64,000 nt of DNA from Opitutia bacterium (lineage in GTDB: Bacteria; Verrucomicrobiota; Verrucomicrobiia; Opitutales; Opitutaceae). A model generated the notes under the pieces. The model made no database searches. It was not told where the DNA came from and saw only the letters and a list, made by a program, of their open reading frames with translations. The stretch lies in contig PLOH01000148.1 in assembly GCA_003142955.1 (NCBI GenBank), forward strand, positions 169,975 to 233,974. Direction: 5' to 3'. Of the stretch, positions 1-64,000 are shown in pieces (position 1 is the first letter of the stretch; each line of letters starts with the position of its first letter). The translations under genes and the position numbers were made by a program.

Positions 1-73
1 CTTCACGAGCGATCTGACGGTCTTCCTCAGTTGGAATTACTGAAGGACGAGACGGAGCATCGGCGAGTTTCAT
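1..73 (-). CDS. Partial CDS (N-terminus only), possibly an excisionase/HTH-type DNA-binding protein
   Basis: Reverse strand from the ATG at 73 reads MKLADAPSRPSVIPTEEDRQIARE and runs off the window; resembles N-termini of excisionase-family antitoxin-like proteins. Confidence 0.3.
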   Translation of the reverse strand, partial: MKLADAPSRPSVIPTEEDRQIARE

Positions 74-413
74 AGGTGTTCCTTGCTGTTATCGACACTA
101 AAGCCAACGAAACAAGCGAAGCAAACAAAATAAACGAAACGTCTGTTCAGGGTCGCCAACCCGACGACACCGAGCGCGACGATGATCATCGACGCCCGTA
201 CTATGCTGATGTCCCACCACCCCTCCAAATAATCCTGCGGCGCTTGGAAGCGCACGGGATATGCGCTGGATGCCGGGTGCTGTGTTCCTTCTTCCTATCG
301 AGGGACAGTGTCCTTTGGTGAACTTCTCAACACCGTTCTGCACTATCTGCCTCCAAGCGCGGTCACTGCCTTTCGCGGGTCTGGGGCACTGCCAAAAGGT
401 TCGCTTGCAGGCG

Positions 414-905
414 TCAAGAACCCGGGTGCAAAACCCGGTCCAAACACCCATAAAACTCTTCGAGCGTGAACGGTTTGACCAGGAATCCCTGCACATCCGC
501 TATTTCTTCCGGCGAAAATCGGACTCGCTCAAAACGGCCGCTCATGATGACGACCGGTACCGTAAGGCTGATTTTGCGCAGTTCGCGAATAAACGTGGGG
601 CCATCCATCACTGGCATGATCAAATCGGTAATGACCGCTCCGATTGCCGTCCCATACTCCCTATAGCGAACAAGTGCTTCTTGCCCGTCGGCTGCCTCCA
701 CTACCCGAAATCCCCGCCGGACCAGAATCTTCCGCGTCGTCAGCCGGATGGCCGCCTCATCTTCGACCAATAGGATCAGTTCCCCTGTGGTCGACGGAGG
801 CGCCGCCCGCTCAGAAGCAGCAGGGAGGCTTCCCGAGCCCGGTGCTCCTGTGCCAACTTGGGAATCAGGTGGAACAAATCCCATCATCGATGATCGCGCA
901 TTCAA
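414..905 (-). CDS. Single-domain response regulator (CheY-like receiver)
   Basis: LILLVEDEAAIR, AVITDLIMPVMDGPTF, VIMSGR and FLVKPF motifs. Confidence 0.9.
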   Translation of the reverse strand: MNARSSMMGFVPPDSQVGTGAPGSGSLPAASERAAPPSTTGELILLVEDEAAIRLTTRKILVRRGFRVVEAADGQEALVRYREYGTAIGAVITDLIMPVMDGPTFIRELRKISLTVPVVIMSGRFERVRFSPEEIADVQGFLVKPFTLEEFYGCLDRVLHPGS

Positions 906-1282
906 ATATCGTGGACTAACCTCGGCCCATCAGCCGCCCAGCTTCCTCGGTAGGGAAAACGGGTCAAGAACTCTCCAATAAATCGACCAAGCAATTCCTG
1001 GGCCATCCACGCATCCTTTTTCCCGATCTTCCCGAACTTAACCTTCATTGTCGTTATCGCCGTACCGCACTTTTCCGAAAGAAGGTCGCGCACGCATGCG
1101 CGACAAAACGAGGCTGCCGAGTGAACCCCGCAGAGAATCGGCTCGTGGCACGCAGAGAACATCAAAGACCGCCGACTGAAAACTTTCGCCGGGTAAAAGC
1201 CGAAGTGAATCTCGGCCTATCTCGCCAGGTAGGCGAAATTCCGTGGGCATCAGTGCCGGAGGATATCCCGTCGAAAGTGCGG

Positions 1283-2104
1283 TCAGACTCCCAGGGACAC
1301 CAGCACCATTGCCGACTTCTGTTGGAACTCGGCGTACTGCTCCCTCGTGTCATACCGTAGGAACCAGTCGGCTGCCACCAGGTTGTTGGTGGATGCCCTA
1401 GACGGCAGTTGCTCCCGGGTGGCCTGCTCCGAGCAATGCAGCAGCATCCCGGAGGATGTTGGATTGGGCGAGTTCATCGGCCGGACATAATAGGTTAGCG
1501 GATCGAGCAGGTTTCTGGGCAATTTGAACGCCCGCATCGTATTGCTGGCGAACTCAGCATGGTTGATGTGGAGGACGTCTTCCTCCCAGTTGAAGGATTC
1601 AAGCAGCGGACCGGAATACGGGCGCAGGGGGATGTTCTGGCTACGGATGGTTTTTTGCAGGAACCATCGACCCATGCCGCAGATCATGCCCAGCGTGTAG
1701 GCCTCGCCTTCGGTGAGGGATGTATGGCTGGCGAAATGGGCCATCAGCATGGCCGTTGCGACCGAATGCCTGATGTGCTCCGCCTGAGTGAGACAATAGA
1801 GCGGCAAGCCCTCGGTGGTGGTATCTTGAAACGCCAGCATGCCAACAATGCGCACGATCTCATTGGAACCAAGCCTCATCAGCGCTGATTCCACAGAGGA
1901 CACCTCGTTGCCGCTACCCGCCCCGATGAAGGCGCTGTTGGCCACGGACAGCACCTTGATGACCAGACCGGGGTCCTGATTGACCAGTTCCGCAATCTCG
2001 TCCATGCCGGCGTCCTTTTCCAACTTGGTGACCAGCTGCAGCCAGATCTGATAGCTGACCGGCACCCGGGGGGCTTGGTATGACTTGAGGAGAATTGAGT
2101 CCAT
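1283..2104 (-). CDS. HDOD domain protein
   Basis: IAELVNQDPGLVIKVLSVANSAFIG and ESALMRLGSNEIVRIV are typical of HDOD. Confidence 0.85.
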   Translation of the reverse strand: MDSILLKSYQAPRVPVSYQIWLQLVTKLEKDAGMDEIAELVNQDPGLVIKVLSVANSAFIGAGSGNEVSSVESALMRLGSNEIVRIVGMLAFQDTTTEGLPLYCLTQAEHIRHSVATAMLMAHFASHTSLTEGEAYTLGMICGMGRWFLQKTIRSQNIPLRPYSGPLLESFNWEEDVLHINHAEFASNTMRAFKLPRNLLDPLTYYVRPMNSPNPTSSGMLLHCSEQATREQLPSRASTNNLVAADWFLRYDTREQYAEFQQKSAMVLVSLGV

Positions 2105-2119
2105 TCTCGTTTGAAGCCT

Positions 2120-2389
2120 TCACTTGTCGGACCAAATGGAGAATTCGCTTCCCCCAGGCTCGGCGAAATGGAAACGGCGACCGCCCGGAAAGCTGAAGAT
2201 ATCCCGGGTGATGGTCGCCCCAAGCGCGATCGCTCGCTCGCGGAGCCCCTCGAGATGCTCAGTGTAGAAGATAATAATCGCTGCACCTGAGGCGACACTG
2301 GAGATCTTGTCGGCCGTGTAAAATCCGCCACTCAACCGTCCATCTTCAAACGAGACGTAATCGATTGCGTTAGGTTTTGGTACTGGCAT
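2120..2389 (-). CDS. VOC/glyoxalase family protein, shortened (likely internal deletion)
   Basis: SFEDGRLSGGFYTADK...FSFPGGRRFHFAEPGGSEFSIWSDK; the first beta-alpha module is missing between NAIDY and VSFEDG. Confidence 0.7.
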   Translation of the reverse strand: MPVPKPNAIDYVSFEDGRLSGGFYTADKISSVASGAAIIIFYTEHLEGLRERAIALGATITRDIFSFPGGRRFHFAEPGGSEFSIWSDK

Positions 2390-2708
2390 GGCAACGGACG
2401 GTTGAAATCATTGGCCGAATGCCGTGAGGAGACCGGCGCGTCAAGGATTTGATAATTTCTATTCGCTGTCAATGCCGCGCCATGACGGACGCGCCCAGCT
2501 GATGAGCAACTCGACCGCTCGCGCCTAAGCGCAACCCGCTCGCTCTTGCGGGGGCGGAGAGAGTTGGTGCTGGACACGATTAGCTCGTGGAGATCCCGGA
2601 AGGCTCTGGCGAAGTCCTTGGGCAGTCTCTTCGACGGCACTTTCCACTTCCCGGCCTCGCGGACCCCGGCGGCACGGACGAAGGTCGACAGGCTAAACGG
2701 ACGGATTG

Positions 2709-4844
2709 CTAGAACGGATTGCCGATGGAGATCTGCCACGTCCCATGCGGATCGCCGATCCGCGGATTCAGGTTGTGGCCGTATTCCAGGCGGATCGGGC
2801 CAATCAACGTCTGATAGCTCACCCCCAGGCCGGCGGTGTAGAGCCGTTCGTCGAACGGGTAGTTTCTCAACTGCGCCGCGCTGCCGAGCGCGTCCACAAA
2901 CGCCACCGCCGACCAGTGCGGCGTCAGCGCCTGCTCGAGCTCGACATTGAGCAGCACATAACTCTTCGCGCCGACAAACAGCCCGTCGGCTCCGCGCGGT
3001 GCGGCCTCGCCATCCCGGTAGCCGCGGATGCTGTTGTCGCCGCCGGGGAAAAATCGTTTGTTCACCGGCAGCGTCGCATCGGTGGTGCCGAGCGTCGTGA
3101 TCACGCCGTGCGTCAGATTGACATGGATCCAGCGGCCGGCGCCCCACGGTGTGTGATAGGCCACGCCCAGTTCGAGCCGCTGGTATTCCGCCGCCCCGCC
3201 CAGACTGCGGGCGGCCAGTTCGACCTGGGTGAACCAGCGGTAGCCGTTGCGCGGGCGCAACGGATTGTCGCGGTGATCGCCGGTGAGACCGAAATCGACA
3301 CTCGCGACGTTCAGCTGCGTTTTGTCGGTCGCCTGGGTCGCGAGTTCGTTATCCTTGTTGCGCATTACCTGAAACGTGTAGCCGGCCGTCCCCGCCGCGC
3401 GCAGCCACGGGATCGGCCGCGTCAGCGTGAAACTCGCACCATACTCCTGCCGCACAAACGCGATCTCCTGGCGCTGCAGCCCGAACAGTCTCGCCGCGCC
3501 GTCGATTGATTCTCCGAAGAGCTCCGGGACAGAATAGGTGTAGTCGCCGCTGGTGCTTTTCATCGATTGCACGAGTTCGATCCGGCTCTGATGCGCGAGC
3601 CCAAAGAGGTCCAACTGGCGAAGCTCGACCCCGCCGCGCACCTCCTCGTAGCTGCCGTAGCCGAACAGCAGGTTGGCCTCGTAACGCTGGCTTTCCTTGA
3701 GCGTGAACACCGGGTCGCGTACCGCCCCGTCCCCGGGCTCGTAGTGGAGATCCACCGAATCGAACACCCCGAGCCGCGAGATCCGGTACCGCGCGTTCGC
3801 CAATGCCATGGGATCGAGCGGCTCGCCCGACCGCACTTGCGCGCTGCGCCGCAGCACCGATCCGTGCGTGACGGCGTTGCCCTCGAAACGCACCTGCCCG
3901 ATCTTCACCTGCGCACCCGCCTGGATTCGTGCGACGACCGTCACCGGCTTCTGTCCTGCCTGCACCGCCCCAGGCTCGGCCACGATGCGCACGGTGATGT
4001 CGGGAAATCCCTTTTGGTAGTACGCCCGCCGAATCGCCTCCTTCAAGTTTTCCTGCAACATCAGCGACCACGCGCGGCCAACCCACTCCGCCGCTTTCGG
4101 CAATGTCACCGTCTCTGCCTCCGCGCCCTCGAAGCGCACTGCCGCTACCTGCCAGTGCGCGCCCTCGGTCACTTCCACGCGCAACGCCACCGCCCCGCTC
4201 GCCTGGTCGACCTTGGCTACGTCGGCGTGCACGACCACATCGGCGTACCCCCGGCGGTGCAACTCCCTCAGCAGTGCTCCGGCGGCGCTCCCCACGCGCG
4301 AGGGCGAGTAGGCGTTCGTCTTTGCCAGGTTGAACAGCATCGATTCCGTGCGGAAAAATGTCCGCGTGGTTTTCACCGGCAGCACCGTGAGACCGGTGAT
4401 CTCGACCGAGTCGATGTGCCAGCGCGCCCCCGGCTTCACCTGGAATTCCACCGTGCGCGCCGCGAGGGGGCGCGGCAGCGAGATCGCCAGGGTGGCATCG
4501 AAAACCAGCCGCTGCACCGCTCCGTCAGCGAGCGTCGCTTCGATCTCCACGGCTGGTTTCTGATAACCTTCCTCCCCGAGCGCGGAGACGAGCATCACCG
4601 CGGCGTCCTCAATGGCATTGGCATCGAACGTCGCGCCGCGCTGCGCGCCGAGGAGCAGGAGGAGCGAGCGGCGGAGCTCACGGTCGCGCAGCAGCCCGAC
4701 GCCGGAGACTTTGAGCGTCGCCAATCCCGCCCCTGGGGGCGCCGGCGACGGCGCATCGGCCGCGCCGCGAAACGTAACGGCCACTGCGCACGCCAACACC
4801 AAAGGGAAAACAATTCGCGGCAGGCCCCGTCTATTTGGATGCAT
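2709..4844 (-). CDS. tamA: BamA/TamA family outer membrane protein (POTRA + beta barrel)
   Basis: Signal peptide, POTRA-like repeats, C-terminal barrel with FFPGGDNSIRGY and a terminal F; overlaps a tamB-like gene. Confidence 0.85.
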   Translation of the reverse strand: MHPNRRGLPRIVFPLVLACAVAVTFRGAADAPSPAPPGAGLATLKVSGVGLLRDRELRRSLLLLLGAQRGATFDANAIEDAAVMLVSALGEEGYQKPAVEIEATLADGAVQRLVFDATLAISLPRPLAARTVEFQVKPGARWHIDSVEITGLTVLPVKTTRTFFRTESMLFNLAKTNAYSPSRVGSAAGALLRELHRRGYADVVVHADVAKVDQASGAVALRVEVTEGAHWQVAAVRFEGAEAETVTLPKAAEWVGRAWSLMLQENLKEAIRRAYYQKGFPDITVRIVAEPGAVQAGQKPVTVVARIQAGAQVKIGQVRFEGNAVTHGSVLRRSAQVRSGEPLDPMALANARYRISRLGVFDSVDLHYEPGDGAVRDPVFTLKESQRYEANLLFGYGSYEEVRGGVELRQLDLFGLAHQSRIELVQSMKSTSGDYTYSVPELFGESIDGAARLFGLQRQEIAFVRQEYGASFTLTRPIPWLRAAGTAGYTFQVMRNKDNELATQATDKTQLNVASVDFGLTGDHRDNPLRPRNGYRWFTQVELAARSLGGAAEYQRLELGVAYHTPWGAGRWIHVNLTHGVITTLGTTDATLPVNKRFFPGGDNSIRGYRDGEAAPRGADGLFVGAKSYVLLNVELEQALTPHWSAVAFVDALGSAAQLRNYPFDERLYTAGLGVSYQTLIGPIRLEYGHNLNPRIGDPHGTWQISIGNPF

Positions 4845-7800
4845 CGTGCGACGCCTCCGGTTTGTGTTTGCCCGGGTAGAGGCGCCACTTCAGTCCGATG
4901 TTGTAGTCGTCGAACTGGTCGTATTCTCCCACCCATTTCCAACGGTCGGCCAGTTTGTATTCGACGGTGTAGGTCTCGCGCCCCTGCTCGGAAATCGTCT
5001 CGCCCGGGATGATACTCAGGCGATCGGCGCTGGCCGCGTCCACCCCGAAGCTGCCCAGCAGGCTCTGGCCGAGGTAGGTGCCGAGGCGCGCAAACCGCTG
5101 CGTGCTGGAATAGCCGAGTCCGTTGTTCGGCACTGCGCCGGTCATGACCATCATCAGCAGCTGGTCCGAATCGAGCGCCGGACTCGAAGTAAACACAATG
5201 CTTGGCGCCTCCGGCGTGCCGGTGATCTCCATCGTAAGATCATAGCCATTGTAGCGTGCCGTTCCGCGGACGAAGAGCGCCAGCTTGTGAGGGTTTTCCT
5301 CTGCGATCCGCATCGTGCCTTGCTTGACCACGAAGTTTGCGAACGGCAGCAACACCTGCCCTTCATCGATCACCACCTCGCCAATCGCGCGAGGCTCGCC
5401 GAGCGTACCGGCGAGACGGAACCGCGCCGACGCAACGCCGTTGAACGCTGATGTCCGCAGGCGCATGAAGCGGTCGCCGCGGATGTCCACTCCGAGCGTC
5501 CAAGCGTTGAACGGCGGCGTTACCACCGCGAAATAGGGAGGCTGGAGCGCGTCGCCGTTGCTGCCGGCCGGCAGAAGAGCGCGCACGTCGGAGAGAAAGA
5601 GGCTGTCGCGCAGCTGGACGGTGCCGCTGAGCGCCGTCAGCCCGCCGGCCGGAGTGTGGAGTTTCAGGTCCAAATCGCCGCGCACGAGCAGCCCCGTTTG
5701 ACGAACGAACGGCAGATTCTCCCCGCGCAACGTCACGTCATAGCGTGGCGCCGCGTCGGCCGGGAATTGAATCGAGCCGCTCAACGTGACCGGCTGACCG
5801 CCCGCCTGCGCCGTCACGCTGCGCAGCTCGACCTGGCGACCCGACATCTGGACGTCGGCGTTGATTTCCTGCAACACGCCGAGCGGACCGAGGGGCCGCG
5901 AGGCTGCGTCGCGCAAACGCAGAAACCCGTCCATCGTGCCGCGTCGGAAATTGAGATCTGCCTGCAACCATCCCTTCGGCGCGAGATAGAGCGGCAGGAA
6001 AGGCGTGAAGGCCGCCAATTTCCCGTCCGGTACTTCGAGATGCCCCTCCGCGCCGTCCCGCGCGAACGCCAGCGGGTCCTGTCTCAACTTGTCCCAGCCG
6101 CCCTCCGCCACCGGCAACTGACCCTGCGCCCGCACCTCCTGGCCCTCGACGCTCACGGAAAACGTGTCGAGTTTCAGGCCGCTGCGATCGCCGGTCAGCA
6201 CAAGGTTGAGCGACTCCATCGCCGGCAGCGGCCGCTTGAAGCGCTGTTGGTCCAGCGCGACCCGCGCCGCCTTAACGCGAATCTCGCCCAGTGGCCGCGC
6301 CCAGGTACCGGTCACGTGCGCCGTCACCTGCGGATCCTTGAACTCGACTCCGATCAGCTCCGCGAGCTTCTCCCAAAACGCTCCGTTCGATTCCGTAGCC
6401 GCGTCGATGAGGAGCGCACCATCCGGTTCGATCCGCGTCAACGGAACTCCACCCGGTGAAAAGACGACGGGGGCGCGCCCCGTCGCCGTGAAGATCGTCG
6501 TCGTTCCCTCGGTCGCGCGCAATGTCTCAATCCGTAGTCCTTTCTCGTCGCCGTTCGCGGCCATTGCCACCGCCGCGGTTCGGCCGCCACCGAGATCGAT
6601 CGCCGCATCACCCGTCACGGAATAGGTCATCGGCCCTTGGTCCCACGCACCGGCGATCGCGAGCGAATTAATCTGCCACGCCGGGCCCGGCAGCGGCGCG
6701 AGTTCCGCCCACCACGCGGACAGAATCTTGTGCATCGCAATTTCGACGCGACCGGTCTTGCCCAAGGTCAGCGCCGCGCCCAGATCGCCGCCGCCTGCCA
6801 GCCGCAGCCCGTCAATTTGCCACGCGGGACTCCACCGGATGGTCGCCGGGGCCGTCAGCTTCAAGTACGTCACGTCTCCTCGGGCGAAGGTTAATCCGCT
6901 CAGTCGCACCTCCCCGCGAGTCGTCGCGCCGGCCGCGGAAATCCTTGTTGTTCCCGCCGTTGCTTCGGCCGTGAAATCCTCGATGGTGTCACTCCGCCCG
7001 CGCCACGTAATGGCCAGCGAGAGCGGATTCAGTCCGCGGAACCTCACGCCTTCAGCTCGGGCGCTGCCCACATGCGTCAGGCTCGCGAGCGGCCCGCTGA
7101 CCTGCGCTTTGATCGAAAGCGCGTCGAAGTTTGGCTGCGCCGGCAACCAGCGCGCGATCGTCACCTGGGTGATCTGCCCGGCAACGGTTGCAGCAAAAAT
7201 CTCCTTCGTGTGAAAATCCCACCCGCCGCGCCACGTAATCCTGCCATCGGCCGTCGCGATCGTGCCGGCCGTGATCTCCACGCGCGGCCAGTCGAAGTGG
7301 CCCTCCGCACTTGCGCTACTCAACGCCACATCCCCCACTGCTACGTCCCGCGCCTCCAGGGAGAAATCAACCACCGGCGACGGCGCCACGCCCGCCACGA
7401 GCCGGGCTTCGCCGCTCACCGTTCCCGTGGCGGCGAACCAGGGCTGCCTGGCGAGCTCCACTTGCACGGTGAATCGCGCGGCGCTCCGCTGAAATCTGCC
7501 CTGGCGATCGACCGTGACCGGCTCGCTCATCTGCACGGAGATTCCGGGTAGCGTGGCGTGCAACGCCTCCACGGTAAAGTTCTGCGAATTGCCATGCCCA
7601 CGCAACGTCGCTTCAAGAGGCGGCGCGGATTTTCCTGCCACCGGCTCTCCGCTTGCCACCAGATCGGCGCCGAAATTCCCGTCGCGCCACTCGATTTTCC
7701 CGTGGCCACGCACGACCGCGTAAAGTCCGCCGAGTTTCAGTCGTGCACCCGGCACCTGCCACGCGTCGGCCTGCAATGTCGCCTCGGCCGGCAGCCAGCC

Positions 7801-8499
7801 GTGCTCGCCAAACCGGGCATTTAGCGCGGCGCCCTGCTCCCACCACGTGACATAGCCGGTCACGTTTGCACCGCGACTTTCGAGACTAGTCGTGCCGTTC
7901 GCTTCAATCGTGTGCGCCGTGAACTGCAGCACATCGGCGCTCATGGGGAACGCCAGCGTCGCCCTCGTCTTCAATGGTCCGAATACCAGATTCTCGACGG
8001 CCAGTGTACGCCCCGTCCATCTCGCCGAGGCAATGGCAAGTCCGCCGCCCGGCCAGCGCACCTCGCCGGCACCAGCCCTCGCTTGGGGTAGCCAACGATC
8101 CAGCCCGGTGGCGACGCGAATCAAGATTTGCCGCAGGGGAATCCAGCCACCCTCCATCACTGTTGGCGGCGCGACCGCTTCGCTGTCCTGGCGTGCCACC
8201 GTCACACTCCAGCGCTCCGCGAAGATTTCACACGGCTGCCCGGTCCAGCGCCGCCAGAGCCAAACGAGAGGCGTGTCCGCTTCGACGCGCGACGCCGTCA
8301 CCCGCACGCTCGACTGGCGCACCTCGACATCGCGCAACGCAAAGCGCGTGTAGCCGACCCGTTCATAAGCGCCGAAGTTCGCGCCCCACGAGCGCGCGAC
8401 CCTACCCAGCACCGGTTCCAGCCACCACGGCAGCGCGGCGATCACCGTGATACAAACGGCAACCAGACATGCAGCGATGAGAAGAAGGCGACGGCGCAT
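4831..8499 (-). CDS. tamB: TamB-like translocation/assembly module protein (DUF490 C-terminus)
   Basis: 1222 aa, N-terminal anchor, C-terminal region with ITGTPEAPSIVFTSSPALDSDQLLMMVMTG. Confidence 0.85.
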   Translation of the reverse strand: MRRRLLLIAACLVAVCITVIAALPWWLEPVLGRVARSWGANFGAYERVGYTRFALRDVEVRQSSVRVTASRVEADTPLVWLWRRWTGQPCEIFAERWSVTVARQDSEAVAPPTVMEGGWIPLRQILIRVATGLDRWLPQARAGAGEVRWPGGGLAIASARWTGRTLAVENLVFGPLKTRATLAFPMSADVLQFTAHTIEANGTTSLESRGANVTGYVTWWEQGAALNARFGEHGWLPAEATLQADAWQVPGARLKLGGLYAVVRGHGKIEWRDGNFGADLVASGEPVAGKSAPPLEATLRGHGNSQNFTVEALHATLPGISVQMSEPVTVDRQGRFQRSAARFTVQVELARQPWFAATGTVSGEARLVAGVAPSPVVDFSLEARDVAVGDVALSSASAEGHFDWPRVEITAGTIATADGRITWRGGWDFHTKEIFAATVAGQITQVTIARWLPAQPNFDALSIKAQVSGPLASLTHVGSARAEGVRFRGLNPLSLAITWRGRSDTIEDFTAEATAGTTRISAAGATTRGEVRLSGLTFARGDVTYLKLTAPATIRWSPAWQIDGLRLAGGGDLGAALTLGKTGRVEIAMHKILSAWWAELAPLPGPAWQINSLAIAGAWDQGPMTYSVTGDAAIDLGGGRTAAVAMAANGDEKGLRIETLRATEGTTTIFTATGRAPVVFSPGGVPLTRIEPDGALLIDAATESNGAFWEKLAELIGVEFKDPQVTAHVTGTWARPLGEIRVKAARVALDQQRFKRPLPAMESLNLVLTGDRSGLKLDTFSVSVEGQEVRAQGQLPVAEGGWDKLRQDPLAFARDGAEGHLEVPDGKLAAFTPFLPLYLAPKGWLQADLNFRRGTMDGFLRLRDAASRPLGPLGVLQEINADVQMSGRQVELRSVTAQAGGQPVTLSGSIQFPADAAPRYDVTLRGENLPFVRQTGLLVRGDLDLKLHTPAGGLTALSGTVQLRDSLFLSDVRALLPAGSNGDALQPPYFAVVTPPFNAWTLGVDIRGDRFMRLRTSAFNGVASARFRLAGTLGEPRAIGEVVIDEGQVLLPFANFVVKQGTMRIAEENPHKLALFVRGTARYNGYDLTMEITGTPEAPSIVFTSSPALDSDQLLMMVMTGAVPNNGLGYSSTQRFARLGTYLGQSLLGSFGVDAASADRLSIIPGETISEQGRETYTVEYKLADRWKWVGEYDQFDDYNIGLKWRLYPGKHKPEASHDASK

Positions 8500-8753
8500 C
8501 GGGCAGGAAGACCGCCCGTGGTGCTTTTTTTGTTAGCAAGACGAGCCTCGTTGAGACGGAAAGATGGGCGAAAGTCCGACCGAATAGGGCAAAATCCAGC
8601 GGGTTAGGATTAAAGGGCTTTGTGTTGGCGAAAAGCACGACGACAGAGCCGCTGAATCCTCTCTCATGAGCATCAAACAACAGCGCGGCGGGTCACTGCA
8701 TTCAGGACTCGGCCGGGCCCTTCACGGGTCTCGTCTGTCTTGTTCGGGCCGGG

Positions 8754-9086
8754 CTACTTGACGATGAGGTTATTCTCGACGTCCCTCACCCCGGCAACGG
8801 CGGAGGCGTCTTTGCCGGCGGCGGATTTCTGGTCCGACGTATCCACAAATCCGCTCAATTGCACGAGTCCCTTGACGGTCTCGACTTTGATTTCGAACGA
8901 CTTCACCGCTTTGTCGCCCAGGAGGGCGCTCTTCACCTTGGTTGTGATGACCGTATCGTCCACGTATTGACCGGTGCTATCGCGGGTTCTTGTTGCCGCG
9001 CAGCCGCCCATGAAGCCGCCGAGCGTGACAGCGCCCGTCAGGACGAGCAGGAGAGCGATTGTCGATGAACGAAGGGAAGTTTTCAT
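8754..9086 (-). CDS. BON domain lipoprotein/periplasmic protein
   Basis: Lipobox-like GGCAAT; DDTVITTKVKSALLGDKAVKSFEIKVETVKGLVQLSGFVDTSDQ. Confidence 0.9.
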   Translation of the reverse strand: MKTSLRSSTIALLLVLTGAVTLGGFMGGCAATRTRDSTGQYVDDTVITTKVKSALLGDKAVKSFEIKVETVKGLVQLSGFVDTSDQKSAAGKDASAVAGVRDVENNLIVK

Positions 9087-9107
9087 GAAGTGGTGGAGAA
9101 TGTCCCG

Positions 9108-9263
9108 TTAGGTTCTCGCACGAAAACCGCCCATGAAATAGATGATCAGGCAGATCACCAAGATTAAGCCGAGTCCTCCACCGCCGATGACGGGTCCACC
9201 AAAGTAAAAACCGCCGCCGCCGAACAAAAGAAGAAGGACAAGGATTAGGAGCAGTAGGTTCAT
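9108..9263 (-). CDS. DUF3309-type small membrane protein
   Basis: MNLLLLILVLLLLFGGGGFYFGGPVIGGGGLGLILVICLIIYFMGG from the internal ATG at 9263. Confidence 0.75.
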   Translation of the reverse strand: MNLLLLILVLLLLFGGGGFYFGGPVIGGGGLGLILVICLIIYFMGGFRART

Positions 9264-9462
9264 GGGAGCACCATAGCACCCCGCTGCAATGACCACTATG
9301 GGGTCTTCCCCCACCAAAAGCGGTTCCGTACAGGTACGCCGCGAGGAAACTTGAAAGGGGGCAGGTCGGTCCGAAGGACCTGCCCGATCGCGGTGATCGC
9401 GGACAGGGTCGTCTTACGATCCCGGAGGACGGTCGGATGCGGGGTGACCAAACAGCCATTAG

Positions 9463-9786
9463 TCAGGCTGTAGCCATGGCGTTACCGGGAGGGTTGGCCA
9501 ATAGCGATGTCGATCGGTTGCTTCGAGTGTTGCCTGGGCGTTTCCGTGTGGCGATGTCCTTCGGACTACCGCGGTCCTCCGGAATAACGATCTTTCCCAG
9601 AACATATTTGATCCGACCGTCGACTATTTCGCGCAGGGCGACATCCACGAGCGAAGGCGTTTCGGGAAATTCAACCAGCGGCCGACTTCCGCGCCGGAGC
9701 ATTGTGACGCGTTCTGCAGTCATGCTCACCAAGACATCGGGATCACCGACTATCGCGAGGGCTTCCCTAAAGTAGTCGTCTCTCAT
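9463..9786 (-). CDS. RNA polymerase omega subunit-like protein
   Basis: MRDDYFREALAIVGDPDVLVSMTAERVTMLRRGSRPLVEFPETPSLVDVALREIVDGRIKYVLG matches the omega layout (R-VTMLRRGSRPLVE...DVALREI..G.I). Confidence 0.6.
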   Translation of the reverse strand: MRDDYFREALAIVGDPDVLVSMTAERVTMLRRGSRPLVEFPETPSLVDVALREIVDGRIKYVLGKIVIPEDRGSPKDIATRKRPGNTRSNRSTSLLANPPGNAMATA

Positions 9787-10167
9787 GGCTGAAAGCCGGC
9801 GCACTGGCCGGGGTTCGAGGTGAAGCGAAGGGACCGGAGCTGGTTTGGGCTGAGGATTACACCGGTGAAGTCTCTCAATATAGCATTGCCATCGGATTCG
9901 CGCGACGAGGTGAAACCCTACCAGATCGTTCAACGGCCTGGCATCAGCGCCGTCTTCGGAGATGGGCCAAAGTCCGTTGGATGCGTACCAGCAGACGGCC
10001 GATGTTGGACGCCCGGCCCCGGACGCCGAAGCGGTGGTCTTGGCCTTCACCACGGAAATCGCCCGCATCCAGCGCCGCTCCGACGGCACGCTCACCGGAC
10101 GACCACCACCGCCGATCAGCTCACCCTGTTCTGATCTTCCCCTTCAACGGCCGAAAACCTCGCCGGT

Positions 10168-11055
10168 TCACCTTGGCGCGGTTGTAGGGGATTCCACCGT
10201 GGATGGTTTGAGGAAACCGCGATCACCGAGCCAATCTGCCATGCGCTGCGGCCAGTCTCTTACGGCCGCGAACGACGAACGCTCGCCCATGTTGAACCCG
10301 TGTTTGCCCTGGGGCAGGAAGTGGGCTTCGACCGAAACCCGGGCAGCGCGGAATTCCCGGAGCAGGTCCATCGTCACTTGATCGCAGCCATACTCGTCGT
10401 CATTGGCGCAAAGGAGAAAGGCTGGCGGGGCGTCGGCTGGGATTGTCTTTGGCGCCTGGGCTCCTCCGGGATAGACCAGCATCTCGAAATCTGGGCGTCC
10501 GTTGACGCGGTCGACGGGATCGACGGCCTTGGGATCGCCTTCGCCCTTGTCGAAAGCAACCATCATGACCACAGCACCGCCCACCGAGAATCCGAGGATA
10601 CCAATGCGGTGGGGATCAATCTGGAATTCAATTGCTCGGCTTCGCACCAACCTCATGGCGCGGTAGGCGTCCTCGCGGACATTGGCCATGGTGTACGGTG
10701 AATGCTCCTCACCGGGCAGCCGATATTTCAGGACAAATACAGTGACCCCGAGAGTATTCAGGAATTTGGCAACATCCTTTCCCTCGCTGTTGAAGACCAA
10801 GGCGTGAAATCCTCCACCCGGAGCAACGACCAGGGCGCAACCGTTCGCCTTGCCCACAGGCGGCCGAAATACCGTAATCGATGGATTGTGGATGTTGCGC
10901 ACCCACCAATCCTGCGCCTGTTCCGGCTCATCCATGCGACTTTCGAAACCCGGCGCGCCAGCTTCCCACAGATGGATGATCTGCGGCCCTGATTGGGCAA
11001 GAGCGGTCAGCGGCAGCCAAAGAGCAAACAGAACTCGGTGAATGCAAATGTTCAT
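10168..11055 (-). CDS. Secreted alpha/beta hydrolase (esterase/acetyl-xylan-esterase-like)
   Basis: Signal peptide from MNICIHRV; VVAPGGGFHAL, ILGFSVGGAV, HGFNMG motifs. Confidence 0.85.
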   Translation of the reverse strand: MNICIHRVLFALWLPLTALAQSGPQIIHLWEAGAPGFESRMDEPEQAQDWWVRNIHNPSITVFRPPVGKANGCALVVAPGGGFHALVFNSEGKDVAKFLNTLGVTVFVLKYRLPGEEHSPYTMANVREDAYRAMRLVRSRAIEFQIDPHRIGILGFSVGGAVVMMVAFDKGEGDPKAVDPVDRVNGRPDFEMLVYPGGAQAPKTIPADAPPAFLLCANDDEYGCDQVTMDLLREFRAARVSVEAHFLPQGKHGFNMGERSSFAAVRDWPQRMADWLGDRGFLKPSTVESPTTAPR

Positions 11056-11373
11056 GACAAGATCGGGGCCATTGAGATAAAAAACACGCAACAGAGCTGG
11101 AAAGGGAAAACCGAACAATCATATGCCACGACGGGCTAGCCATTCCACCAGTGAATGGTGCCGTTCGTATAAAGGCAGTTCATGGGAGGGGGAAACCTGG
11201 AAACGTCATCGACGATTCGAATCCCCGCAGAGAAGGATTCCGAGAGCGAAGCCGATCCAGCCGACGGATTCGGGAAACATTACGTCTGGAAAGGGCGGAT
11301 AACCACGTGCCCGAGGCGACCCTATGCGGGCCCCATGGGATGTCGCCTCCGTGGAGCCTGGCGGCCCGATTCC

Positions 11374-12885
11374 TCACTCGGGAAGGCGGATGCAGTAAAT
11401 CTGCAACGAACTCCCCTCGAGGAAGTGCAAGTTCGATATCGCCAAGAGCAGATTCACCTTTGCTTGCAGTTCGCTGAGGCGGGCCGTTTCAAGAGTGTTC
11501 TGGGATTGCAGCACCAAGTAGCTTGTCGCGAGACCGGCGCTGAATTGCGCATTCGTCAGCTCGTATGCTTTTGCCGCGTACTTCGTGTTTTCCGCGGAGG
11601 CGCGCACGCTTTCGATGTTCGTCGCGACCCCGCGGACGGCGGATCGGACGCTGACCACAAGGTTCTGATCCACCTGGTCGTACACCACTTCTTGGCTGCG
11701 CTGCTGCGACAGTGCCTGATAATAAAGAGCCTTGTTGGCCCGCATTCCCCACGGAAAGCTCAGCGTCACTCCGGCGTTCCAGCTATACCCATTCCAGCTG
11801 CCGGTCACCGATTGGCCGGCAGTCGCCGCGAAGGAATCATATCCCAGTCCGCCATTGAGGTTCAACTCCGGCAGCGTGTTGCGCTTGGCCTTCAGCGCAG
11901 AGAGCTTGTACTGGGCGATTGTCGCTTGGGCCACGGCGAGGTTTGGCCCATTGTCCCGGGCGAGCTTGTACGACCGGTCGAATAAGACGTCGGGTTCGCC
12001 AACGACCGGAAATTCAACGATGCCAACCGTGGTGGCAAACGCGCGGTCGCCGAGTAACTGCAGAAGGCTGTCCTCACTGTTCTGGACGGCCTGTTTGTCG
12101 AGAATGAGTTGATTCTGCGCGGCGGCCACGCCCGCCCGCGCGTTCACGACATCGACGTCTGTAATGGTCCCGGCTTGCCGCTTGTTTGTATTATCATCCA
12201 GAAGCTGCTGCGCCTGTTTGAGCTGTTCCTCCTGCACTTTGTATTGCTCACGCTGATACAGCAGGTTGAAGTAGGTGGTCTCCACGTTGAGAATCATCGT
12301 GAGGATGGTGCTCTTGAAGTTCAGGTTGGAAATCCTCACCCCGAACCTGGCGCTTTCAATCGCCGCGCGGCTGTAGTCGGTCCCCGCGCCCTGTAGGAGC
12401 GGCTGGGCCACGGAAATCGAGACGGCGCCCCCATAGGAGGGATTGGGCGGGGCGTAAGCGGGGTTGAAATCGGACCGAACAAGGCTGTAGTTCAGCGCGA
12501 GCGTTCCGCCGGTGGTCAACGTGTCGTTCAACGAGAATGCGGCCGTCTGGTAGGCGGAATAGGGGAAACTGAACTCAACCTGGTTTGCCGCCTGCTGAGT
12601 CACTTGTTTGTTTGCGCTGAATCCGAAAACCGGCTCAAAGACGGCCTGCTGAACCGTGACGGCGTCGACCGCCTCGTCCACGGTGAAGTGTTGTATCCGG
12701 ACGGTGAAATTCCGGCCCAGGGCAATGCCGATGCAGCCCTGCAGCGTCACTGGCCCGGACAGATCAATGGATGGCTGCCGGTTGCCAAAAGCCGGCGCAG
12801 GAGCGGGGCTTTCCGAGGCGAATCCGTTTAAAGTGGTCATGAGGCAAAGCAGCGCGAATCCCGCGCGAACAATGGATTTTGGCAT
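11374..12885 (-). CDS. TolC family outer membrane efflux protein
   Basis: Signal peptide; VAQPLLQGAGTDYSRAAIESAR; coiled-coil repeats (LKQAQQLLDDNTNKRQAGTITDVDVVNARAGVAAAQNQLI). Confidence 0.9.
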   Translation of the reverse strand: MPKSIVRAGFALLCLMTTLNGFASESPAPAPAFGNRQPSIDLSGPVTLQGCIGIALGRNFTVRIQHFTVDEAVDAVTVQQAVFEPVFGFSANKQVTQQAANQVEFSFPYSAYQTAAFSLNDTLTTGGTLALNYSLVRSDFNPAYAPPNPSYGGAVSISVAQPLLQGAGTDYSRAAIESARFGVRISNLNFKSTILTMILNVETTYFNLLYQREQYKVQEEQLKQAQQLLDDNTNKRQAGTITDVDVVNARAGVAAAQNQLILDKQAVQNSEDSLLQLLGDRAFATTVGIVEFPVVGEPDVLFDRSYKLARDNGPNLAVAQATIAQYKLSALKAKRNTLPELNLNGGLGYDSFAATAGQSVTGSWNGYSWNAGVTLSFPWGMRANKALYYQALSQQRSQEVVYDQVDQNLVVSVRSAVRGVATNIESVRASAENTKYAAKAYELTNAQFSAGLATSYLVLQSQNTLETARLSELQAKVNLLLAISNLHFLEGSSLQIYCIRLPE

Positions 12886-13411
12886 GGCAAAGAATGATAG
12901 GGCGGTTAGGCGGTGTCTTCACACCTCGCTAGTAATCCAATTGATTATGGCTGCGAGCTATGCGAAGCCGAGAAAGAAGACGGCCTGCTTTTCGGATCTC
13001 GTCGCGATGCGGCAGCCACGTTTGAGGCGGCGAAAAATCCTCGACCGCAGGGCGGTGGCGAGCGAGGCGGCGGCTAAAATTGTATGGGCGGCAATGCTGC
13101 ATCACATATTGAGCTCTTTGATTGGCGCAAACAATCCGCATATGAGATACCAGATGCTCACGGTGAGGAGCAAATTAAAGCGAAGGCCTCTGAGTAGCGC
13201 AAGGTCAGCTGGCGCAGGTAGTCGCACGGCGAATATTGCCCACGTATTATCCACCCACGCACGAAGGGGCGGCCCCAGAGGACGGACGATTGGCTGCGCT
13301 AATCTCACGGCAGTGATGACGCCGGACGGCGAAGCCAGGTAAAGGTGATCACCGTCGGGGGGAACAAGAATCTTTCTGGGGCAGTCAACACTCCTGCCTT
13401 GGCTTCTGCGC

Positions 13412-13790
13412 TTGAGCTCATTTGTTAGAATTTTCAGAGAAGCCAATGGCCTTATGAAATACGCCCTCCGGCAGCTGGCCAAGAACCCGGGATTTACCGT
13501 TGTGGCTCTCGCCACGCTTGCGCTTGGGATCGGCGTCAATACGACGGCATTCACCGCGTTGAACCGGCTACTGCTGCAGGCGTTGCCGTTCCGCGACCTG
13601 GCTACCGGGACGGCGCTTGGTATCGCGTCGCCGCGCGGCTCAAACCGGGGGTGACTCTCCAGCAGGCCCAAACCGAGATGACTGCGATGGCCCTCCGGAT
13701 GGCCCACGATTTTCCGAAAACGAACAACGGCCGCAAAGAACCGATTACGGGCGATCTTCCGATCCCAAGCTGCGGACCATGGTTTGCCGG
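13412..13790 (+). pseudogene. Remnant of an ADOP/MacB-type ABC transporter permease
   Basis: MKYALRQLAKNPGFTVVALATLALGIGVNTTAFTALNRLLLQALPFRD, then after an apparent deletion and in another frame RDGAWYRVAARLKPGVTLQQAQTEMTAMALRMAHDFPKTN; remainder missing. Confidence 0.75.
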
Positions 13791-13830
13791 GAGCCCAGAA
13801 TGCCGTCCTTACCGAGAAGAGTTGGGGTGG

Positions 13831-13900
13831 GGCTGTAACGCCGCGGACAATAGCGCCTACAACCACGCGGCTTGCGCTGCGCCCGCACCAGTGGTTGTAG
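13831..13900. repeat. REP-like palindromic element (candidate)
   Basis: Perfect 10-bp inverted repeat CTACAACCAC (13857-13866) / GTGGTTGTAG (13891-13900), preceded by GGCTGTAACGCCGCGGACAATAGCG. Confidence 0.35.
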
Positions 13901-14084
13901 TCAACCATTTCGGCCTGGCCTACAGTACCCACCGTCGATGCCGCGGATTTTAAGATCCTGCCATCATGCGGGTTATCATACCCGCCGACAAACTGGCACA
14001 CGGGGTGCAATTAGATGATCTAACAAGTCGTTCCATTTGCCCCGATGTTGCCCATTCCACATGTCCGCATAACGTGAGTCATTA

Positions 14085-15341
14085 ATGAAGGTTGATCAAA
14101 CAATGAAAACTCCAACGCGAATCCATCACCCGGCCGTCCTCTCCGGCTCGTTTTTGATCCTGCTCGTCTTTTTTGTCGTCGCGTCGTCTCGGTCCGCTGC
14201 TGCAGCGGAAGCAACCGTCACGGAACCCAAGACCCACACCCTCTTTATGGGGGCCGATTTCGATCTCCAGGTGAACGGCGAATTTTGCCGCGTGCAGGAT
14301 GTCTCGGGAGATTCCTTCGTCGTCAGTGCCAAAGGGAGCGAGCGTCCCATCACCATGGGCAAAGGCACGTTGAACATCAAGGTCCAGGATTCGCTCAAGC
14401 TCACCGAAGCCTCCGCCACGATCGCCAAGCTCAAGGGTGAACGGGCGTATACGCCGGCGAATGATCCCACGAAGAGATTCATGAACCAGCAACCGGGGAC
14501 GAACGGTGAAGACATGGCTGGCATGGCGTCAGGTTCGGTGGTCGACGCTACACCCGGGCTCGGGGCGGCTTCCCAAGCTGCTGGCCCTGGCAGCCATCCT
14601 GAGGCGGTTGCGGCCGCGCGGGCAGCGGTGAATAGCCAAGCATCCGCCACCTTGAACTCTCAGAGTTTCTCCGAAGCCAACAATATTGGAAACTATGTCG
14701 GCCAAATGCAGCGCGAACTGGCGCTGGAGCTCTTCGATGCCATGGAGGTGACGTTCGCGGTGTCCTCCGAAAAACCGCTGACCAGGCCCTACGTGGTGAT
14801 TGTCGCCCGTTATCATGAAAAGGACGCCACTCCGGGCAAGGTCCGAAACTGGATCTTCGCCAAGGCTCTGGCCCCGATCGGCAGCAAGCCGCAGAAAGTC
14901 CACATCTTGCAGGGAGGATTCCCTCCGGGTTTCGTTATTGAGGGCTTCAAGATTCATCTCTTTGACCGCGGTCAGGAGCTGGCGACCAACGTGGCGGAGA
15001 AGAGAGTGGAGCTGACGTACAACGACGCGTTCCGGTACTTCCTGATCGACTATATCAGCGGCCACAAGGGCGCGAGCCTCCCGGCCGCGCCGGTCATGGG
15101 CCAGCTCCCCGCTGGTTGGCACACCCGATTGACGCCCGACCAGCTCACCCAGTCCTGTTTTGTCAAGGTCTCCAAAGACGGTCTGCCGCTCGGCGCCTAC
15201 GCGGACGAAGCCTGTTCGCAGTCGGTGGCCGATCCGTACCTGCAATCCGTCGTCAAGGAAATCCGCTTCGCGCCCACGCTCGACAAAGGCAAGGCCGTGG
15301 CAGGAACGGCGAAGCTGCGCCTTGGCGATATCCGAATCTAA
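14085..15341 (+). CDS. Secreted protein of unknown function
   Basis: 418 aa with an N-terminal signal sequence; no family recognised. Confidence 0.75.
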   Translation: MKVDQTMKTPTRIHHPAVLSGSFLILLVFFVVASSRSAAAAEATVTEPKTHTLFMGADFDLQVNGEFCRVQDVSGDSFVVSAKGSERPITMGKGTLNIKVQDSLKLTEASATIAKLKGERAYTPANDPTKRFMNQQPGTNGEDMAGMASGSVVDATPGLGAASQAAGPGSHPEAVAAARAAVNSQASATLNSQSFSEANNIGNYVGQMQRELALELFDAMEVTFAVSSEKPLTRPYVVIVARYHEKDATPGKVRNWIFAKALAPIGSKPQKVHILQGGFPPGFVIEGFKIHLFDRGQELATNVAEKRVELTYNDAFRYFLIDYISGHKGASLPAAPVMGQLPAGWHTRLTPDQLTQSCFVKVSKDGLPLGAYADEACSQSVADPYLQSVVKEIRFAPTLDKGKAVAGTAKLRLGDIRI

Positions 15342-15494
15342 GTTGTTGCAATTGAGGTGGGCGGCTTGTCCACAAGACGCTCTGCCCGCGTTGGGGACGA
15401 CTGAGCACCGTATATCACGGCTTGGAATAGAGTCGGTTTGCCAATACTCAGATTCATTGCAGGCTGAGGTTGATCCCTGCAATCATCCGACTCC

Positions 15495-17417
15495 ATGACG
15501 CTAAAGGCATTTCTCTTCCTGCTCGGCACGGCGGCGACCGGCCTGGGCGCAGAACAGGCGACCTACACCATCGCGGGCGGACTGACGTCCCTGATCGCCA
15601 ACGGTGTGGAAATGCCGGTGAAGGGGGGATTCGTGATCAGTTTCGCAGGTGGCGTCAGTGCGTCGATGCAGCCCCACGAACAGCGTGCGCAGGTCACGCG
15701 CGACGGACTCCACCTAAGCTGGAAGGGCTCGAACTCCTATCTCAACGGTTCGAAGTCGCAGTTCACGGCCGATTGGACCGAGTCGGACGCCGGCGTGGCG
15801 CTAAATGGTTCGGTCACGGCCGACTCGCCCTTTCCTGGCGCCCGTGCCTTCGGTTTTTCCCTGGACGCTGAGTCGGTGGACTACGTCATCGACCTGCCGC
15901 GGGCGCTGTTTGCCGGCGGCCGGCTCGAGCCCTCCGGCGGAGAGATTTCCCTGGCGCAGCCAGTCGATCCGACCTTTTTCCGCAGCTTGGTCGACCATGT
16001 CGCGCTGGTCGACGCCCAGGGCAACTGGCATTTGACGCTCGCGTTCGACCGGCCGCATCCGGTGACCGTGACCGACGTCTGGGATCCGGAGGCCGGCCGC
16101 ATTTACCGCGTGCGGATTCAGCTTCACACCGGCCCCTGGTCGATCGACGATCCTCTTAAGCTCGGCCTGGCCTTCAAACTCACTGGCACGCCGCACGCGG
16201 CGGCCGCAAAACTATCGATTGATCCGGCGCGGCCGCGTTATCCCTTCGACGGCTTTGGCGGGAATTTTCGCGTCTATCAGGAAACGCCGATCGTGGGCTA
16301 CTGCCTCGATAATCTACAGGTGTCCTGGGCCAGGATCGATTTCAATGCGATGGCTTGGGATCATGACCGCAGCGCTCCTGCGCCCAGCCCCCCATTGCTG
16401 CGCACGTTTGCGCTGATGCAGCGGATACAGCAGGCGAAGACGCCCTGGATTCTCAGCCTTTGGTTTCTGCCCGAACGGTTTTACACCGATCCCAACCAGA
16501 GTGGCTTCGGCACCTTTGGCCGCCGGATTGCGCCCGACCGCTGGCCGGAATTCCTCGACCTGCTCGGCAGCTATCTGATGTACGTCAAGAGCCATTACGG
16601 CGCAGAGCCTGATTTGTTCTCCTTCAACGAGCCGGATCTCGGCGTTTCCATCGGCTTTACTGGCGAGACCCATCGGATTGCGATCGAGCGGATCGGCGCC
16701 TACCTGGCCTCGCGCGGACTGAAGACCAAGCTGCTGCTGGGCGACACCGCCAACCCGCGCGATTCCCACCGTTTCGCCCTGCCCGCGGCCGCCGACCCGG
16801 AGGCCTTGCGCTACGTGGGCGCGGTTTCCTTCCATAGTTGGGGCGACGGGACGCCCGAGCAGTATGCCGCCTGGGGCGACCTGGCGGAGTGGGTGCACCG
16901 GCCGCTGCTGGTGGCCGAGGCCGGAGTCGACCCCGGGGCTTATCAGAATTCGGTCTACGACAGCTATTCCTACGGACTGAAGGAAGCCCGCCAGTTTCAG
17001 GAGCTCCTCCGGTACGCGCGGCCGCAGGCACTGATTTACTGGCAGTTCACCGATGACTACGCCCTGGTCCATGTCGGCCCGAATAACGTGATCGAACCGA
17101 CGCCGCGGTTCTGGCTGATGAAGCAATTCGTCAATCTCACGCCGACCAGGAGCCAGGCGGTGGCCTCGTCAAGCGATCAATCCGACGTGTTGGTCAGCGC
17201 GTTCGTCCGCGGAAATTCCGTCGCCGTGCACGTCCTCAATCTCGGTCCCGAACGCGACGCCGCAATCGCCGGACTGCCGGTCGGAACCTGGCGAACGGTG
17301 ACTTCGACGGAGGCCGCCGGCTATCAGGAGGCACTGGCGACCGTGAGTGGCGGAGCCACGCCGTGCGGGCTGCGTCTCCCGGCCCGAAGCTTGACCACCC
17401 TGGTGCGGAAGGAGTAG
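15495..17417 (+). CDS. Secreted glycoside hydrolase, clan GH-A, GH30-like
   Basis: Signal peptide; YPFDGFGGNF, SFNEPDLG (acid/base-like) and LLVAEAGVDPG (nucleophile-like). Confidence 0.7.
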   Translation: MTLKAFLFLLGTAATGLGAEQATYTIAGGLTSLIANGVEMPVKGGFVISFAGGVSASMQPHEQRAQVTRDGLHLSWKGSNSYLNGSKSQFTADWTESDAGVALNGSVTADSPFPGARAFGFSLDAESVDYVIDLPRALFAGGRLEPSGGEISLAQPVDPTFFRSLVDHVALVDAQGNWHLTLAFDRPHPVTVTDVWDPEAGRIYRVRIQLHTGPWSIDDPLKLGLAFKLTGTPHAAAAKLSIDPARPRYPFDGFGGNFRVYQETPIVGYCLDNLQVSWARIDFNAMAWDHDRSAPAPSPPLLRTFALMQRIQQAKTPWILSLWFLPERFYTDPNQSGFGTFGRRIAPDRWPEFLDLLGSYLMYVKSHYGAEPDLFSFNEPDLGVSIGFTGETHRIAIERIGAYLASRGLKTKLLLGDTANPRDSHRFALPAAADPEALRYVGAVSFHSWGDGTPEQYAAWGDLAEWVHRPLLVAEAGVDPGAYQNSVYDSYSYGLKEARQFQELLRYARPQALIYWQFTDDYALVHVGPNNVIEPTPRFWLMKQFVNLTPTRSQAVASSSDQSDVLVSAFVRGNSVAVHVLNLGPERDAAIAGLPVGTWRTVTSTEAAGYQEALATVSGGATPCGLRLPARSLTTLVRKE

Positions 17418-17428
17418 CCGCGCTTAGG

Positions 17429-17510
17429 TGGAGGGCGGACCTCCGTGTCCGCCGCGGTTACTCCTTCGCCAATGCTTCGGCGGACAGGTCGGCGGGCGCC
17501 GCGCCCTCCA
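17429..17510. repeat. REP/REPIN-like inverted element
   Basis: TGGAGGGCGGACCTCCGTGTCCGCC ... GGCGGACAGGTCGGCGGGCGCCGCGCCCTCCA. Confidence 0.6.
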
Positions 17511-17668
17511 TTTGGTCGCGGTCTACGGCTATAGTTTCTGTGAAACCGTCCGGACAATCGTGGTCGGTGCGCCAGCGCGCACGGGCCCGCGATTCTGCAG
17601 GTGGCAAATCCCGTTCGCTCGATCGAAACGTCCGGTCTTGACCGACTGGAGGCCGCATCGTCCGCGAC

Positions 17669-20600
17669 TTAAAAACCGCTGCTGGTGAACAGATCGTCGC
17701 GGAATTGGCCGTCGAGCGTGGTGAGATAGTTGTTCCAGTAGTCGAGATCCGCCTGGGCCGGCGCGGCGTTGAGGAAGGTGAAGTAGCTCAGGAATGTGCG
17801 GATCGTTGGGGAGAACCTAGCGACCGCCTCCGGCGATTCGGACAGGCCGATCAAGACCTGCCCGCAACTGGCGCCCCCATTCAGCTGCGCCACCCAGTTG
17901 GCCAGGCCGGTCGCATCCGCCTGCCGGCCGAGAACGTTCACATAAAGCGCAGAAACGTAGTCGCTGTTGCTCATCGCGCCATAAATGCCCGCAAACTCCG
18001 AGCTCGCCGCGAAGGCGTCACCTGCCGATTGCAGCGAATTGCCCGCCCGCAGGTACGCCACCCAATTGTCCAAGCCGCCGGAATCCGGCTCCCGGAGCAA
18101 AGCCCCCAGGTATAGCCGCGACACCGGAGCCACGTAGGCATTGAATTCGGCAGAAGTGAGCAGCGTCGTCACCAGGCTACCGTGCGTAACGGTTCCGGCG
18201 GTCAAGGCGCTGCTAAAGGCGCTCAGCCCCCCCGGATCTGCAGCCCGCCGCAAGAAGCCCGGGTAAACCAGCTGCACATAATCGGAGCTGGCAAGATCGG
18301 CGGGATATCCCAGGGCGAACAGAGCATCCGTCTCGTCAGAGCCCTGCAGGAAGCCCAGCCAACTCTGCAGCTCCGCCGGCGTTGGCATGCGTTTTAACAA
18401 CAAGTAGTACAGTCGAATGATCTCTACCCGGTTTGCCAGGTTGGCCTGGCCCTCGAGCGACTCCGAGATTCCAATCAGCACCGTCCCGCGCGAGCCACCG
18501 GCATTGAGATACGCCACACAGTTGGCCAGACCCGTCGCATCGGCCTGGCGCCCCAATGCGTTGATATAGATCAGCTGGACATACTGTGCATTATTTAGGC
18601 TGCCATAGTCCTGCAAAAACTCGGCGCTGCCAACGAACCCGTCACTCGCAGCCGCCAACGTGATCGCGCCGGCATGCAATGCATTAGACCAGGCCTGCAG
18701 GCCGCCAGCGTCCGGGCATCGCGCCAAGGCAGCACAGTACAGCCGGACTACCGAATCGATCTGCCGCAGGTTGTACTCGGTCGATCCGAGCAGATCGCCC
18801 AGCACATCAGCTCGCGACTCGCCGGCGGCCAAAGCGGTGCCAAAGGCGGCGGCCCCGCCGGCGTCGATCGGCCGGCCCAGAACATCGAGATAAAGCTGCT
18901 GCAGGAACGACTGGTCGGACAGGCTGAACACCGTCAGCGTCGCGGCGAAGCTCGTGGCCTCCTGATTCCCGCCATTGCTGACGACACATCGGAACTGGTC
19001 CCCGTTCATGGCCGCCGCAGTGTTGCTCACTGTCAGTGTCGCGGTGCCACCATAGGCGCTGCCCTCGGTGAGATCGGTCCAGGTGCTGCTGCCGCTGGCC
19101 AGCCGCTGCCATTGGTAGGTTAAGGTCGCGGGCGTGCCGCTGGCAGCGACACTGAAGCTCACGCTGCCGCCGGCATCCACCACCCGACTCACCGGCTGGG
19201 CCGTGATCGCCGGTACAATGGCCGCGGAACTTCCTGCGCGGATCGTATTGTCGCCGGCATCCACGACGTAGACATTGCCCGCGCTGTCCACGGCGATCGC
19301 CGCAGGCCAACGGAACAGCGCGGCGCTGCCCGTGCCGTCGGCGGAACTGGCGTGGTTGAAGAAGCCGGCGAGAGTCGTGACCACCCAATTGGTGCCTCCG
19401 CCCACGACCGTCGGCGTCACCTTGCGGATCAAGTCGTTGCCGTAATCCGCCACGTAAACATTGCCTGATCCGTCCAACGCCACGCTTGAGAATTCAGAAA
19501 AACTGGCGGCGGTGCCCGTGCCGTCCGCATAACCCCAGCTGCCTGTGCCGGCGATGGTCGTAACGACCCAATTGGCGCCGCCGCCACCGCCGGTCGGCGT
19601 GATTTTGCGAATCGCGCAGTTGTCGGTGTCAGCGACGTAGAGATCTCCCCCGCTGTCCACCGCGATGCCAGTGGGAGTGGAGAACCGGGCGGCGGTGCCC
19701 GTGCCGTCGATCAGGCCGTAGTTGCCGGCCGAGCCGGCGATGGTCGTGACGACCCAGTTGGTGGCTCCGCCCGCCACGGTCGGCGTGATTTTGCGAATCG
19801 TGTTGTTGTCGCCATCCGCAACGTAGAGATTGTCAGAGCCGTCCACCGCCACGGCCGAAGGATAGTAGAACCGGGCGGCGGTGCCGGTGCCATCGGCCGA
19901 GCCGGAGTTGGCGGCGGATCCGGCGATGGTGGTGACGACCCAGTTGGTGACTCCTCCCACCACGGTCGGCGTGATCTCGCGGATCGTGTGGTTGACGCAA
20001 TCCGCCACGAAGACATTGCCAAAGTTGTCCACCGTCAAATTATTCGGTCCGAAGAATTGCGCGTCACTGCCGGAGCCATCGGCCGAGCCGGTGCTGCCGG
20101 CGGATCCGGCGATGGTCGTGACGACCCAGTTGGTGACTCCGTTCACCACGGTTGGCGTGATCCTACGGATCGTGTTGTTGTCGGTGTCCGCGACGTAGAC
20201 ATTGCCTGCTCCGTCCACCGCCCCGCCCCAAGGATCATTAAACAGTGCTGCGCTGCCCCTGCCATCGGCCGCGCCTTGGCTGCGAGCGGAGCCGGCGAAG
20301 GTGGTGACAACGCCGGCGGGTGTCACTTTGCGGATCGTATTCATCGTGACGTCCGTGACAAAGAGATTGCCTGCGCTGTCGATTGTCTCGCCGCGGGGAT
20401 AAGAGAACTGCGCGGCGCTGCCCGCGCCGTCAGCCGCGCCATAATAGCGGGCAGAACCGGCGACAGTGGTGACGACCCAGTTGGTGACTCCGCCTGTCAC
20501 GGTTGGCGTGATCTTGCGGATCGTGCCGTTTCCGGAATCCGCAACGTAAAAATCGCCCGTGCTGTCTTCGACAATTCCCATGGGATAGTAAAACCGCGCG

Positions 20601-21526
20601 GCGCTGCCCGAGCCGTCGGTTGAATCCTGCTTGCCGGCGGACCCGGCAATCGTGGTGACCGACCCATCGGGCGTGATCCTGCGGATCGTGTCGTTGGCAT
20701 CATCCGTAACGTAAAGGTTGTTTGCGCCATCGAGCACGATGCCCATAGGATCGGCAAACTGCGCGGAGCTGCCCGTGCCGTCGGAGGAACCCCACGCGCG
20801 GGCGACACCGGCCAGGGTTGTAACCACCCAATTCGTGGCTCCGCCTATCACGGTCGGCGTGATCTTGCGGATCGTGTAGTTGTAGGTGTCCGCGACGAAG
20901 ACGTTGCCGGCGCTATCTACGACCACACCCGCGGGACCATCGAACTGCGCTGCGGTGCCGGTGCCGTCGGACGAACCCTCATTGCCGGCGGAGCCGGCGA
21001 GGGTGGATACAACGCCAGCGGGCGTGATCATGCGGATCGTGTTGTTGTCGGTGTCCGCGACGTAGACATTGCCCGCGCTGTCCGTCGCGATCCCCCCAGG
21101 CTGATTGAATCGCGCCGTGCTGCCTGCGCCGTCGGCCGAACCCTCGTTGCCGGCCGAGCCGGCGAATGTGGTGACCACGCCGGCCGGCGTGATCTTGCGG
21201 ATTGTGTGATTGGTCGTGTCCGCAACGTAGAAATTGTCGGAGCCGTCCACCTTCACGTCCCAGGGCCCATTGAACCGCGCTGCGCTGTCGGTGCCGTCGG
21301 TTGAACCCATCGACGCGGCGCCGGCGATGGTCGTGAAGACATAGGGGGTGGCGTAGTTGCTCTGGGCCTGGAGCGCGCCCAGCGGGGCGAGGACGGCGAG
21401 CAGCAGGGGCGCGAAGCGGAGAAGCACAGCTGGTCGGAACGCGTTGGTTTGTCTAACCAGCCGATGCGTAGCAGGCCGAACGGAAACCAGGCGAGGGAAT
21501 CGGTTCATGGGCGGGGCGGGGAACAT
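17669..21526 (-). CDS. Large secreted NHL-repeat / Ig-like / DUF4214-repeat protein
   Basis: 12 NHL-type repeats (YVADTxNxTIRKITPxGVVTTxAGSAGxxGSADGTGxAARF), an Ig-like segment, then several copies of LYLDVLGRPIDAGG...-type DUF4214 repeats. Confidence 0.85.
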   Translation of the reverse strand: MFPAPPMNRFPRLVSVRPATHRLVRQTNAFRPAVLLRFAPLLLAVLAPLGALQAQSNYATPYVFTTIAGAASMGSTDGTDSAARFNGPWDVKVDGSDNFYVADTTNHTIRKITPAGVVTTFAGSAGNEGSADGAGSTARFNQPGGIATDSAGNVYVADTDNNTIRMITPAGVVSTLAGSAGNEGSSDGTGTAAQFDGPAGVVVDSAGNVFVADTYNYTIRKITPTVIGGATNWVVTTLAGVARAWGSSDGTGSSAQFADPMGIVLDGANNLYVTDDANDTIRRITPDGSVTTIAGSAGKQDSTDGSGSAARFYYPMGIVEDSTGDFYVADSGNGTIRKITPTVTGGVTNWVVTTVAGSARYYGAADGAGSAAQFSYPRGETIDSAGNLFVTDVTMNTIRKVTPAGVVTTFAGSARSQGAADGRGSAALFNDPWGGAVDGAGNVYVADTDNNTIRRITPTVVNGVTNWVVTTIAGSAGSTGSADGSGSDAQFFGPNNLTVDNFGNVFVADCVNHTIREITPTVVGGVTNWVVTTIAGSAANSGSADGTGTAARFYYPSAVAVDGSDNLYVADGDNNTIRKITPTVAGGATNWVVTTIAGSAGNYGLIDGTGTAARFSTPTGIAVDSGGDLYVADTDNCAIRKITPTGGGGGANWVVTTIAGTGSWGYADGTGTAASFSEFSSVALDGSGNVYVADYGNDLIRKVTPTVVGGGTNWVVTTLAGFFNHASSADGTGSAALFRWPAAIAVDSAGNVYVVDAGDNTIRAGSSAAIVPAITAQPVSRVVDAGGSVSFSVAASGTPATLTYQWQRLASGSSTWTDLTEGSAYGGTATLTVSNTAAAMNGDQFRCVVSNGGNQEATSFAATLTVFSLSDQSFLQQLYLDVLGRPIDAGGAAAFGTALAAGESRADVLGDLLGSTEYNLRQIDSVVRLYCAALARCPDAGGLQAWSNALHAGAITLAAASDGFVGSAEFLQDYGSLNNAQYVQLIYINALGRQADATGLANCVAYLNAGGSRGTVLIGISESLEGQANLANRVEIIRLYYLLLKRMPTPAELQSWLGFLQGSDETDALFALGYPADLASSDYVQLVYPGFLRRAADPGGLSAFSSALTAGTVTHGSLVTTLLTSAEFNAYVAPVSRLYLGALLREPDSGGLDNWVAYLRAGNSLQSAGDAFAASSEFAGIYGAMSNSDYVSALYVNVLGRQADATGLANWVAQLNGGASCGQVLIGLSESPEAVARFSPTIRTFLSYFTFLNAAPAQADLDYWNNYLTTLDGQFRDDLFTSSGF

Positions 21527-21693
21527 CCGAGTTTGCGCACAATCGGCCTTCCGACGGGGGGTAGAGGAAAGCCGAACTCCGAATGGGGATGCTATGCATG
21601 CATCTCTCGAATTTGCGCCCTGTCAATGCCAGATCCGAAGCGTATTTTGCCGCAGCAACGCCGCAAAAAATAGCAGGCGTCCCGGCGGCGGCG

Positions 21694-22983
21694 CTACACC
21701 CGGAACGGGTCGTTCGACGGGGAGGGTTCCTTCGCGGGGAAGTACACCGTGATGCGCGTGCCTTCGCCGACCGTGGTCTCCACGTGCAACAATCCATGGT
21801 GGTCCTTCACGAGTCGGGAGACTATGGCGAGGCCCAAGCCGGTGCCCTTATCCTCCTTGGTGGTGAAGTACGGCTCGAAAATATGTGGCAGCACCTCGGG
21901 TGAGATGCCCGGCCCCTGGTCGAGCACCGACAGCGCAACCAGCGGCGAATCGTTGGCAAAGGACTCGAGGCCGATCACGGCATCGGCCGGACCATTTTGC
22001 AGCGTCTCCACCGGCAGCGGTTGAGGGATGATTTCGGCTGCGACCTGAACCGTCTGGTCTTCCACCGAGCTCTGGAACGCGTTGGTGGTGAGGTTGAGCA
22101 GGATCTGGACGATATCCGTGCTGTTGATGAGCGCGGCCATGTCCGGTTCCAGCAGTTTGACGGCGAGGTGGCCGCCGCGAACGGCCGGGTGGTGCTTGAG
22201 CAGCGTCTGCAAATCCGTGAGCACCTGGTTGACCCGCACCTCGCGGTTGGAAAAGTGGCGTTTGCCCAGGGAGCGCAAATAGCGCGAGGCGATCGCCACA
22301 CAGGTGTTCACCTGCTTGGAGATGGTGTTGAGATCCTCCCGGATCGCATCGAGCTCGGTGCCACGAGGCATTGCGCCCTTGGGCAGACGGCGCTCGATCA
22401 ACTCGACATAGCCCGAAATGATAGTGAGTGGATTATTGATGTCGTGCAGGACGCCCGCATAGATCTGGCTCGTGGCGCGGGCCATCTCTTCGCGCAGCGA
22501 GACATCTTGCAGTTGGTCGGTCAGCCGGCTGAGCCGGTCCTGGGCCTCGATGACCCGCTCGGAGATCCGGTGCAGCCGCATGGCGCGCGCCACGGCCTCG
22601 CGGATGGTGGGAATGTCGAAAGGCTTGCTCAGGTAGTCGCAGGCTCCGAGCCGGAGCGCCTGCCGTGCGGTCTCGATGGTCTCGTAAGCCGTGAGCATCA
22701 TGATCTCAATGTGGGGATCAATTTCCTTGAGGTTTTGCAGAACCTCGATGCCCGAGCTGCCCGCCATGCGGATGTCCAGAATCGCGACGTGGACCCGGTT
22801 TTGCTTGGCGAACTCAACCGCTTTCTTGCCGTTTTCGACGGCATGCACACGGAAATCCTTCTTGAAGACCATGCGCAGCGAGAGGCGCGGACCTTCCTCG
22901 TCGTCGACCACGAGCATGGTCGGCAGCTCAACGGTGGCGGCCGGAACGGCAGAAGGCGGGGCAAATGCGGAAGCGGTAGTCAT
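21694..22983 (-). CDS. Receiver-histidine kinase hybrid protein
   Basis: N-terminal receiver (MLVVDDEE, VAILDIRMAGSSGIEV, YLSKPF); H-box GVLHDINNPLTIISGY; HATPase LNLTTNAFQ, DQGPGI, GTGLGLAIV. Confidence 0.9.
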   Translation of the reverse strand: MTTASAFAPPSAVPAATVELPTMLVVDDEEGPRLSLRMVFKKDFRVHAVENGKKAVEFAKQNRVHVAILDIRMAGSSGIEVLQNLKEIDPHIEIMMLTAYETIETARQALRLGACDYLSKPFDIPTIREAVARAMRLHRISERVIEAQDRLSRLTDQLQDVSLREEMARATSQIYAGVLHDINNPLTIISGYVELIERRLPKGAMPRGTELDAIREDLNTISKQVNTCVAIASRYLRSLGKRHFSNREVRVNQVLTDLQTLLKHHPAVRGGHLAVKLLEPDMAALINSTDIVQILLNLTTNAFQSSVEDQTVQVAAEIIPQPLPVETLQNGPADAVIGLESFANDSPLVALSVLDQGPGISPEVLPHIFEPYFTTKEDKGTGLGLAIVSRLVKDHHGLLHVETTVGEGTRITVYFPAKEPSPSNDPFRV

Positions 22984-23019
22984 TGGCAGGCAGTCCAGTC
23001 GAGCGGGAGGCTACCCGGG

Positions 23020-24273
23020 CTAGAAACGATAGTCCAGCGAGAGTGCAAAGGTGTTGATCGATGAGCTGTAGGAGCCGTCGGTGGTTTCACCGGAGACGGG
23101 ATTGATCATGCCGTTGTGAATGTTCCGGCTGGGAGAGGTGGCATGCTGCAGGGTGAGCATGAACCGCAAGGGCCCTTGGGCATAGCCGACCCCGGCGCTC
23201 CAGAACTGGCGCGTGACATCGGGGACGGCGGGATTCCACATCGCGTCAGGCACCGAGTTTTCGCTCAAGGTATAACCGGCGCTGACATTCCAGCCACCGT
23301 TCAGATAGCGGGTCACGCCGAGTTCGTAAAAGCAGCTCGATTGCCAGTTGAAGGGTAAATCCAACGCCCCGCTGGCCTTGGAAATCACGGCGGTATTCAG
23401 CCGCGACCAGTTGGTCCAGTCGATGTCCGCCTCAAAATTCCATTGCGGCGTGGGCCGGTAGGAATAGCCGGCGATGAGCACCTCGGGAAAGACGAAGGTG
23501 GAGGTCGCGGACTCAGCGGGCGCGTACGGGGAGGCGGTGGCCGTGCCGCTCAGATCGAACGACGTCTGGTGTTGGTAACTGAGGCCGAAGGCATGCTGCT
23601 CGGACGGCTGCCAGCGCAGGCCGAGGTTGAAACCGATGTCGGTTCCGTCGGCCTTAAAGCGAAACTCGTCGCCGGGCATCAGGCCGATGCCGCGGTTCAG
23701 GTCGACGTTGAGCCGGTTGAAAGTCAGACCGCCTCCGAGGGAGAACATGTCGCTGATGCGCCAGGCGACGACCGGATTCAGCGTGGAATAGGTCTCCTCG
23801 TTCTTGGTGGCAAACGTGCGAAAGCCGGAGGTGGAGGGCCAGTCAGTCGAAAGACCGTAGGGATCATAGTATCCCAGCCCCAGCGCCCAAGAGGCGTTCT
23901 TCGGCGCCCAGGCGTAATAGACCTGCGGAATGACCTGGTTCTGGCGGTTCATAGACGTGGTGGCACCGCCGGGGGCGCGATAATCAGCCCCGAAGCTGAC
24001 CACATAGGCCGTTGCGGAAAAATCCTGTCCGGTCAGCTGGGTGAGGCCGGCGGGGTTGTAATAGACGGCCGCCGGATCATCGGCGGTCGCCACAAAGGCA
24101 TTTCCACGAGCCGTCGCAAACGCATCTTGGAAACCCACGCGGGTGCCGGAGGCGTTTAGGGCGGCCGCGATCAGAACGAGGCCGGCGCCGATGCCAAAGG
24201 CCAGATCGGCCAACCCGTGAATCCGTTGCACAGAACGTGGCGTGGTGGCGCAGGGAGCAGGTTTGGGAATCAT
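23020..24273 (-). CDS. OmpP1/FadL family outer membrane protein (hydrophobic compound/fatty acid transport)
   Basis: GFQDAFATARGNAFVATADDPAAVYYNPAGLTQLTGQ is a FadL N-terminal hallmark; C-terminal YRF. Confidence 0.88.
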   Translation of the reverse strand: MIPKPAPCATTPRSVQRIHGLADLAFGIGAGLVLIAAALNASGTRVGFQDAFATARGNAFVATADDPAAVYYNPAGLTQLTGQDFSATAYVVSFGADYRAPGGATTSMNRQNQVIPQVYYAWAPKNASWALGLGYYDPYGLSTDWPSTSGFRTFATKNEETYSTLNPVVAWRISDMFSLGGGLTFNRLNVDLNRGIGLMPGDEFRFKADGTDIGFNLGLRWQPSEQHAFGLSYQHQTSFDLSGTATASPYAPAESATSTFVFPEVLIAGYSYRPTPQWNFEADIDWTNWSRLNTAVISKASGALDLPFNWQSSCFYELGVTRYLNGGWNVSAGYTLSENSVPDAMWNPAVPDVTRQFWSAGVGYAQGPLRFMLTLQHATSPSRNIHNGMINPVSGETTDGSYSSSINTFALSLDYRF

Positions 24274-26303
24274 GAGCAGGAAGGTAGATGAATCACGAGA
24301 TCGGGGTCGTCCGGCTGGATGCGGGTATGCACCTCGAGGCGGCCGGCATGCGCTTCAATTACGCGCTTGGCAACGGTGAGGCCGAGGCCGACGCCGGTGT
24401 TGCGCGTGGTGAAAAAAGGATCGGTGGCCCGGGCCGCGACCTCGGAAGGGAAGCCCGGACCGCTGTCATGCACGCGGAGGGCCAGCTCCGGCCGCCCATC
24501 CGGCCCCGCTTCGGAGGCGACCGTGACTATGACCTTGGGCGGATCGGCGGCCGATTGGAGGCTGTTCAGGAAGATCTCCTGCAGGGCGTGCAGCATGCTC
24601 GGACGGTGGCAGCGCACCGACGCGTGGAGCACTTCGCTCCGGATTTCGAGTTCGCCCGCGTCCTGGCCGAGGAAATCGCGCGAACGCTTGAAGCTTTTCC
24701 GGAGCAGATCGTCGAGCGGCAGCGCATCGGTGGGGCCGCCTTCCGTCTGCGCCAGGAAGAGCATCTGCTCGGTGAACCGCTGGATCCGGCCCGTCTCGCG
24801 GGTCAGCGCCTGCTTCAGCGAATCGCGAAATTCTGCATTGACGATATCGGTGTCGAAGAGCTGCTCGTGGGTGGTGAGCGGCACGAGCGAATTGCGGATC
24901 TCGTGGGCAAAACGCCGGGCGATCAGACCCATGAGCTTGAGGTTTGACGCCTCGATCTCGGCGTGCTGCGCCGCGCGGACCTGCGTGAAATCTTCCAGCA
25001 GCAGGAGGGCCGGTTGCGGCAGCTGGGTTTTATCGGTGGGAAAGGGGATGAGCGAAACGCGGAAGACCCGGCCGGGCGCGCCGGGGTGTTCGTAGGAGAA
25101 AGGCGCCACGCTTTGACCACCCTCCACGACTTCGCGCAGGCTCTTGGCCAGGACCGGCGGCAGTTCCGCAAATTCGAAATGCGCCGGGGCGGGCGCGGGT
25201 TCCGAAAAAAACCGGCGGAAGGCTTGGTTGGCAAACAGGACCGTGAGATCCGCGCCGACCACCAGCGCGCCGCTGGTCATGGCGCCGAGCACGTCGGAGA
25301 ATAGGCGGTGGCTGTCGGCCAATTGATGATGCAACCAGGAATTCTTCACGGCGAGCCCCAGCTCTTCCATCAGGTGGTAGAGGAGCAACAGCTCCGCGTC
25401 GGTAAAGGGAGTGCCGGTGATGCGTCCACCCAGCAGCGCGATCCCGATCGTGCGTTCACGGTCATTGACCGGCAACGCGATCTCACAGCCGAGAATGTCG
25501 AATTCGCGTTTCAGGCGGGGGTCGTCGGCGAAGAACGGAGCGCTGCTTTCGGCCCCGAGGCGGATGATCCGGCCCGTCTGCGAAACGCGCTGGCCCAGTC
25601 CGCTCTTTCGGGAGAGTTCAAAGCAGTTAATCAACTCGGCTGGCAGACCCACTGCGCCGGCGCAAATGAGCCGCTGGGGATCGTGTGACGCGGGGATTCC
25701 CAAGGAGGCGGCTGGGGGCGGCGCCTCGAGAAAGATCGCGATCCTGGCGGCGCCGATGATCTCTCGCAGCTTGACCACAAAATGTCCGGTGAACTGCCGG
25801 TAATCGAGCGAATAACTAAAGATCTGCGAGAAGTCCCGCATGACCGTGAGCGCCGAGGTGGAGAGCGCGGGGGCGGGTGTTGCCCCGGCGGGCGAAAACG
25901 GCGGTGAGGAGGCGGGTCGACCGGCAGCGGGCGTCGGCCGGGTGTTTCGCATCGCCAGCCGTTGAATGACCGCCAGAAAAGTGGGCTGGTCGCATGTGGG
26001 AGCGAGCACGAGGTCCGCGCCAGCCAGGTAAGCCGCGCGTTCTCCCTCCGGTGACCCTCTTCGGCCGGCAATGACCAGCGGGCAGTCGGCGGCCGCGGCT
26101 CGAAACTCGGCAATTGCCCATTGAGCATCCTCGGAGAGCGCCTCTACCACGAACAGGCAGACGTCGAACATTCCCGCATCGAGCAGGGGGCGGGCGGCAG
26201 CCAAGTTTGGCGTCCGCAATGATTTGAATTCGACTGAGGCGGAGGGGACCGCGATGGGCGGAATCGGAACGTTCTCCCCGGCGATGATGAGAAGGTGAAT
26301 CAC
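24270..26303 (-). CDS. Cytosolic sensor histidine kinase (degenerate receiver-like + GAF + PAS + HisKA + HATPase)
   Basis: RRFAHEIRNSLVPLTTHEQ H-box; VHDSGPGF and GVGLGLTVAKRVIEAH ATPase motifs; 4-bp overlap with the fadL-like gene. Confidence 0.85.
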   Translation of the reverse strand: MIHLLIIAGENVPIPPIAVPSASVEFKSLRTPNLAAARPLLDAGMFDVCLFVVEALSEDAQWAIAEFRAAAADCPLVIAGRRGSPEGERAAYLAGADLVLAPTCDQPTFLAVIQRLAMRNTRPTPAAGRPASSPPFSPAGATPAPALSTSALTVMRDFSQIFSYSLDYRQFTGHFVVKLREIIGAARIAIFLEAPPPAASLGIPASHDPQRLICAGAVGLPAELINCFELSRKSGLGQRVSQTGRIIRLGAESSAPFFADDPRLKREFDILGCEIALPVNDRERTIGIALLGGRITGTPFTDAELLLLYHLMEELGLAVKNSWLHHQLADSHRLFSDVLGAMTSGALVVGADLTVLFANQAFRRFFSEPAPAPAHFEFAELPPVLAKSLREVVEGGQSVAPFSYEHPGAPGRVFRVSLIPFPTDKTQLPQPALLLLEDFTQVRAAQHAEIEASNLKLMGLIARRFAHEIRNSLVPLTTHEQLFDTDIVNAEFRDSLKQALTRETGRIQRFTEQMLFLAQTEGGPTDALPLDDLLRKSFKRSRDFLGQDAGELEIRSEVLHASVRCHRPSMLHALQEIFLNSLQSAADPPKVIVTVASEAGPDGRPELALRVHDSGPGFPSEVAARATDPFFTTRNTGVGLGLTVAKRVIEAHAGRLEVHTRIQPDDPDLVIHLPSCS

Positions 26304-26647
26304 GTCAATAACTCAATTCCCAGCATGTCGGATAGGACGCATGGCCAATTGGTGTAAGTAATTGGCAATTGGGAATAGCAACGCAACGGAAAAGTGAAAC
26401 TAATAGTTGCAGAAGCTCGCTCGCCAGGCTGGAGGCACGGCGAGGCACAGGGCGGCGGGGCCAGATGAGTTGAGCGTTGCATTTGCCCATGGATTGCAGT
26501 TTCTTCTGCAGAATCCGGGAGCGGATGCGACACGTCTTTACAATTGCAGCGACATCTCATCGAGGCGGCAGGAGTCACAGCGAACCGATGCTTGGCTCCC
26601 GTCAACATCGCTGTCCATTGCTACCTCCCTGAGACACTATCCCTGCC

Positions 26648-28357
26648 ATGCTTGCCGATTCATCCCAGGTCGAGACGGGTCTAATCCGCACGGATTTTGT
26701 CACCTATCAGAATCGGACGGGGCTGCGCATTGCCGCCTGTCTCGATCACGTCGGGGGCGACATGCGAGCCCGGCCGTGGGTGCTGATGATGCCGAAATTC
26801 GGGGAAACAAAGAAAACCACGCTCCACCTTGCCTATCACCTGGTTGCAAATGGGTTGAACGTGCTGCGTTTTGATCCGACCAACCACGTGGGCGAAAGTG
26901 AAGGGCGGATGCTGGATTTCACGATGCCGGGTGCGGTCACCGATGCCATCGCCGGACTGGATTATCTTGAGGCCAGTTTTGGGGTGAATCAGGTGACGAC
27001 GGTGGCGAACAGCCTCTCGGCCCGATGCATGTTGCGAGTGGCGGCGAAGGATTCCCGCATCCAAAAACTCATCTGTGTAGCAGGCGTGGTCAACCTGATT
27101 GCCACGATCCAGGAGATCAACAAGGAGGATCTCCTCGGATTATATCAACAGGGCCACCATTGGGGCGTCACCGACTTCCTGGGATTCGACATCAATGGTG
27201 ATGTTTTTCTTAGAACGCTGATCGAATCGAAGCTCGGCGATCTGGCAGGATCGATCGAGGACGCGGCTCGATTGAACATGCCGTTTGTTTTCTTTTACGC
27301 GGAGCGGGATGTCTGGGTCGACAAACTCGAGGTGGAGCAGGTGGTGGCGGTCAATCCGCGCGGCCAGTTGGTGCCGGTGGCGGCGGCGATGCACGAGGTG
27401 CGGGAAAATCCTCAGGCGGCCCGGCAGCTTTTCGAACAAGTGGTCTGGACCTGCCTGCACGACGAGCCGTACCCGGGGGAAGGCGCGGCCAATCTGCGCA
27501 GCCCTGACAAGAAACTTATCCTGGCGCAGAACCGCCGGGAACGGGACCGCATGCGCCGTTCCGAGTCGCCGGTGGAAAGCGAGTCCGAGTTTTGGTCAAG
27601 ATATCTTCAGAAATATAGCATTCTGGAGAAAGCCTCGGACTACCGGACCTATTTGGACTTGGTGGGCCGGCTTTGCGGGCCCCTGTCCCCCGGGGCGCTC
27701 GTGCTGGACGCCGGATGTGGCAACGGTTTGTTTGGGCTCTGGGTGCTGCGCGAAGTCTGGCAACGACAGACCTTGGCTCCAGCAGACGAACCGCTTGTCT
27801 ACGTTGGCCTTGACCTCACGCAACGTGGCCTGGCAGATGCGTTGGACAACCATCTGGGTTGGAGACATCAGCTGCACAAGATCGCCACGGCGCGGGCGGT
27901 CCCTCGGCCGGGGCTGCAGTATTTTCTCATCGATTTCGACCGGCTGCGCAATGAGGCTGGCGCAACGAACCAGCTGCCGTTCCAAGAGGGGACATTTGAC
28001 GTGATCTGCTGCAGCCTCGTCCTTTCCTATCTCAGGCGCCCGCAGGGGCTGCTCCTTGAACTTCACCGGGTGCTCCGGCCGGGCGGAGTGCTGGTCGTGT
28101 CGAGCATGAAGCCGAATTGCGACCTTTCCATCATCTATCGTGACGCGCTTGCGACGAATGTCACCGCGGAGGACATCGAGGCGGGGCGAAATCTGCTGCG
28201 CGCGGCCGGCAAGATAAAATTAAAGGAAGAGATCGGCTACTACACGTTCTACTCGCAGGCCGAGCTGGCGGAGCTCGTGATGGATGCCGGATTCAATGTG
28301 CTGGAATCGTGCTTGTCGCTGGGCGAGCAGGCCGCGGTGATCAAGGCGGGTAAATGA
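26648..28357 (+). CDS. LuxD-type acyl transferase/hydrolase fused to a SAM-dependent methyltransferase
   Basis: N-terminal half: VANSLSARC, FFYAERDVWVDKLEVEQVV and MHEVRENPQAARQLF match the LuxD Ser/Asp/His contexts. C-terminal half: VLDAGCGNGLFGLWVL ... FDVICCSLVLSYLRRPQGLLLELHRVLRPGGVLVVSS. Confidence 0.8.
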   Translation: MLADSSQVETGLIRTDFVTYQNRTGLRIAACLDHVGGDMRARPWVLMMPKFGETKKTTLHLAYHLVANGLNVLRFDPTNHVGESEGRMLDFTMPGAVTDAIAGLDYLEASFGVNQVTTVANSLSARCMLRVAAKDSRIQKLICVAGVVNLIATIQEINKEDLLGLYQQGHHWGVTDFLGFDINGDVFLRTLIESKLGDLAGSIEDAARLNMPFVFFYAERDVWVDKLEVEQVVAVNPRGQLVPVAAAMHEVRENPQAARQLFEQVVWTCLHDEPYPGEGAANLRSPDKKLILAQNRRERDRMRRSESPVESESEFWSRYLQKYSILEKASDYRTYLDLVGRLCGPLSPGALVLDAGCGNGLFGLWVLREVWQRQTLAPADEPLVYVGLDLTQRGLADALDNHLGWRHQLHKIATARAVPRPGLQYFLIDFDRLRNEAGATNQLPFQEGTFDVICCSLVLSYLRRPQGLLLELHRVLRPGGVLVVSSMKPNCDLSIIYRDALATNVTAEDIEAGRNLLRAAGKIKLKEEIGYYTFYSQAELAELVMDAGFNVLESCLSLGEQAAVIKAGK

Positions 28358-30465
28358 CGAAATACCTCGTCATTTCGTCCTTTCTGAATTTTGTCGCCGC
28401 CCTTTTGGTGACGTTCGCCGTGGTCTTGCGCGGGCGCAAGAACCAGCTGGCGCGGCGATTTGGGTTTTTTTCCCTGAGCCTCGGGATCTGGTCCGCCGCC
28501 TATTTTTTGTGGCAGATCTCCGAGGATGCAGAACGGGCGCTGTTCCTGTCACGGCTGCTGATGGATGCGGCCTACTTGATCCCGGTCACCTACCTGCATT
28601 TCGTGGTGGATCTTTGCGGTGAAAAGCGACCCTGGTGGATCCGGATCGGGTACGGCACCGCGTTGGTCTTTGTCGCGGCGAATTCGACGCCCTTCATGAT
28701 TACGGGTGTCAAACCGACCTACGATCTTCCCTTTTGGCCTCGGGCGGGTCCCGGTTTTGCCCTCTACCTGGGATTTTTCGCCGTCTACACCGTGGAGGCG
28801 GCGCGGCTGCTGCATCGGCAGGCCCGGGCTTCCTCGGGTGCCCGGGCCACCCAGCTGTGGCATATCTTCTTCGCCACGCTGATCGGCTTCACGGGTGGAG
28901 CGACGAATTTCCCGCTGTGGTACAATATTTCTGTGCCCCCCGTGGGCAATGCGCTGGTGTTCATCTATCTGGTGACGGTGGCAAACGCCGTGGCCCGCTA
29001 CCAGCTGCCGCTGGCCACCTACGATTTCGTCCTGGCGGCGTTGTATATGGGGATTAGCGCCACGGTGTCTGTTTTCTACCTCTTGGCCTATGTGGTCGCT
29101 TCGTCATTGCAGGGGGTGATGCTCACTTCGACCGACCTGCTCAACGGTTTCCTGCTGGGCATGGTGGTGAGCCTGTTCTTCTTTTGGATTGTGCCGAGGT
29201 TGAAGGAAAGCACCGAGCGCATCCTCGAGCAGACCTACCTTCGCAAGCGCATTGGTCGGCGCAGCCGGCTGAAAGGCCTGGCCGAGCAAATCTGTACGAT
29301 TGCTGCTGAACAAGAAATCTTCGACACGACCGTGCGGGAGATCGCCGGCGCCATGGGTTTTGCCCACCTCGGTCTCTTCATCCGGAGTGAATTCAGCGAG
29401 GTGTACCTCTTGCGGTCGCAGTTGGGCTGGGGGCGCGACGACTACACGCTGACGTCCCTGGGCTCCGATGCCCGGTTGGCGGGCGTGCTGGCGCAGCATC
29501 AGGTTCCCCTGATTTTTGACGGGTCTGAGGTCGAACTGCCTCCCGAGACCTTGAAGGAGATCGAGGCCACGCGGAAAGAGATGCCCTTCGAGGCGGCCTT
29601 TCCCATCCTGACGGAGGGCTTTCTTTTGGGATTGCTCGTCCTCAGTCCGCGGGAGAATCGCGAACGCTACACGGAGGTTGATTTCTCCCTGCTCGAAACC
29701 GTCTGCCTGCAGCTGGGCGTCACCCTGCGCGCGCGCCAACTGGAGCGCCGCGCCAGCCAGACGGAAAAACTCATCTCGCTGGGCACCCTGGCGGCCGGCC
29801 TGGCTCACGAACTGCGGAATCCATTGGTTTCGCTCCAAACCTTTTCCGCGCTGCTCAAGGAGCACGGCCACGAACCGGAGTTTCACCAGGAGTTTGGCGC
29901 GGTCATCCAGCGCGACGTGGGCCGCATCGCCAGCATCGTGGAAAACGTCGCCGCGTTCGCCGAAAGCAGCACGGTCCCGTTTGCCGCGGTGAAGATCGAA
30001 GAGGTGATCAACGGGGTCACCGAGATCGTGCGATCCGAGCTGACGCGTACCGGCGTGCAGTTCAGGCTGGAAGAGCCGTGCAGCCAGCTGCCCGTGCATG
30101 GGAATTACAGCCAGTTGTTGCAGGTGTTCCTTAACCTCGTGCAAAACGCGTTGCATGCCCTCGAGGGCCGGGCGGACGGCCGCATTATTGTGACGGTGGA
30201 AGCGCGGGTTGGTGACATGCCCAAGCCCATGCTTTCCATCAGAATTTCGGATAACGGCTGCGGGATCGATCCGGCCCTCGTGCGCCGCGTCTTTGAGCCG
30301 TTCACCACCACCAAGTCGACCGGTGACCACCGCGGCACCCGCGGAATGGGATTGGGACTCGCCATCGTCCGCCGCATCATCCAATCCCATCAGGGAGCGA
30401 TTGAGGTGACCAGCGAACTCGGGAAAGGCACCACGTTCCAAGTTTACCTTCCGGTCCACGAATAA
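28354..30465 (+). CDS. 7TM-type sensor histidine kinase with GAF domain
   Basis: About 7-8 N-terminal hydrophobic segments; GAF-like middle; GLAHELRNPLVSLQTF; NLVQNALHA; DNGCGIDP; GMGLGLAIVRRII; ATGA overlap with the upstream gene. Confidence 0.9.
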   Translation: MTKYLVISSFLNFVAALLVTFAVVLRGRKNQLARRFGFFSLSLGIWSAAYFLWQISEDAERALFLSRLLMDAAYLIPVTYLHFVVDLCGEKRPWWIRIGYGTALVFVAANSTPFMITGVKPTYDLPFWPRAGPGFALYLGFFAVYTVEAARLLHRQARASSGARATQLWHIFFATLIGFTGGATNFPLWYNISVPPVGNALVFIYLVTVANAVARYQLPLATYDFVLAALYMGISATVSVFYLLAYVVASSLQGVMLTSTDLLNGFLLGMVVSLFFFWIVPRLKESTERILEQTYLRKRIGRRSRLKGLAEQICTIAAEQEIFDTTVREIAGAMGFAHLGLFIRSEFSEVYLLRSQLGWGRDDYTLTSLGSDARLAGVLAQHQVPLIFDGSEVELPPETLKEIEATRKEMPFEAAFPILTEGFLLGLLVLSPRENRERYTEVDFSLLETVCLQLGVTLRARQLERRASQTEKLISLGTLAAGLAHELRNPLVSLQTFSALLKEHGHEPEFHQEFGAVIQRDVGRIASIVENVAAFAESSTVPFAAVKIEEVINGVTEIVRSELTRTGVQFRLEEPCSQLPVHGNYSQLLQVFLNLVQNALHALEGRADGRIIVTVEARVGDMPKPMLSIRISDNGCGIDPALVRRVFEPFTTTKSTGDHRGTRGMGLGLAIVRRIIQSHQGAIEVTSELGKGTTFQVYLPVHE

Positions 30466-30470
30466 TTTCC

Positions 30471-31892
30471 ATGATTCCCCGGGACGCCAGCACCCTGCAA
30501 GTCCAAGGAATGTCCGGGCCTCGGACGCTGTCTGGTCCGGCCGCGCTGCGGGCGCTGACCATGGCCTTCGCCCACCTGCAGGACTTCAACGGATTTGTCG
30601 CCGGCCTGCAGGCCGCGCTCGGCAAGGCAGAGTGGTTTGGCCGCGTGAGACTTGAATTGGAGGATCAGCCCGGAGCGGGAGAGGCGAGATTTCTTCTCGG
30701 CGAGATGGCCCTTCCGATCCAGGGCGCGGTGGGTTCGCATGGCGTGTTGCGCGCGACCGGCCAAGATGGATCCCGCACCTTCAGGTCCGAGGATCTGCAT
30801 CTTTTATCGGGTTTGGCCGACTTTCTCGCCGTCGTGCTCGACTGTGCCCAGGAGTGGCGCGAGGTGGAGCATCACCGCCAGTTGCTGGACCTGTTGCTCA
30901 ACCAGGCGCCGGTCGGCATTCTCGCGTTCGACCGGCAGCACCGGGTGGCCGCCGGCAATGATCTGGCCCGGCGGTGGCTCGGCGGAGGCGATGATCTCTG
31001 GGCCGCTTTGCAGGCGGCATTGCCTGCCGAAGTGCGGGCCGGTGATCATGGGCCGCGGGCCTTTTTCCACCGGTGCATCGAGGGGCGACTGGTATTTTGC
31101 GAATTGAGGAATCCCGTCGGGAGCGACGGCGCGGGGGGGTGGGTCGTGGTCATGACGGATCTTACGGCGGACCAGGCCCGCCTGCTTGATGCCCTGCACC
31201 GGGAGACCTACCGGTGCCAGTGGTTGCGACGGCGGCTGGGTTTCGTCCTGTTGGAATCACCCCTCGGCGCCGGGGGCATTCTGCAGCTCTTGCCCGAACT
31301 GCGAGCCAGCCTGCCGGCGGCAGCAGCGGTCGGACCCTATGATGCGAACCGTGTGGGTCTGGTGTTTCCAGAATTGGGACGTGCGGCCATCGTGGCACAT
31401 TTGCGGCGGCTCAAGCCGTTGCTGGCCGACGCCTCGATCCGCGCCGGCTTGGCCGAACTGGGCCGGGAGGGCGGCGAGCCGGAGAAATTGCTGCAGACGG
31501 CGCTGGTCCGACTGCGGCCGTTGGACGAGCTGCTGCGGCCGGCGTTGCTGCTGCATGACGACAATTCGGCGGTGAACGACACCCTGGCCTACGTGCTGGG
31601 CGGCGATTTCGAGCTGGTGAAGAGCTCGAGCGAGGAACGCACCCGGCAATTGCTGCGGACGCGGGACTTCGATGCGCTCATTACCGAGGTGGACCTGCGC
31701 GGCGCGAGCGGACTGGAACTGGCCCGTCTGGCGGGCGACCTGCAGCCCGGCATCCACACTTTCTTTACGGCCATCTCGGAACTGGCGGCGGAGGCGGTCG
31801 GTGCCCAGGAACCGGTGGATGCCGTGGTTTTCCGAAAGCCCTTCGACGCGCGCCTGCTGGGGAGAACCGTGCGGGAGAAGCTGGGCTTGTGA
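30471..31892 (+). CDS. PAS-containing regulator with C-terminal atypical receiver
   Basis: PAS-like VGILAFDRQHRVAAGNDLARRWLG; receiver LLLHDDNSAVNDTLAYVLG...ALITEVDLRGASGLEL...FFTAISE...FRKPFD. Confidence 0.75.
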   Translation: MIPRDASTLQVQGMSGPRTLSGPAALRALTMAFAHLQDFNGFVAGLQAALGKAEWFGRVRLELEDQPGAGEARFLLGEMALPIQGAVGSHGVLRATGQDGSRTFRSEDLHLLSGLADFLAVVLDCAQEWREVEHHRQLLDLLLNQAPVGILAFDRQHRVAAGNDLARRWLGGGDDLWAALQAALPAEVRAGDHGPRAFFHRCIEGRLVFCELRNPVGSDGAGGWVVVMTDLTADQARLLDALHRETYRCQWLRRRLGFVLLESPLGAGGILQLLPELRASLPAAAAVGPYDANRVGLVFPELGRAAIVAHLRRLKPLLADASIRAGLAELGREGGEPEKLLQTALVRLRPLDELLRPALLLHDDNSAVNDTLAYVLGGDFELVKSSSEERTRQLLRTRDFDALITEVDLRGASGLELARLAGDLQPGIHTFFTAISELAAEAVGAQEPVDAVVFRKPFDARLLGRTVREKLGL

Positions 31893-31964
31893 CCGGCCGG
31901 GGAGCTCAGCCGGACTCATGCAGTCGGACTTGCTTATCGAATGATCGGGCCGACATCGAATGGC

Positions 31965-32034
31965 TGTAGGGCGGGGTCGCCTGACCCGGCCTCGTCTTCG
32001 GAGGAATGGCGGGGTCAAGCGACCCCGCCCTATA
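31965..32034. repeat. REPIN-like inverted pair
   Basis: TGTAGGGCGGGGTCGCCTGACCCGGCC ... GGCGGGGTCAAGCGACCCCGCCCTATA. Confidence 0.7.
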
Positions 32035-32201
32035 GAATCAACAGCATGATCCCGGCTCATGCGTAATTGGTATTTGAATACCAACGCCGTTTACTGGGCG
32101 CCTCCCATCACCGGCAGCGCCGGATCGCTCCTGGACTACAGCATGGTCATGACCAGCGAGTAGGTGGCAGTGGCGGCGACCCCCAGGGTGATATACCAGA
32201 G

Positions 32202-34945
<2,744 letters not shown>

Positions 34946-34957
34946 TCCAGCGCAGGA

Positions 34958-36220
34958 TTGCGCGCGGTGCGATTGCCTGCATGCTCCGGGGAATTGGCCG
35001 AAAAACCGATCAGCGTCGCCTATCTTTTCACCACGTTCCCGAAGACATCCGAGGCATTTCTGCAGCGCGATGTCGCGGCGATGCAGGCGCGTGGGATCAG
35101 GGTGCGGCTCTATTCATTGTGGGGCGGAGGCGGCGAATTTCGGGGCACGAAGGTTGAGGCCCTGCCGCGCTGGTGGTTCTTCGTGACGCTGCTGTGGTGG
35201 ATCCCCTACGAATCGGCGCGCTATCCCGCGATGCTGTGGGAACTCATCGTCAACGTCTGGGGGCGCCGGCCGCCGTCCGGGCTGAATTTTTGGGAGAACA
35301 TGCTCGGGGCGGGGTTCACGACCTGTTTTGTCCACCGATTCCGACGGGACCCGCCGGACGTGGTTTATGCGGCCTGGACGGGGGCGCCGGCCACGGCGGC
35401 CTGGTTGATCTGGCGGGTGCTGGGCATTCCGTACGGCACCGGAGCTCACGCCTACGATCTCTACGAACATGGCGGGGATTGGTGGCTGATGGAGAAGGTG
35501 GCGCTGGCGCGCTTCGCCCATACCTCGACGGAGCTGGGGCGCCGGACGCTGCTGGAGCGCGGGGCGGACGCGACGAAGCTGGTGGTCGTCCGCCGCGGAC
35601 TGGACGTGTTTCCAGAATTCAAGCCGCTGCGCACGCCACGCCGGCCGCTGCGCCTTGTCTGCGTGGCCCGGCTGGTGCCAAAAAAGGGGTTGGCGGACCA
35701 GCTCCGGATTTATGCGGCGCTGCGGGACGCGGGGCTGGAATTCTCGGCGCGGATCGTGGGGCAGGGTGAATTGCGGGCGAAATTGGAGGACGAAATGGCG
35801 AGGCTCGGCCTCGGCGAGCAGGTGATCTTCACGGGCGAAGTCGCGCCCGCCGAAGTGTGGGCGCATCTGGGCTGGGCCGATGTGCTGTTGCACACCGGCG
35901 TTGTTTCCCCGTCCGGTGACCGCGACGGATTGCCCAATGTCATTCCCGAGGCGATGGCGGCGGGCACCCTGGTGCTGACCTCACCGGCGGCGGCGACCAC
36001 GGAGGCGATCCAGCACGAAACGACGGGTTTGGTCGCCGAGGTCGCGCGACCGGGAGAGTGGGTGGCGGCGCTGCGGCGTCTGGCCGGCGATGACGCGCTG
36101 GCCGACCGCTTGCGCGCGGCCGCGCGGCGCTGGACCGAGGAGAACTATGATGCGCACCGGAATGCCGCGCGATTGCAGACCTGCCTGGAACACGCGGCGG
36201 AGAAAAGTAGAGAACCATGA
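34958..36220 (+). CDS. Glycosyltransferase family 4
   Basis: VCVARLVPKKGLADQLRIYAALRD; PEAMAAGTLVLTSPAAATTE; start codon uncertain. Confidence 0.88.
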   Translation: MRAVRLPACSGELAEKPISVAYLFTTFPKTSEAFLQRDVAAMQARGIRVRLYSLWGGGGEFRGTKVEALPRWWFFVTLLWWIPYESARYPAMLWELIVNVWGRRPPSGLNFWENMLGAGFTTCFVHRFRRDPPDVVYAAWTGAPATAAWLIWRVLGIPYGTGAHAYDLYEHGGDWWLMEKVALARFAHTSTELGRRTLLERGADATKLVVVRRGLDVFPEFKPLRTPRRPLRLVCVARLVPKKGLADQLRIYAALRDAGLEFSARIVGQGELRAKLEDEMARLGLGEQVIFTGEVAPAEVWAHLGWADVLLHTGVVSPSGDRDGLPNVIPEAMAAGTLVLTSPAAATTEAIQHETTGLVAEVARPGEWVAALRRLAGDDALADRLRAAARRWTEENYDAHRNAARLQTCLEHAAEKSREP

Positions 36221-37263
36221 TCTATTTCGACGTGACCAAGTCCGGGCCGGCCCGCCACCAGTCGGGCTTGATGCGCGTCAACGACCGGTTGCGCGAAGAA
36301 CTCGGCCCGCGCGCAACCCCGGTGCGGTGGGATTCGCGCCGAGGCGCGTGGCGGGCGGTGGGAGCCAGGGAACGGGTGACGTTTTCGGCAAACGACTGGC
36401 TGTTCACCGCGGAGCTTTTTTGTGAGCGGGAGCGCCCGGGCTTCTGGCGTTTTCTACATGCGCGACCGTGCCGGCTGGCGGCGATGTTCGGTGACGCCAT
36501 TCCGCTGCGGCATCCGCAAATCACCTGGCCGCAGAGCGTGGCGCGCCATCCCGAGTACCTGAAGATGCTCGCGGCTTTCGACCGCGTCTGGGCGATCTCC
36601 GAGGCGAGCCGGAGCGATCTAGTAAGCTTCTGGCGCTGGCAGGGCGGGGCGGTGCGGGCGGCTGTGGATACGATCGTGCTGGGGGCGGATTTTGACCGAC
36701 AGCCACGGTCAGTCCCGCCGCCGGATCCACCCGCGGCGCAGTTGCTGTGCGTGGGGATACTGGAGCCGCGCAAGAACCAGTGGTTCCTGCTCGACGTGTG
36801 CGAGGCGCTCTGGGCCGCGGGCGTCGAATACGAACTCCATCTCGTCGGGCGGGTGAATCCGCATTTCGGCCGACCGATTAGCGCCCGCCTGACGGCCATG
36901 CGGAAAACGCATCCCCGCGCGCATTACCACGAGGCGCTGTCCGATGCGCTGTTGCCGCAGCTCTACGCGGCGGCCCGGGTCACCGCGTTTCCCACGCTGG
37001 CCGAGGGTTGCGGTTTGCCCGTGCTGGAGTCGTTGTGGAAGGGGCGCCCCTGTGTGTGCAGCGATCTGCCGGTTTTGCGCGAAATCACCGACCTCGGCGG
37101 TTGCTTGGTCGCGGCGCCGAACGACCGGGAGGCATGGATCAGCGCGTTGCGCACGGCCCTCACCGACGATGGCGAATGGCGGCGACTGGCTGCGGCAGCG
37201 GGAGCGCGGCCGCTGCCAGTCTGGGCAGACACTGCCCGTGTCTTGCTGGCGGGATTGATCTGA
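36217..37263 (+). CDS. Glycosyltransferase family 4/1
   Basis: LCVGILEPRKNQWFLLDVCEAL; TLAEGCGLPVLESLWKGRPCVCSDLPVLREI; ATGA overlap with the previous gene. Confidence 0.88.
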   Translation: MIYFDVTKSGPARHQSGLMRVNDRLREELGPRATPVRWDSRRGAWRAVGARERVTFSANDWLFTAELFCERERPGFWRFLHARPCRLAAMFGDAIPLRHPQITWPQSVARHPEYLKMLAAFDRVWAISEASRSDLVSFWRWQGGAVRAAVDTIVLGADFDRQPRSVPPPDPPAAQLLCVGILEPRKNQWFLLDVCEALWAAGVEYELHLVGRVNPHFGRPISARLTAMRKTHPRAHYHEALSDALLPQLYAAARVTAFPTLAEGCGLPVLESLWKGRPCVCSDLPVLREITDLGGCLVAAPNDREAWISALRTALTDDGEWRRLAAAAGARPLPVWADTARVLLAGLI

Positions 37264-37324
37264 GCCAAAAGCTGCAATTGCTGGCAATTCTCCTCGTGCA
37301 CTCGCGAACCGATTGGTCTGCGGG

Positions 37325-37428
37325 TGTAGGAAGCCCGCTTGCGGGCGATCATCGGTGCGTAGGGCCGGCGCTTGTCGCCGGGCCAATGGTCCATGGCAGA
37401 ACGGTCCGCCGACGAGCGGCGACCCTAC
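37325..37428. repeat. REP element plus adjacent REPIN-like pair
   Basis: TGTAGGAAGCCCGCTTGCGGGCGAT, then GTAGGGCCGGCGCTTGTCGCCGGGCCAATGG ... CGGTCCGCCGACGAGCGGCGACCCTAC. Confidence 0.7.
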
Positions 37429-37470
37429 GTCAACGGCATGATGCCGGGTATGTCGTGGCGGTTGTCGGGA

Positions 37471-40149
37471 TCAGCGGTAGAGCCAGACGATGTCCTGCTG
37501 CCGGACCCAGCCAGTCTGACCGTTATCGAACACCAGGCGCACCCATCCAAGAAATTCCCGGTCGACCACCCCAAGCGAACCAGCGGGAAGCGAGGAGGTC
37601 TTTTGTTGGGTGTCAGCCTCGGTGGGAATCGACCGGAGCAGTACCTGATGCCACGCGATCGCGGCGCGTGAATCGACCGTCTCGCCATAGAAATGGAGCG
37701 AGATCACCGCACTGAGGGCGAGCACGAGCGCTACCGCCGCGGCCCCAACCGCGGTGGGGCGTACCCATTCGCCGGAGACGCTGCGATAGGCGCGCAGCAA
37801 GAGAATCAGAAGTCCAGCGGCGAACACCAGGCCTGCTCCGACCAGCAACCATTGCCATTCGGCCGGCGAAGCGAGACGCGCCAACAAATGCGGACCGGAG
37901 GCGATGGCAAACTCGCCGAGACCGGGCGGCGTGTAATCGGCGCGCTCGTAACCCAGGCCGAGATGCCAGCGGACGGATTCGGGACGCGGATTAAGCAGAA
38001 AGGCGGACGTCCATTGCGCAGCGGCCTCGGGCCAGTGACCCTGCTGCGCGAGCGCAAGGCCGAGATTGTGCCGGGCTACCCAATCGGTCGGGTCGCGAGC
38101 GATGGCGGCGCGCCAGCCCTGTTCCGCAGTCGAAAAATCACCCGCGTCATAGGCGTTGCGCGGGCTGGCGAAGCTATCCGCGGGCTTCGCGGCAGTCGGA
38201 GATTCAGCCTCGGTCCCGGCCCAGGCCTTGGGCCCGACGCAGACCAGGCAGAACAAGACGATGACGGCAGTGAGGATCTTGTGGTCGGGGCGTTTCCGAG
38301 CGCGGTCGTCGTTGCCGCCCAACCACGGCCAAAGGTTCTGCGGGTGGAAAAGGGATGACGCCTGCCAGCCAGGCACTCGCGTCGCTTCGAGCGCCGCTTC
38401 GGCCCGCCCCATCCAATCGTCAGGCAGGAGGTAGCCATTGCCATAGAGGGCCCGGTCTGATTCCGCCCAGAGTTTTTCCCAATGATTTTCCTCCGCCCCG
38501 CCCCGGGTCATGCCCTTCAGCCTCCGAGGCTGGCGGGCCAGGATGGCCGCGCTGGGGGCGGCATGGGCGATGGCGAGAAGAATGGCAGTCTCGTGCTGCC
38601 ACGCGTGAAGCGCCGGAATCCGCGCCCGGGGGTTGGATGCTGCCGGCATGCCGGCGAGAATCTGGCCGAGACGCTCACGAGCCTCGCGCTGTGCCCGCAG
38701 CGGATCGGTCCGCCGGGAACGCAACGCCGCCAGAATGAGCCAGGCTGGAATCAGCCAGAGCACGGAGGCCAACAGCCAGAGCAACCAGGGATCCGTTCCA
38801 AGCGGAACCAGTCCAGTATCGGTGCCGACCAGTGGATCGCGCGGAATCCCGGCCGGCGCCGTCGGTGGCGCCGCCAGGTGCGGCGTGGCGGTGCCCGTCG
38901 TCGGCATGGTCGGCGCCGAGGTATTCGAAGACGGGGGCGTGAAGAGCAACTGGCTGTTTGCTTCAGTCGATCCGGGCGGCATGATCGTGACCGTTGCCCG
39001 GTCGGTCTGTACGGTCCGGTAGGTGCCCGAGCGGGGATCGAAGTAGGAGTAGCTGACCGGCCCGAGCGGGTACGTGCCGGGTTTGGTGGGAATGAGCACG
39101 GCATCTTCAGAGAGGGTGGCGTCGAAGAGTTTACCTTCGGACGGCGTGCGCTTGGCCTGAGGCTGCAGCACCTTGAAATCCTTCGAAACCTCCCGCGCAG
39201 GCAACCCATGCACATCGGGCCAATTGCCCGTGCCGCGCAGCTCTAGCGTCCACGTGATGGGTTCGCCGACGGCAACCGTGGCGGGCACGATTTTGGAGGT
39301 TAAAGTGAACTGGCCGACGGCCCCCCCGAAATCGACAGGTGCGCCATCGGGCAGCGGCTTGATGGTTAGGGAGGGCACATTGCTGGTGACCGTCGGCTGG
39401 ATGATCCCGTTTTGGAACGAAAAGAACGTGTCCCCATTCGACGGCACCAGGAGGGCCGCCTGCTGGCTGGCGGGTTTCAGGGAGTAGGCACCAGGGGCGC
39501 TAAAACATCCGCGGGTCTTGTAGAGAATCTCGTCACGGGGCTCGCCACCGCGATCGGTTTCCGTCTGCTCCGGCCGCGCCCAGTCCTCGACCAGGAGCGG
39601 CGCATGATCCCATTGGAGCGCGCCGACACCGCGCAGGTGGAAGCGTTTGGCCACAGCCAGCGTGTAGGTGACTGGAAAGACTTCTCCCGCCCAGAATTCG
39701 CCGCCGGCCGGTGTCAGGCTGGCTTTGGCCGCGGTCTCGAGCGGGATGGAGGTTTGGCCGACCGTGACGTTGCCGACCGCGAATGTGGCAGCGGCGACAT
39801 GCTGCACGCCTTTGTTGGTCTCGACGTCAAATGCCGAGATGCGCACCTCAGGGCGTTTCGTTGGCCGGGCGTCGAAGTTCAACACATGTTTTCGCGTCAC
39901 GCTCATGTTTTCCATGGCAAAACTCGAAGCCGATCCGGTGAACTGGAGCTCCAATCCGTCGGGGGAGGGCAGCTTGGGGTCGCCGTCGGGTTCGCAGTTC
40001 TCGAAGACCAACTGGAGCGGACTGGCCTGCCCATAGGCGAGCGAGCCGGCATTGGGCTCCCAGTAGACGCGCTGCGCCGATGCCAGGGCGCACGGCAGCA
40101 TCAACAGAAACAGACAAGCGGGAATGAGGCGGAACATGAAAAGCTTCAC
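37471..40149 (-). CDS. BatD-like protein with C-terminal TPR and SH3-like region (BatD-BatE fusion)
   Basis: Signal peptide, beta-rich BatD region (VDFGGAVGQFTLTSKIVPATVAVGEPITWTLELRGTGNWPDV), TPR-like DWVARHNLGLALAQQGHWPEAAAQWTSAFLLNP, SH3-like LGWVRLVFDNGQTGWVRQQDIVWLY. Confidence 0.8.
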   Translation of the reverse strand: MKLFMFRLIPACLFLLMLPCALASAQRVYWEPNAGSLAYGQASPLQLVFENCEPDGDPKLPSPDGLELQFTGSASSFAMENMSVTRKHVLNFDARPTKRPEVRISAFDVETNKGVQHVAAATFAVGNVTVGQTSIPLETAAKASLTPAGGEFWAGEVFPVTYTLAVAKRFHLRGVGALQWDHAPLLVEDWARPEQTETDRGGEPRDEILYKTRGCFSAPGAYSLKPASQQAALLVPSNGDTFFSFQNGIIQPTVTSNVPSLTIKPLPDGAPVDFGGAVGQFTLTSKIVPATVAVGEPITWTLELRGTGNWPDVHGLPAREVSKDFKVLQPQAKRTPSEGKLFDATLSEDAVLIPTKPGTYPLGPVSYSYFDPRSGTYRTVQTDRATVTIMPPGSTEANSQLLFTPPSSNTSAPTMPTTGTATPHLAAPPTAPAGIPRDPLVGTDTGLVPLGTDPWLLWLLASVLWLIPAWLILAALRSRRTDPLRAQREARERLGQILAGMPAASNPRARIPALHAWQHETAILLAIAHAAPSAAILARQPRRLKGMTRGGAEENHWEKLWAESDRALYGNGYLLPDDWMGRAEAALEATRVPGWQASSLFHPQNLWPWLGGNDDRARKRPDHKILTAVIVLFCLVCVGPKAWAGTEAESPTAAKPADSFASPRNAYDAGDFSTAEQGWRAAIARDPTDWVARHNLGLALAQQGHWPEAAAQWTSAFLLNPRPESVRWHLGLGYERADYTPPGLGEFAIASGPHLLARLASPAEWQWLLVGAGLVFAAGLLILLLRAYRSVSGEWVRPTAVGAAAVALVLALSAVISLHFYGETVDSRAAIAWHQVLLRSIPTEADTQQKTSSLPAGSLGVVDREFLGWVRLVFDNGQTGWVRQQDIVWLYR

Positions 40150-41945
40150 CAGTCGCGACCTTTCTGCGGGGGAGGTTTGTGGTCCCGGCTGTCGAGCATT
40201 TGGAAAAGCTCGGCCGGCGAATCTTGATTCCGAAGCTGGTCGAGCTTCTGGATGGGCAGCACGAGAGACGGGTCAGCCTTCGTTCCCGGCGGTTGGCGCG
40301 GCTGGCCGCCGACCTTCTGGGTTTCGCCCGTGTTGGCCTTGGCGGGTTCGGGGGGCGGCGGGGGCTTGGGCTGGAAATCTGGCTTGGTTTGTTGTTCGGG
40401 TGATTTCTCCGGCGGGGAATCCGCCGGGTTGCCGCTGGCATTCTGCTGCTGCGGTTGCTCCTGGTTTTTCTGCTGCGGCGGTTGTTTTTGCGGGGGTGGC
40501 TCGGGTGGTTTTTTGAGCAGATCCTCGAGCTCACTTCGGAGTTCAGGCCAGTCAGCCGCCGGTTTGGATAGCTTTTCACCCGCTTCGACTCCGGCCAAAG
40601 CGTCGTGCACCGCACCCGGCATCACCGGCTGACTCGCTTCCCGCAGTCGTTTTCCCCAGGTGACCGTTTCGCGGGCGAACGAGGCATAGTCCGCGGCGGA
40701 AAGGGCTGGCTGCCCGGACAGCTGTTCGACGAGCTTGCTGAGGGGCGCGGCGTAGGTCGAGGTGTCCTCGGCCGCGAAACTGGAAACCGGATACCGGATG
40801 CCGGAAAGAACAATCAATAGGATAACCGCAGCGGCCACCTTTCCGGCCGCCGGGCTTCGTTCTCCTCCGGCGGACTTTCCGCTTTCCGCTATCCGGTTGC
40901 CGGTATCCGAACTCCGCTTTCCGGCATCGGCAGCAAGCGGGAGATTGCGCACCCGCGGCCGGACCGGGAATTCGCGCCACAGGCTGAGCAGCAGGCACAA
41001 GAGCGCCGGCGCCAGCGCCCATTGAAAACGTTCAAGATGCCGAATCTCGGTCCGCTCCTTGAACTCCCCGCGGCGGCCCGAGGCGACGGTCTGCTTCAGA
41101 AGTGCGCCGAGATCCACCCATGCGCTGGCGTCGGTGTAGACGCCGTTGGTGGTGGTGGCGAGTTCCTGCAAGGTCGAGCTGTTGAGTTTCGAGAGCACGA
41201 CGGCGCCGCGTTCGTCCTTCACGTAGCTGCCCCCTTCATCGGGAATGAACGCTCCTTGCGCGGTCCCGACACCCAGGCCGATCACCCGGATGTTTTTCTT
41301 CTTCAGATCGTCGACCAGGCCCTGCCAACCCTCGGTCGTGCTCTCCCCGTCGCTCAGCACGATCAGATAACGGTCGGCGGTGCCGCTGGCGCTGAAGGCT
41401 TCCAGCACGGCGTGCAGCATGGCCTCGTAATCGGTGCCGCCCACCGGCATGAAGGCAGGGTTCAGCGACGGCAGAAACTCGTTCAGCACCTCGTAGTCGG
41501 CGCTCAGCGGTACTTGCAGAAACGCGGTGCCGGCGAAAACCACCAGGCCGACGCGTTCGCCGCGCAGGCCGTCCAGCAGACCCTGGATCAGCAAACGGGC
41601 GCGTTCCAGGCGGGAGGGCCGGACATCGGGCGCCAGCATGCTGCGTGACAGATCGAGGGCGATGACGATCTCGCGGGATTGATCGAAAACCGGTTCCTCG
41701 ACGCGGCCCCATTGCGGGCGGGCCAGGGCGACAATGCCGAAGGCCAGTCCGAACCAGAGGAAGAGCCGTCCGCGCGTGCTGTGGTGCCCCTCGCCGACGG
41801 CCGCCTGTCTCGCCCCCGCCCAGGCGCGCAGGATCTTCGGCCAGTGGCGGAACGATTCGTCTTTTCCGCGCCGGACCGAGTCCCCGAACGCCAGAAAGGC
41901 GACCGGAACGAGCAGCCAGAGCAGATGGGGCCAGAAGAAGATCAT
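40146..41945 (-). CDS. BatB-like VWA protein with Pro/Gln-rich C-terminal extension (BatB-BatC-like fusion)
   Basis: VWA MIDAS IVIALDLSRSMLAPDVRPSRL; LSDGESTTEGW; start ATG 41945; C-terminal PPQKQPPQQKNQEQPQQQ. Confidence 0.82.
   Translation of the reverse strand: MIFFWPHLLWLLVPVAFLAFGDSVRRGKDESFRHWPKILRAWAGARQAAVGEGHHSTRGRLFLWFGLAFGIVALARPQWGRVEEPVFDQSREIVIALDLSRSMLAPDVRPSRLERARLLIQGLLDGLRGERVGLVVFAGTAFLQVPLSADYEVLNEFLPSLNPAFMPVGGTDYEAMLHAVLEAFSASGTADRYLIVLSDGESTTEGWQGLVDDLKKKNIRVIGLGVGTAQGAFIPDEGGSYVKDERGAVVLSKLNSSTLQELATTTNGVYTDASAWVDLGALLKQTVASGRRGEFKERTEIRHLERFQWALAPALLCLLLSLWREFPVRPRVRNLPLAADAGKRSSDTGNRIAESGKSAGGERSPAAGKVAAAVILLIVLSGIRYPVSSFAAEDTSTYAAPLSKLVEQLSGQPALSAADYASFARETVTWGKRLREASQPVMPGAVHDALAGVEAGEKLSKPAADWPELRSELEDLLKKPPEPPPQKQPPQQKNQEQPQQQNASGNPADSPPEKSPEQQTKPDFQPKPPPPPEPAKANTGETQKVGGQPRQPPGTKADPSLVLPIQKLDQLRNQDSPAELFQMLDSRDHKPPPQKGRDW
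40776..40927. repeat. 7-bp-period inverted array inside batB-like CDS
   Basis: Left GGAAACC GGATACC GGATGCC GGAAAG; right TTTCCGC TTTCCGC TATCCGG TTGCCGG TATCCGA ACTCCGC TTTCCGG. Confidence 0.6.
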
Positions 41946-43012
41946 GGCCGGAAGGAAGGTCCGCTGGTGAGCGGCGAGCGGGCCGGAACGGAACGATTCC
42001 GCAGGGTGGGCCAGGCCAGGACGATCCCCGCCAGAAACACGCAGAGGAACCCGGGCACGGCGAACCACGGAAAGAGCTCCGTGGTGAGCAGGTACGACTT
42101 TGCCTCGAACTCGATTTTCTGGGCCTCGTCGATCGATTGGAAGGCCGACTTGATCGTCCCGGCATCCCTGGCTCGGTAGAAGCGGCCACCCGTTTGTTCC
42201 GAGATGCTGGCCAGCGCATTTTCGTCAAGATCCGCCATGATCTGAGTGTACGTGATCGTTTTTCCGTGTTCGTCCTGCACCGGCAGATAGCTATAGCCAT
42301 CCGTGCCCGCTCCAATCGTGTACACGGGGATTCCCCGGGCGCGCGCGATCTCGGACGCTTGCGGCGGCGTCAGCACCCCGGCGTTGTTTGAGCCGTCCGT
42401 CAGGAGGATGACAAAGGCGCCTTTTCGGTGGTTCCCTTCCTCGCGGCCGGCCTGTTCGAGGCGCGTCAGCGCGACGCCGAGTCCGTCGCCGATGGCGGTA
42501 TGGTCCGCGTCGATGACGCCGATCTCGATGCGATCGAGCTGGCGGGAGAGCCAGGCGTGGTCGAAAGTGAGCGGCGAAAGCGTGTAGGCCTGGGTCGCGA
42601 ATACCACGATGCCGATCCGGTCGCTCGGCCGGTTCTGCACAAAGGCCTGGATGACAGGTTTGATGACCTGAAGGCGATTCGGACCTTCGCCCGGCCGGTG
42701 ATTGTCTTCGGCCAGCATGCTGCCCGAAAGATCGATCGCCAGCATGATGTCATAACCTTGTTGATGAACCTGGCGCTTGTCGTCCACCCGCTGCGGGCGC
42801 GCCAACGCAAAAACCAGCAGGGCCAGCCCCGTCACGCCCACGCTCACCGGCAGCCGCGAAAACGTTGCCACCGACGGACGATACCAGGCCGCGGCAAACG
42901 GCACGACGAGGGCCGGGACGCCGCGCCGTCCCCGCAGCCATGTCACCAGCGGAATCACCGCCAGCGCCAGCAGCCACCAAGGATCATGCAGCGTATGGTT
43001 GTCGTAGGTCAC
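41942..43012 (-). CDS. BatA-like VWA protein
   Basis: IMLAIDLSGSMLAEDNHR; LLTDGSNNAGVLTPPQASEIAR; likely GTG start at 43012 (VTYDNHTLHDPWW). Confidence 0.88.
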   Translation of the reverse strand: MTYDNHTLHDPWWLLALAVIPLVTWLRGRRGVPALVVPFAAAWYRPSVATFSRLPVSVGVTGLALLVFALARPQRVDDKRQVHQQGYDIMLAIDLSGSMLAEDNHRPGEGPNRLQVIKPVIQAFVQNRPSDRIGIVVFATQAYTLSPLTFDHAWLSRQLDRIEIGVIDADHTAIGDGLGVALTRLEQAGREEGNHRKGAFVILLTDGSNNAGVLTPPQASEIARARGIPVYTIGAGTDGYSYLPVQDEHGKTITYTQIMADLDENALASISEQTGGRFYRARDAGTIKSAFQSIDEAQKIEFEAKSYLLTTELFPWFAVPGFLCVFLAGIVLAWPTLRNRSVPARSPLTSGPSFRP

Positions 43013-43016
43013 TTCA

Positions 43017-43199
43017 GAAACTCCAAGGGACAAAAGCCAAACGCCAAAGCTCCAAATCCCAAACGCCAAATCCCAAGGAAGTCCGAACCGCCAATTCGCA
43101 GATTCCATGGGAACACCAGGGACACAACGGCGACAGTCTGCTGATGTTTATGCCGGGTTGGCATTGCTTTGGGATTTGGAGTTTGGAATTTGGAGTTTA
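43017..43199. repeat. 7-bp-period inverted array filling the DUF58-batA spacer
   Basis: Left CCAAACG CCAAAGCT CCAAATC CCAAACG CCAAATC; right GGATTTG GAGTTTG GAATTTG GAGTTTA. Confidence 0.75.
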
Positions 43200-44246
43200 C
43201 CCCCGTGATCGGGTCTTCATGCGGGCGTGAAAGAACCGGACCAGCGCATCGAGCCGTGGTTCTTCCGTGCTCACGATCAGCCGGCTCAGCGTGTCGGGAA
43301 ACAGATCGCGAAACGCCGCCGTCCGGCGTTGGACCCATTCCGTATGCGCCAGCCGCTGCGCAGCCGTCCCGTCCAGCGTGACCAAACGGCCGGCCAGGGG
43401 ATCGTACGCCACCAGTGCGTCACCGGCGGGAAGGGCGCGCTCCCAGGGATCGTCGACGCGAAAGCCCATCGTGTTATACCGGCGGCGCAGCACGCCCCAA
43501 CCTTCCGGCACCTCGCGCGGCGGGAAGTCGGAGAGCCAGATAACAATGCTATGCCGCGGTGCGGTTCGGGCGAGAAGCTGCCAGGGGATCTCGCAGGTCG
43601 GCGGCCGGATGGCGGCCGGCCGGCCGCGACGGGCCTCCCCCGTGACTCCGGGAGGCGGCGTGGTCGGTGCCACGATAAAGGGCGGGGTGGAGAGCGTCGG
43701 CGCGGATCCAGGCCGCGCCGGCTGGTCCTGCAAAGCGGGCGGGGGCATGCCCAGCAACGTGGAGGCGGCGTGCAGGATTGGCCCGCGGCCGCGCACGGGC
43801 TCCTTCAGGTGATATCCGCCGGGCGCGGCATAAACGTATCCGACCCGATCCCGATTCACCGCGCCGAGCAGCATCACCAGACTGGCGAGTTCCAGCAAAG
43901 CTTCGCGCTTTGAGAGATCGGAGGAACCGAACTGCAGGCTCGGCGAATCCTCAAAGACGAGCAGCAACGTGACCTCGCGTTCTTCGACGAATTTCTTGCG
44001 GTAGGGTTCGCCGAGGCGCGCCGTGACATTCCAGTCGATGTCGCGCACATCGTCGCCGAATTCATATTTGACCACCTGATCGAACTCCATGCCGCGTCCG
44101 CGGAAGGCCGAGCGGTATTCTCCGCTCAGCACATTCTCGACGGCATGCCGCACGCGCCATTCCAACCGACGCAGAAGAGCAAGGGCTGAATGACTGGAAT
44201 GCTGAAAGCCTGACTCAGAGCCTCCCGCGATGGTGGTCCGCTTCAT
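43197..44246 (-). CDS. DUF58 domain protein
   Basis: YRSAFRGRGMEFDQVVKYEFGDDVRDIDWNVTARLGEPYRKKFVEERE. Confidence 0.92.
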   Translation of the reverse strand: MKRTTIAGGSESGFQHSSHSALALLRRLEWRVRHAVENVLSGEYRSAFRGRGMEFDQVVKYEFGDDVRDIDWNVTARLGEPYRKKFVEEREVTLLLVFEDSPSLQFGSSDLSKREALLELASLVMLLGAVNRDRVGYVYAAPGGYHLKEPVRGRGPILHAASTLLGMPPPALQDQPARPGSAPTLSTPPFIVAPTTPPPGVTGEARRGRPAAIRPPTCEIPWQLLARTAPRHSIVIWLSDFPPREVPEGWGVLRRRYNTMGFRVDDPWERALPAGDALVAYDPLAGRLVTLDGTAAQRLAHTEWVQRRTAAFRDLFPDTLSRLIVSTEEPRLDALVRFFHARMKTRSRG

Positions 44247-44280
44247 GGTTGGGTGAATCAGTCCTTCAGCCTTTCAGCTG

Positions 44281-45306
44281 TCAGCTTTTCACCACGGTCG
44301 GAACCGGTGTTCGTTCGATGATCTGCCCGATGATTTTGTCGGTGGTGATCTCCTCCGCCTCGGCTTCATACGTCAGACCGAGCCGGTGCCGCAGGATCTC
44401 GGGCGCCAGTTCCTGCAGCAGCGCCGGGGCGACGAAATCGTCCCCGCGCAGCCAGGCGAGCGCCCGGCCGGCCTGAAAGAGAGCGAGCGACGCGCGCGGT
44501 GAAGCGCCGAAATTGAGCTGCCGCTTGGCGTTGGGGTTGTCGGTGCGTTCGGCCAGCATTCTCGTCGACCGCACGAGGGAAAGAATGTACCGGTGCACTT
44601 CGGGAGCGACGTAAACGCGATCAACTTCCTGGCGCAGCGCCAACAATTCCTGGCCGCTGGAAACGGCGGCCAACACCGGCTGGCTGGTCACTTGACCCCA
44701 GCGTTGCATCATCGTGCTCTCTTCCTCGTTGGACGGGTAATCCACAATCAACTTGAACAGAAAGCGATCGGTCTGCGCCTCGGGCAGCGGGTACGTGCCT
44801 TCCTGCTCAATCGGGTTTTGCGTGGCCATCACGAAGAACGGCGTCGGGAGCGGCTGGGACAGACCGCCGATCGTCACCTGGCGCTCCTGCATCGCCTCGA
44901 GCAGCGCGCTTTGGACCTTGGCGGGGGCGCGGTTGATTTCATCCGCCAGCAGCAGGTTGGCGAAGATCGGTCCGCGATGGGGCACGAAGGTCCCTTCCTT
45001 GGGCTGAAAAACCATCGTGCCGACGACGTCGCTCGGCAGGAGGTCGGGAGTGAACTGGATCCGCTCAAATTGCACGCCCAGCGCCTGGCCCAGCGACTTG
45101 ACGAGCAGCGTCTTGGCGAGGCCGGGCATGCCCTCCAGCAGCACGTGCCCGTTGGCGAGCAGCGCCACCAGCAGACGCTCGACGATGACGTCCTGACCAA
45201 TGACCGCTTTGGCGATTTCTGTGCTGAGTTTTTTGGACCAGACGGGACCGTTGGGCATGGGAGAAGATTCGGGTTGGGATCTGACGAAAAGGCCGGGTTC
45301 GGGCAT
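44281..45306 (-). CDS. MoxR family AAA+ ATPase
   Basis: GHVLLEGMPGLAKTLLVKSL; RGPIFANLLLADEINRAPAKVQSALLEAMQERQVTI; ATQNPIEQEGTYPLPEAQTDRF. Confidence 0.95.
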   Translation of the reverse strand: MPEPGLFVRSQPESSPMPNGPVWSKKLSTEIAKAVIGQDVIVERLLVALLANGHVLLEGMPGLAKTLLVKSLGQALGVQFERIQFTPDLLPSDVVGTMVFQPKEGTFVPHRGPIFANLLLADEINRAPAKVQSALLEAMQERQVTIGGLSQPLPTPFFVMATQNPIEQEGTYPLPEAQTDRFLFKLIVDYPSNEEESTMMQRWGQVTSQPVLAAVSSGQELLALRQEVDRVYVAPEVHRYILSLVRSTRMLAERTDNPNAKRQLNFGASPRASLALFQAGRALAWLRGDDFVAPALLQELAPEILRHRLGLTYEAEAEEITTDKIIGQIIERTPVPTVVKS

Positions 45307-45396
45307 TCGACTCGGGAAACGTTTAAATTGCTGCGGTCGCGGACATTGGTTTGACTGCCCTGAGCTGCGTAAGTTTCACCGCAGAGATACTAAGCC

Positions 45397-45804
45397 ATGG
45401 CGGGATTTCCACTGCAAATCGAGCAGGATGTGCGTCGGCGACTGGCCGCCCTCGGCGTGCCGCCGGCTGACGTCGAAGAGCGTTTTGTACGCGGCACGGG
45501 TCCCGGCGGGCAAAAAATCAACAAGACATCCTCCTGTGTCTGGCTCCGTCACGGCCCAACGGGTATTGAGACGCGTTGCCAGCGGGAGCGTTCACAGGTC
45601 GTCAACCGAGCACTGGCCTGGGCGGAGCTCTGTGCAAAGCTGGAGGAGCGAAAACGAGTCGCGGCAGCGGCGAGGCAGGATGAACAGGCGAAGAATCGTC
45701 GTCGTAACCGCCAGAAAAGTCGCGGCCAGAAGGCAAGGATGATTCAATCGAAGAAGCACCGCGCGGGCATAAAATCCAGCCGGGGACGGGTCGGCGCGGA
45801 TTAA
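45397..45804 (+). CDS. Peptide chain release factor-like (RF-1 domain) protein
   Basis: GTGPGGQKINKTSSCVWLRHGPTGIETRCQRERSQVVNR (GGQ) with a basic C-terminal tail; no codon-recognition domain. Confidence 0.88.
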   Translation: MAGFPLQIEQDVRRRLAALGVPPADVEERFVRGTGPGGQKINKTSSCVWLRHGPTGIETRCQRERSQVVNRALAWAELCAKLEERKRVAAAARQDEQAKNRRRNRQKSRGQKARMIQSKKHRAGIKSSRGRVGAD

Positions 45805-45964
45805 AGGGGCGGAAGTGCCTCAGCCTGCTCGGACAGCCCGGGCCTGCGCCGCCGCGCGATACCTCCGACGAACCTTGAGAACGTCTGGCCCGCCGGAAAG
45901 ACGATCCGCTTGAGTGGCGCGGCGTCTGCGCCAGTCCCGGGCCATTCAAGCTGACGAGGGCCGG

Positions 45965-46170
45965 TCAGTGCCCGCTTTCCGCGGCCTGCGCCTTCAGATT
46001 AGCCATTTGGTCCTGATAGGTGTGAAGCTGTTTCTGAAGGTCCGCGACCTTCTTTTGGGCAGCGGCGATCTCGGAAGTAATGCCGCCGGGGGTGGAGGCG
46101 CGGGCAGGCTCTGAAGTGAGGGCGGCCGCAAATGGAGCAGTCAGAACGACTGTAGCCAGGACTACCGTCA
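45965..46170 (-). CDS. Small exported coiled-coil protein (start uncertain)
   Basis: Possible TTG start giving MTVVLATVVLTAPFAAALTSEPARA..., then SEIAAAQKKVADLQKQLHTYQDQMANLKAQAAESGH. Confidence 0.35.
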
Positions 46171-46401
46171 ACTGGAAGGCCGCAGGAAACGTGTCCGGCG
46201 GGGCCGAGATTCGGGAACGGGAACGTTGGGGAGATTCATAAAGCGGGGGATCGTTCAGATGTTTGCGAGTGTGGCTGAATTTTAAATCAGTTAAACAAAT
46301 GGCCGCTGAAGCCGTCGCTGCTCGGAGGCGGCGCCTCGCCAGGGATGATTCCGCCCAAAATCTAGCTTTGCGTGGAACGGAATTCTGACAATGATCACAG
46401 C

Positions 46402-46596
46402 ATGGACCAACTGGATCCAGCATTGGAGGAGGCGCGTCGGGCAGGCATCGATCTCGATCTGCTGGATTCCAACCTGGCGCTAACCTACGAGCAACGCGCC
46501 CTGCGACACGAGTCGGCTCTTGAACTGGTGTTGACGCTACGGGAGGCTCGGGCCGCCTATGAAAAGTCTCAACCTGCTGCTTCAGAGGCTCGCTGA
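46402..46596 (+). CDS. Small protein upstream of and overlapping a nucleotidyltransferase
   Basis: MDQLDPALEEARRAGIDLDLLDSNLALTYEQRALRHESALELVLTLREARAAYEK. Confidence 0.6.
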   Translation: MDQLDPALEEARRAGIDLDLLDSNLALTYEQRALRHESALELVLTLREARAAYEKSQPAASEAR

Positions 46597-47053
46597 TGCC
46601 GGACCGGAATTTGTCGTGATCGGAGGCTATGCGGGTGTCCTGCATGGTTCCTCGTATGTGACAAATGATCTGGATATTTGCGTAGTTCTGACCCGCGAAA
46701 ATGTCGCCAGGCTTCGGACGGCACTCGCTGATCTTAATCCTGTGCACCGGTTGACACACCAGAAACTGTCGTTCCTCAAGTTTCCGCCGGCCGACCAGGA
46801 CCTGGCCAATGTCTATCTGGAAACGGATGGTGGTATCGTCGATGTGCTGGGCAGCGTTCTCGGTGTGGGCGATTACCCATGCCTGCGCCAGCACGCTATT
46901 GAGATTCCGTTCTTTGGGCGGCGTTGCTGGGTCATGTCGCTCGAAGATCTGATTAAGGCCAAAGAGGCTTTGGGACGGGAAAAAGATTTATTGACGGCGA
47001 AGGAACTCCGGGCCATCGCGGCCAAACGCCAAAAGGACAAACCGACCGCCTGA
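46559..47053 (+). CDS. Nucleotidyltransferase-superfamily protein (MNT/AbiEii-like)
   Basis: EFVVIGGYAGVLHGSSYVTNDLDICVV; 38-bp overlap with the upstream ORF. Confidence 0.75.
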   Translation: MKSLNLLLQRLADAGPEFVVIGGYAGVLHGSSYVTNDLDICVVLTRENVARLRTALADLNPVHRLTHQKLSFLKFPPADQDLANVYLETDGGIVDVLGSVLGVGDYPCLRQHAIEIPFFGRRCWVMSLEDLIKAKEALGREKDLLTAKELRAIAAKRQKDKPTA

Positions 47054-47062
47054 GTCGGATTC

Positions 47063-47926
47063 CTACAACAATTCCACGGCGTCGCCGACGGACACACGCC
47101 CGGTCTTGGTCTCGTGAATGAGGTTGCGGCCGAACATCATGGCGCCCTCCGCGTCGCGGCGGTAGGAAGCCAGCGTGCGGAGCGGTTCCTGGGCGCGTTC
47201 GGCGGTCAGTTGGTCGGTGGTGGTTACGACGCAGCGGCCGCAGCGGGTGGCGCCGTGGAAAACGACTTCGCCGATCCTGAAACGGCTCCAAGTGTCTTCA
47301 GCGTAGGGCGCGCCGCCGGCGACGACCAGATTGGGCCGAAAGCGGTCCATCGGCACGGGTGCATCGAGCCGAGCGTTGAGATCGGCGAGCGACTCCTCCG
47401 CAATCACCAGAAAAGGAAAGGCATCGGCGAAGGACACCTCGTGCGGCGAGCCGTCGGGCCCCTGCAACCCCGCGGGGATTTTTCGCCTGGGGATGGGCCG
47501 CGAATAGGCGAGGCCGGCGCGCACCAGCCGGCAGGAAAGACCAAGAAAATCGCCCAACCATTGCGCCGGCGCTTCTCCGCAATCATCGGCGGTCACCGAG
47601 TCTTTCCAGACGGAAACACTGTAAACCGGAGAGCGGAGGGCGGAGACCGGAGAGTCAATACCGGAAACCGGAGACCGGAAACCGGAAAGCGAAACAGAAA
47701 CCGACCCGCGGCTGGGGTATGACAGGGTCAGGTTTTCGGCCGTCAGCGCAGTCTCGATCAGCGCCATCCGGGGATGAACGCGTTGTGTAAGGAACTGGCC
47801 TTGGGCGTCGACGACCATGTAGCGGCGATCGCCGGCGAACCCCCGCGCATCGACGAGGGCCGACTCCACGGCGAGCCCGCGGCAGGATTTCACCGGGTAA
47901 ACGTACAGGGCGGTCACGCGGAGCAT
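47063..47926 (-). CDS. MOSC domain protein (YcbX-like)
   Basis: LYVYPVKSCRGLAVESALVDARGFAGDRRYMVVD; MDRFRPNLVV; RCGRCVVTTTDQ. Confidence 0.9.
   Translation of the reverse strand: MLRVTALYVYPVKSCRGLAVESALVDARGFAGDRRYMVVDAQGQFLTQRVHPRMALIETALTAENLTLSYPSRGSVSVSLSGFRSPVSGIDSPVSALRSPVYSVSVWKDSVTADDCGEAPAQWLGDFLGLSCRLVRAGLAYSRPIPRRKIPAGLQGPDGSPHEVSFADAFPFLVIAEESLADLNARLDAPVPMDRFRPNLVVAGGAPYAEDTWSRFRIGEVVFHGATRCGRCVVTTTDQLTAERAQEPLRTLASYRRDAEGAMMFGRNLIHETKTGRVSVGDAVELL
47621..47705. repeat. 7-bp-period tandem array inside MOSC CDS
   Basis: GTAAACC GGAGAGC GGAGGGC GGAGACC GGAGAGT CAATACC GGAAACC GGAGACC GGAAACC GGAAAGC. Confidence 0.8.
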
Positions 47927-48023
47927 GGCGGGAACAGATAATTCCGGGCCGGCCGGCGCGGCAAGCGGACAAAATATCAGTTGACGGCAGAGGAGCCAAA
48001 ACCATAGTCCGACATTCCTTTTC

Positions 48024-48099
48024 GCGGGCGTAGCTCAGTTGGTAGAGCGCCACCTTGCCAAGGTGGTTGTCGAGAGTTCGAGTCTCTTCGCCCGCTCCA
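48024..48099 (+). tRNA. tRNA-Gly (GCC anticodon), CCA encoded
   Basis: GCGGGCGTAGCTCAGTTGGTAGAGCGCCACCTTGCCAAGGTGGTTGTCGAGAGTTCGAGTCTCTTCGCCCGCTCCA; all four stems form, anticodon loop TTGCCAA. Confidence 0.97.
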
Positions 48100-48103
48100 T
48101 TTC

Positions 48104-48134
48104 AAGACCCTCCCCGGCGGAGGGTCTTTTTTTG
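48104..48134 (+). terminator. Intrinsic terminator after tRNA-Gly
   Basis: AAGACCCTCC-CCGGC-GGAGGGTCTT followed by a T tract. Confidence 0.9.
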
Positions 48135-48161
48135 TTGGCCGAGGAAGGGGAGCCGCTATGG

Positions 48162-48851
48162 GTGAAGGAGTTGAAAGCCGCCGAATTCTTTGCGTTGCCG
48201 CCGTCGCTCGCCGCGTTCGCGGCATTTTTCCCGCCCGACGCCCCGCCGTGGGAATGGCTGAAGCAGATTGGTCCGGCGTTGGCGGGTTTCCGCAGTGACG
48301 TTCCGCGGCCCACACTGCCACCCGGGGTGCACGCCGAGGGAGCGCTGTGGATTCATCCGACCGTCAAGCTGCCGTCCTATGCCACCCTCATTGGCCCGCT
48401 CTATATCGGCGCGCGCTCGGAGATCCGGCCCGGCGCCTTCGTGCGAGGCAACCTGATCGCGGGCGAAGATTGCGTGATTGGCCACGGCGCCGAGATCAAG
48501 AACACGCTCATGATGGACCGCGTTCATGCGCCGCACCGACCGTACATCGGCGACTCGATCCTGGGGAACGGCGCGCACCTGGGCGCCGGCGTTGTGCTCT
48601 CAAATCTCCGGCTCGATCAAAAGAACGTCTTCGTGCGGCTCCCGGACGGATCGGTCGACAGCGGCCGGCGCAAGTTCGGCGCCATTCTGGGCGACGGAGC
48701 AGAGGTGGGCTGCAACTCGGTGCTCAACCCGGGGACCCTGCTCGGTCCGCGCGCGTTGGTCGCTCCGGCGATTGCGTTTGGCGGCTATCTGCCGGCCGGG
48801 CAGATCGGCCGGGTGCGCTACACCATCGTTTCCGAGCCGCGACGGGACTAG
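48162..48851 (+). CDS. Left-handed beta-helix acyl/nucleotidyl-transferase-like protein (GlmU C-terminal-like)
   Basis: Hexapeptide-type repeats IHPTVKLPSYATLIGPLYIGARSEIRPGAFVRGNLIAGEDCVIGHGAEIKNTLMMD; likely GTG start behind GGAAGGGGAG. Confidence 0.8.
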   Translation: MKELKAAEFFALPPSLAAFAAFFPPDAPPWEWLKQIGPALAGFRSDVPRPTLPPGVHAEGALWIHPTVKLPSYATLIGPLYIGARSEIRPGAFVRGNLIAGEDCVIGHGAEIKNTLMMDRVHAPHRPYIGDSILGNGAHLGAGVVLSNLRLDQKNVFVRLPDGSVDSGRRKFGAILGDGAEVGCNSVLNPGTLLGPRALVAPAIAFGGYLPAGQIGRVRYTIVSEPRRD

Positions 48852-48918
48852 CCCCACTTGCGGGAACTCACGGCCATACGGACGGCGGGCGGGCGCTCAT
48901 GGCTGAGCTGATCATGCA

Positions 48919-48968
48919 GTAGGAAGGTCGCTTGCGACCGATGATCGCCCGCAAGCGGGCTTCCTCCA
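48919..48968. repeat. REPIN-like pair
   Basis: GTAGGAAGGTCGCTTGCGACCGATG ATCGCCCGCAAGCGGGCTTCCTCCA. Confidence 0.75.
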
Positions 48969-49032
48969 CCGGCATACCGAACGGTTCGCGAACGCCCGAG
49001 GAGAATTGCCAGCAATTGCAGTTTTTGGCTAA
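48944..49032 (-). repeat. Inverted copy of the ~90-bp repeat at 37262-37352
   Basis: Reverse complement AGCCAAAAACTGCAATTGCTGGCAATTCTCCTCGGGCGTTCGCGAACCG...GAGGAAGCCCGCTTGCGGGCGATCAT matches with roughly nine mismatches by eye. Confidence 0.8.
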
Positions 49033-49161
49033 GGATCGCGCCTCGCACTGCGGTTTGTGGTTGGATTCTCTCTTGCCCAGTTTCCCAATCCCGCACTTGC
49101 TCGTAGCCCGTTGTCGCAGGCGACCGATGAACCAGGCCTGCGCCATCGAAACTGCAAATTC

Positions 49162-50130
49162 ATGAGGATCCTTTCTGGCATCCAGCCCTCCGGGGCGCTG
49201 CATATCGGCAACTACTTCGGGATGATGAAACCTGCGATCGAACTCCAGTCGCAGGGCGAGTGCTATTATTTCATCGCCGACTATCATTCGATGACGTCGC
49301 TGTCCGACGCCGCCGAGCGCCGCCGGAATTCACGGGATGTGGCGCTGGACTTTCTCGCCTCCGGCCTCGATCCGCAGAAGAGCGTTTTTTTCCGACAGTC
49401 CGATCTGCCGGAGGTGACCGAGCTGACCTGGATCATCGGTACGCTCACGCCGATGGGCCTGCTGGAACGCGCCCATAGCTACAAGGACAAGCTGGCCAAG
49501 GGGGTCGCCGCCAACTTCGGGCTGTTTGCCTATCCGGTGCTGATGGCCTCCGACATTCTGCTCTACGATTCCAACCTCGTGCCGGTCGGCAAGGACCAGA
49601 AGCAGCATGTCGAAATGACGCGCGATATTGCCATCAAGTTCAATCAGACCTACGGCGAGACGTTCGTGATTCCCGAGCCGGCCATCCGCGAGGAGGTGGC
49701 GACCGTGCCCGGACTCGACGGCCAGAAGATGAGCAAGAGCTATGGCAACACGATCGAGCTTTTCGGCGAGGAGAAGGCGATGCGGAAACGGATCATGTCA
49801 ATCGTCATGGACAGCCGAACGCCGCTGGAGCCGAAGCCCGATGCGGATCGGAACGTTGCGATCCAATTGCTAAAGCTCGTGGCGCCGAAAGAGGTGGCGG
49901 TCGACTATGAGAACCGCCTGCGCACCGGCGGACTGGGTTATGGCGACTTGAAGAAGACCCTGTTCGAGCACTACTGGAATCATTTTGCCGCGGCGCGAGC
50001 CCGCCGCGCCGAGCTCGTCGCCAACCGCGATTACGTCGACCAGGTGCTGCGCGACGGCGCCGAACGTGCCCGCGCGGTCGCGAGCAAAGTGCTGGAGCGC
50101 GCGCGCGTGGCCTGCGGGCTGGGGGATTGA
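49162..50130 (+). CDS. trpS: Tryptophan--tRNA ligase
   Basis: MRILSGIQPSGALHIGNYFGMMKP; VPGLDGQKMSKSYGNTIELF. Confidence 0.98.
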   Translation: MRILSGIQPSGALHIGNYFGMMKPAIELQSQGECYYFIADYHSMTSLSDAAERRRNSRDVALDFLASGLDPQKSVFFRQSDLPEVTELTWIIGTLTPMGLLERAHSYKDKLAKGVAANFGLFAYPVLMASDILLYDSNLVPVGKDQKQHVEMTRDIAIKFNQTYGETFVIPEPAIREEVATVPGLDGQKMSKSYGNTIELFGEEKAMRKRIMSIVMDSRTPLEPKPDADRNVAIQLLKLVAPKEVAVDYENRLRTGGLGYGDLKKTLFEHYWNHFAAARARRAELVANRDYVDQVLRDGAERARAVASKVLERARVACGLGD

Positions 50131-50146
50131 GTCCCGATGCGGGCCG

Positions 50147-50212
50147 ATGGCCCGGACGCGAGGTCCGGCGCTACGTTCTACGCAGCGTAGGGTCGGCGCT
50201 TGTCGCCGGACC
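50147..50212. repeat. REP pair on the left flank of RAYT
   Basis: ATGGCCCGGACGCGAGGTCCGGCGCTAC ... GTAGGGTCGGCGCTTGTCGCCGGACC. Confidence 0.85.
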
Positions 50213-50276
50213 GAAGTGAGCCCGTAGGGTAAAACCAGATCTTGCAGTCTGACGAAAATGTTCGAATCAGGCGGGA

Positions 50277-50822
50277 ATGGGCACGATTCGCCGCCAAACA
50301 GCACGTTTGCGTTGGGCCAGAGTGTCGATCCCCGGGGCCCGATATTTCCTTAAAGTATGTACGCAAAATCGCACCCCTGTTTTCTCACTCCGAGAACACG
50401 CCTCGCGGTCGGTGGAGACTCTCTTTGCGTTGCACGATGCCGACGACATCGAGTTGCTTGCTGCCACGGTCATGCCAGACCATGTTCACATGGTATTTGT
50501 CCTCGGATCGCGCCTCACGGTCGGGCAGGTGATGGCGAAATTCAAAACGTTGGCCCGGGGCGGCGACGCATGGCGATGGCAGCAAGACGGGTTCGAACAT
50601 AGACTGCGGGCCAACGAGGCGGCGGAGGATTACGGCTTCTATGTTTTCATGAATCCTTATCGTGCGCGGTTAGCACCGATCGCTCAGCCGTGGCCATGGT
50701 GGACGTGTCCGGATACGGAGCAATTCGGCTTCACGCAGAAACTCGATCGCAACGGCATTCCTCCTGAGGAATGGCTTGATCAGGTGGAGGAGACGAATAG
50801 CCGGATTGCGACAGGCGAATAA
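50277..50822 (+). mobile_element. REP-associated tyrosine transposase (RAYT, TnpA_REP, HUH/Y1)
   Basis: PGARYFLKVCTQNRTPVFS; MPDHVHMVFVLGSRLTVGQVMAKFKTL (HUH-type HVH); flanked by matching REPs. Confidence 0.9.
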
Positions 50823-50828
50823 CAGACA

Positions 50829-50956
50829 ATGGCCCGGACGCGAGGTCCGGCCCTACGGATCCCAGCGACGCAGGGTCAGCGCCTGTCGCCGAACCGACCT
50901 TTCTCCCTCAAGAACGGGGCAAAGCCGGATGGCCCGGACGCGAGGTCCGGCCCTAC
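50829..50956. repeat. REPs on the right flank of RAYT
   Basis: ATGGCCCGGACGCGAGGTCCGGCCCTAC at 50829-50856 and identically at 50929-50956, with CAGGGTCAGCGCCTGTCGCCGAACC between. Confidence 0.85.
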
Positions 50957-50974
50957 CATGCATCGGGTTCGATG

Positions 50975-52168
50975 CTATTTCACCGGCGTCAGCCGGAACA
51001 GGACAACGTCATGTGATTCGACGTGGTCCGTGCGTGCCGTGCGCGTGGTGCCGAGGTCCTTCTTCGCCCAGACGTCGCGCACGGTGTATTCGCCCTTGAG
51101 GATCGACATCGCGGACCAGTCGGTGGTCAGGTCGGCAGCCGTCGCTCCGGTGTTGAGCACGCAGACGGCCCACGCGCCGCCTGAAAGTTCCCGGACCCAG
51201 ATCTCCCGGCCGGTCTCCGCCCGAAACCGCCAGCCCTGCTTGCCGAGTGAATCCTGGTCGATCGCGATGACGTCCTTGTTGGTCAGGATGTCGTGCACTT
51301 CTTGCGACATGCTCCGGACGTCATTGCCCGCAATCAATGGCGCCGCAATGATGCACCACAGGCTGAAATGGGCCCGTGATTCGGGCAGCGTCAGACCCTT
51401 GTTGCCCACCTCAAGCATATCAGGATCGTTCCAATGTCCGGGTCCGGCATATTGGCCAATGCCATTTGGGCCTTCATTGGTGACGAGCGAGTATTGCAGA
51501 TCGAGGATCAGCTTCCATCCGCTTTCCCATCGCTGCCTGCTGTCGTAGCCCGCCATGATATCACCCGTGGTGCGCCAGAGATGGCCCACGTCCTGAGCCC
51601 ACTCCCAAGGCTTGTTCTGGCCCCATTCGCAGAGGCTGAATACCATCGGCCGTCCAGCAGCATGGATGGCGTCGCGCATGGTTTTGTAGGTCTCGCGGGC
51701 GTCGGCGGTGCCGTGACTGCACCAGTCATACTTCAAGAAATCGACGCCCCACACAGCGTATTTGAGCGCATCCTGAAACTCATGGCCTCGTCCTCCGGGG
51801 TAGCCGCCGCAAGTCAGGGTCCCTGCGCAATTATGGATGCCGAATTTAAAACCCTTGCTGTGCAGGTAGTCTCCGAGCGCCTTCATTCCGCTCGGGAATT
51901 TCTTCGGGTCTGCCACGATGTTCCCATTGGCATCGCGTTCCATGGCTTCCCAACAGTCGTCGACGACGATGTACACATAGCCGGCGTCGCGCATGCCGTT
52001 CGCGATCATGGTATCGGCGGTCCCCTTGATCAGCTGTTCGTCGATGTTCGCGGCGAACGTGTTCCAGGAGTTCCAGCCCATCGGCGGAGTCAGCGCCAAG
52101 CCTTCGAATTTCTGGGCGAAGGCCGTGGCCGTCAGGCCCAGGGTGGCAAGAAGGAGGATCTTTCTCAT
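50975..52168 (-). CDS. Secreted GH27 alpha-galactosidase
   Basis: Signal peptide; LALTPPMGWNSWNTFAANIDE; VDDCWEA; FLKYDWCSHG. Confidence 0.95.
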   Translation of the reverse strand: MRKILLLATLGLTATAFAQKFEGLALTPPMGWNSWNTFAANIDEQLIKGTADTMIANGMRDAGYVYIVVDDCWEAMERDANGNIVADPKKFPSGMKALGDYLHSKGFKFGIHNCAGTLTCGGYPGGRGHEFQDALKYAVWGVDFLKYDWCSHGTADARETYKTMRDAIHAAGRPMVFSLCEWGQNKPWEWAQDVGHLWRTTGDIMAGYDSRQRWESGWKLILDLQYSLVTNEGPNGIGQYAGPGHWNDPDMLEVGNKGLTLPESRAHFSLWCIIAAPLIAGNDVRSMSQEVHDILTNKDVIAIDQDSLGKQGWRFRAETGREIWVRELSGGAWAVCVLNTGATAADLTTDWSAMSILKGEYTVRDVWAKKDLGTTRTARTDHVESHDVVLFRLTPVK

Positions 52169-52430
52169 GGGAGCGATGGTTGGGGGAGGAGAACTTTCCG
52201 GTCAGGACGGGGAAGTAACGTTTTGACCGAATGGAGCAGATGCGGTCAATCAGATTGCGTCCGGAGCCTGGCGGACTTCGTCCTCCATGCTCCTGGTCAA
52301 ATGGCGGCGGCCATTTGGTCAATGAGAGAGCGAAAAAAATCCTACCCAGAATGGCTAAACCCGGCCGGCGCGAACAAGGTTCTTCTTGGCATGTCTGCTC
52401 TCTGCATTAACTTCGTCGATCGCAGAATCA

Positions 52431-53002
52431 TGAATGGAGGCATTGCCGCGCGCGTCGTTGCTGCGCGCCTCGCCGGCTATCGCCGCGCGGCGCTCGGCCT
52501 CCTTGTCGCGGGCGGGTTGCTGCTGTTGGGGTCGGGTTGTGTGACCACGTCCAAGAAGCGGCCACTGCCCCCGGCCATCGCGCCCCCGCGCGTTGTTCCA
52601 CCGAGTGCGACAGGAGGGGAGCCTGTGCGGCCGGTGACGATCCCTCAGGCGCCGGCGATGCCGACCCTGCCGACACCGGCGCCGCCAGCGCCCGCGGCCG
52701 GCGTGCCGGCGGTGGGACCGGAAATGGGCGTCACCAAGCTGACCATGTTAGTCGAGTCTGAACCCGCCGGCGCGACGATCGTGGTGGACGGCCGGCCCGT
52801 GGGGAAGACGCCGCTGCGGCTGGGCGTACCTGCCACGGTCTTGGGTTTTTTCCGCGATTACGTCGAGATCCGCGCCCGGTTCATCGCAGAAAATGAAACA
52901 GAGGTGTCGCAGACTGCCACGGAAGAATTCTCCCCGCGGGAGAAGGTGCCGGCCGTCCTGCATTTCACGCCAGCGGGCGTGCGGCGCACGGTGCGGGAGT
53001 GA
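52431..53002 (+). CDS. PEGA-domain lipoprotein
   Basis: Lipobox LLLLGSGC; LVESEPAGATIVVDGRPVGKTPLRL. Confidence 0.82.
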
Positions 53003-53070
53003 TTGATCGGGATATTCTCTGCCGCGGAGGAAGCGGCCAGGTGTGGAAGCACGTGGGTCGGGTGGCGGGA

Positions 53071-53556
53071 TCACCCGGCAAAGGCGAACTGCGGCACCAT
53101 CTGACGCGCGCGCAGCAAGGCGAGGGCGCGGGCTTCGGCGGCGCGCATCCGTTTCTTGCTCGCGGGTTGCCGGTCGTCGTGCCCGGCGAGATGCAGCCAG
53201 CCATGCACGACATAGAGGGTCAGCTCCTCGGAGAAATCGCGCCGGTGGCCCGCGGCGAACGCGCGGGCCGTGTCGGCCGAGACGCAGATCTCGCCGGCCT
53301 GCCCGAACGCCGGCGTCCCGGCGAAGGTGATCACATCGGTGGGTGACAGATCGTCGAGGAACGACGCGTGCAGGCGCGCCAGCGCAGAATCCGTGAGGAA
53401 CGCAATCGACAGCTCCCCCGGCGGCACGGGATGAAGCCCGGCAGCCGGTGTACCGGGGTGCAGAATTTCGGCAGCGTGGGCGTCGAGCTGGTGGATGACG
53501 GCGGTGACCGCGCGCCGGTCAAGTCGCAGGTGCAGATGCCCGTTGTGAATCCGCAC
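53071..53556 (-). CDS. ybeY: Endoribonuclease YbeY
   Basis: LSPTDVITFAG; GEICVSADTA; ELTLYVVHGWLHLAGHDD; GTG start at 53556 or 53559. Confidence 0.93.
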   Translation of the reverse strand: MRIHNGHLHLRLDRRAVTAVIHQLDAHAAEILHPGTPAAGLHPVPPGELSIAFLTDSALARLHASFLDDLSPTDVITFAGTPAFGQAGEICVSADTARAFAAGHRRDFSEELTLYVVHGWLHLAGHDDRQPASKKRMRAAEARALALLRARQMVPQFAFAG

Positions 53557-53563
53557 CACCCTC

Positions 53564-53727
53564 CGGGAAAGCGGAGAGCGGAGTTCGGAAACCGGAGAGC
53601 CTTCCAGCGAAGGTGGGGAGACCGGAGAGTTTTTCACCGCAACGGCTGAAATCCGCGGCTGTGCTGACCGCGCTGACCGACTTTCCGGTATCCGGTATCC
53701 GCTTTTGGGTTTCGGAACTCCGGTATC
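53564..53727. repeat. 7-bp-period inverted array filling the pgpH-ybeY spacer
   Basis: Left GGAAAGC GGAGAGC GGAGTTC GGAAACC GGAGAGC; right CTTTCCGG TATCCGG TATCCGC TTTTGGG TTTCGGA ACTCCGG. Confidence 0.75.
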
Positions 53728-53728
53728 A

Positions 53729-56167
53729 TCAACCGGCGTTTTGCTCCGACTTCTTAGGGGCATGGGGCGCGTCCGGTTTTTCCGCGGCGGGCGAGTAGGC
53801 AACGCGCGCGTGGAGCATGTTGAGCAACGTGAAGGCAAAGCTGCTCTTGATCTGCGTGAGTTCGGCCAGGGTCACCGGCGCGTCAGCGAGTTGGTCGTCA
53901 TCCAGCCGGCTGCTGAAGATCTGATCGATGAGTTCGCCGAGATGCTGGGGGGTGACGCGGCGGAGCGAGCGGGTGGCGGCTTCGACGCCGTCGGCGAGCA
54001 TGATGATGGCGCTCTCCTTGAATTGCGGCTTCGGGCCGTCGTAGCGATAGGTGGTTTCGCAGACGCGCGACTCTGGTCCCCGCGGAAACGGATCGGCGGT
54101 GTTGGCAGCAGCGGCACCGGTTGCGGCGGCGGCCGGGCGGACTTCGTTGCTGCGGGCGCGCTGATAGAAGGACTGGATCAAGGTGGTGCCGTGGTGCTGC
54201 TGGATCACGTCGATGAGGGTCTTGGGCAATTTGTGCTTGAGCGCGAGGTCGACGCCGTCCTTGACATGGCTCTTGATGATGAGCGCGGAGAACGACGGGT
54301 TGCGGTCATTGTGCGGGTTCACGCCGTCCCGCTGATTCTCGGAGAAATACTCCGGCTTCGATATTTTGCCGATGTCGTGAAAGAGCGAGCAGACGCGGCA
54401 GAGCAGCGGATTGGCGCCGATCGCGTTCGCGGCGTTTTCCGCCAGGTTGGCCACGACCAGGCTGTGATGGTACGTTCCGGGGATTTCCATCTGCATCCGG
54501 TGCAGCAGGGGATGGTTATAGTCCGTCAGCTCCAGCAAGGTGATGTCGGTCGTCCGTTTGAACAGGGTCTCGAACACCGGGAGCAGTCCGGCCACCGCCA
54601 CGCCGGTGAGCAGGCCCGTGGCCAGGCCGGCGATCATCTCGCGGGCGACCATCAGGGCGGGCAATTGATCGGCGATGCCAATGAGCAGGGCAAAACAAGC
54701 GACGCTAAAACCGCCCAGCCCGGCGGCGCGCACCACGCGGCTGCGCTGCCGGATGGCGCGGCAGGAAAAAATGCCGATCATCGAGGCGAGGAAGGTGATG
54801 ACGAGGAGGTCGAGCCGGTTGCCATAGATGACTCCGGTGAAGATCGAGATCAGCAGCGCCATGAAGATCGCGGATCCGGCGTCGATGAGGATGGCAACCA
54901 CGAGCGGCGCCAGGGCCGTCGGCGCGACGTAGGGCAGCAGCGATGCCGCCGCAGTGTTTTCCAAGAAATACGGCAGATCGCCGATCCAATAGGTGACGCG
55001 GACCAGCGCGAGATTCAGGATGACCACGAGGGCCAGGAGGGCCAGCCGCCCGTTGTTGTGCATGGTCTCGGGGTCCTCCAGCCGGATGTAGAACACCGAC
55101 GCCATGACCATCGCGAGCACCAGCAGAATGCGGCCGAAAAGCTGCAATCCCTCGTTGCGGGCGACATCGCCGTTGTGCAGGAGGAATTCGCGGTGGGCGA
55201 CCAGCATCTCATACTGCTCGGGGGTGACCCGCGTGCCGGGTTCAATGATGGTCTGGCCGCGCTCGACGGTGACCATCTCCGGCCGGAGGTCGGCCATCGC
55301 CTGCTGCTGCAGCTGCTCGGTGGCGGCCTGGTCGAAGATCAGATTAGGCGTCACGCCGTTGCGGAAAAGGCGGAAGAGCGCGAGCGTGGCTTCGCGGCTG
55401 ACGCCCTCGGCGGCGAGGTTGATGCGCAGGAAGGTGAGGGCCTCCTCCATCGATTGCACACGCACCTGGGCGACCTCGCCGGTGGGGCGCCGGATGCGGA
55501 ACAGCGCGACGCTGTCGGTCGTGCGCGGCGTGAAATTGCTGCCACTGTCATACACGCCTTCGCGGTAGATTTCGCGCAGCGCTGCCAGGCCGTTCTCGGT
55601 GACAGTGAATCGCGTCTTGGCATCGCCGAGTGCGAGCAGCGTGGCGACGTCATCCACGGCCACCCGGTAGGGGCCCTTGGCATTGAAGGATTCAACCATG
55701 CTCTCGAGCGCGGCAGCGCGCCGCGCGGAGGGCGAAAAAGCCCCCTGCAGGCCGGAGGTTTCTCCAGTGGGAAAATCGCGATCAAGTTTTTCCAGGGCGG
55801 CGAGCAGGTCGCGCAGATTGCCCTCAAACTGCCGCAGCGGGCCCGACTCCAGCTGAAAGACCGGCGGCACGCGGTTCCGGAGCTGCGCCCGGCCCAGCTC
55901 GGTCTTGAGCTTGCTCTCGAAACTGAACGGCGCGCCCGCGACGATGCGGACCATCGCGAGCTGATTGGGCAGCACGGGCAGGGTGGCCGACGAGACTCCA
56001 ACGAAGCTGATGAGGACGATCGCCGCCACCGTGACCACAAAAATAAGGAAGCCCACCGACTGGCTTTGCCGCAGGTACGTTGCGGCAAAGGAGGTATGCA
56101 CGGTCTTGCGTCGCTTCCGAAGAGGAGCGCCGCCGCGGAGCAACCGGAGTCTTTGGAAAAAGGGCAT
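53729..56167 (-). CDS. 7TM HD-domain phosphohydrolase (PgpH/7TMR-HD family)
   Basis: MEIPGTYHHSLVVANLAENAANAIGANPLLCRVCSLFHDIGKISKPEYF; 7TM region; GQTIIEPGTRVTPEQ extracellular domain. Confidence 0.93.
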   Translation of the reverse strand: MPFFQRLRLLRGGAPLRKRRKTVHTSFAATYLRQSQSVGFLIFVVTVAAIVLISFVGVSSATLPVLPNQLAMVRIVAGAPFSFESKLKTELGRAQLRNRVPPVFQLESGPLRQFEGNLRDLLAALEKLDRDFPTGETSGLQGAFSPSARRAAALESMVESFNAKGPYRVAVDDVATLLALGDAKTRFTVTENGLAALREIYREGVYDSGSNFTPRTTDSVALFRIRRPTGEVAQVRVQSMEEALTFLRINLAAEGVSREATLALFRLFRNGVTPNLIFDQAATEQLQQQAMADLRPEMVTVERGQTIIEPGTRVTPEQYEMLVAHREFLLHNGDVARNEGLQLFGRILLVLAMVMASVFYIRLEDPETMHNNGRLALLALVVILNLALVRVTYWIGDLPYFLENTAAASLLPYVAPTALAPLVVAILIDAGSAIFMALLISIFTGVIYGNRLDLLVITFLASMIGIFSCRAIRQRSRVVRAAGLGGFSVACFALLIGIADQLPALMVAREMIAGLATGLLTGVAVAGLLPVFETLFKRTTDITLLELTDYNHPLLHRMQMEIPGTYHHSLVVANLAENAANAIGANPLLCRVCSLFHDIGKISKPEYFSENQRDGVNPHNDRNPSFSALIIKSHVKDGVDLALKHKLPKTLIDVIQQHHGTTLIQSFYQRARSNEVRPAAAATGAAAANTADPFPRGPESRVCETTYRYDGPKPQFKESAIIMLADGVEAATRSLRRVTPQHLGELIDQIFSSRLDDDQLADAPVTLAELTQIKSSFAFTLLNMLHARVAYSPAAEKPDAPHAPKKSEQNAG

Positions 56168-56219
56168 GGGGGAGATCGCTGGGAGGGGGGATGGTTGGTG
56201 AGTGCGGCAGCAACCCGGG

Positions 56220-57209
56220 CTAGCCCCGGTCCTCCTCGTCGTCGCTGTCGGCAGTGATGGGATGCCGGTAATGTTCGTAGGCCTCGATGATTTTCTGCAC
56301 CAGGGGGTGGCGCACGACGTCGGCGCCCGTGAAAAAATGAAAATCGATCCCGCTGATCCCGCTCAGGATATGCCGGACCTGGAGCAGGCCGGACTGCTTG
56401 GACCGGGGAAGGTCGATCTGCGTGATGTCACCGGTCACGACCATCCGGGAATCGTCGCCCAGGCGCGTGAGGAACATCATCATCTGCTCGGGCGTCGTGT
56501 TTTGCGCCTCGTCGAGGATGATGAACGCGTTCGACAGCGTGCGGCCGCGCATGTAGGCGAGCGGAGCGATTTCAATCGTGCCCTTTTCGACGAGCCGGGC
56601 CACATCCTCAGATGCGAGCATGTCGTTCATGGCGTCATAGAGCGGCCGGAGGTAGGGCAGAATCTTCTCGCGCAGGTCCCCGGGGAGAAAACCCAACGCT
56701 TCGCCAGCTTCGACCGCAGGCCGAGTGAGGACAATGCGCTGCACCTGGTTCTTGAGCAGGGCAGAGATCGCCGCGGCCACCGCCAGGTAAGTCTTGCCGG
56801 TGCCGGCGGGTCCGATCCCGAAAACCACGGGGTTCTTCTGGATCGACTGCAGGTAGAGCTTCTGCCCCACCGTCTTCGGCACGATGCTCTTCCGGTTGGT
56901 GGCGATAACCAGAGGTTCCGAGAAAAGCTTGCGGATCTGCGGACCATCGCCGCGGGCGAAGCCCTCCAGGAGCTGGCCGAATTCCTGGCTCCGCACGGTC
57001 AATCCTTGCTGCCGCCCTTCGCTCAGAAAGGTGAAAAACCCCTCGACACGTGCAATATCCGCGTCGGGGCCGTCGATCTTCAGCCAGTCTTCGCGGGTTG
57101 CAAGTTTCACGTTGAAAGCCTGTTCAACCGCGAGCAGGTTCTCGTCGCGGCCACAATAGAGCTGATGCAGGTAACGGGGATTCTGATAGTAGAGGGTTTT
57201 GGAAGGCAC
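56220..57209 (-). CDS. PhoH family ATPase
   Basis: FGIGPAGTGKTYLAVAAAISAL; IVLTRPAVEAGEALGFLPGDL; FIILDEAQNTTPEQMMMFLTRLG. Confidence 0.97.
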   Translation of the reverse strand: MPSKTLYYQNPRYLHQLYCGRDENLLAVEQAFNVKLATREDWLKIDGPDADIARVEGFFTFLSEGRQQGLTVRSQEFGQLLEGFARGDGPQIRKLFSEPLVIATNRKSIVPKTVGQKLYLQSIQKNPVVFGIGPAGTGKTYLAVAAAISALLKNQVQRIVLTRPAVEAGEALGFLPGDLREKILPYLRPLYDAMNDMLASEDVARLVEKGTIEIAPLAYMRGRTLSNAFIILDEAQNTTPEQMMMFLTRLGDDSRMVVTGDITQIDLPRSKQSGLLQVRHILSGISGIDFHFFTGADVVRHPLVQKIIEAYEHYRHPITADSDDEEDRG

Positions 57210-57251
57210 GATGGAATACTCTGAGCGGCCGCCGATGGAAGCCGCGACGAT

Positions 57252-57803
57252 TCAGCGGGTTTTCCGATCAAGTCGCTTCGATTTCGGATGGCGCCCCCGG
57301 GGCCGGCTTTTCCCAGCCAGGACCCCGGGCAGGGCAGCGACCAGCCGATCGTAGGTCGATTCGAGCGCCTGGGGCAAAACACGGGTCTCGCCGATGACGG
57401 GCATGAAATTCGTATCCCCGGTCCAGCGTGGTACGATATGGGCGTGCAGGTGAGCGATGCTCCCGCCGGCCGCGGAGCCGAGGTTAAATCCAATGTTGAA
57501 TCCGTCGGGATTGACCGCCGCGCGCAGCACCTGCTGCCCGACCACGATGATCTCCATCAGGTCCGCGCGTTCTGCGGGCTCCAGATCGCCCGGTTCCGCC
57601 ACAGCCCGGAACGGGACCGCCAGCAGATGGCCGGGATTATAGGGAAAGCGGTTTAGGACCAGGTATGACAGACGGGTGCGATGGAGGATGAGGGCGGCGC
57701 GGTCGTCCCCTTGATTTGGAAGTTCAGTGAAGAGCCGGCCGTTGTGGGACGGCTTCGGCGCTTCGATGTAAGTCATCCGCCAATACGCATGAAGCTGTTG
57801 CAT
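57252..57803 (-). CDS. HIT family protein
   Basis: NRFPYNPGHLLAVPFR; GGSIAHLHAHIVPRWTGDTNFMPVIG (HxHxH). Confidence 0.95.
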   Translation of the reverse strand: MQQLHAYWRMTYIEAPKPSHNGRLFTELPNQGDDRAALILHRTRLSYLVLNRFPYNPGHLLAVPFRAVAEPGDLEPAERADLMEIIVVGQQVLRAAVNPDGFNIGFNLGSAAGGSIAHLHAHIVPRWTGDTNFMPVIGETRVLPQALESTYDRLVAALPGVLAGKSRPRGRHPKSKRLDRKTR

Positions 57804-58051
57804 TGCAGCAGCCGGGCACAGTAGGGGAGGGATCGGCGATGTCAAAACGCGATTGACGCGGCATGGCAGGGCACACGCTTGCTTTCATAACGTAACCTGG
57901 TAATAGAAAGAGTCTTAAGTTTTCATTCCTCAAAGGGATGCCATCCTGCTCGCCGCCCACATTTACGCATTCAAAACAAAGGTTTTTGGGCTAACGGGGG
58001 TTGCGCGTCTCGGCCAAAACGATGCAAAATGCAGGCGATTCCGAGGGTAGA

Positions 58052-58075
58052 ATCACCTGCAAGCAGGCTCCTACA
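58052..58075. repeat. Single REP-like palindrome
   Basis: ATCACCTGCAAGCAGGCTCCTACA, reverse complement TGTAGGAGCCTGCTTGCAGGTGAT. Confidence 0.75.
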
Positions 58076-58289
58076 TCGATCACCTGATGGCGTGATGTTT
58101 ACGAGTGATGGCGGGGTTTTTTGAATAAATACGGCTTAGTTTATGCCACTAAGAAAAAGCGCTTTCCAAGGACAAATCAGCTTTGGCCCGCACTGCCCCT
58201 CGGCATGTTTCCTTTCGTCACCGGGCTGGGACTTGACATCAATTGTCGCCGGCAACACCCTTGACCCAATTCAAGTTTCACTTTGTAAG

Positions 58290-58317
58290 AAGTGGGCCTT
58301 TGGCCCGCTTTTTTTTT
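58290..58317 (+). terminator. Intrinsic terminator-like hairpin in the nusA leader
   Basis: AAGTGGGCC-TTT-GGCCCGCTT followed by TTTTTTT, ending about 17 nt before the nusA ATG. Confidence 0.8.
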
Positions 58318-58333
58318 CCACAAATCAATCCAT

Positions 58334-59584
58334 ATGAGCAGCGAAATCCTTTCCGTCCTCGAATACATGGAGAAGGAAAAGGGGATCGGTCGCAACGACA
58401 TGATCGCCGCGATTGTCAACGCCATCAAGACGGCGGCGCAAAAAGGCATTAACTCCGGCCAGGAGTTGAAGATAGAGATCAACCCCAAGAATGGTCAACT
58501 CCATGCGTGGACCTTGCTCAAAGTCGTCGATTCCATCAGCAATCCGAGAACCGAGATCCATTTGGAAAAGGCGCAGGTATTGAAACCGGGCGCCCAGCTC
58601 GGCGAGGTGCTCGAAAAGGAAGTCGACCCTTCGTATCTCGGACGGATTGCCGCCCAGACCGCCCGGCAGGCGATCATGCAGAAGCTGCGCCAGTTTGAGA
58701 AGGAGCGGATCTACGACGATTTCAAGGATCGCGTCGGCGACATCGTAACCGGAATTGTGCGGCGCCGCGAGCGCAGCGACCTGTTTGTCGATCTGGGCAA
58801 GGCCGAGGCCATGATGCCCGGCAAGGAGCAGGTGCCGGGAGAGGATTATGCCCCTGGCGAGCGCATCCGGTGCCTGTTGCTGGAGATTGAGAATTCCAGC
58901 CGCGGTCCCGAACTCATTCTCACCCGGGCCAGCCCGAAATTCGTCCGCCGCCTGTTCGAACTTGAGGTTACCGAAATTGCCGACGGAACGGTCAAGATCG
59001 AGGCCTTTGCCCGCGAGCCAGGTTACCGGACCAAAATTGCGGTATCTACGACCGATCCGAAAGTGGATCCGGTGGGAGCTTGCGTGGGTGCCCGGGGCGC
59101 CCGGGTGAAGTCAATCGTCCGCGAGCTCGGCGGCGAGAAGATCGACATCGTTCGTTATTTTTCCGATCCCCGCGAGATGGTCGCCGAGGCGCTCAAACCA
59201 GCCATCCTGAGAAACATCGTGATCGATGAGAAAAACCGCCGGGTGGGCATCGTGGTTTCGGAGGAGGATCTGGCTATTGCGATCGGCAAGAAAGGCCAGA
59301 ACGCCCGCCTGACTTCGCGGCTGATCGGATGGAAGATTGACATCATGAAGCTGCAGACGGTCCCCACGACGCTGGAGCAGAAGAAAGGCCTGGCCGCTTC
59401 CGGTCTGACCAAGATCCCCGGGATTGAAGAAGCCATCGCCCAGCGTCTCGTGGGGGCGGGTTTCGCCTCGGTCGAGTTGTTTGACGGGGTTGAATCCGGC
59501 GATTTGGTGGAGGCGGGCTTCACGACCGAGGAAGCCGACGACATCCTCAAGAAGGTCGCGGCTCACGCCGGCATCCAAAAGTAA
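58334..59584 (+). CDS. nusA: Transcription termination/antitermination protein NusA
   Basis: [12 protein letters not shown]1-like [35 protein letters not shown] region [29 protein letters not shown]. Confidence 0.97.
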
Positions 59585-59633
59585 CGGAAAAATTTCCAAA
59601 ACCTCTGACCTCGCACGTCCTCCATCGCTCCTG

Positions 59634-62111
59634 ATGAGTATCCGCCTCCACGAACTCGCTAAGAAACTCGGCATGGACAACAAGGACCTCATGGCCTTGT
59701 TGAGAGCGCGGGACTATCCCGTCAAGACGGTCTCCAGCACCATCGACAAGATCACGGCTGAATCGTTGGAGCAGGAGCTGGCGAAAAAGCCGGCTGAGGT
59801 CGCGCCGGCCGAGCCGGCTGCGTCCGCCTCCGGCGAAACTGGGGGAGGCCCGGGACCGGCTGCACCCCTTCAGGTCGAGGCGGAAAAGCTCCCCACATTC
59901 ACCACCCGGATGCCGGCTGGAGTGTTTGTCCGCTCGGTGCAGGACATCGCGCGCGAAAAGGAGGAACTGGCCAAGGCCAGCCGACCGCAGGTGGTGTTTC
60001 CCGCCCCGCGCCCCGCGCCCATGCCGACGATGCGCGTATCACCGTCGGTTCAGAGCCGGCCACCCATCGCCCCTCACCCGGTCAGCCGGCCAACGCCGGT
60101 CTCGGCTCCGCCGCTGGTGCGGGTTTCTCCGCCGCCGGCCGCGCCGCCGCCGATGCGCGCGAGTTCGCCCCCGCCCCCGTTGCCGGTCCACCTGGCCGCG
60201 CCACCTCCTGCGCCCTCCCTCGGCCTGCAAACCAGTTCGCCGATTCCGCCCCCGGTGTCCCGCCCGGTGGCTCCGCCGCCGGTGCCGATTGCGGCCGCGA
60301 CTCCATCAGTCACGGTAATCGCAGCGGGGGACATCAAGATCATTCATTTCAAGCCGCCGGTGATTGTGCGCGACTTTGCCACGGCGCTGGGGCTCAAGCC
60401 GTTCAAGCTTACTGGTGAGTTGATGGAGATGGGCATTTTCGCCGGGATGAACCAGAGCATTGAGGAGAGCGTGGCGGTGAAGATTGCCGAGCGTCACGGC
60501 TGCATGCTCGAAATCAAGCACCGTGGTGAGACGGTCGTACCGGTGATACCAAAGGTGAAGATCGAAAAGCCGGCGGAGGACGAATCCAAGTTCCTCCAGC
60601 CCCGGCCGCCGGTCGTGTGCATCCTCGGCCACGTCGACCACGGCAAGACCTCGCTGCTCGATGCCATTCGCAAGGCCCATGTCGCCGCCGGCGAGGCTGG
60701 CGGGATCACCCAGCACATCGGCGCGTACCAGGTCGAGTTCAAAGGCCGCAAAATCACCTTCCTCGACACCCCTGGGCATGCCGCCTTCAACAAGATGCGG
60801 GCGCGGGGCGCCAGCGTCACAGACATTGCGGTCCTCGTGGTGGCCGCCGATGACGGCTTCATGCCCCAGACCGACGAGGCGTTGAAGCACATCCAGAACG
60901 CCAAGGTCGCGCTCATTGTCGCCGTCAACAAGATGGACATGAAGGGCGCGAATCTCGAACGGGTCAAAGCCCAGATGCAGGAACGGGGAATTCCTCCCGA
61001 GGACTGGGGTGGCGTGACGATTACGGTGCCCACCGCGGCGGTGAAAGACCAGGGCATCTCCGAATTGCTTGATTATATCCTTCTGCAGGCTGATGTGCTC
61101 GAATTGAAGGCCAATCCGGAAGCGGAGCCGGCCGGCATCATCATCGAGTCGCAAATCGACGTTGGCCGCGGGCCGTCCGCCACGGTCATTGTGCAGCGGG
61201 GCACTCTCCGAACGGGCGATGCGATCGTGTGCGGCTCCAACTACGCCCGCGTCCGCGCGATGTTCGATGATCAAGGCGAGACTGTGAAGGAGGCGCCGCC
61301 GTCCACGCCGGTGAAAATCATCGGCTGGTCCGGCACGCCCGACAGCGGGGCGGCGTTCCGGGCGGTGAAGAACGCCCGGGAAGCCGAACGGCTGGCCGAG
61401 GAGGAGCAGGATCGCCTGAACAAGGTGACCGTCACGTTCGATTCGAAGCCCAAGGAAATCTCAGTCGAGAAGCTGTTCGCCGAAATCGCCGCCTCGCAAC
61501 AGAAGACGTTGCGGATCCTGCTCAAATGCGACGTGTTCGGCTCCATCGAGGCGGTTCGCAATATCCTGGATGGCATCAAGAGTCAGAAGGTGACGCTCGA
61601 AATCGTTTCCGGGGAGGTCGGCTTGATCGGCAAGAACGATGTGCTCATGGCCAGCGCCGCGGGGGCCGTGATCGTCGGTTTCAATACTCGCCTGGAGAGT
61701 GGCGTCACTCCCCTCGCCAAGCATCACGGGGTGCGGATTGAGGCGTTTGAAATCATCTATGAGTTGGGCGACAAGGTGCGCGAGATGTTGGCGGACCTGC
61801 TCGAACCCGACCTGCGCGAAGTCAAGCTCGGCGCCGCCGAAGTCCGCCAGCTTTTCCCGGTTTCGAAGGGGTTTGTCGCCGGCTGTCTGGTCACGGAGGG
61901 CAAGATCACCCGCAACGCCCCGGCGCGGGTGCGCCGCGGCAAGGACACCCTGTTCGAGGGCAAGGTGGGTACGCTCCGGCGTTTCAAGGACGATGCCAAC
62001 GATGTGCGCGCGGGACTGGAGTGCGGCATCCGGATCGACGGCTTCGAAGGCTATCAGGAAGGCGACGTAATTGAGTGTCTGGAGATTCAGAAAGTCCGGG
62101 CGTCGCTGTGA
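59634..62111 (+). CDS. infB: Translation initiation factor IF-2
   Basis: [76 protein letters not shown]. Confidence 0.98.
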
Positions 62112-62282
62112 TATTCGATTTCCGGTTCTTGATTTACGATTTGCCCACGCCGATCAGTGCACCAGAAAGCCGAATCCGGGACCAGCTGAGCGTTCTGTCG
62201 AGGAACCATGATTTGGGTCAAGTTGACCGGGACCTGTCTGGGGCTCACAAATCAATAATCGTTACTCAAGAATCGAAACTCG

Positions 62283-62636
62283 ATGAGCAACCGCACTCTC
62301 CGCATCAACGAGCTCATCCAGCGCGAGATCAGCGCGTACCTGCACACGCGCTATCAAAGCGAGGCGCTGCGCATCACCATTACGAGCGTGGTCGTTTCAC
62401 CTGATCTGCACGACGGACGCGTGTTCTATTCGGTGCTGGGCGGAAAAGTTACGGAGGAGGAATGTGGTCGCTGGCTTGAGGAGAAGAGCGGCGAGATCCG
62501 CCATATTGTCGGCCGGACTGTCGTCCTCAAACAAGTGCCGAAATTGATATTTGTTCGCGACACCTCGCCGGAGCGCGGCACGCGCATCGTCCAGCTCCTG
62601 GATGAACTCGAGGCCAAGGAACGCCCGGCACCGTAA
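62283..62636 (+). CDS. rbfA: Ribosome-binding factor A
   Basis: RTLRINELIQREISAYLHTRY; ITITSVVVSPDLHDGRVFYSVLG; downstream of infB. Confidence 0.92.
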   Translation: MSNRTLRINELIQREISAYLHTRYQSEALRITITSVVVSPDLHDGRVFYSVLGGKVTEEECGRWLEEKSGEIRHIVGRTVVLKQVPKLIFVRDTSPERGTRIVQLLDELEAKERPAP

Positions 62637-62665
62637 GGTTGGCCGGGAAACCTGCGCTTGATCTA

Positions 62666-63661
62666 ATGGAACCGTTTTATCCCGAATTCCTGCCGCGGTT
62701 CACCGGTCTGCTGGGGCAGCTCGGCGGCCGGACTGTCGCGGTGATCGGTCACGGGCGGCCCGATGGCGATTGCATCGGCTCGCAAGTGGCGCTGGCCCGG
62801 GTTCTGCGGGCATTGGGGCACGAGGCCGTCTGCGTCAACTCCGACGCGGTGCCGCGGCGGCTGCAGTTTCTCCTGGAAGGCGTGACGTTTGTCCGACCGG
62901 AAGGATTGGCGGCGCGAGATTATGCCGCAGTTTTTGTTGATTGCGCCGACCATGAACGTGCCGGCCTGTCGGTGAAGGCGCGTTTTCCGGCGCCGGTCGG
63001 CGTCGTGGATCACCACCTGTCCAATGTTGGCTTCGGTGAGTACAACCTCATCGATCCCGCGTCTGCGGCCACGGCGGAAATCCTGGCCGGCCTGTTTTTC
63101 GACGCCGGGTTGGCGGTGGATGCGGCCACGGCGCAGGGTTTGTACGTCGGCATTCTGACCGACACCGGCCAGTTCCGTTATGATTCCACCTCCCGGCGCA
63201 CCTTCCTCCTCGCTGCCGAGTTGCTGACGCGGGGCGCGAAGCCGTCCCAGGCCGGATACGAGCTCTACGAACGCGAAACTGCGGGCAAGCTCCAGCTGCT
63301 CCAACGGTTTCTTGCCTCGTTCCGTTTTGAATGCGGCGGGCGCGTGTGCGTCGGTGTGCTGCCCGACGGCGTGTTTGCCGAGACCGGCAGCCGGCCGGAA
63401 GATACCGAGGGGCTGGTGGATTACACTCGCGCCGTCGATGGCGTCGACATCGGGGTTCTGATCGAGGAGCGGCCCGACGGAATCAAAGCCAGCCTGCGCG
63501 CCAAGGAATCGGCTTATCGGATGGATCGGGTCGCCGCCCAATTCGGGGGTGGCGGCCACGCCTGCGCCGCGGGTCTCAATGTGGCGGGCGAGACGAGCGC
63601 GACCTTTTATCCCCGCCTATTGGCCGCGTTGACCGAACAGTTGCGGAGGGTTGACGGCTGA
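62666..63661 (+). CDS. DHH/DHHA1 phosphoesterase (NrnA-like)
   Basis: GHGRPDGDCIGSQVALARVL; VFVDCADHERAG; GVVDHHLSN; FGGGGHACAAGLNV. Confidence 0.93.
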   Translation: MEPFYPEFLPRFTGLLGQLGGRTVAVIGHGRPDGDCIGSQVALARVLRALGHEAVCVNSDAVPRRLQFLLEGVTFVRPEGLAARDYAAVFVDCADHERAGLSVKARFPAPVGVVDHHLSNVGFGEYNLIDPASAATAEILAGLFFDAGLAVDAATAQGLYVGILTDTGQFRYDSTSRRTFLLAAELLTRGAKPSQAGYELYERETAGKLQLLQRFLASFRFECGGRVCVGVLPDGVFAETGSRPEDTEGLVDYTRAVDGVDIGVLIEERPDGIKASLRAKESAYRMDRVAAQFGGGGHACAAGLNVAGETSATFYPRLLAALTEQLRRVDG

Positions 63662-63692
63662 CGCAGGCGAGAGGAGGACTGAGGATGCAAAT

Positions 63693-63752
63693 TGTAGGAG
63701 CGAGCTTACTCGCGATGCTGGAGGGGAAATCGCCTGCCAGCAGGCTCCTACA
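63693..63752. repeat. REPIN: inverted pair of REPs
   Basis: TGTAGGAGCGAGCTTACTCGCGAT gctggagggga AATCGCCTGCCAGCAGGCTCCTACA. Confidence 0.85.
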
Positions 63753-63823
63753 GCGGTCATTGAGCGGGTGCAAAGTTGGCGACGCAGGCTTGCCCTGGCG
63801 CGGCAACCGGTGGATGTTGGGCC

Positions 63824-64000
63824 GTGCGCCTGACCCGACCGCTGCAGTCTATCTTTTCCGCGGGCGACGGCCTGATCGACCGTTTGCTTTGCGTCGTGGG
63901 AGCGGTGCTGTGTTCGCAACTTCCGGAGTTCATCCAACAGTACGTCCAACGACTGGGCGGGCATCTCGACGAGGCGCGACGGCAGCTCGGGCAATTCCAG
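63824..64000 (+). CDS. DUF2937-like protein, partial (runs off the window)
   Basis: VRLTRPLQSIFSAGDGLIDRLLCVVGAVLCSQLPEFIQQYVQRLGGHLDEARRQLGQFQ. Confidence 0.65.
   Translation, partial: MRLTRPLQSIFSAGDGLIDRLLCVVGAVLCSQLPEFIQQYVQRLGGHLDEARRQLGQFQ

Follow-up and report, generated by a model that had tools for sequence, protein, structure and literature searches.

A LuxD-Methyltransferase Fusion and Its Co-Encoded 7TM Kinase as a Candidate Fatty-Acyl Autoinducer Cassette in Opitutales

Introduction

What could a protein of the LuxD family be doing when it is fused to a methyltransferase and encoded together with a membrane histidine kinase? This question is raised by a locus of an Opitutia bacterium (Opitutaceae), located in a window (the whole stretch of DNA analysed) of 64,000 nucleotides from contig PLOH01000148.1. 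An earlier note, made from the letters alone, had seen three genes there and proposed that one polypeptide could release a fatty acid and methylate it, with the co-translated kinase sensing the product; alternatively, the kinase would monitor the membrane or lipid state and the enzyme would be a lipid-modifying output. This interpretation holds in part: the kinase as sensor of the enzyme product is supported, and a FadL channel and two further kinases had been missed.

Results

Organization of the Locus

The cassette consists of six genes rather than three, with the following features in the window:

21694..22983, − strand: P0006, hybrid of an intact receiver (D70) and a histidine kinase (H180), laid out like PhcR
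23020..24273, − strand: P0005, outer-membrane channel of the FadL/TodX family, for hydrophobic molecules (PF03349, E = 4e-51)
24270..26303, − strand: P0004, soluble GAF-PAS histidine kinase, N-terminus receiver-like by eye (H467 invariant)
26304..26647, no strand: divergent intergenic (promoter) region, part of the exchanged block in loci L061/L065
26648..28357, + strand: P0001, fusion of a LuxD-type acyl hydrolase/transferase and a class I SAM methyltransferase, candidate signal synthase
26648..29704, + strand: window equivalent of the exchanged allele block (enzyme and sensor domain)
28354..30465, + strand: P0002, 7TM (HisKA_7TM)-GAF-HisKA-HATPase sensor histidine kinase, candidate signal receptor (phospho-acceptor H485)
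30471..31892, + strand: P0003, GAF-like and (by eye) PAS-like regions at the N-terminus, pseudo-receiver (Glu406) at the C-terminus

The three ORFs of the + strand lie exactly as first described, the stop of P0001 and the start of P0002 sharing an ATGA at 28354-28357 and P0003 beginning after a 5-bp gap. The divergent arm (21694-26303) carries the GAF-PAS kinase, the FadL channel and the receiver-kinase hybrid. Profile searches recognised no DNA-binding domain in any cassette protein; the intergenic region (26304..26647) showed no sigma-70 promoter, and the short motifs common to the intergenic regions were too weak for calling an operator.

The Two Halves of the Fusion

P0001 is 569 aa long, with its LuxD part at about residues 12-307 and its methyltransferase part at about 312-569, and each half has its profile matches. 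In Pfam, residues 60-263 match Acyl_transf_2/LuxD (PF02273) with E = 1.2e-25 and 90.9 bits, above the gathering score of 20.3. The NCBIfam LuxD model (NF052253) matches as well, with E = 6e-25 and 88 bits, a score below its equivalog cut-off of 420 bits, and finds all 43 orthologues of P0001. The top solved-structure match of the single sequence is V. harveyi LuxD, 1THT (E = 6e-18); when the family profile is used, 1THT is found at 2e-32 and the next hydrolase at 1.5e-12, and this lead of 20 orders of magnitude in E-value rules out a generic hydrolase. The AlphaFold2 model of the fusion is good (pLDDT 87.9, pTM 0.84), and in structural comparison 1THT again ranks first, with a Z of 31.4 over 278 aligned residues (rmsd 3.0, 23% structural identity). 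One has to keep in mind that the fold alone would not decide the LuxD identity, because feruloyl esterases come next at Z 29, i.e., 2.4 under 1THT; it is the sequence that decides.

In the 1THT sequence alignment, S122, D221 and H249 of P0001 fall on S114, D211 and H241 of LuxD, which form the catalytic triad of that enzyme, and they are invariant in 43 of 43 orthologues; the LuxD-like Ser/Asp/His contexts noticed earlier are thus confirmed, with an intact triad. The nucleophile motif is A-N-S-L-S in P0001 and A-A-S-L-S in LuxD (AxSxS), the usual form being GxSxG. We consequently regard the N-terminal half as a LuxD-family acyl hydrolase, going by a sequence resemblance that is far beyond chance. 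A role in bioluminescence was rejected, since none of 10 cassette carriers has LuxC and none has a LuxE over the family cut-off; for the same reason, aldehyde synthesis for light is unlikely to be the role of P0001.

The C-terminal half is, as proposed, a class I SAM methyltransferase: residues 333-553 match such enzymes in profile searches, and the SAM motif D354xGCGxG is invariant in the 43 orthologues. No substrate-specific profile match was found for this half, the matches being generic and under cut-off (BioC, 1.4e-8; Mtf2, 1.5e-5). Nor did the fold reveal the methyl acceptor, as NodS, OxaG, CysG, CmoA and others are tied within Z 1; these comparisons thus point to no particular acceptor for the methyltransferase half.

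Kinases, Receivers and Channel

Pfam recognises HisKA_7TM, GAF, HisKA and HATPase_c domains in P0002. HisKA_7TM (PF16927) scores 35.7 bits against a gathering score of 28.6 and matches 29 of 30 orthologues, and more hydrophobic segments are found at about residues 220-280, beyond the 7TM match. The phospho-accepting His is invariant both in the 7TM kinase (H485) and in P0004 (H467), and the hybrid P0006 keeps D70 and H180. A receiver domain does follow the kinase, as the earlier note had it, but it is degenerate: aligned by profile with P0006, whose receiver is intact, P0003 has Glu406 at the position of the phospho-acceptor Asp, and Glu is found there in 12 of 13 orthologues. By this alignment, P0003 carries a pseudo-receiver.

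In P0005, residues 34-417 align to positions 3-421 of the 421-position PF03349 model (174 bits), and FadL, TbuX and CymD are its solved-structure matches. FadL-family channels bring in hydrocarbons and fatty acids, and they let hydrophobic molecules pass by lateral diffusion (PMC7728783); FadL also mediates the uptake of long-chain AHL in Sinorhizobium (PMC9938287). According to inter-locus distances, the FadL gene co-varies with the flanking genes and not with the enzyme; it is therefore at best a general channel.

Distribution and Conservation

The LuxD-methyltransferase fusion is present in 39 of 252 genomes of the host's family (16 of 49 genera) and, in a sample of the phylum, in one further family of the order (L037/L075); in this sample, PF02273 occurs solely within the fusion (5 of 240 genomes). 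A family-profile scan of the GTDB species collection yielded 43 loci (Opitutia), using two specific search motifs, so that more distant forms may be missed; their titles read only Opitutia, Opitutaceae, Puniceicoccaceae, Opitutales, Opitutus, Didemnitutus or Verrucomicrobia/Verrucomicrobiota. Most loci come from metagenome assemblies, and strain IMCC26134 carries the cassette in a complete genome (CP011265.1). The viral contigs searched gave no match. Plasmids yielded only a generic methyltransferase and an annotated acyl transferase, which aligns over 36% of the query at 30% identity and presumably belongs to a lux construct; P0006 has no relative there at E ≤ 1e-30.

The enzyme gene is directly followed by the 7TM kinase gene in 43 of 43 genome-collection loci, with the ATGA overlap in 36 of 39. 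Among the 15 loci available with their flanks, the enzyme, the 7TM kinase and the divergent kinase are always present, FadL is found in 12, and the third + strand gene and the receiver-kinase hybrid in most. The joint conservation envisaged for the three original genes is thus complete for the gene pair and frequent for the third gene. No divergent arm could be recognised within about 8 kb upstream in L096, L102 and L104, which is why the minimal unit, as these loci delimit it, is the enzyme and the 7TM kinase, usually with the third gene. Beyond the six genes, the neighbourhood varies among loci; recurring outer neighbours were rejected as parts of the cassette, as they look like housekeeping genes (RmuC-like, ABC transporter, by eye) or antisense artefacts, and no conserved catabolic genes lie beside it.

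Exchange of Enzyme and Sensor Domain

When inter-locus distances are compared, the hybrid, the second kinase, FadL and the third gene agree with one another at 0.90-0.96; their agreement with the enzyme or the 7TM kinase is lower (0.75-0.81). Two pairs of loci illustrate the point. Between L061 and L065, identity is 96% for the hybrid, 93% for FadL, 98% for the second kinase, 90% for the third gene and 88-90% in the GAF and kinase core, against 53% for LuxD, 61% for the methyltransferase (MT) and 56% for the transmembrane (TM) part in the diverged block. Their DNA is mostly 93-99% identical in the flanks and 50-78% from the intergenic region as far as roughly the border of TM and GAF, lower still within the intergenic region itself; the N-terminal region of the third gene dips in part to 76-78%. 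Between L072 and L094, identity is 89% for the hybrid, 76% for FadL, 77% for the second kinase and 74% for the kinase core, against 51% for LuxD, 51% for MT, 32% for TM and 29% for GAF.

Rank partial correlations, calculated over 23 loci with the distances of the hybrid and second kinase held constant, were 0.65 for LuxD-MT, 0.59 for LuxD-TM and 0.68 for MT-TM, and none of 2000 permutations reached the LuxD-TM or the MT-TM value; the LuxD-kinase core correlation was −0.04, and that of the kinase core with the third-gene receiver 0.49. Separate trees of LuxD, MT and TM all give the same two types with 97-100 SH-aLRT, type A (L071, L072, L083, L088) and type B (L089, L091, L094, L118), and no mismatched A/B enzyme-sensor pair occurs among them. 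The kinase-core tree has neither type and joins L061 with L065 and L071 with L118, like the flank tree. In AU tests where clades were taken from the opposite data set (a fair cross-test, run with quick tree searches without a mixture model), block data reject both L061+L065 (p 8e-11) and L072/83/88/91/94, a clade of the flank tree (p 9e-47); the flank data, in turn, reject type A (p 3e-4) and type B (p 1e-4). The most parsimonious history has at least 3 A/B switches if the types are mapped onto the flank tree, and 1 if they are mapped onto the block tree.

The right edge of the block depends on the pair, at kinase residue ~330 in L061/L065 and ~450 in A/B pairs (~29344 and ~29704 in the window). 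Swaps end before the kinase core, the gene ~150 bp upstream is spared, and the ORFs and ATGA overlap remain intact across the edges. In these comparisons, the enzyme and the sensor domain are exchanged jointly, like a single allele, and independently of the kinase core and neighbours. A matched pair of signal synthase and receptor would be expected to leave just this trace, repeated exchange that ends ahead of the kinase core.

Discussion

Likeness to Known Systems

P0001 shares with LuxD, the Vibrio harveyi myristoyl-ACP thioesterase/acyltransferase (1THT), its family match, triad positions, AxSxS motif and nearest structure; it differs in being fused to a methyltransferase and co-encoded with kinases and FadL, not with luciferase. 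To our knowledge, no LuxD-type signal synthase has been known before, and we found no description of the fusion or cassette in the open-licence literature, where an earlier one may have been missed.

In its composition, the cassette parallels phcBSRQ of Ralstonia (3-OH PAME/3-OH MAME), with a methyltransferase, a membrane kinase, a receiver-kinase hybrid and a receiver protein in one locus. The phc operon encodes the methyltransferase PhcB, the kinase PhcS, PhcR with a receiver and a kinase, and PhcQ with a receiver; neither PhcR nor PhcQ has DNA-binding sites (PMC8578825). The trees of Ralstonia PhcB and PhcS divide by signal type and that of PhcR does not (PMC5462968); likewise, the candidate synthase and receptor of the Opitutales cassette co-vary apart from the regulator. 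However, no LuxD domain is reported for PhcB, nor FadL or a second GAF-PAS kinase for the phc operon, and the receiver protein without a DNA-binding site is a pseudo-receiver here; Ralstonia belongs to another phylum, and the likeness is judged on parts and co-variation.

Other systems resemble single parts. The XrtA/PEP-CTERM kinase PrsK (TIGR02916) aligns collinearly with the GAF-kinase part of P0002 (residues 317-700 on model positions 318-679), but at 120 bits against a cut-off of 300, with the TM part outside the best stretch and no exosortase genes among the conserved cassette neighbours; exosortase-A-associated families also include alpha/beta hydrolases (weak TIGR03100 matches). As regards co-variation, in the agr and ComQXP pherotypes, the signal-making gene co-varies with the sensor domain against a conserved background of kinase core and flanks. 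The signals there are peptides, whereas an acyl compound is expected for the Opitutales cassette. The agr and phc systems have already been compared with each other (PMC6580516). Sinorhizobium also uses a FadL-family channel in taking up a long-chain acyl signal (PMC9938287, PMC7728783), but its AHL is made by a LuxI-type enzyme, and the Opitutales channel gene sits inside the synthase/sensor cassette.

Weighing the Explanations

Could the locus serve lipid homeostasis within the cell, the 7TM kinase monitoring the membrane lipid or fatty-acid state and LuxD-MT being its acyl-removing or acyl-modifying output, with no cell-cell signal? A 7TM kinase, FadL and an acyl hydrolase would all suit lipid handling, and the cassette has no output regulator or exporter. 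Such a loop does not, however, predict a matched enzyme-sensor exchange in which the kinase core and other signalling genes stay, and alternative types within a single genus are not to be expected of an output enzyme whose substrates are common lipids; we consider this loop unlikely. The co-exchange thus favours the co-translated kinase as sensor of the enzyme product over the lipid-modifying output. Even less probable, in our view, is an uptake-sensing device, in which FadL would import an external hydrophobic compound, the kinases would sense it and LuxD-MT would process or detoxify it, the ligand not being self-made. The hydrocarbons and fatty acids imported by this channel family (PMC7728783) and the closeness of the LuxD fold to esterases fit such a role, but the cassette has no conserved catabolic genes in its company, the variation of FadL follows neither enzyme nor sensor, and FadL is absent from some loci, whereas enzyme and kinase are kept in all.

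A further concern is that the co-exchange reflects only linkage, recombination hot spots or assembly chimeras and says nothing about the ligand, the genes being adjacent and most loci metagenome-assembled. Against this, the swaps recur (the A/B changes on the flank tree plus L061/L065), their right edges differ and always precede the kinase core, the upstream gene is spared, and LuxD, MT and TM give identical types; reading frames and overlap intact across the edges speak against chimeras in particular. This explanation, too, strikes us as improbable. Several points nonetheless count against the autoinducer reading: the methyltransferase half has no substrate-specific match, FadL is absent from some loci and tracks flanking genes, no transcriptional output lies within the cassette, linkage alone can move adjacent genes together, and metagenome assemblies supply most of the loci.

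Proposed Mechanism

Starting from the domain content, the intact catalytic residues, the conserved cassette and the co-exchange, we infer the chemistry, ligand, signalling direction, role of FadL and phosphoryl route as follows. The LuxD domain would take a fatty-acyl group from acyl-ACP or acyl-CoA via an acyl-serine intermediate and release it, and the fused methyltransferase would methylate the released product, most simply to a fatty-acid methyl ester. FadL would help this hydrophobic molecule across the outer membrane, and the 7TM(-GAF) sensor domain of P0002 would bind it in the membrane. The kinase core of P0002 and the second kinase P0004 would then feed the hybrid P0006 and the pseudo-receiver protein P0003; as both of these are without DNA-binding domains, they would have to act on regulators encoded elsewhere.

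The locus is thus probably a self-contained autoinducer cassette, in which LuxD-MT makes a fatty-acyl signal, perhaps a methyl ester, that the 7TM kinase reads. We hold it quite likely that the kinase detects what its own enzyme makes; a fatty-acyl nature of this product is likely, and a simple methyl ester has slightly under an even chance, these gradings being our judgement and not computed values. Somewhat more tentatively, we lean towards a quorum-sensing class of Verrucomicrobiota not described before, with a LuxD-MT signal, pherotype-like matched alleles and a common core with its own FadL. If true, fatty-acid methyl ester signalling would no longer be confined to Ralstonia and related bacteria but extend to a phylum that is abundant and poorly cultured, an enzyme family of bioluminescence would have a second life in signal synthesis, and natural pairs of enzyme and sensor alleles would make signal specificity directly testable.

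Cassette composition and flanking sequences

Three of the relatives' loci (L096, L102, and L104) carry a reduced form of the cassette: the LuxD-MT enzyme, i.e., the acyl hydrolase-methyltransferase fusion, and the 7TM kinase are present, together with the third gene where the contig permits, and the divergent kinase/FadL/hybrid arm is absent, about 8 kb of upstream sequence being available. The metagenome-assembled genome QNAI01 harbors two LuxD-MT cassettes on two contigs (L111 and L112); either the cassette is genuinely duplicated or the assembly is contaminated by another strain. L063 and L078 are one locus, and its LuxD-MT gene (L063:6453-8156) is interrupted by one in-frame TAG stop, the remaining cassette being intact; this is either loss of the synthase or a sequencing error.

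In the window, a gene outside the conserved core adjoins the cassette:

17669-21526, large repetitive protein, 1285 aa, NHL-like repeats by eye

The intergenic region between the divergent arms (window 26304-26647 and its counterparts in L061-L065) contains, within the genus of the window, a conserved stretch like GGCAACGGAAAAGTG; the motif TTGCTC(A/G)TTGC is common to the corresponding regions of other genera. Both are possible regulatory sites.

The third gene and the kinase core

30471-31892 (+), third gene, P0003, with a pseudo-receiver
29749-30465, kinase core of the 7TM kinase P0002

The P0003 pseudo-receiver co-varies with the P0002 kinase core (partial correlation 0.49), hinting that the two interact despite the Glu replacing the phospho-acceptor Asp. 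The near-identical loci L061 and L065 differ in a second, smaller region, the N-terminal part of the third gene (L061:13051-13350), where DNA identity is 76-78%, versus 95-99% around this patch. Because of this divergence, signal specificity may also involve the N-terminal domain of the third gene.
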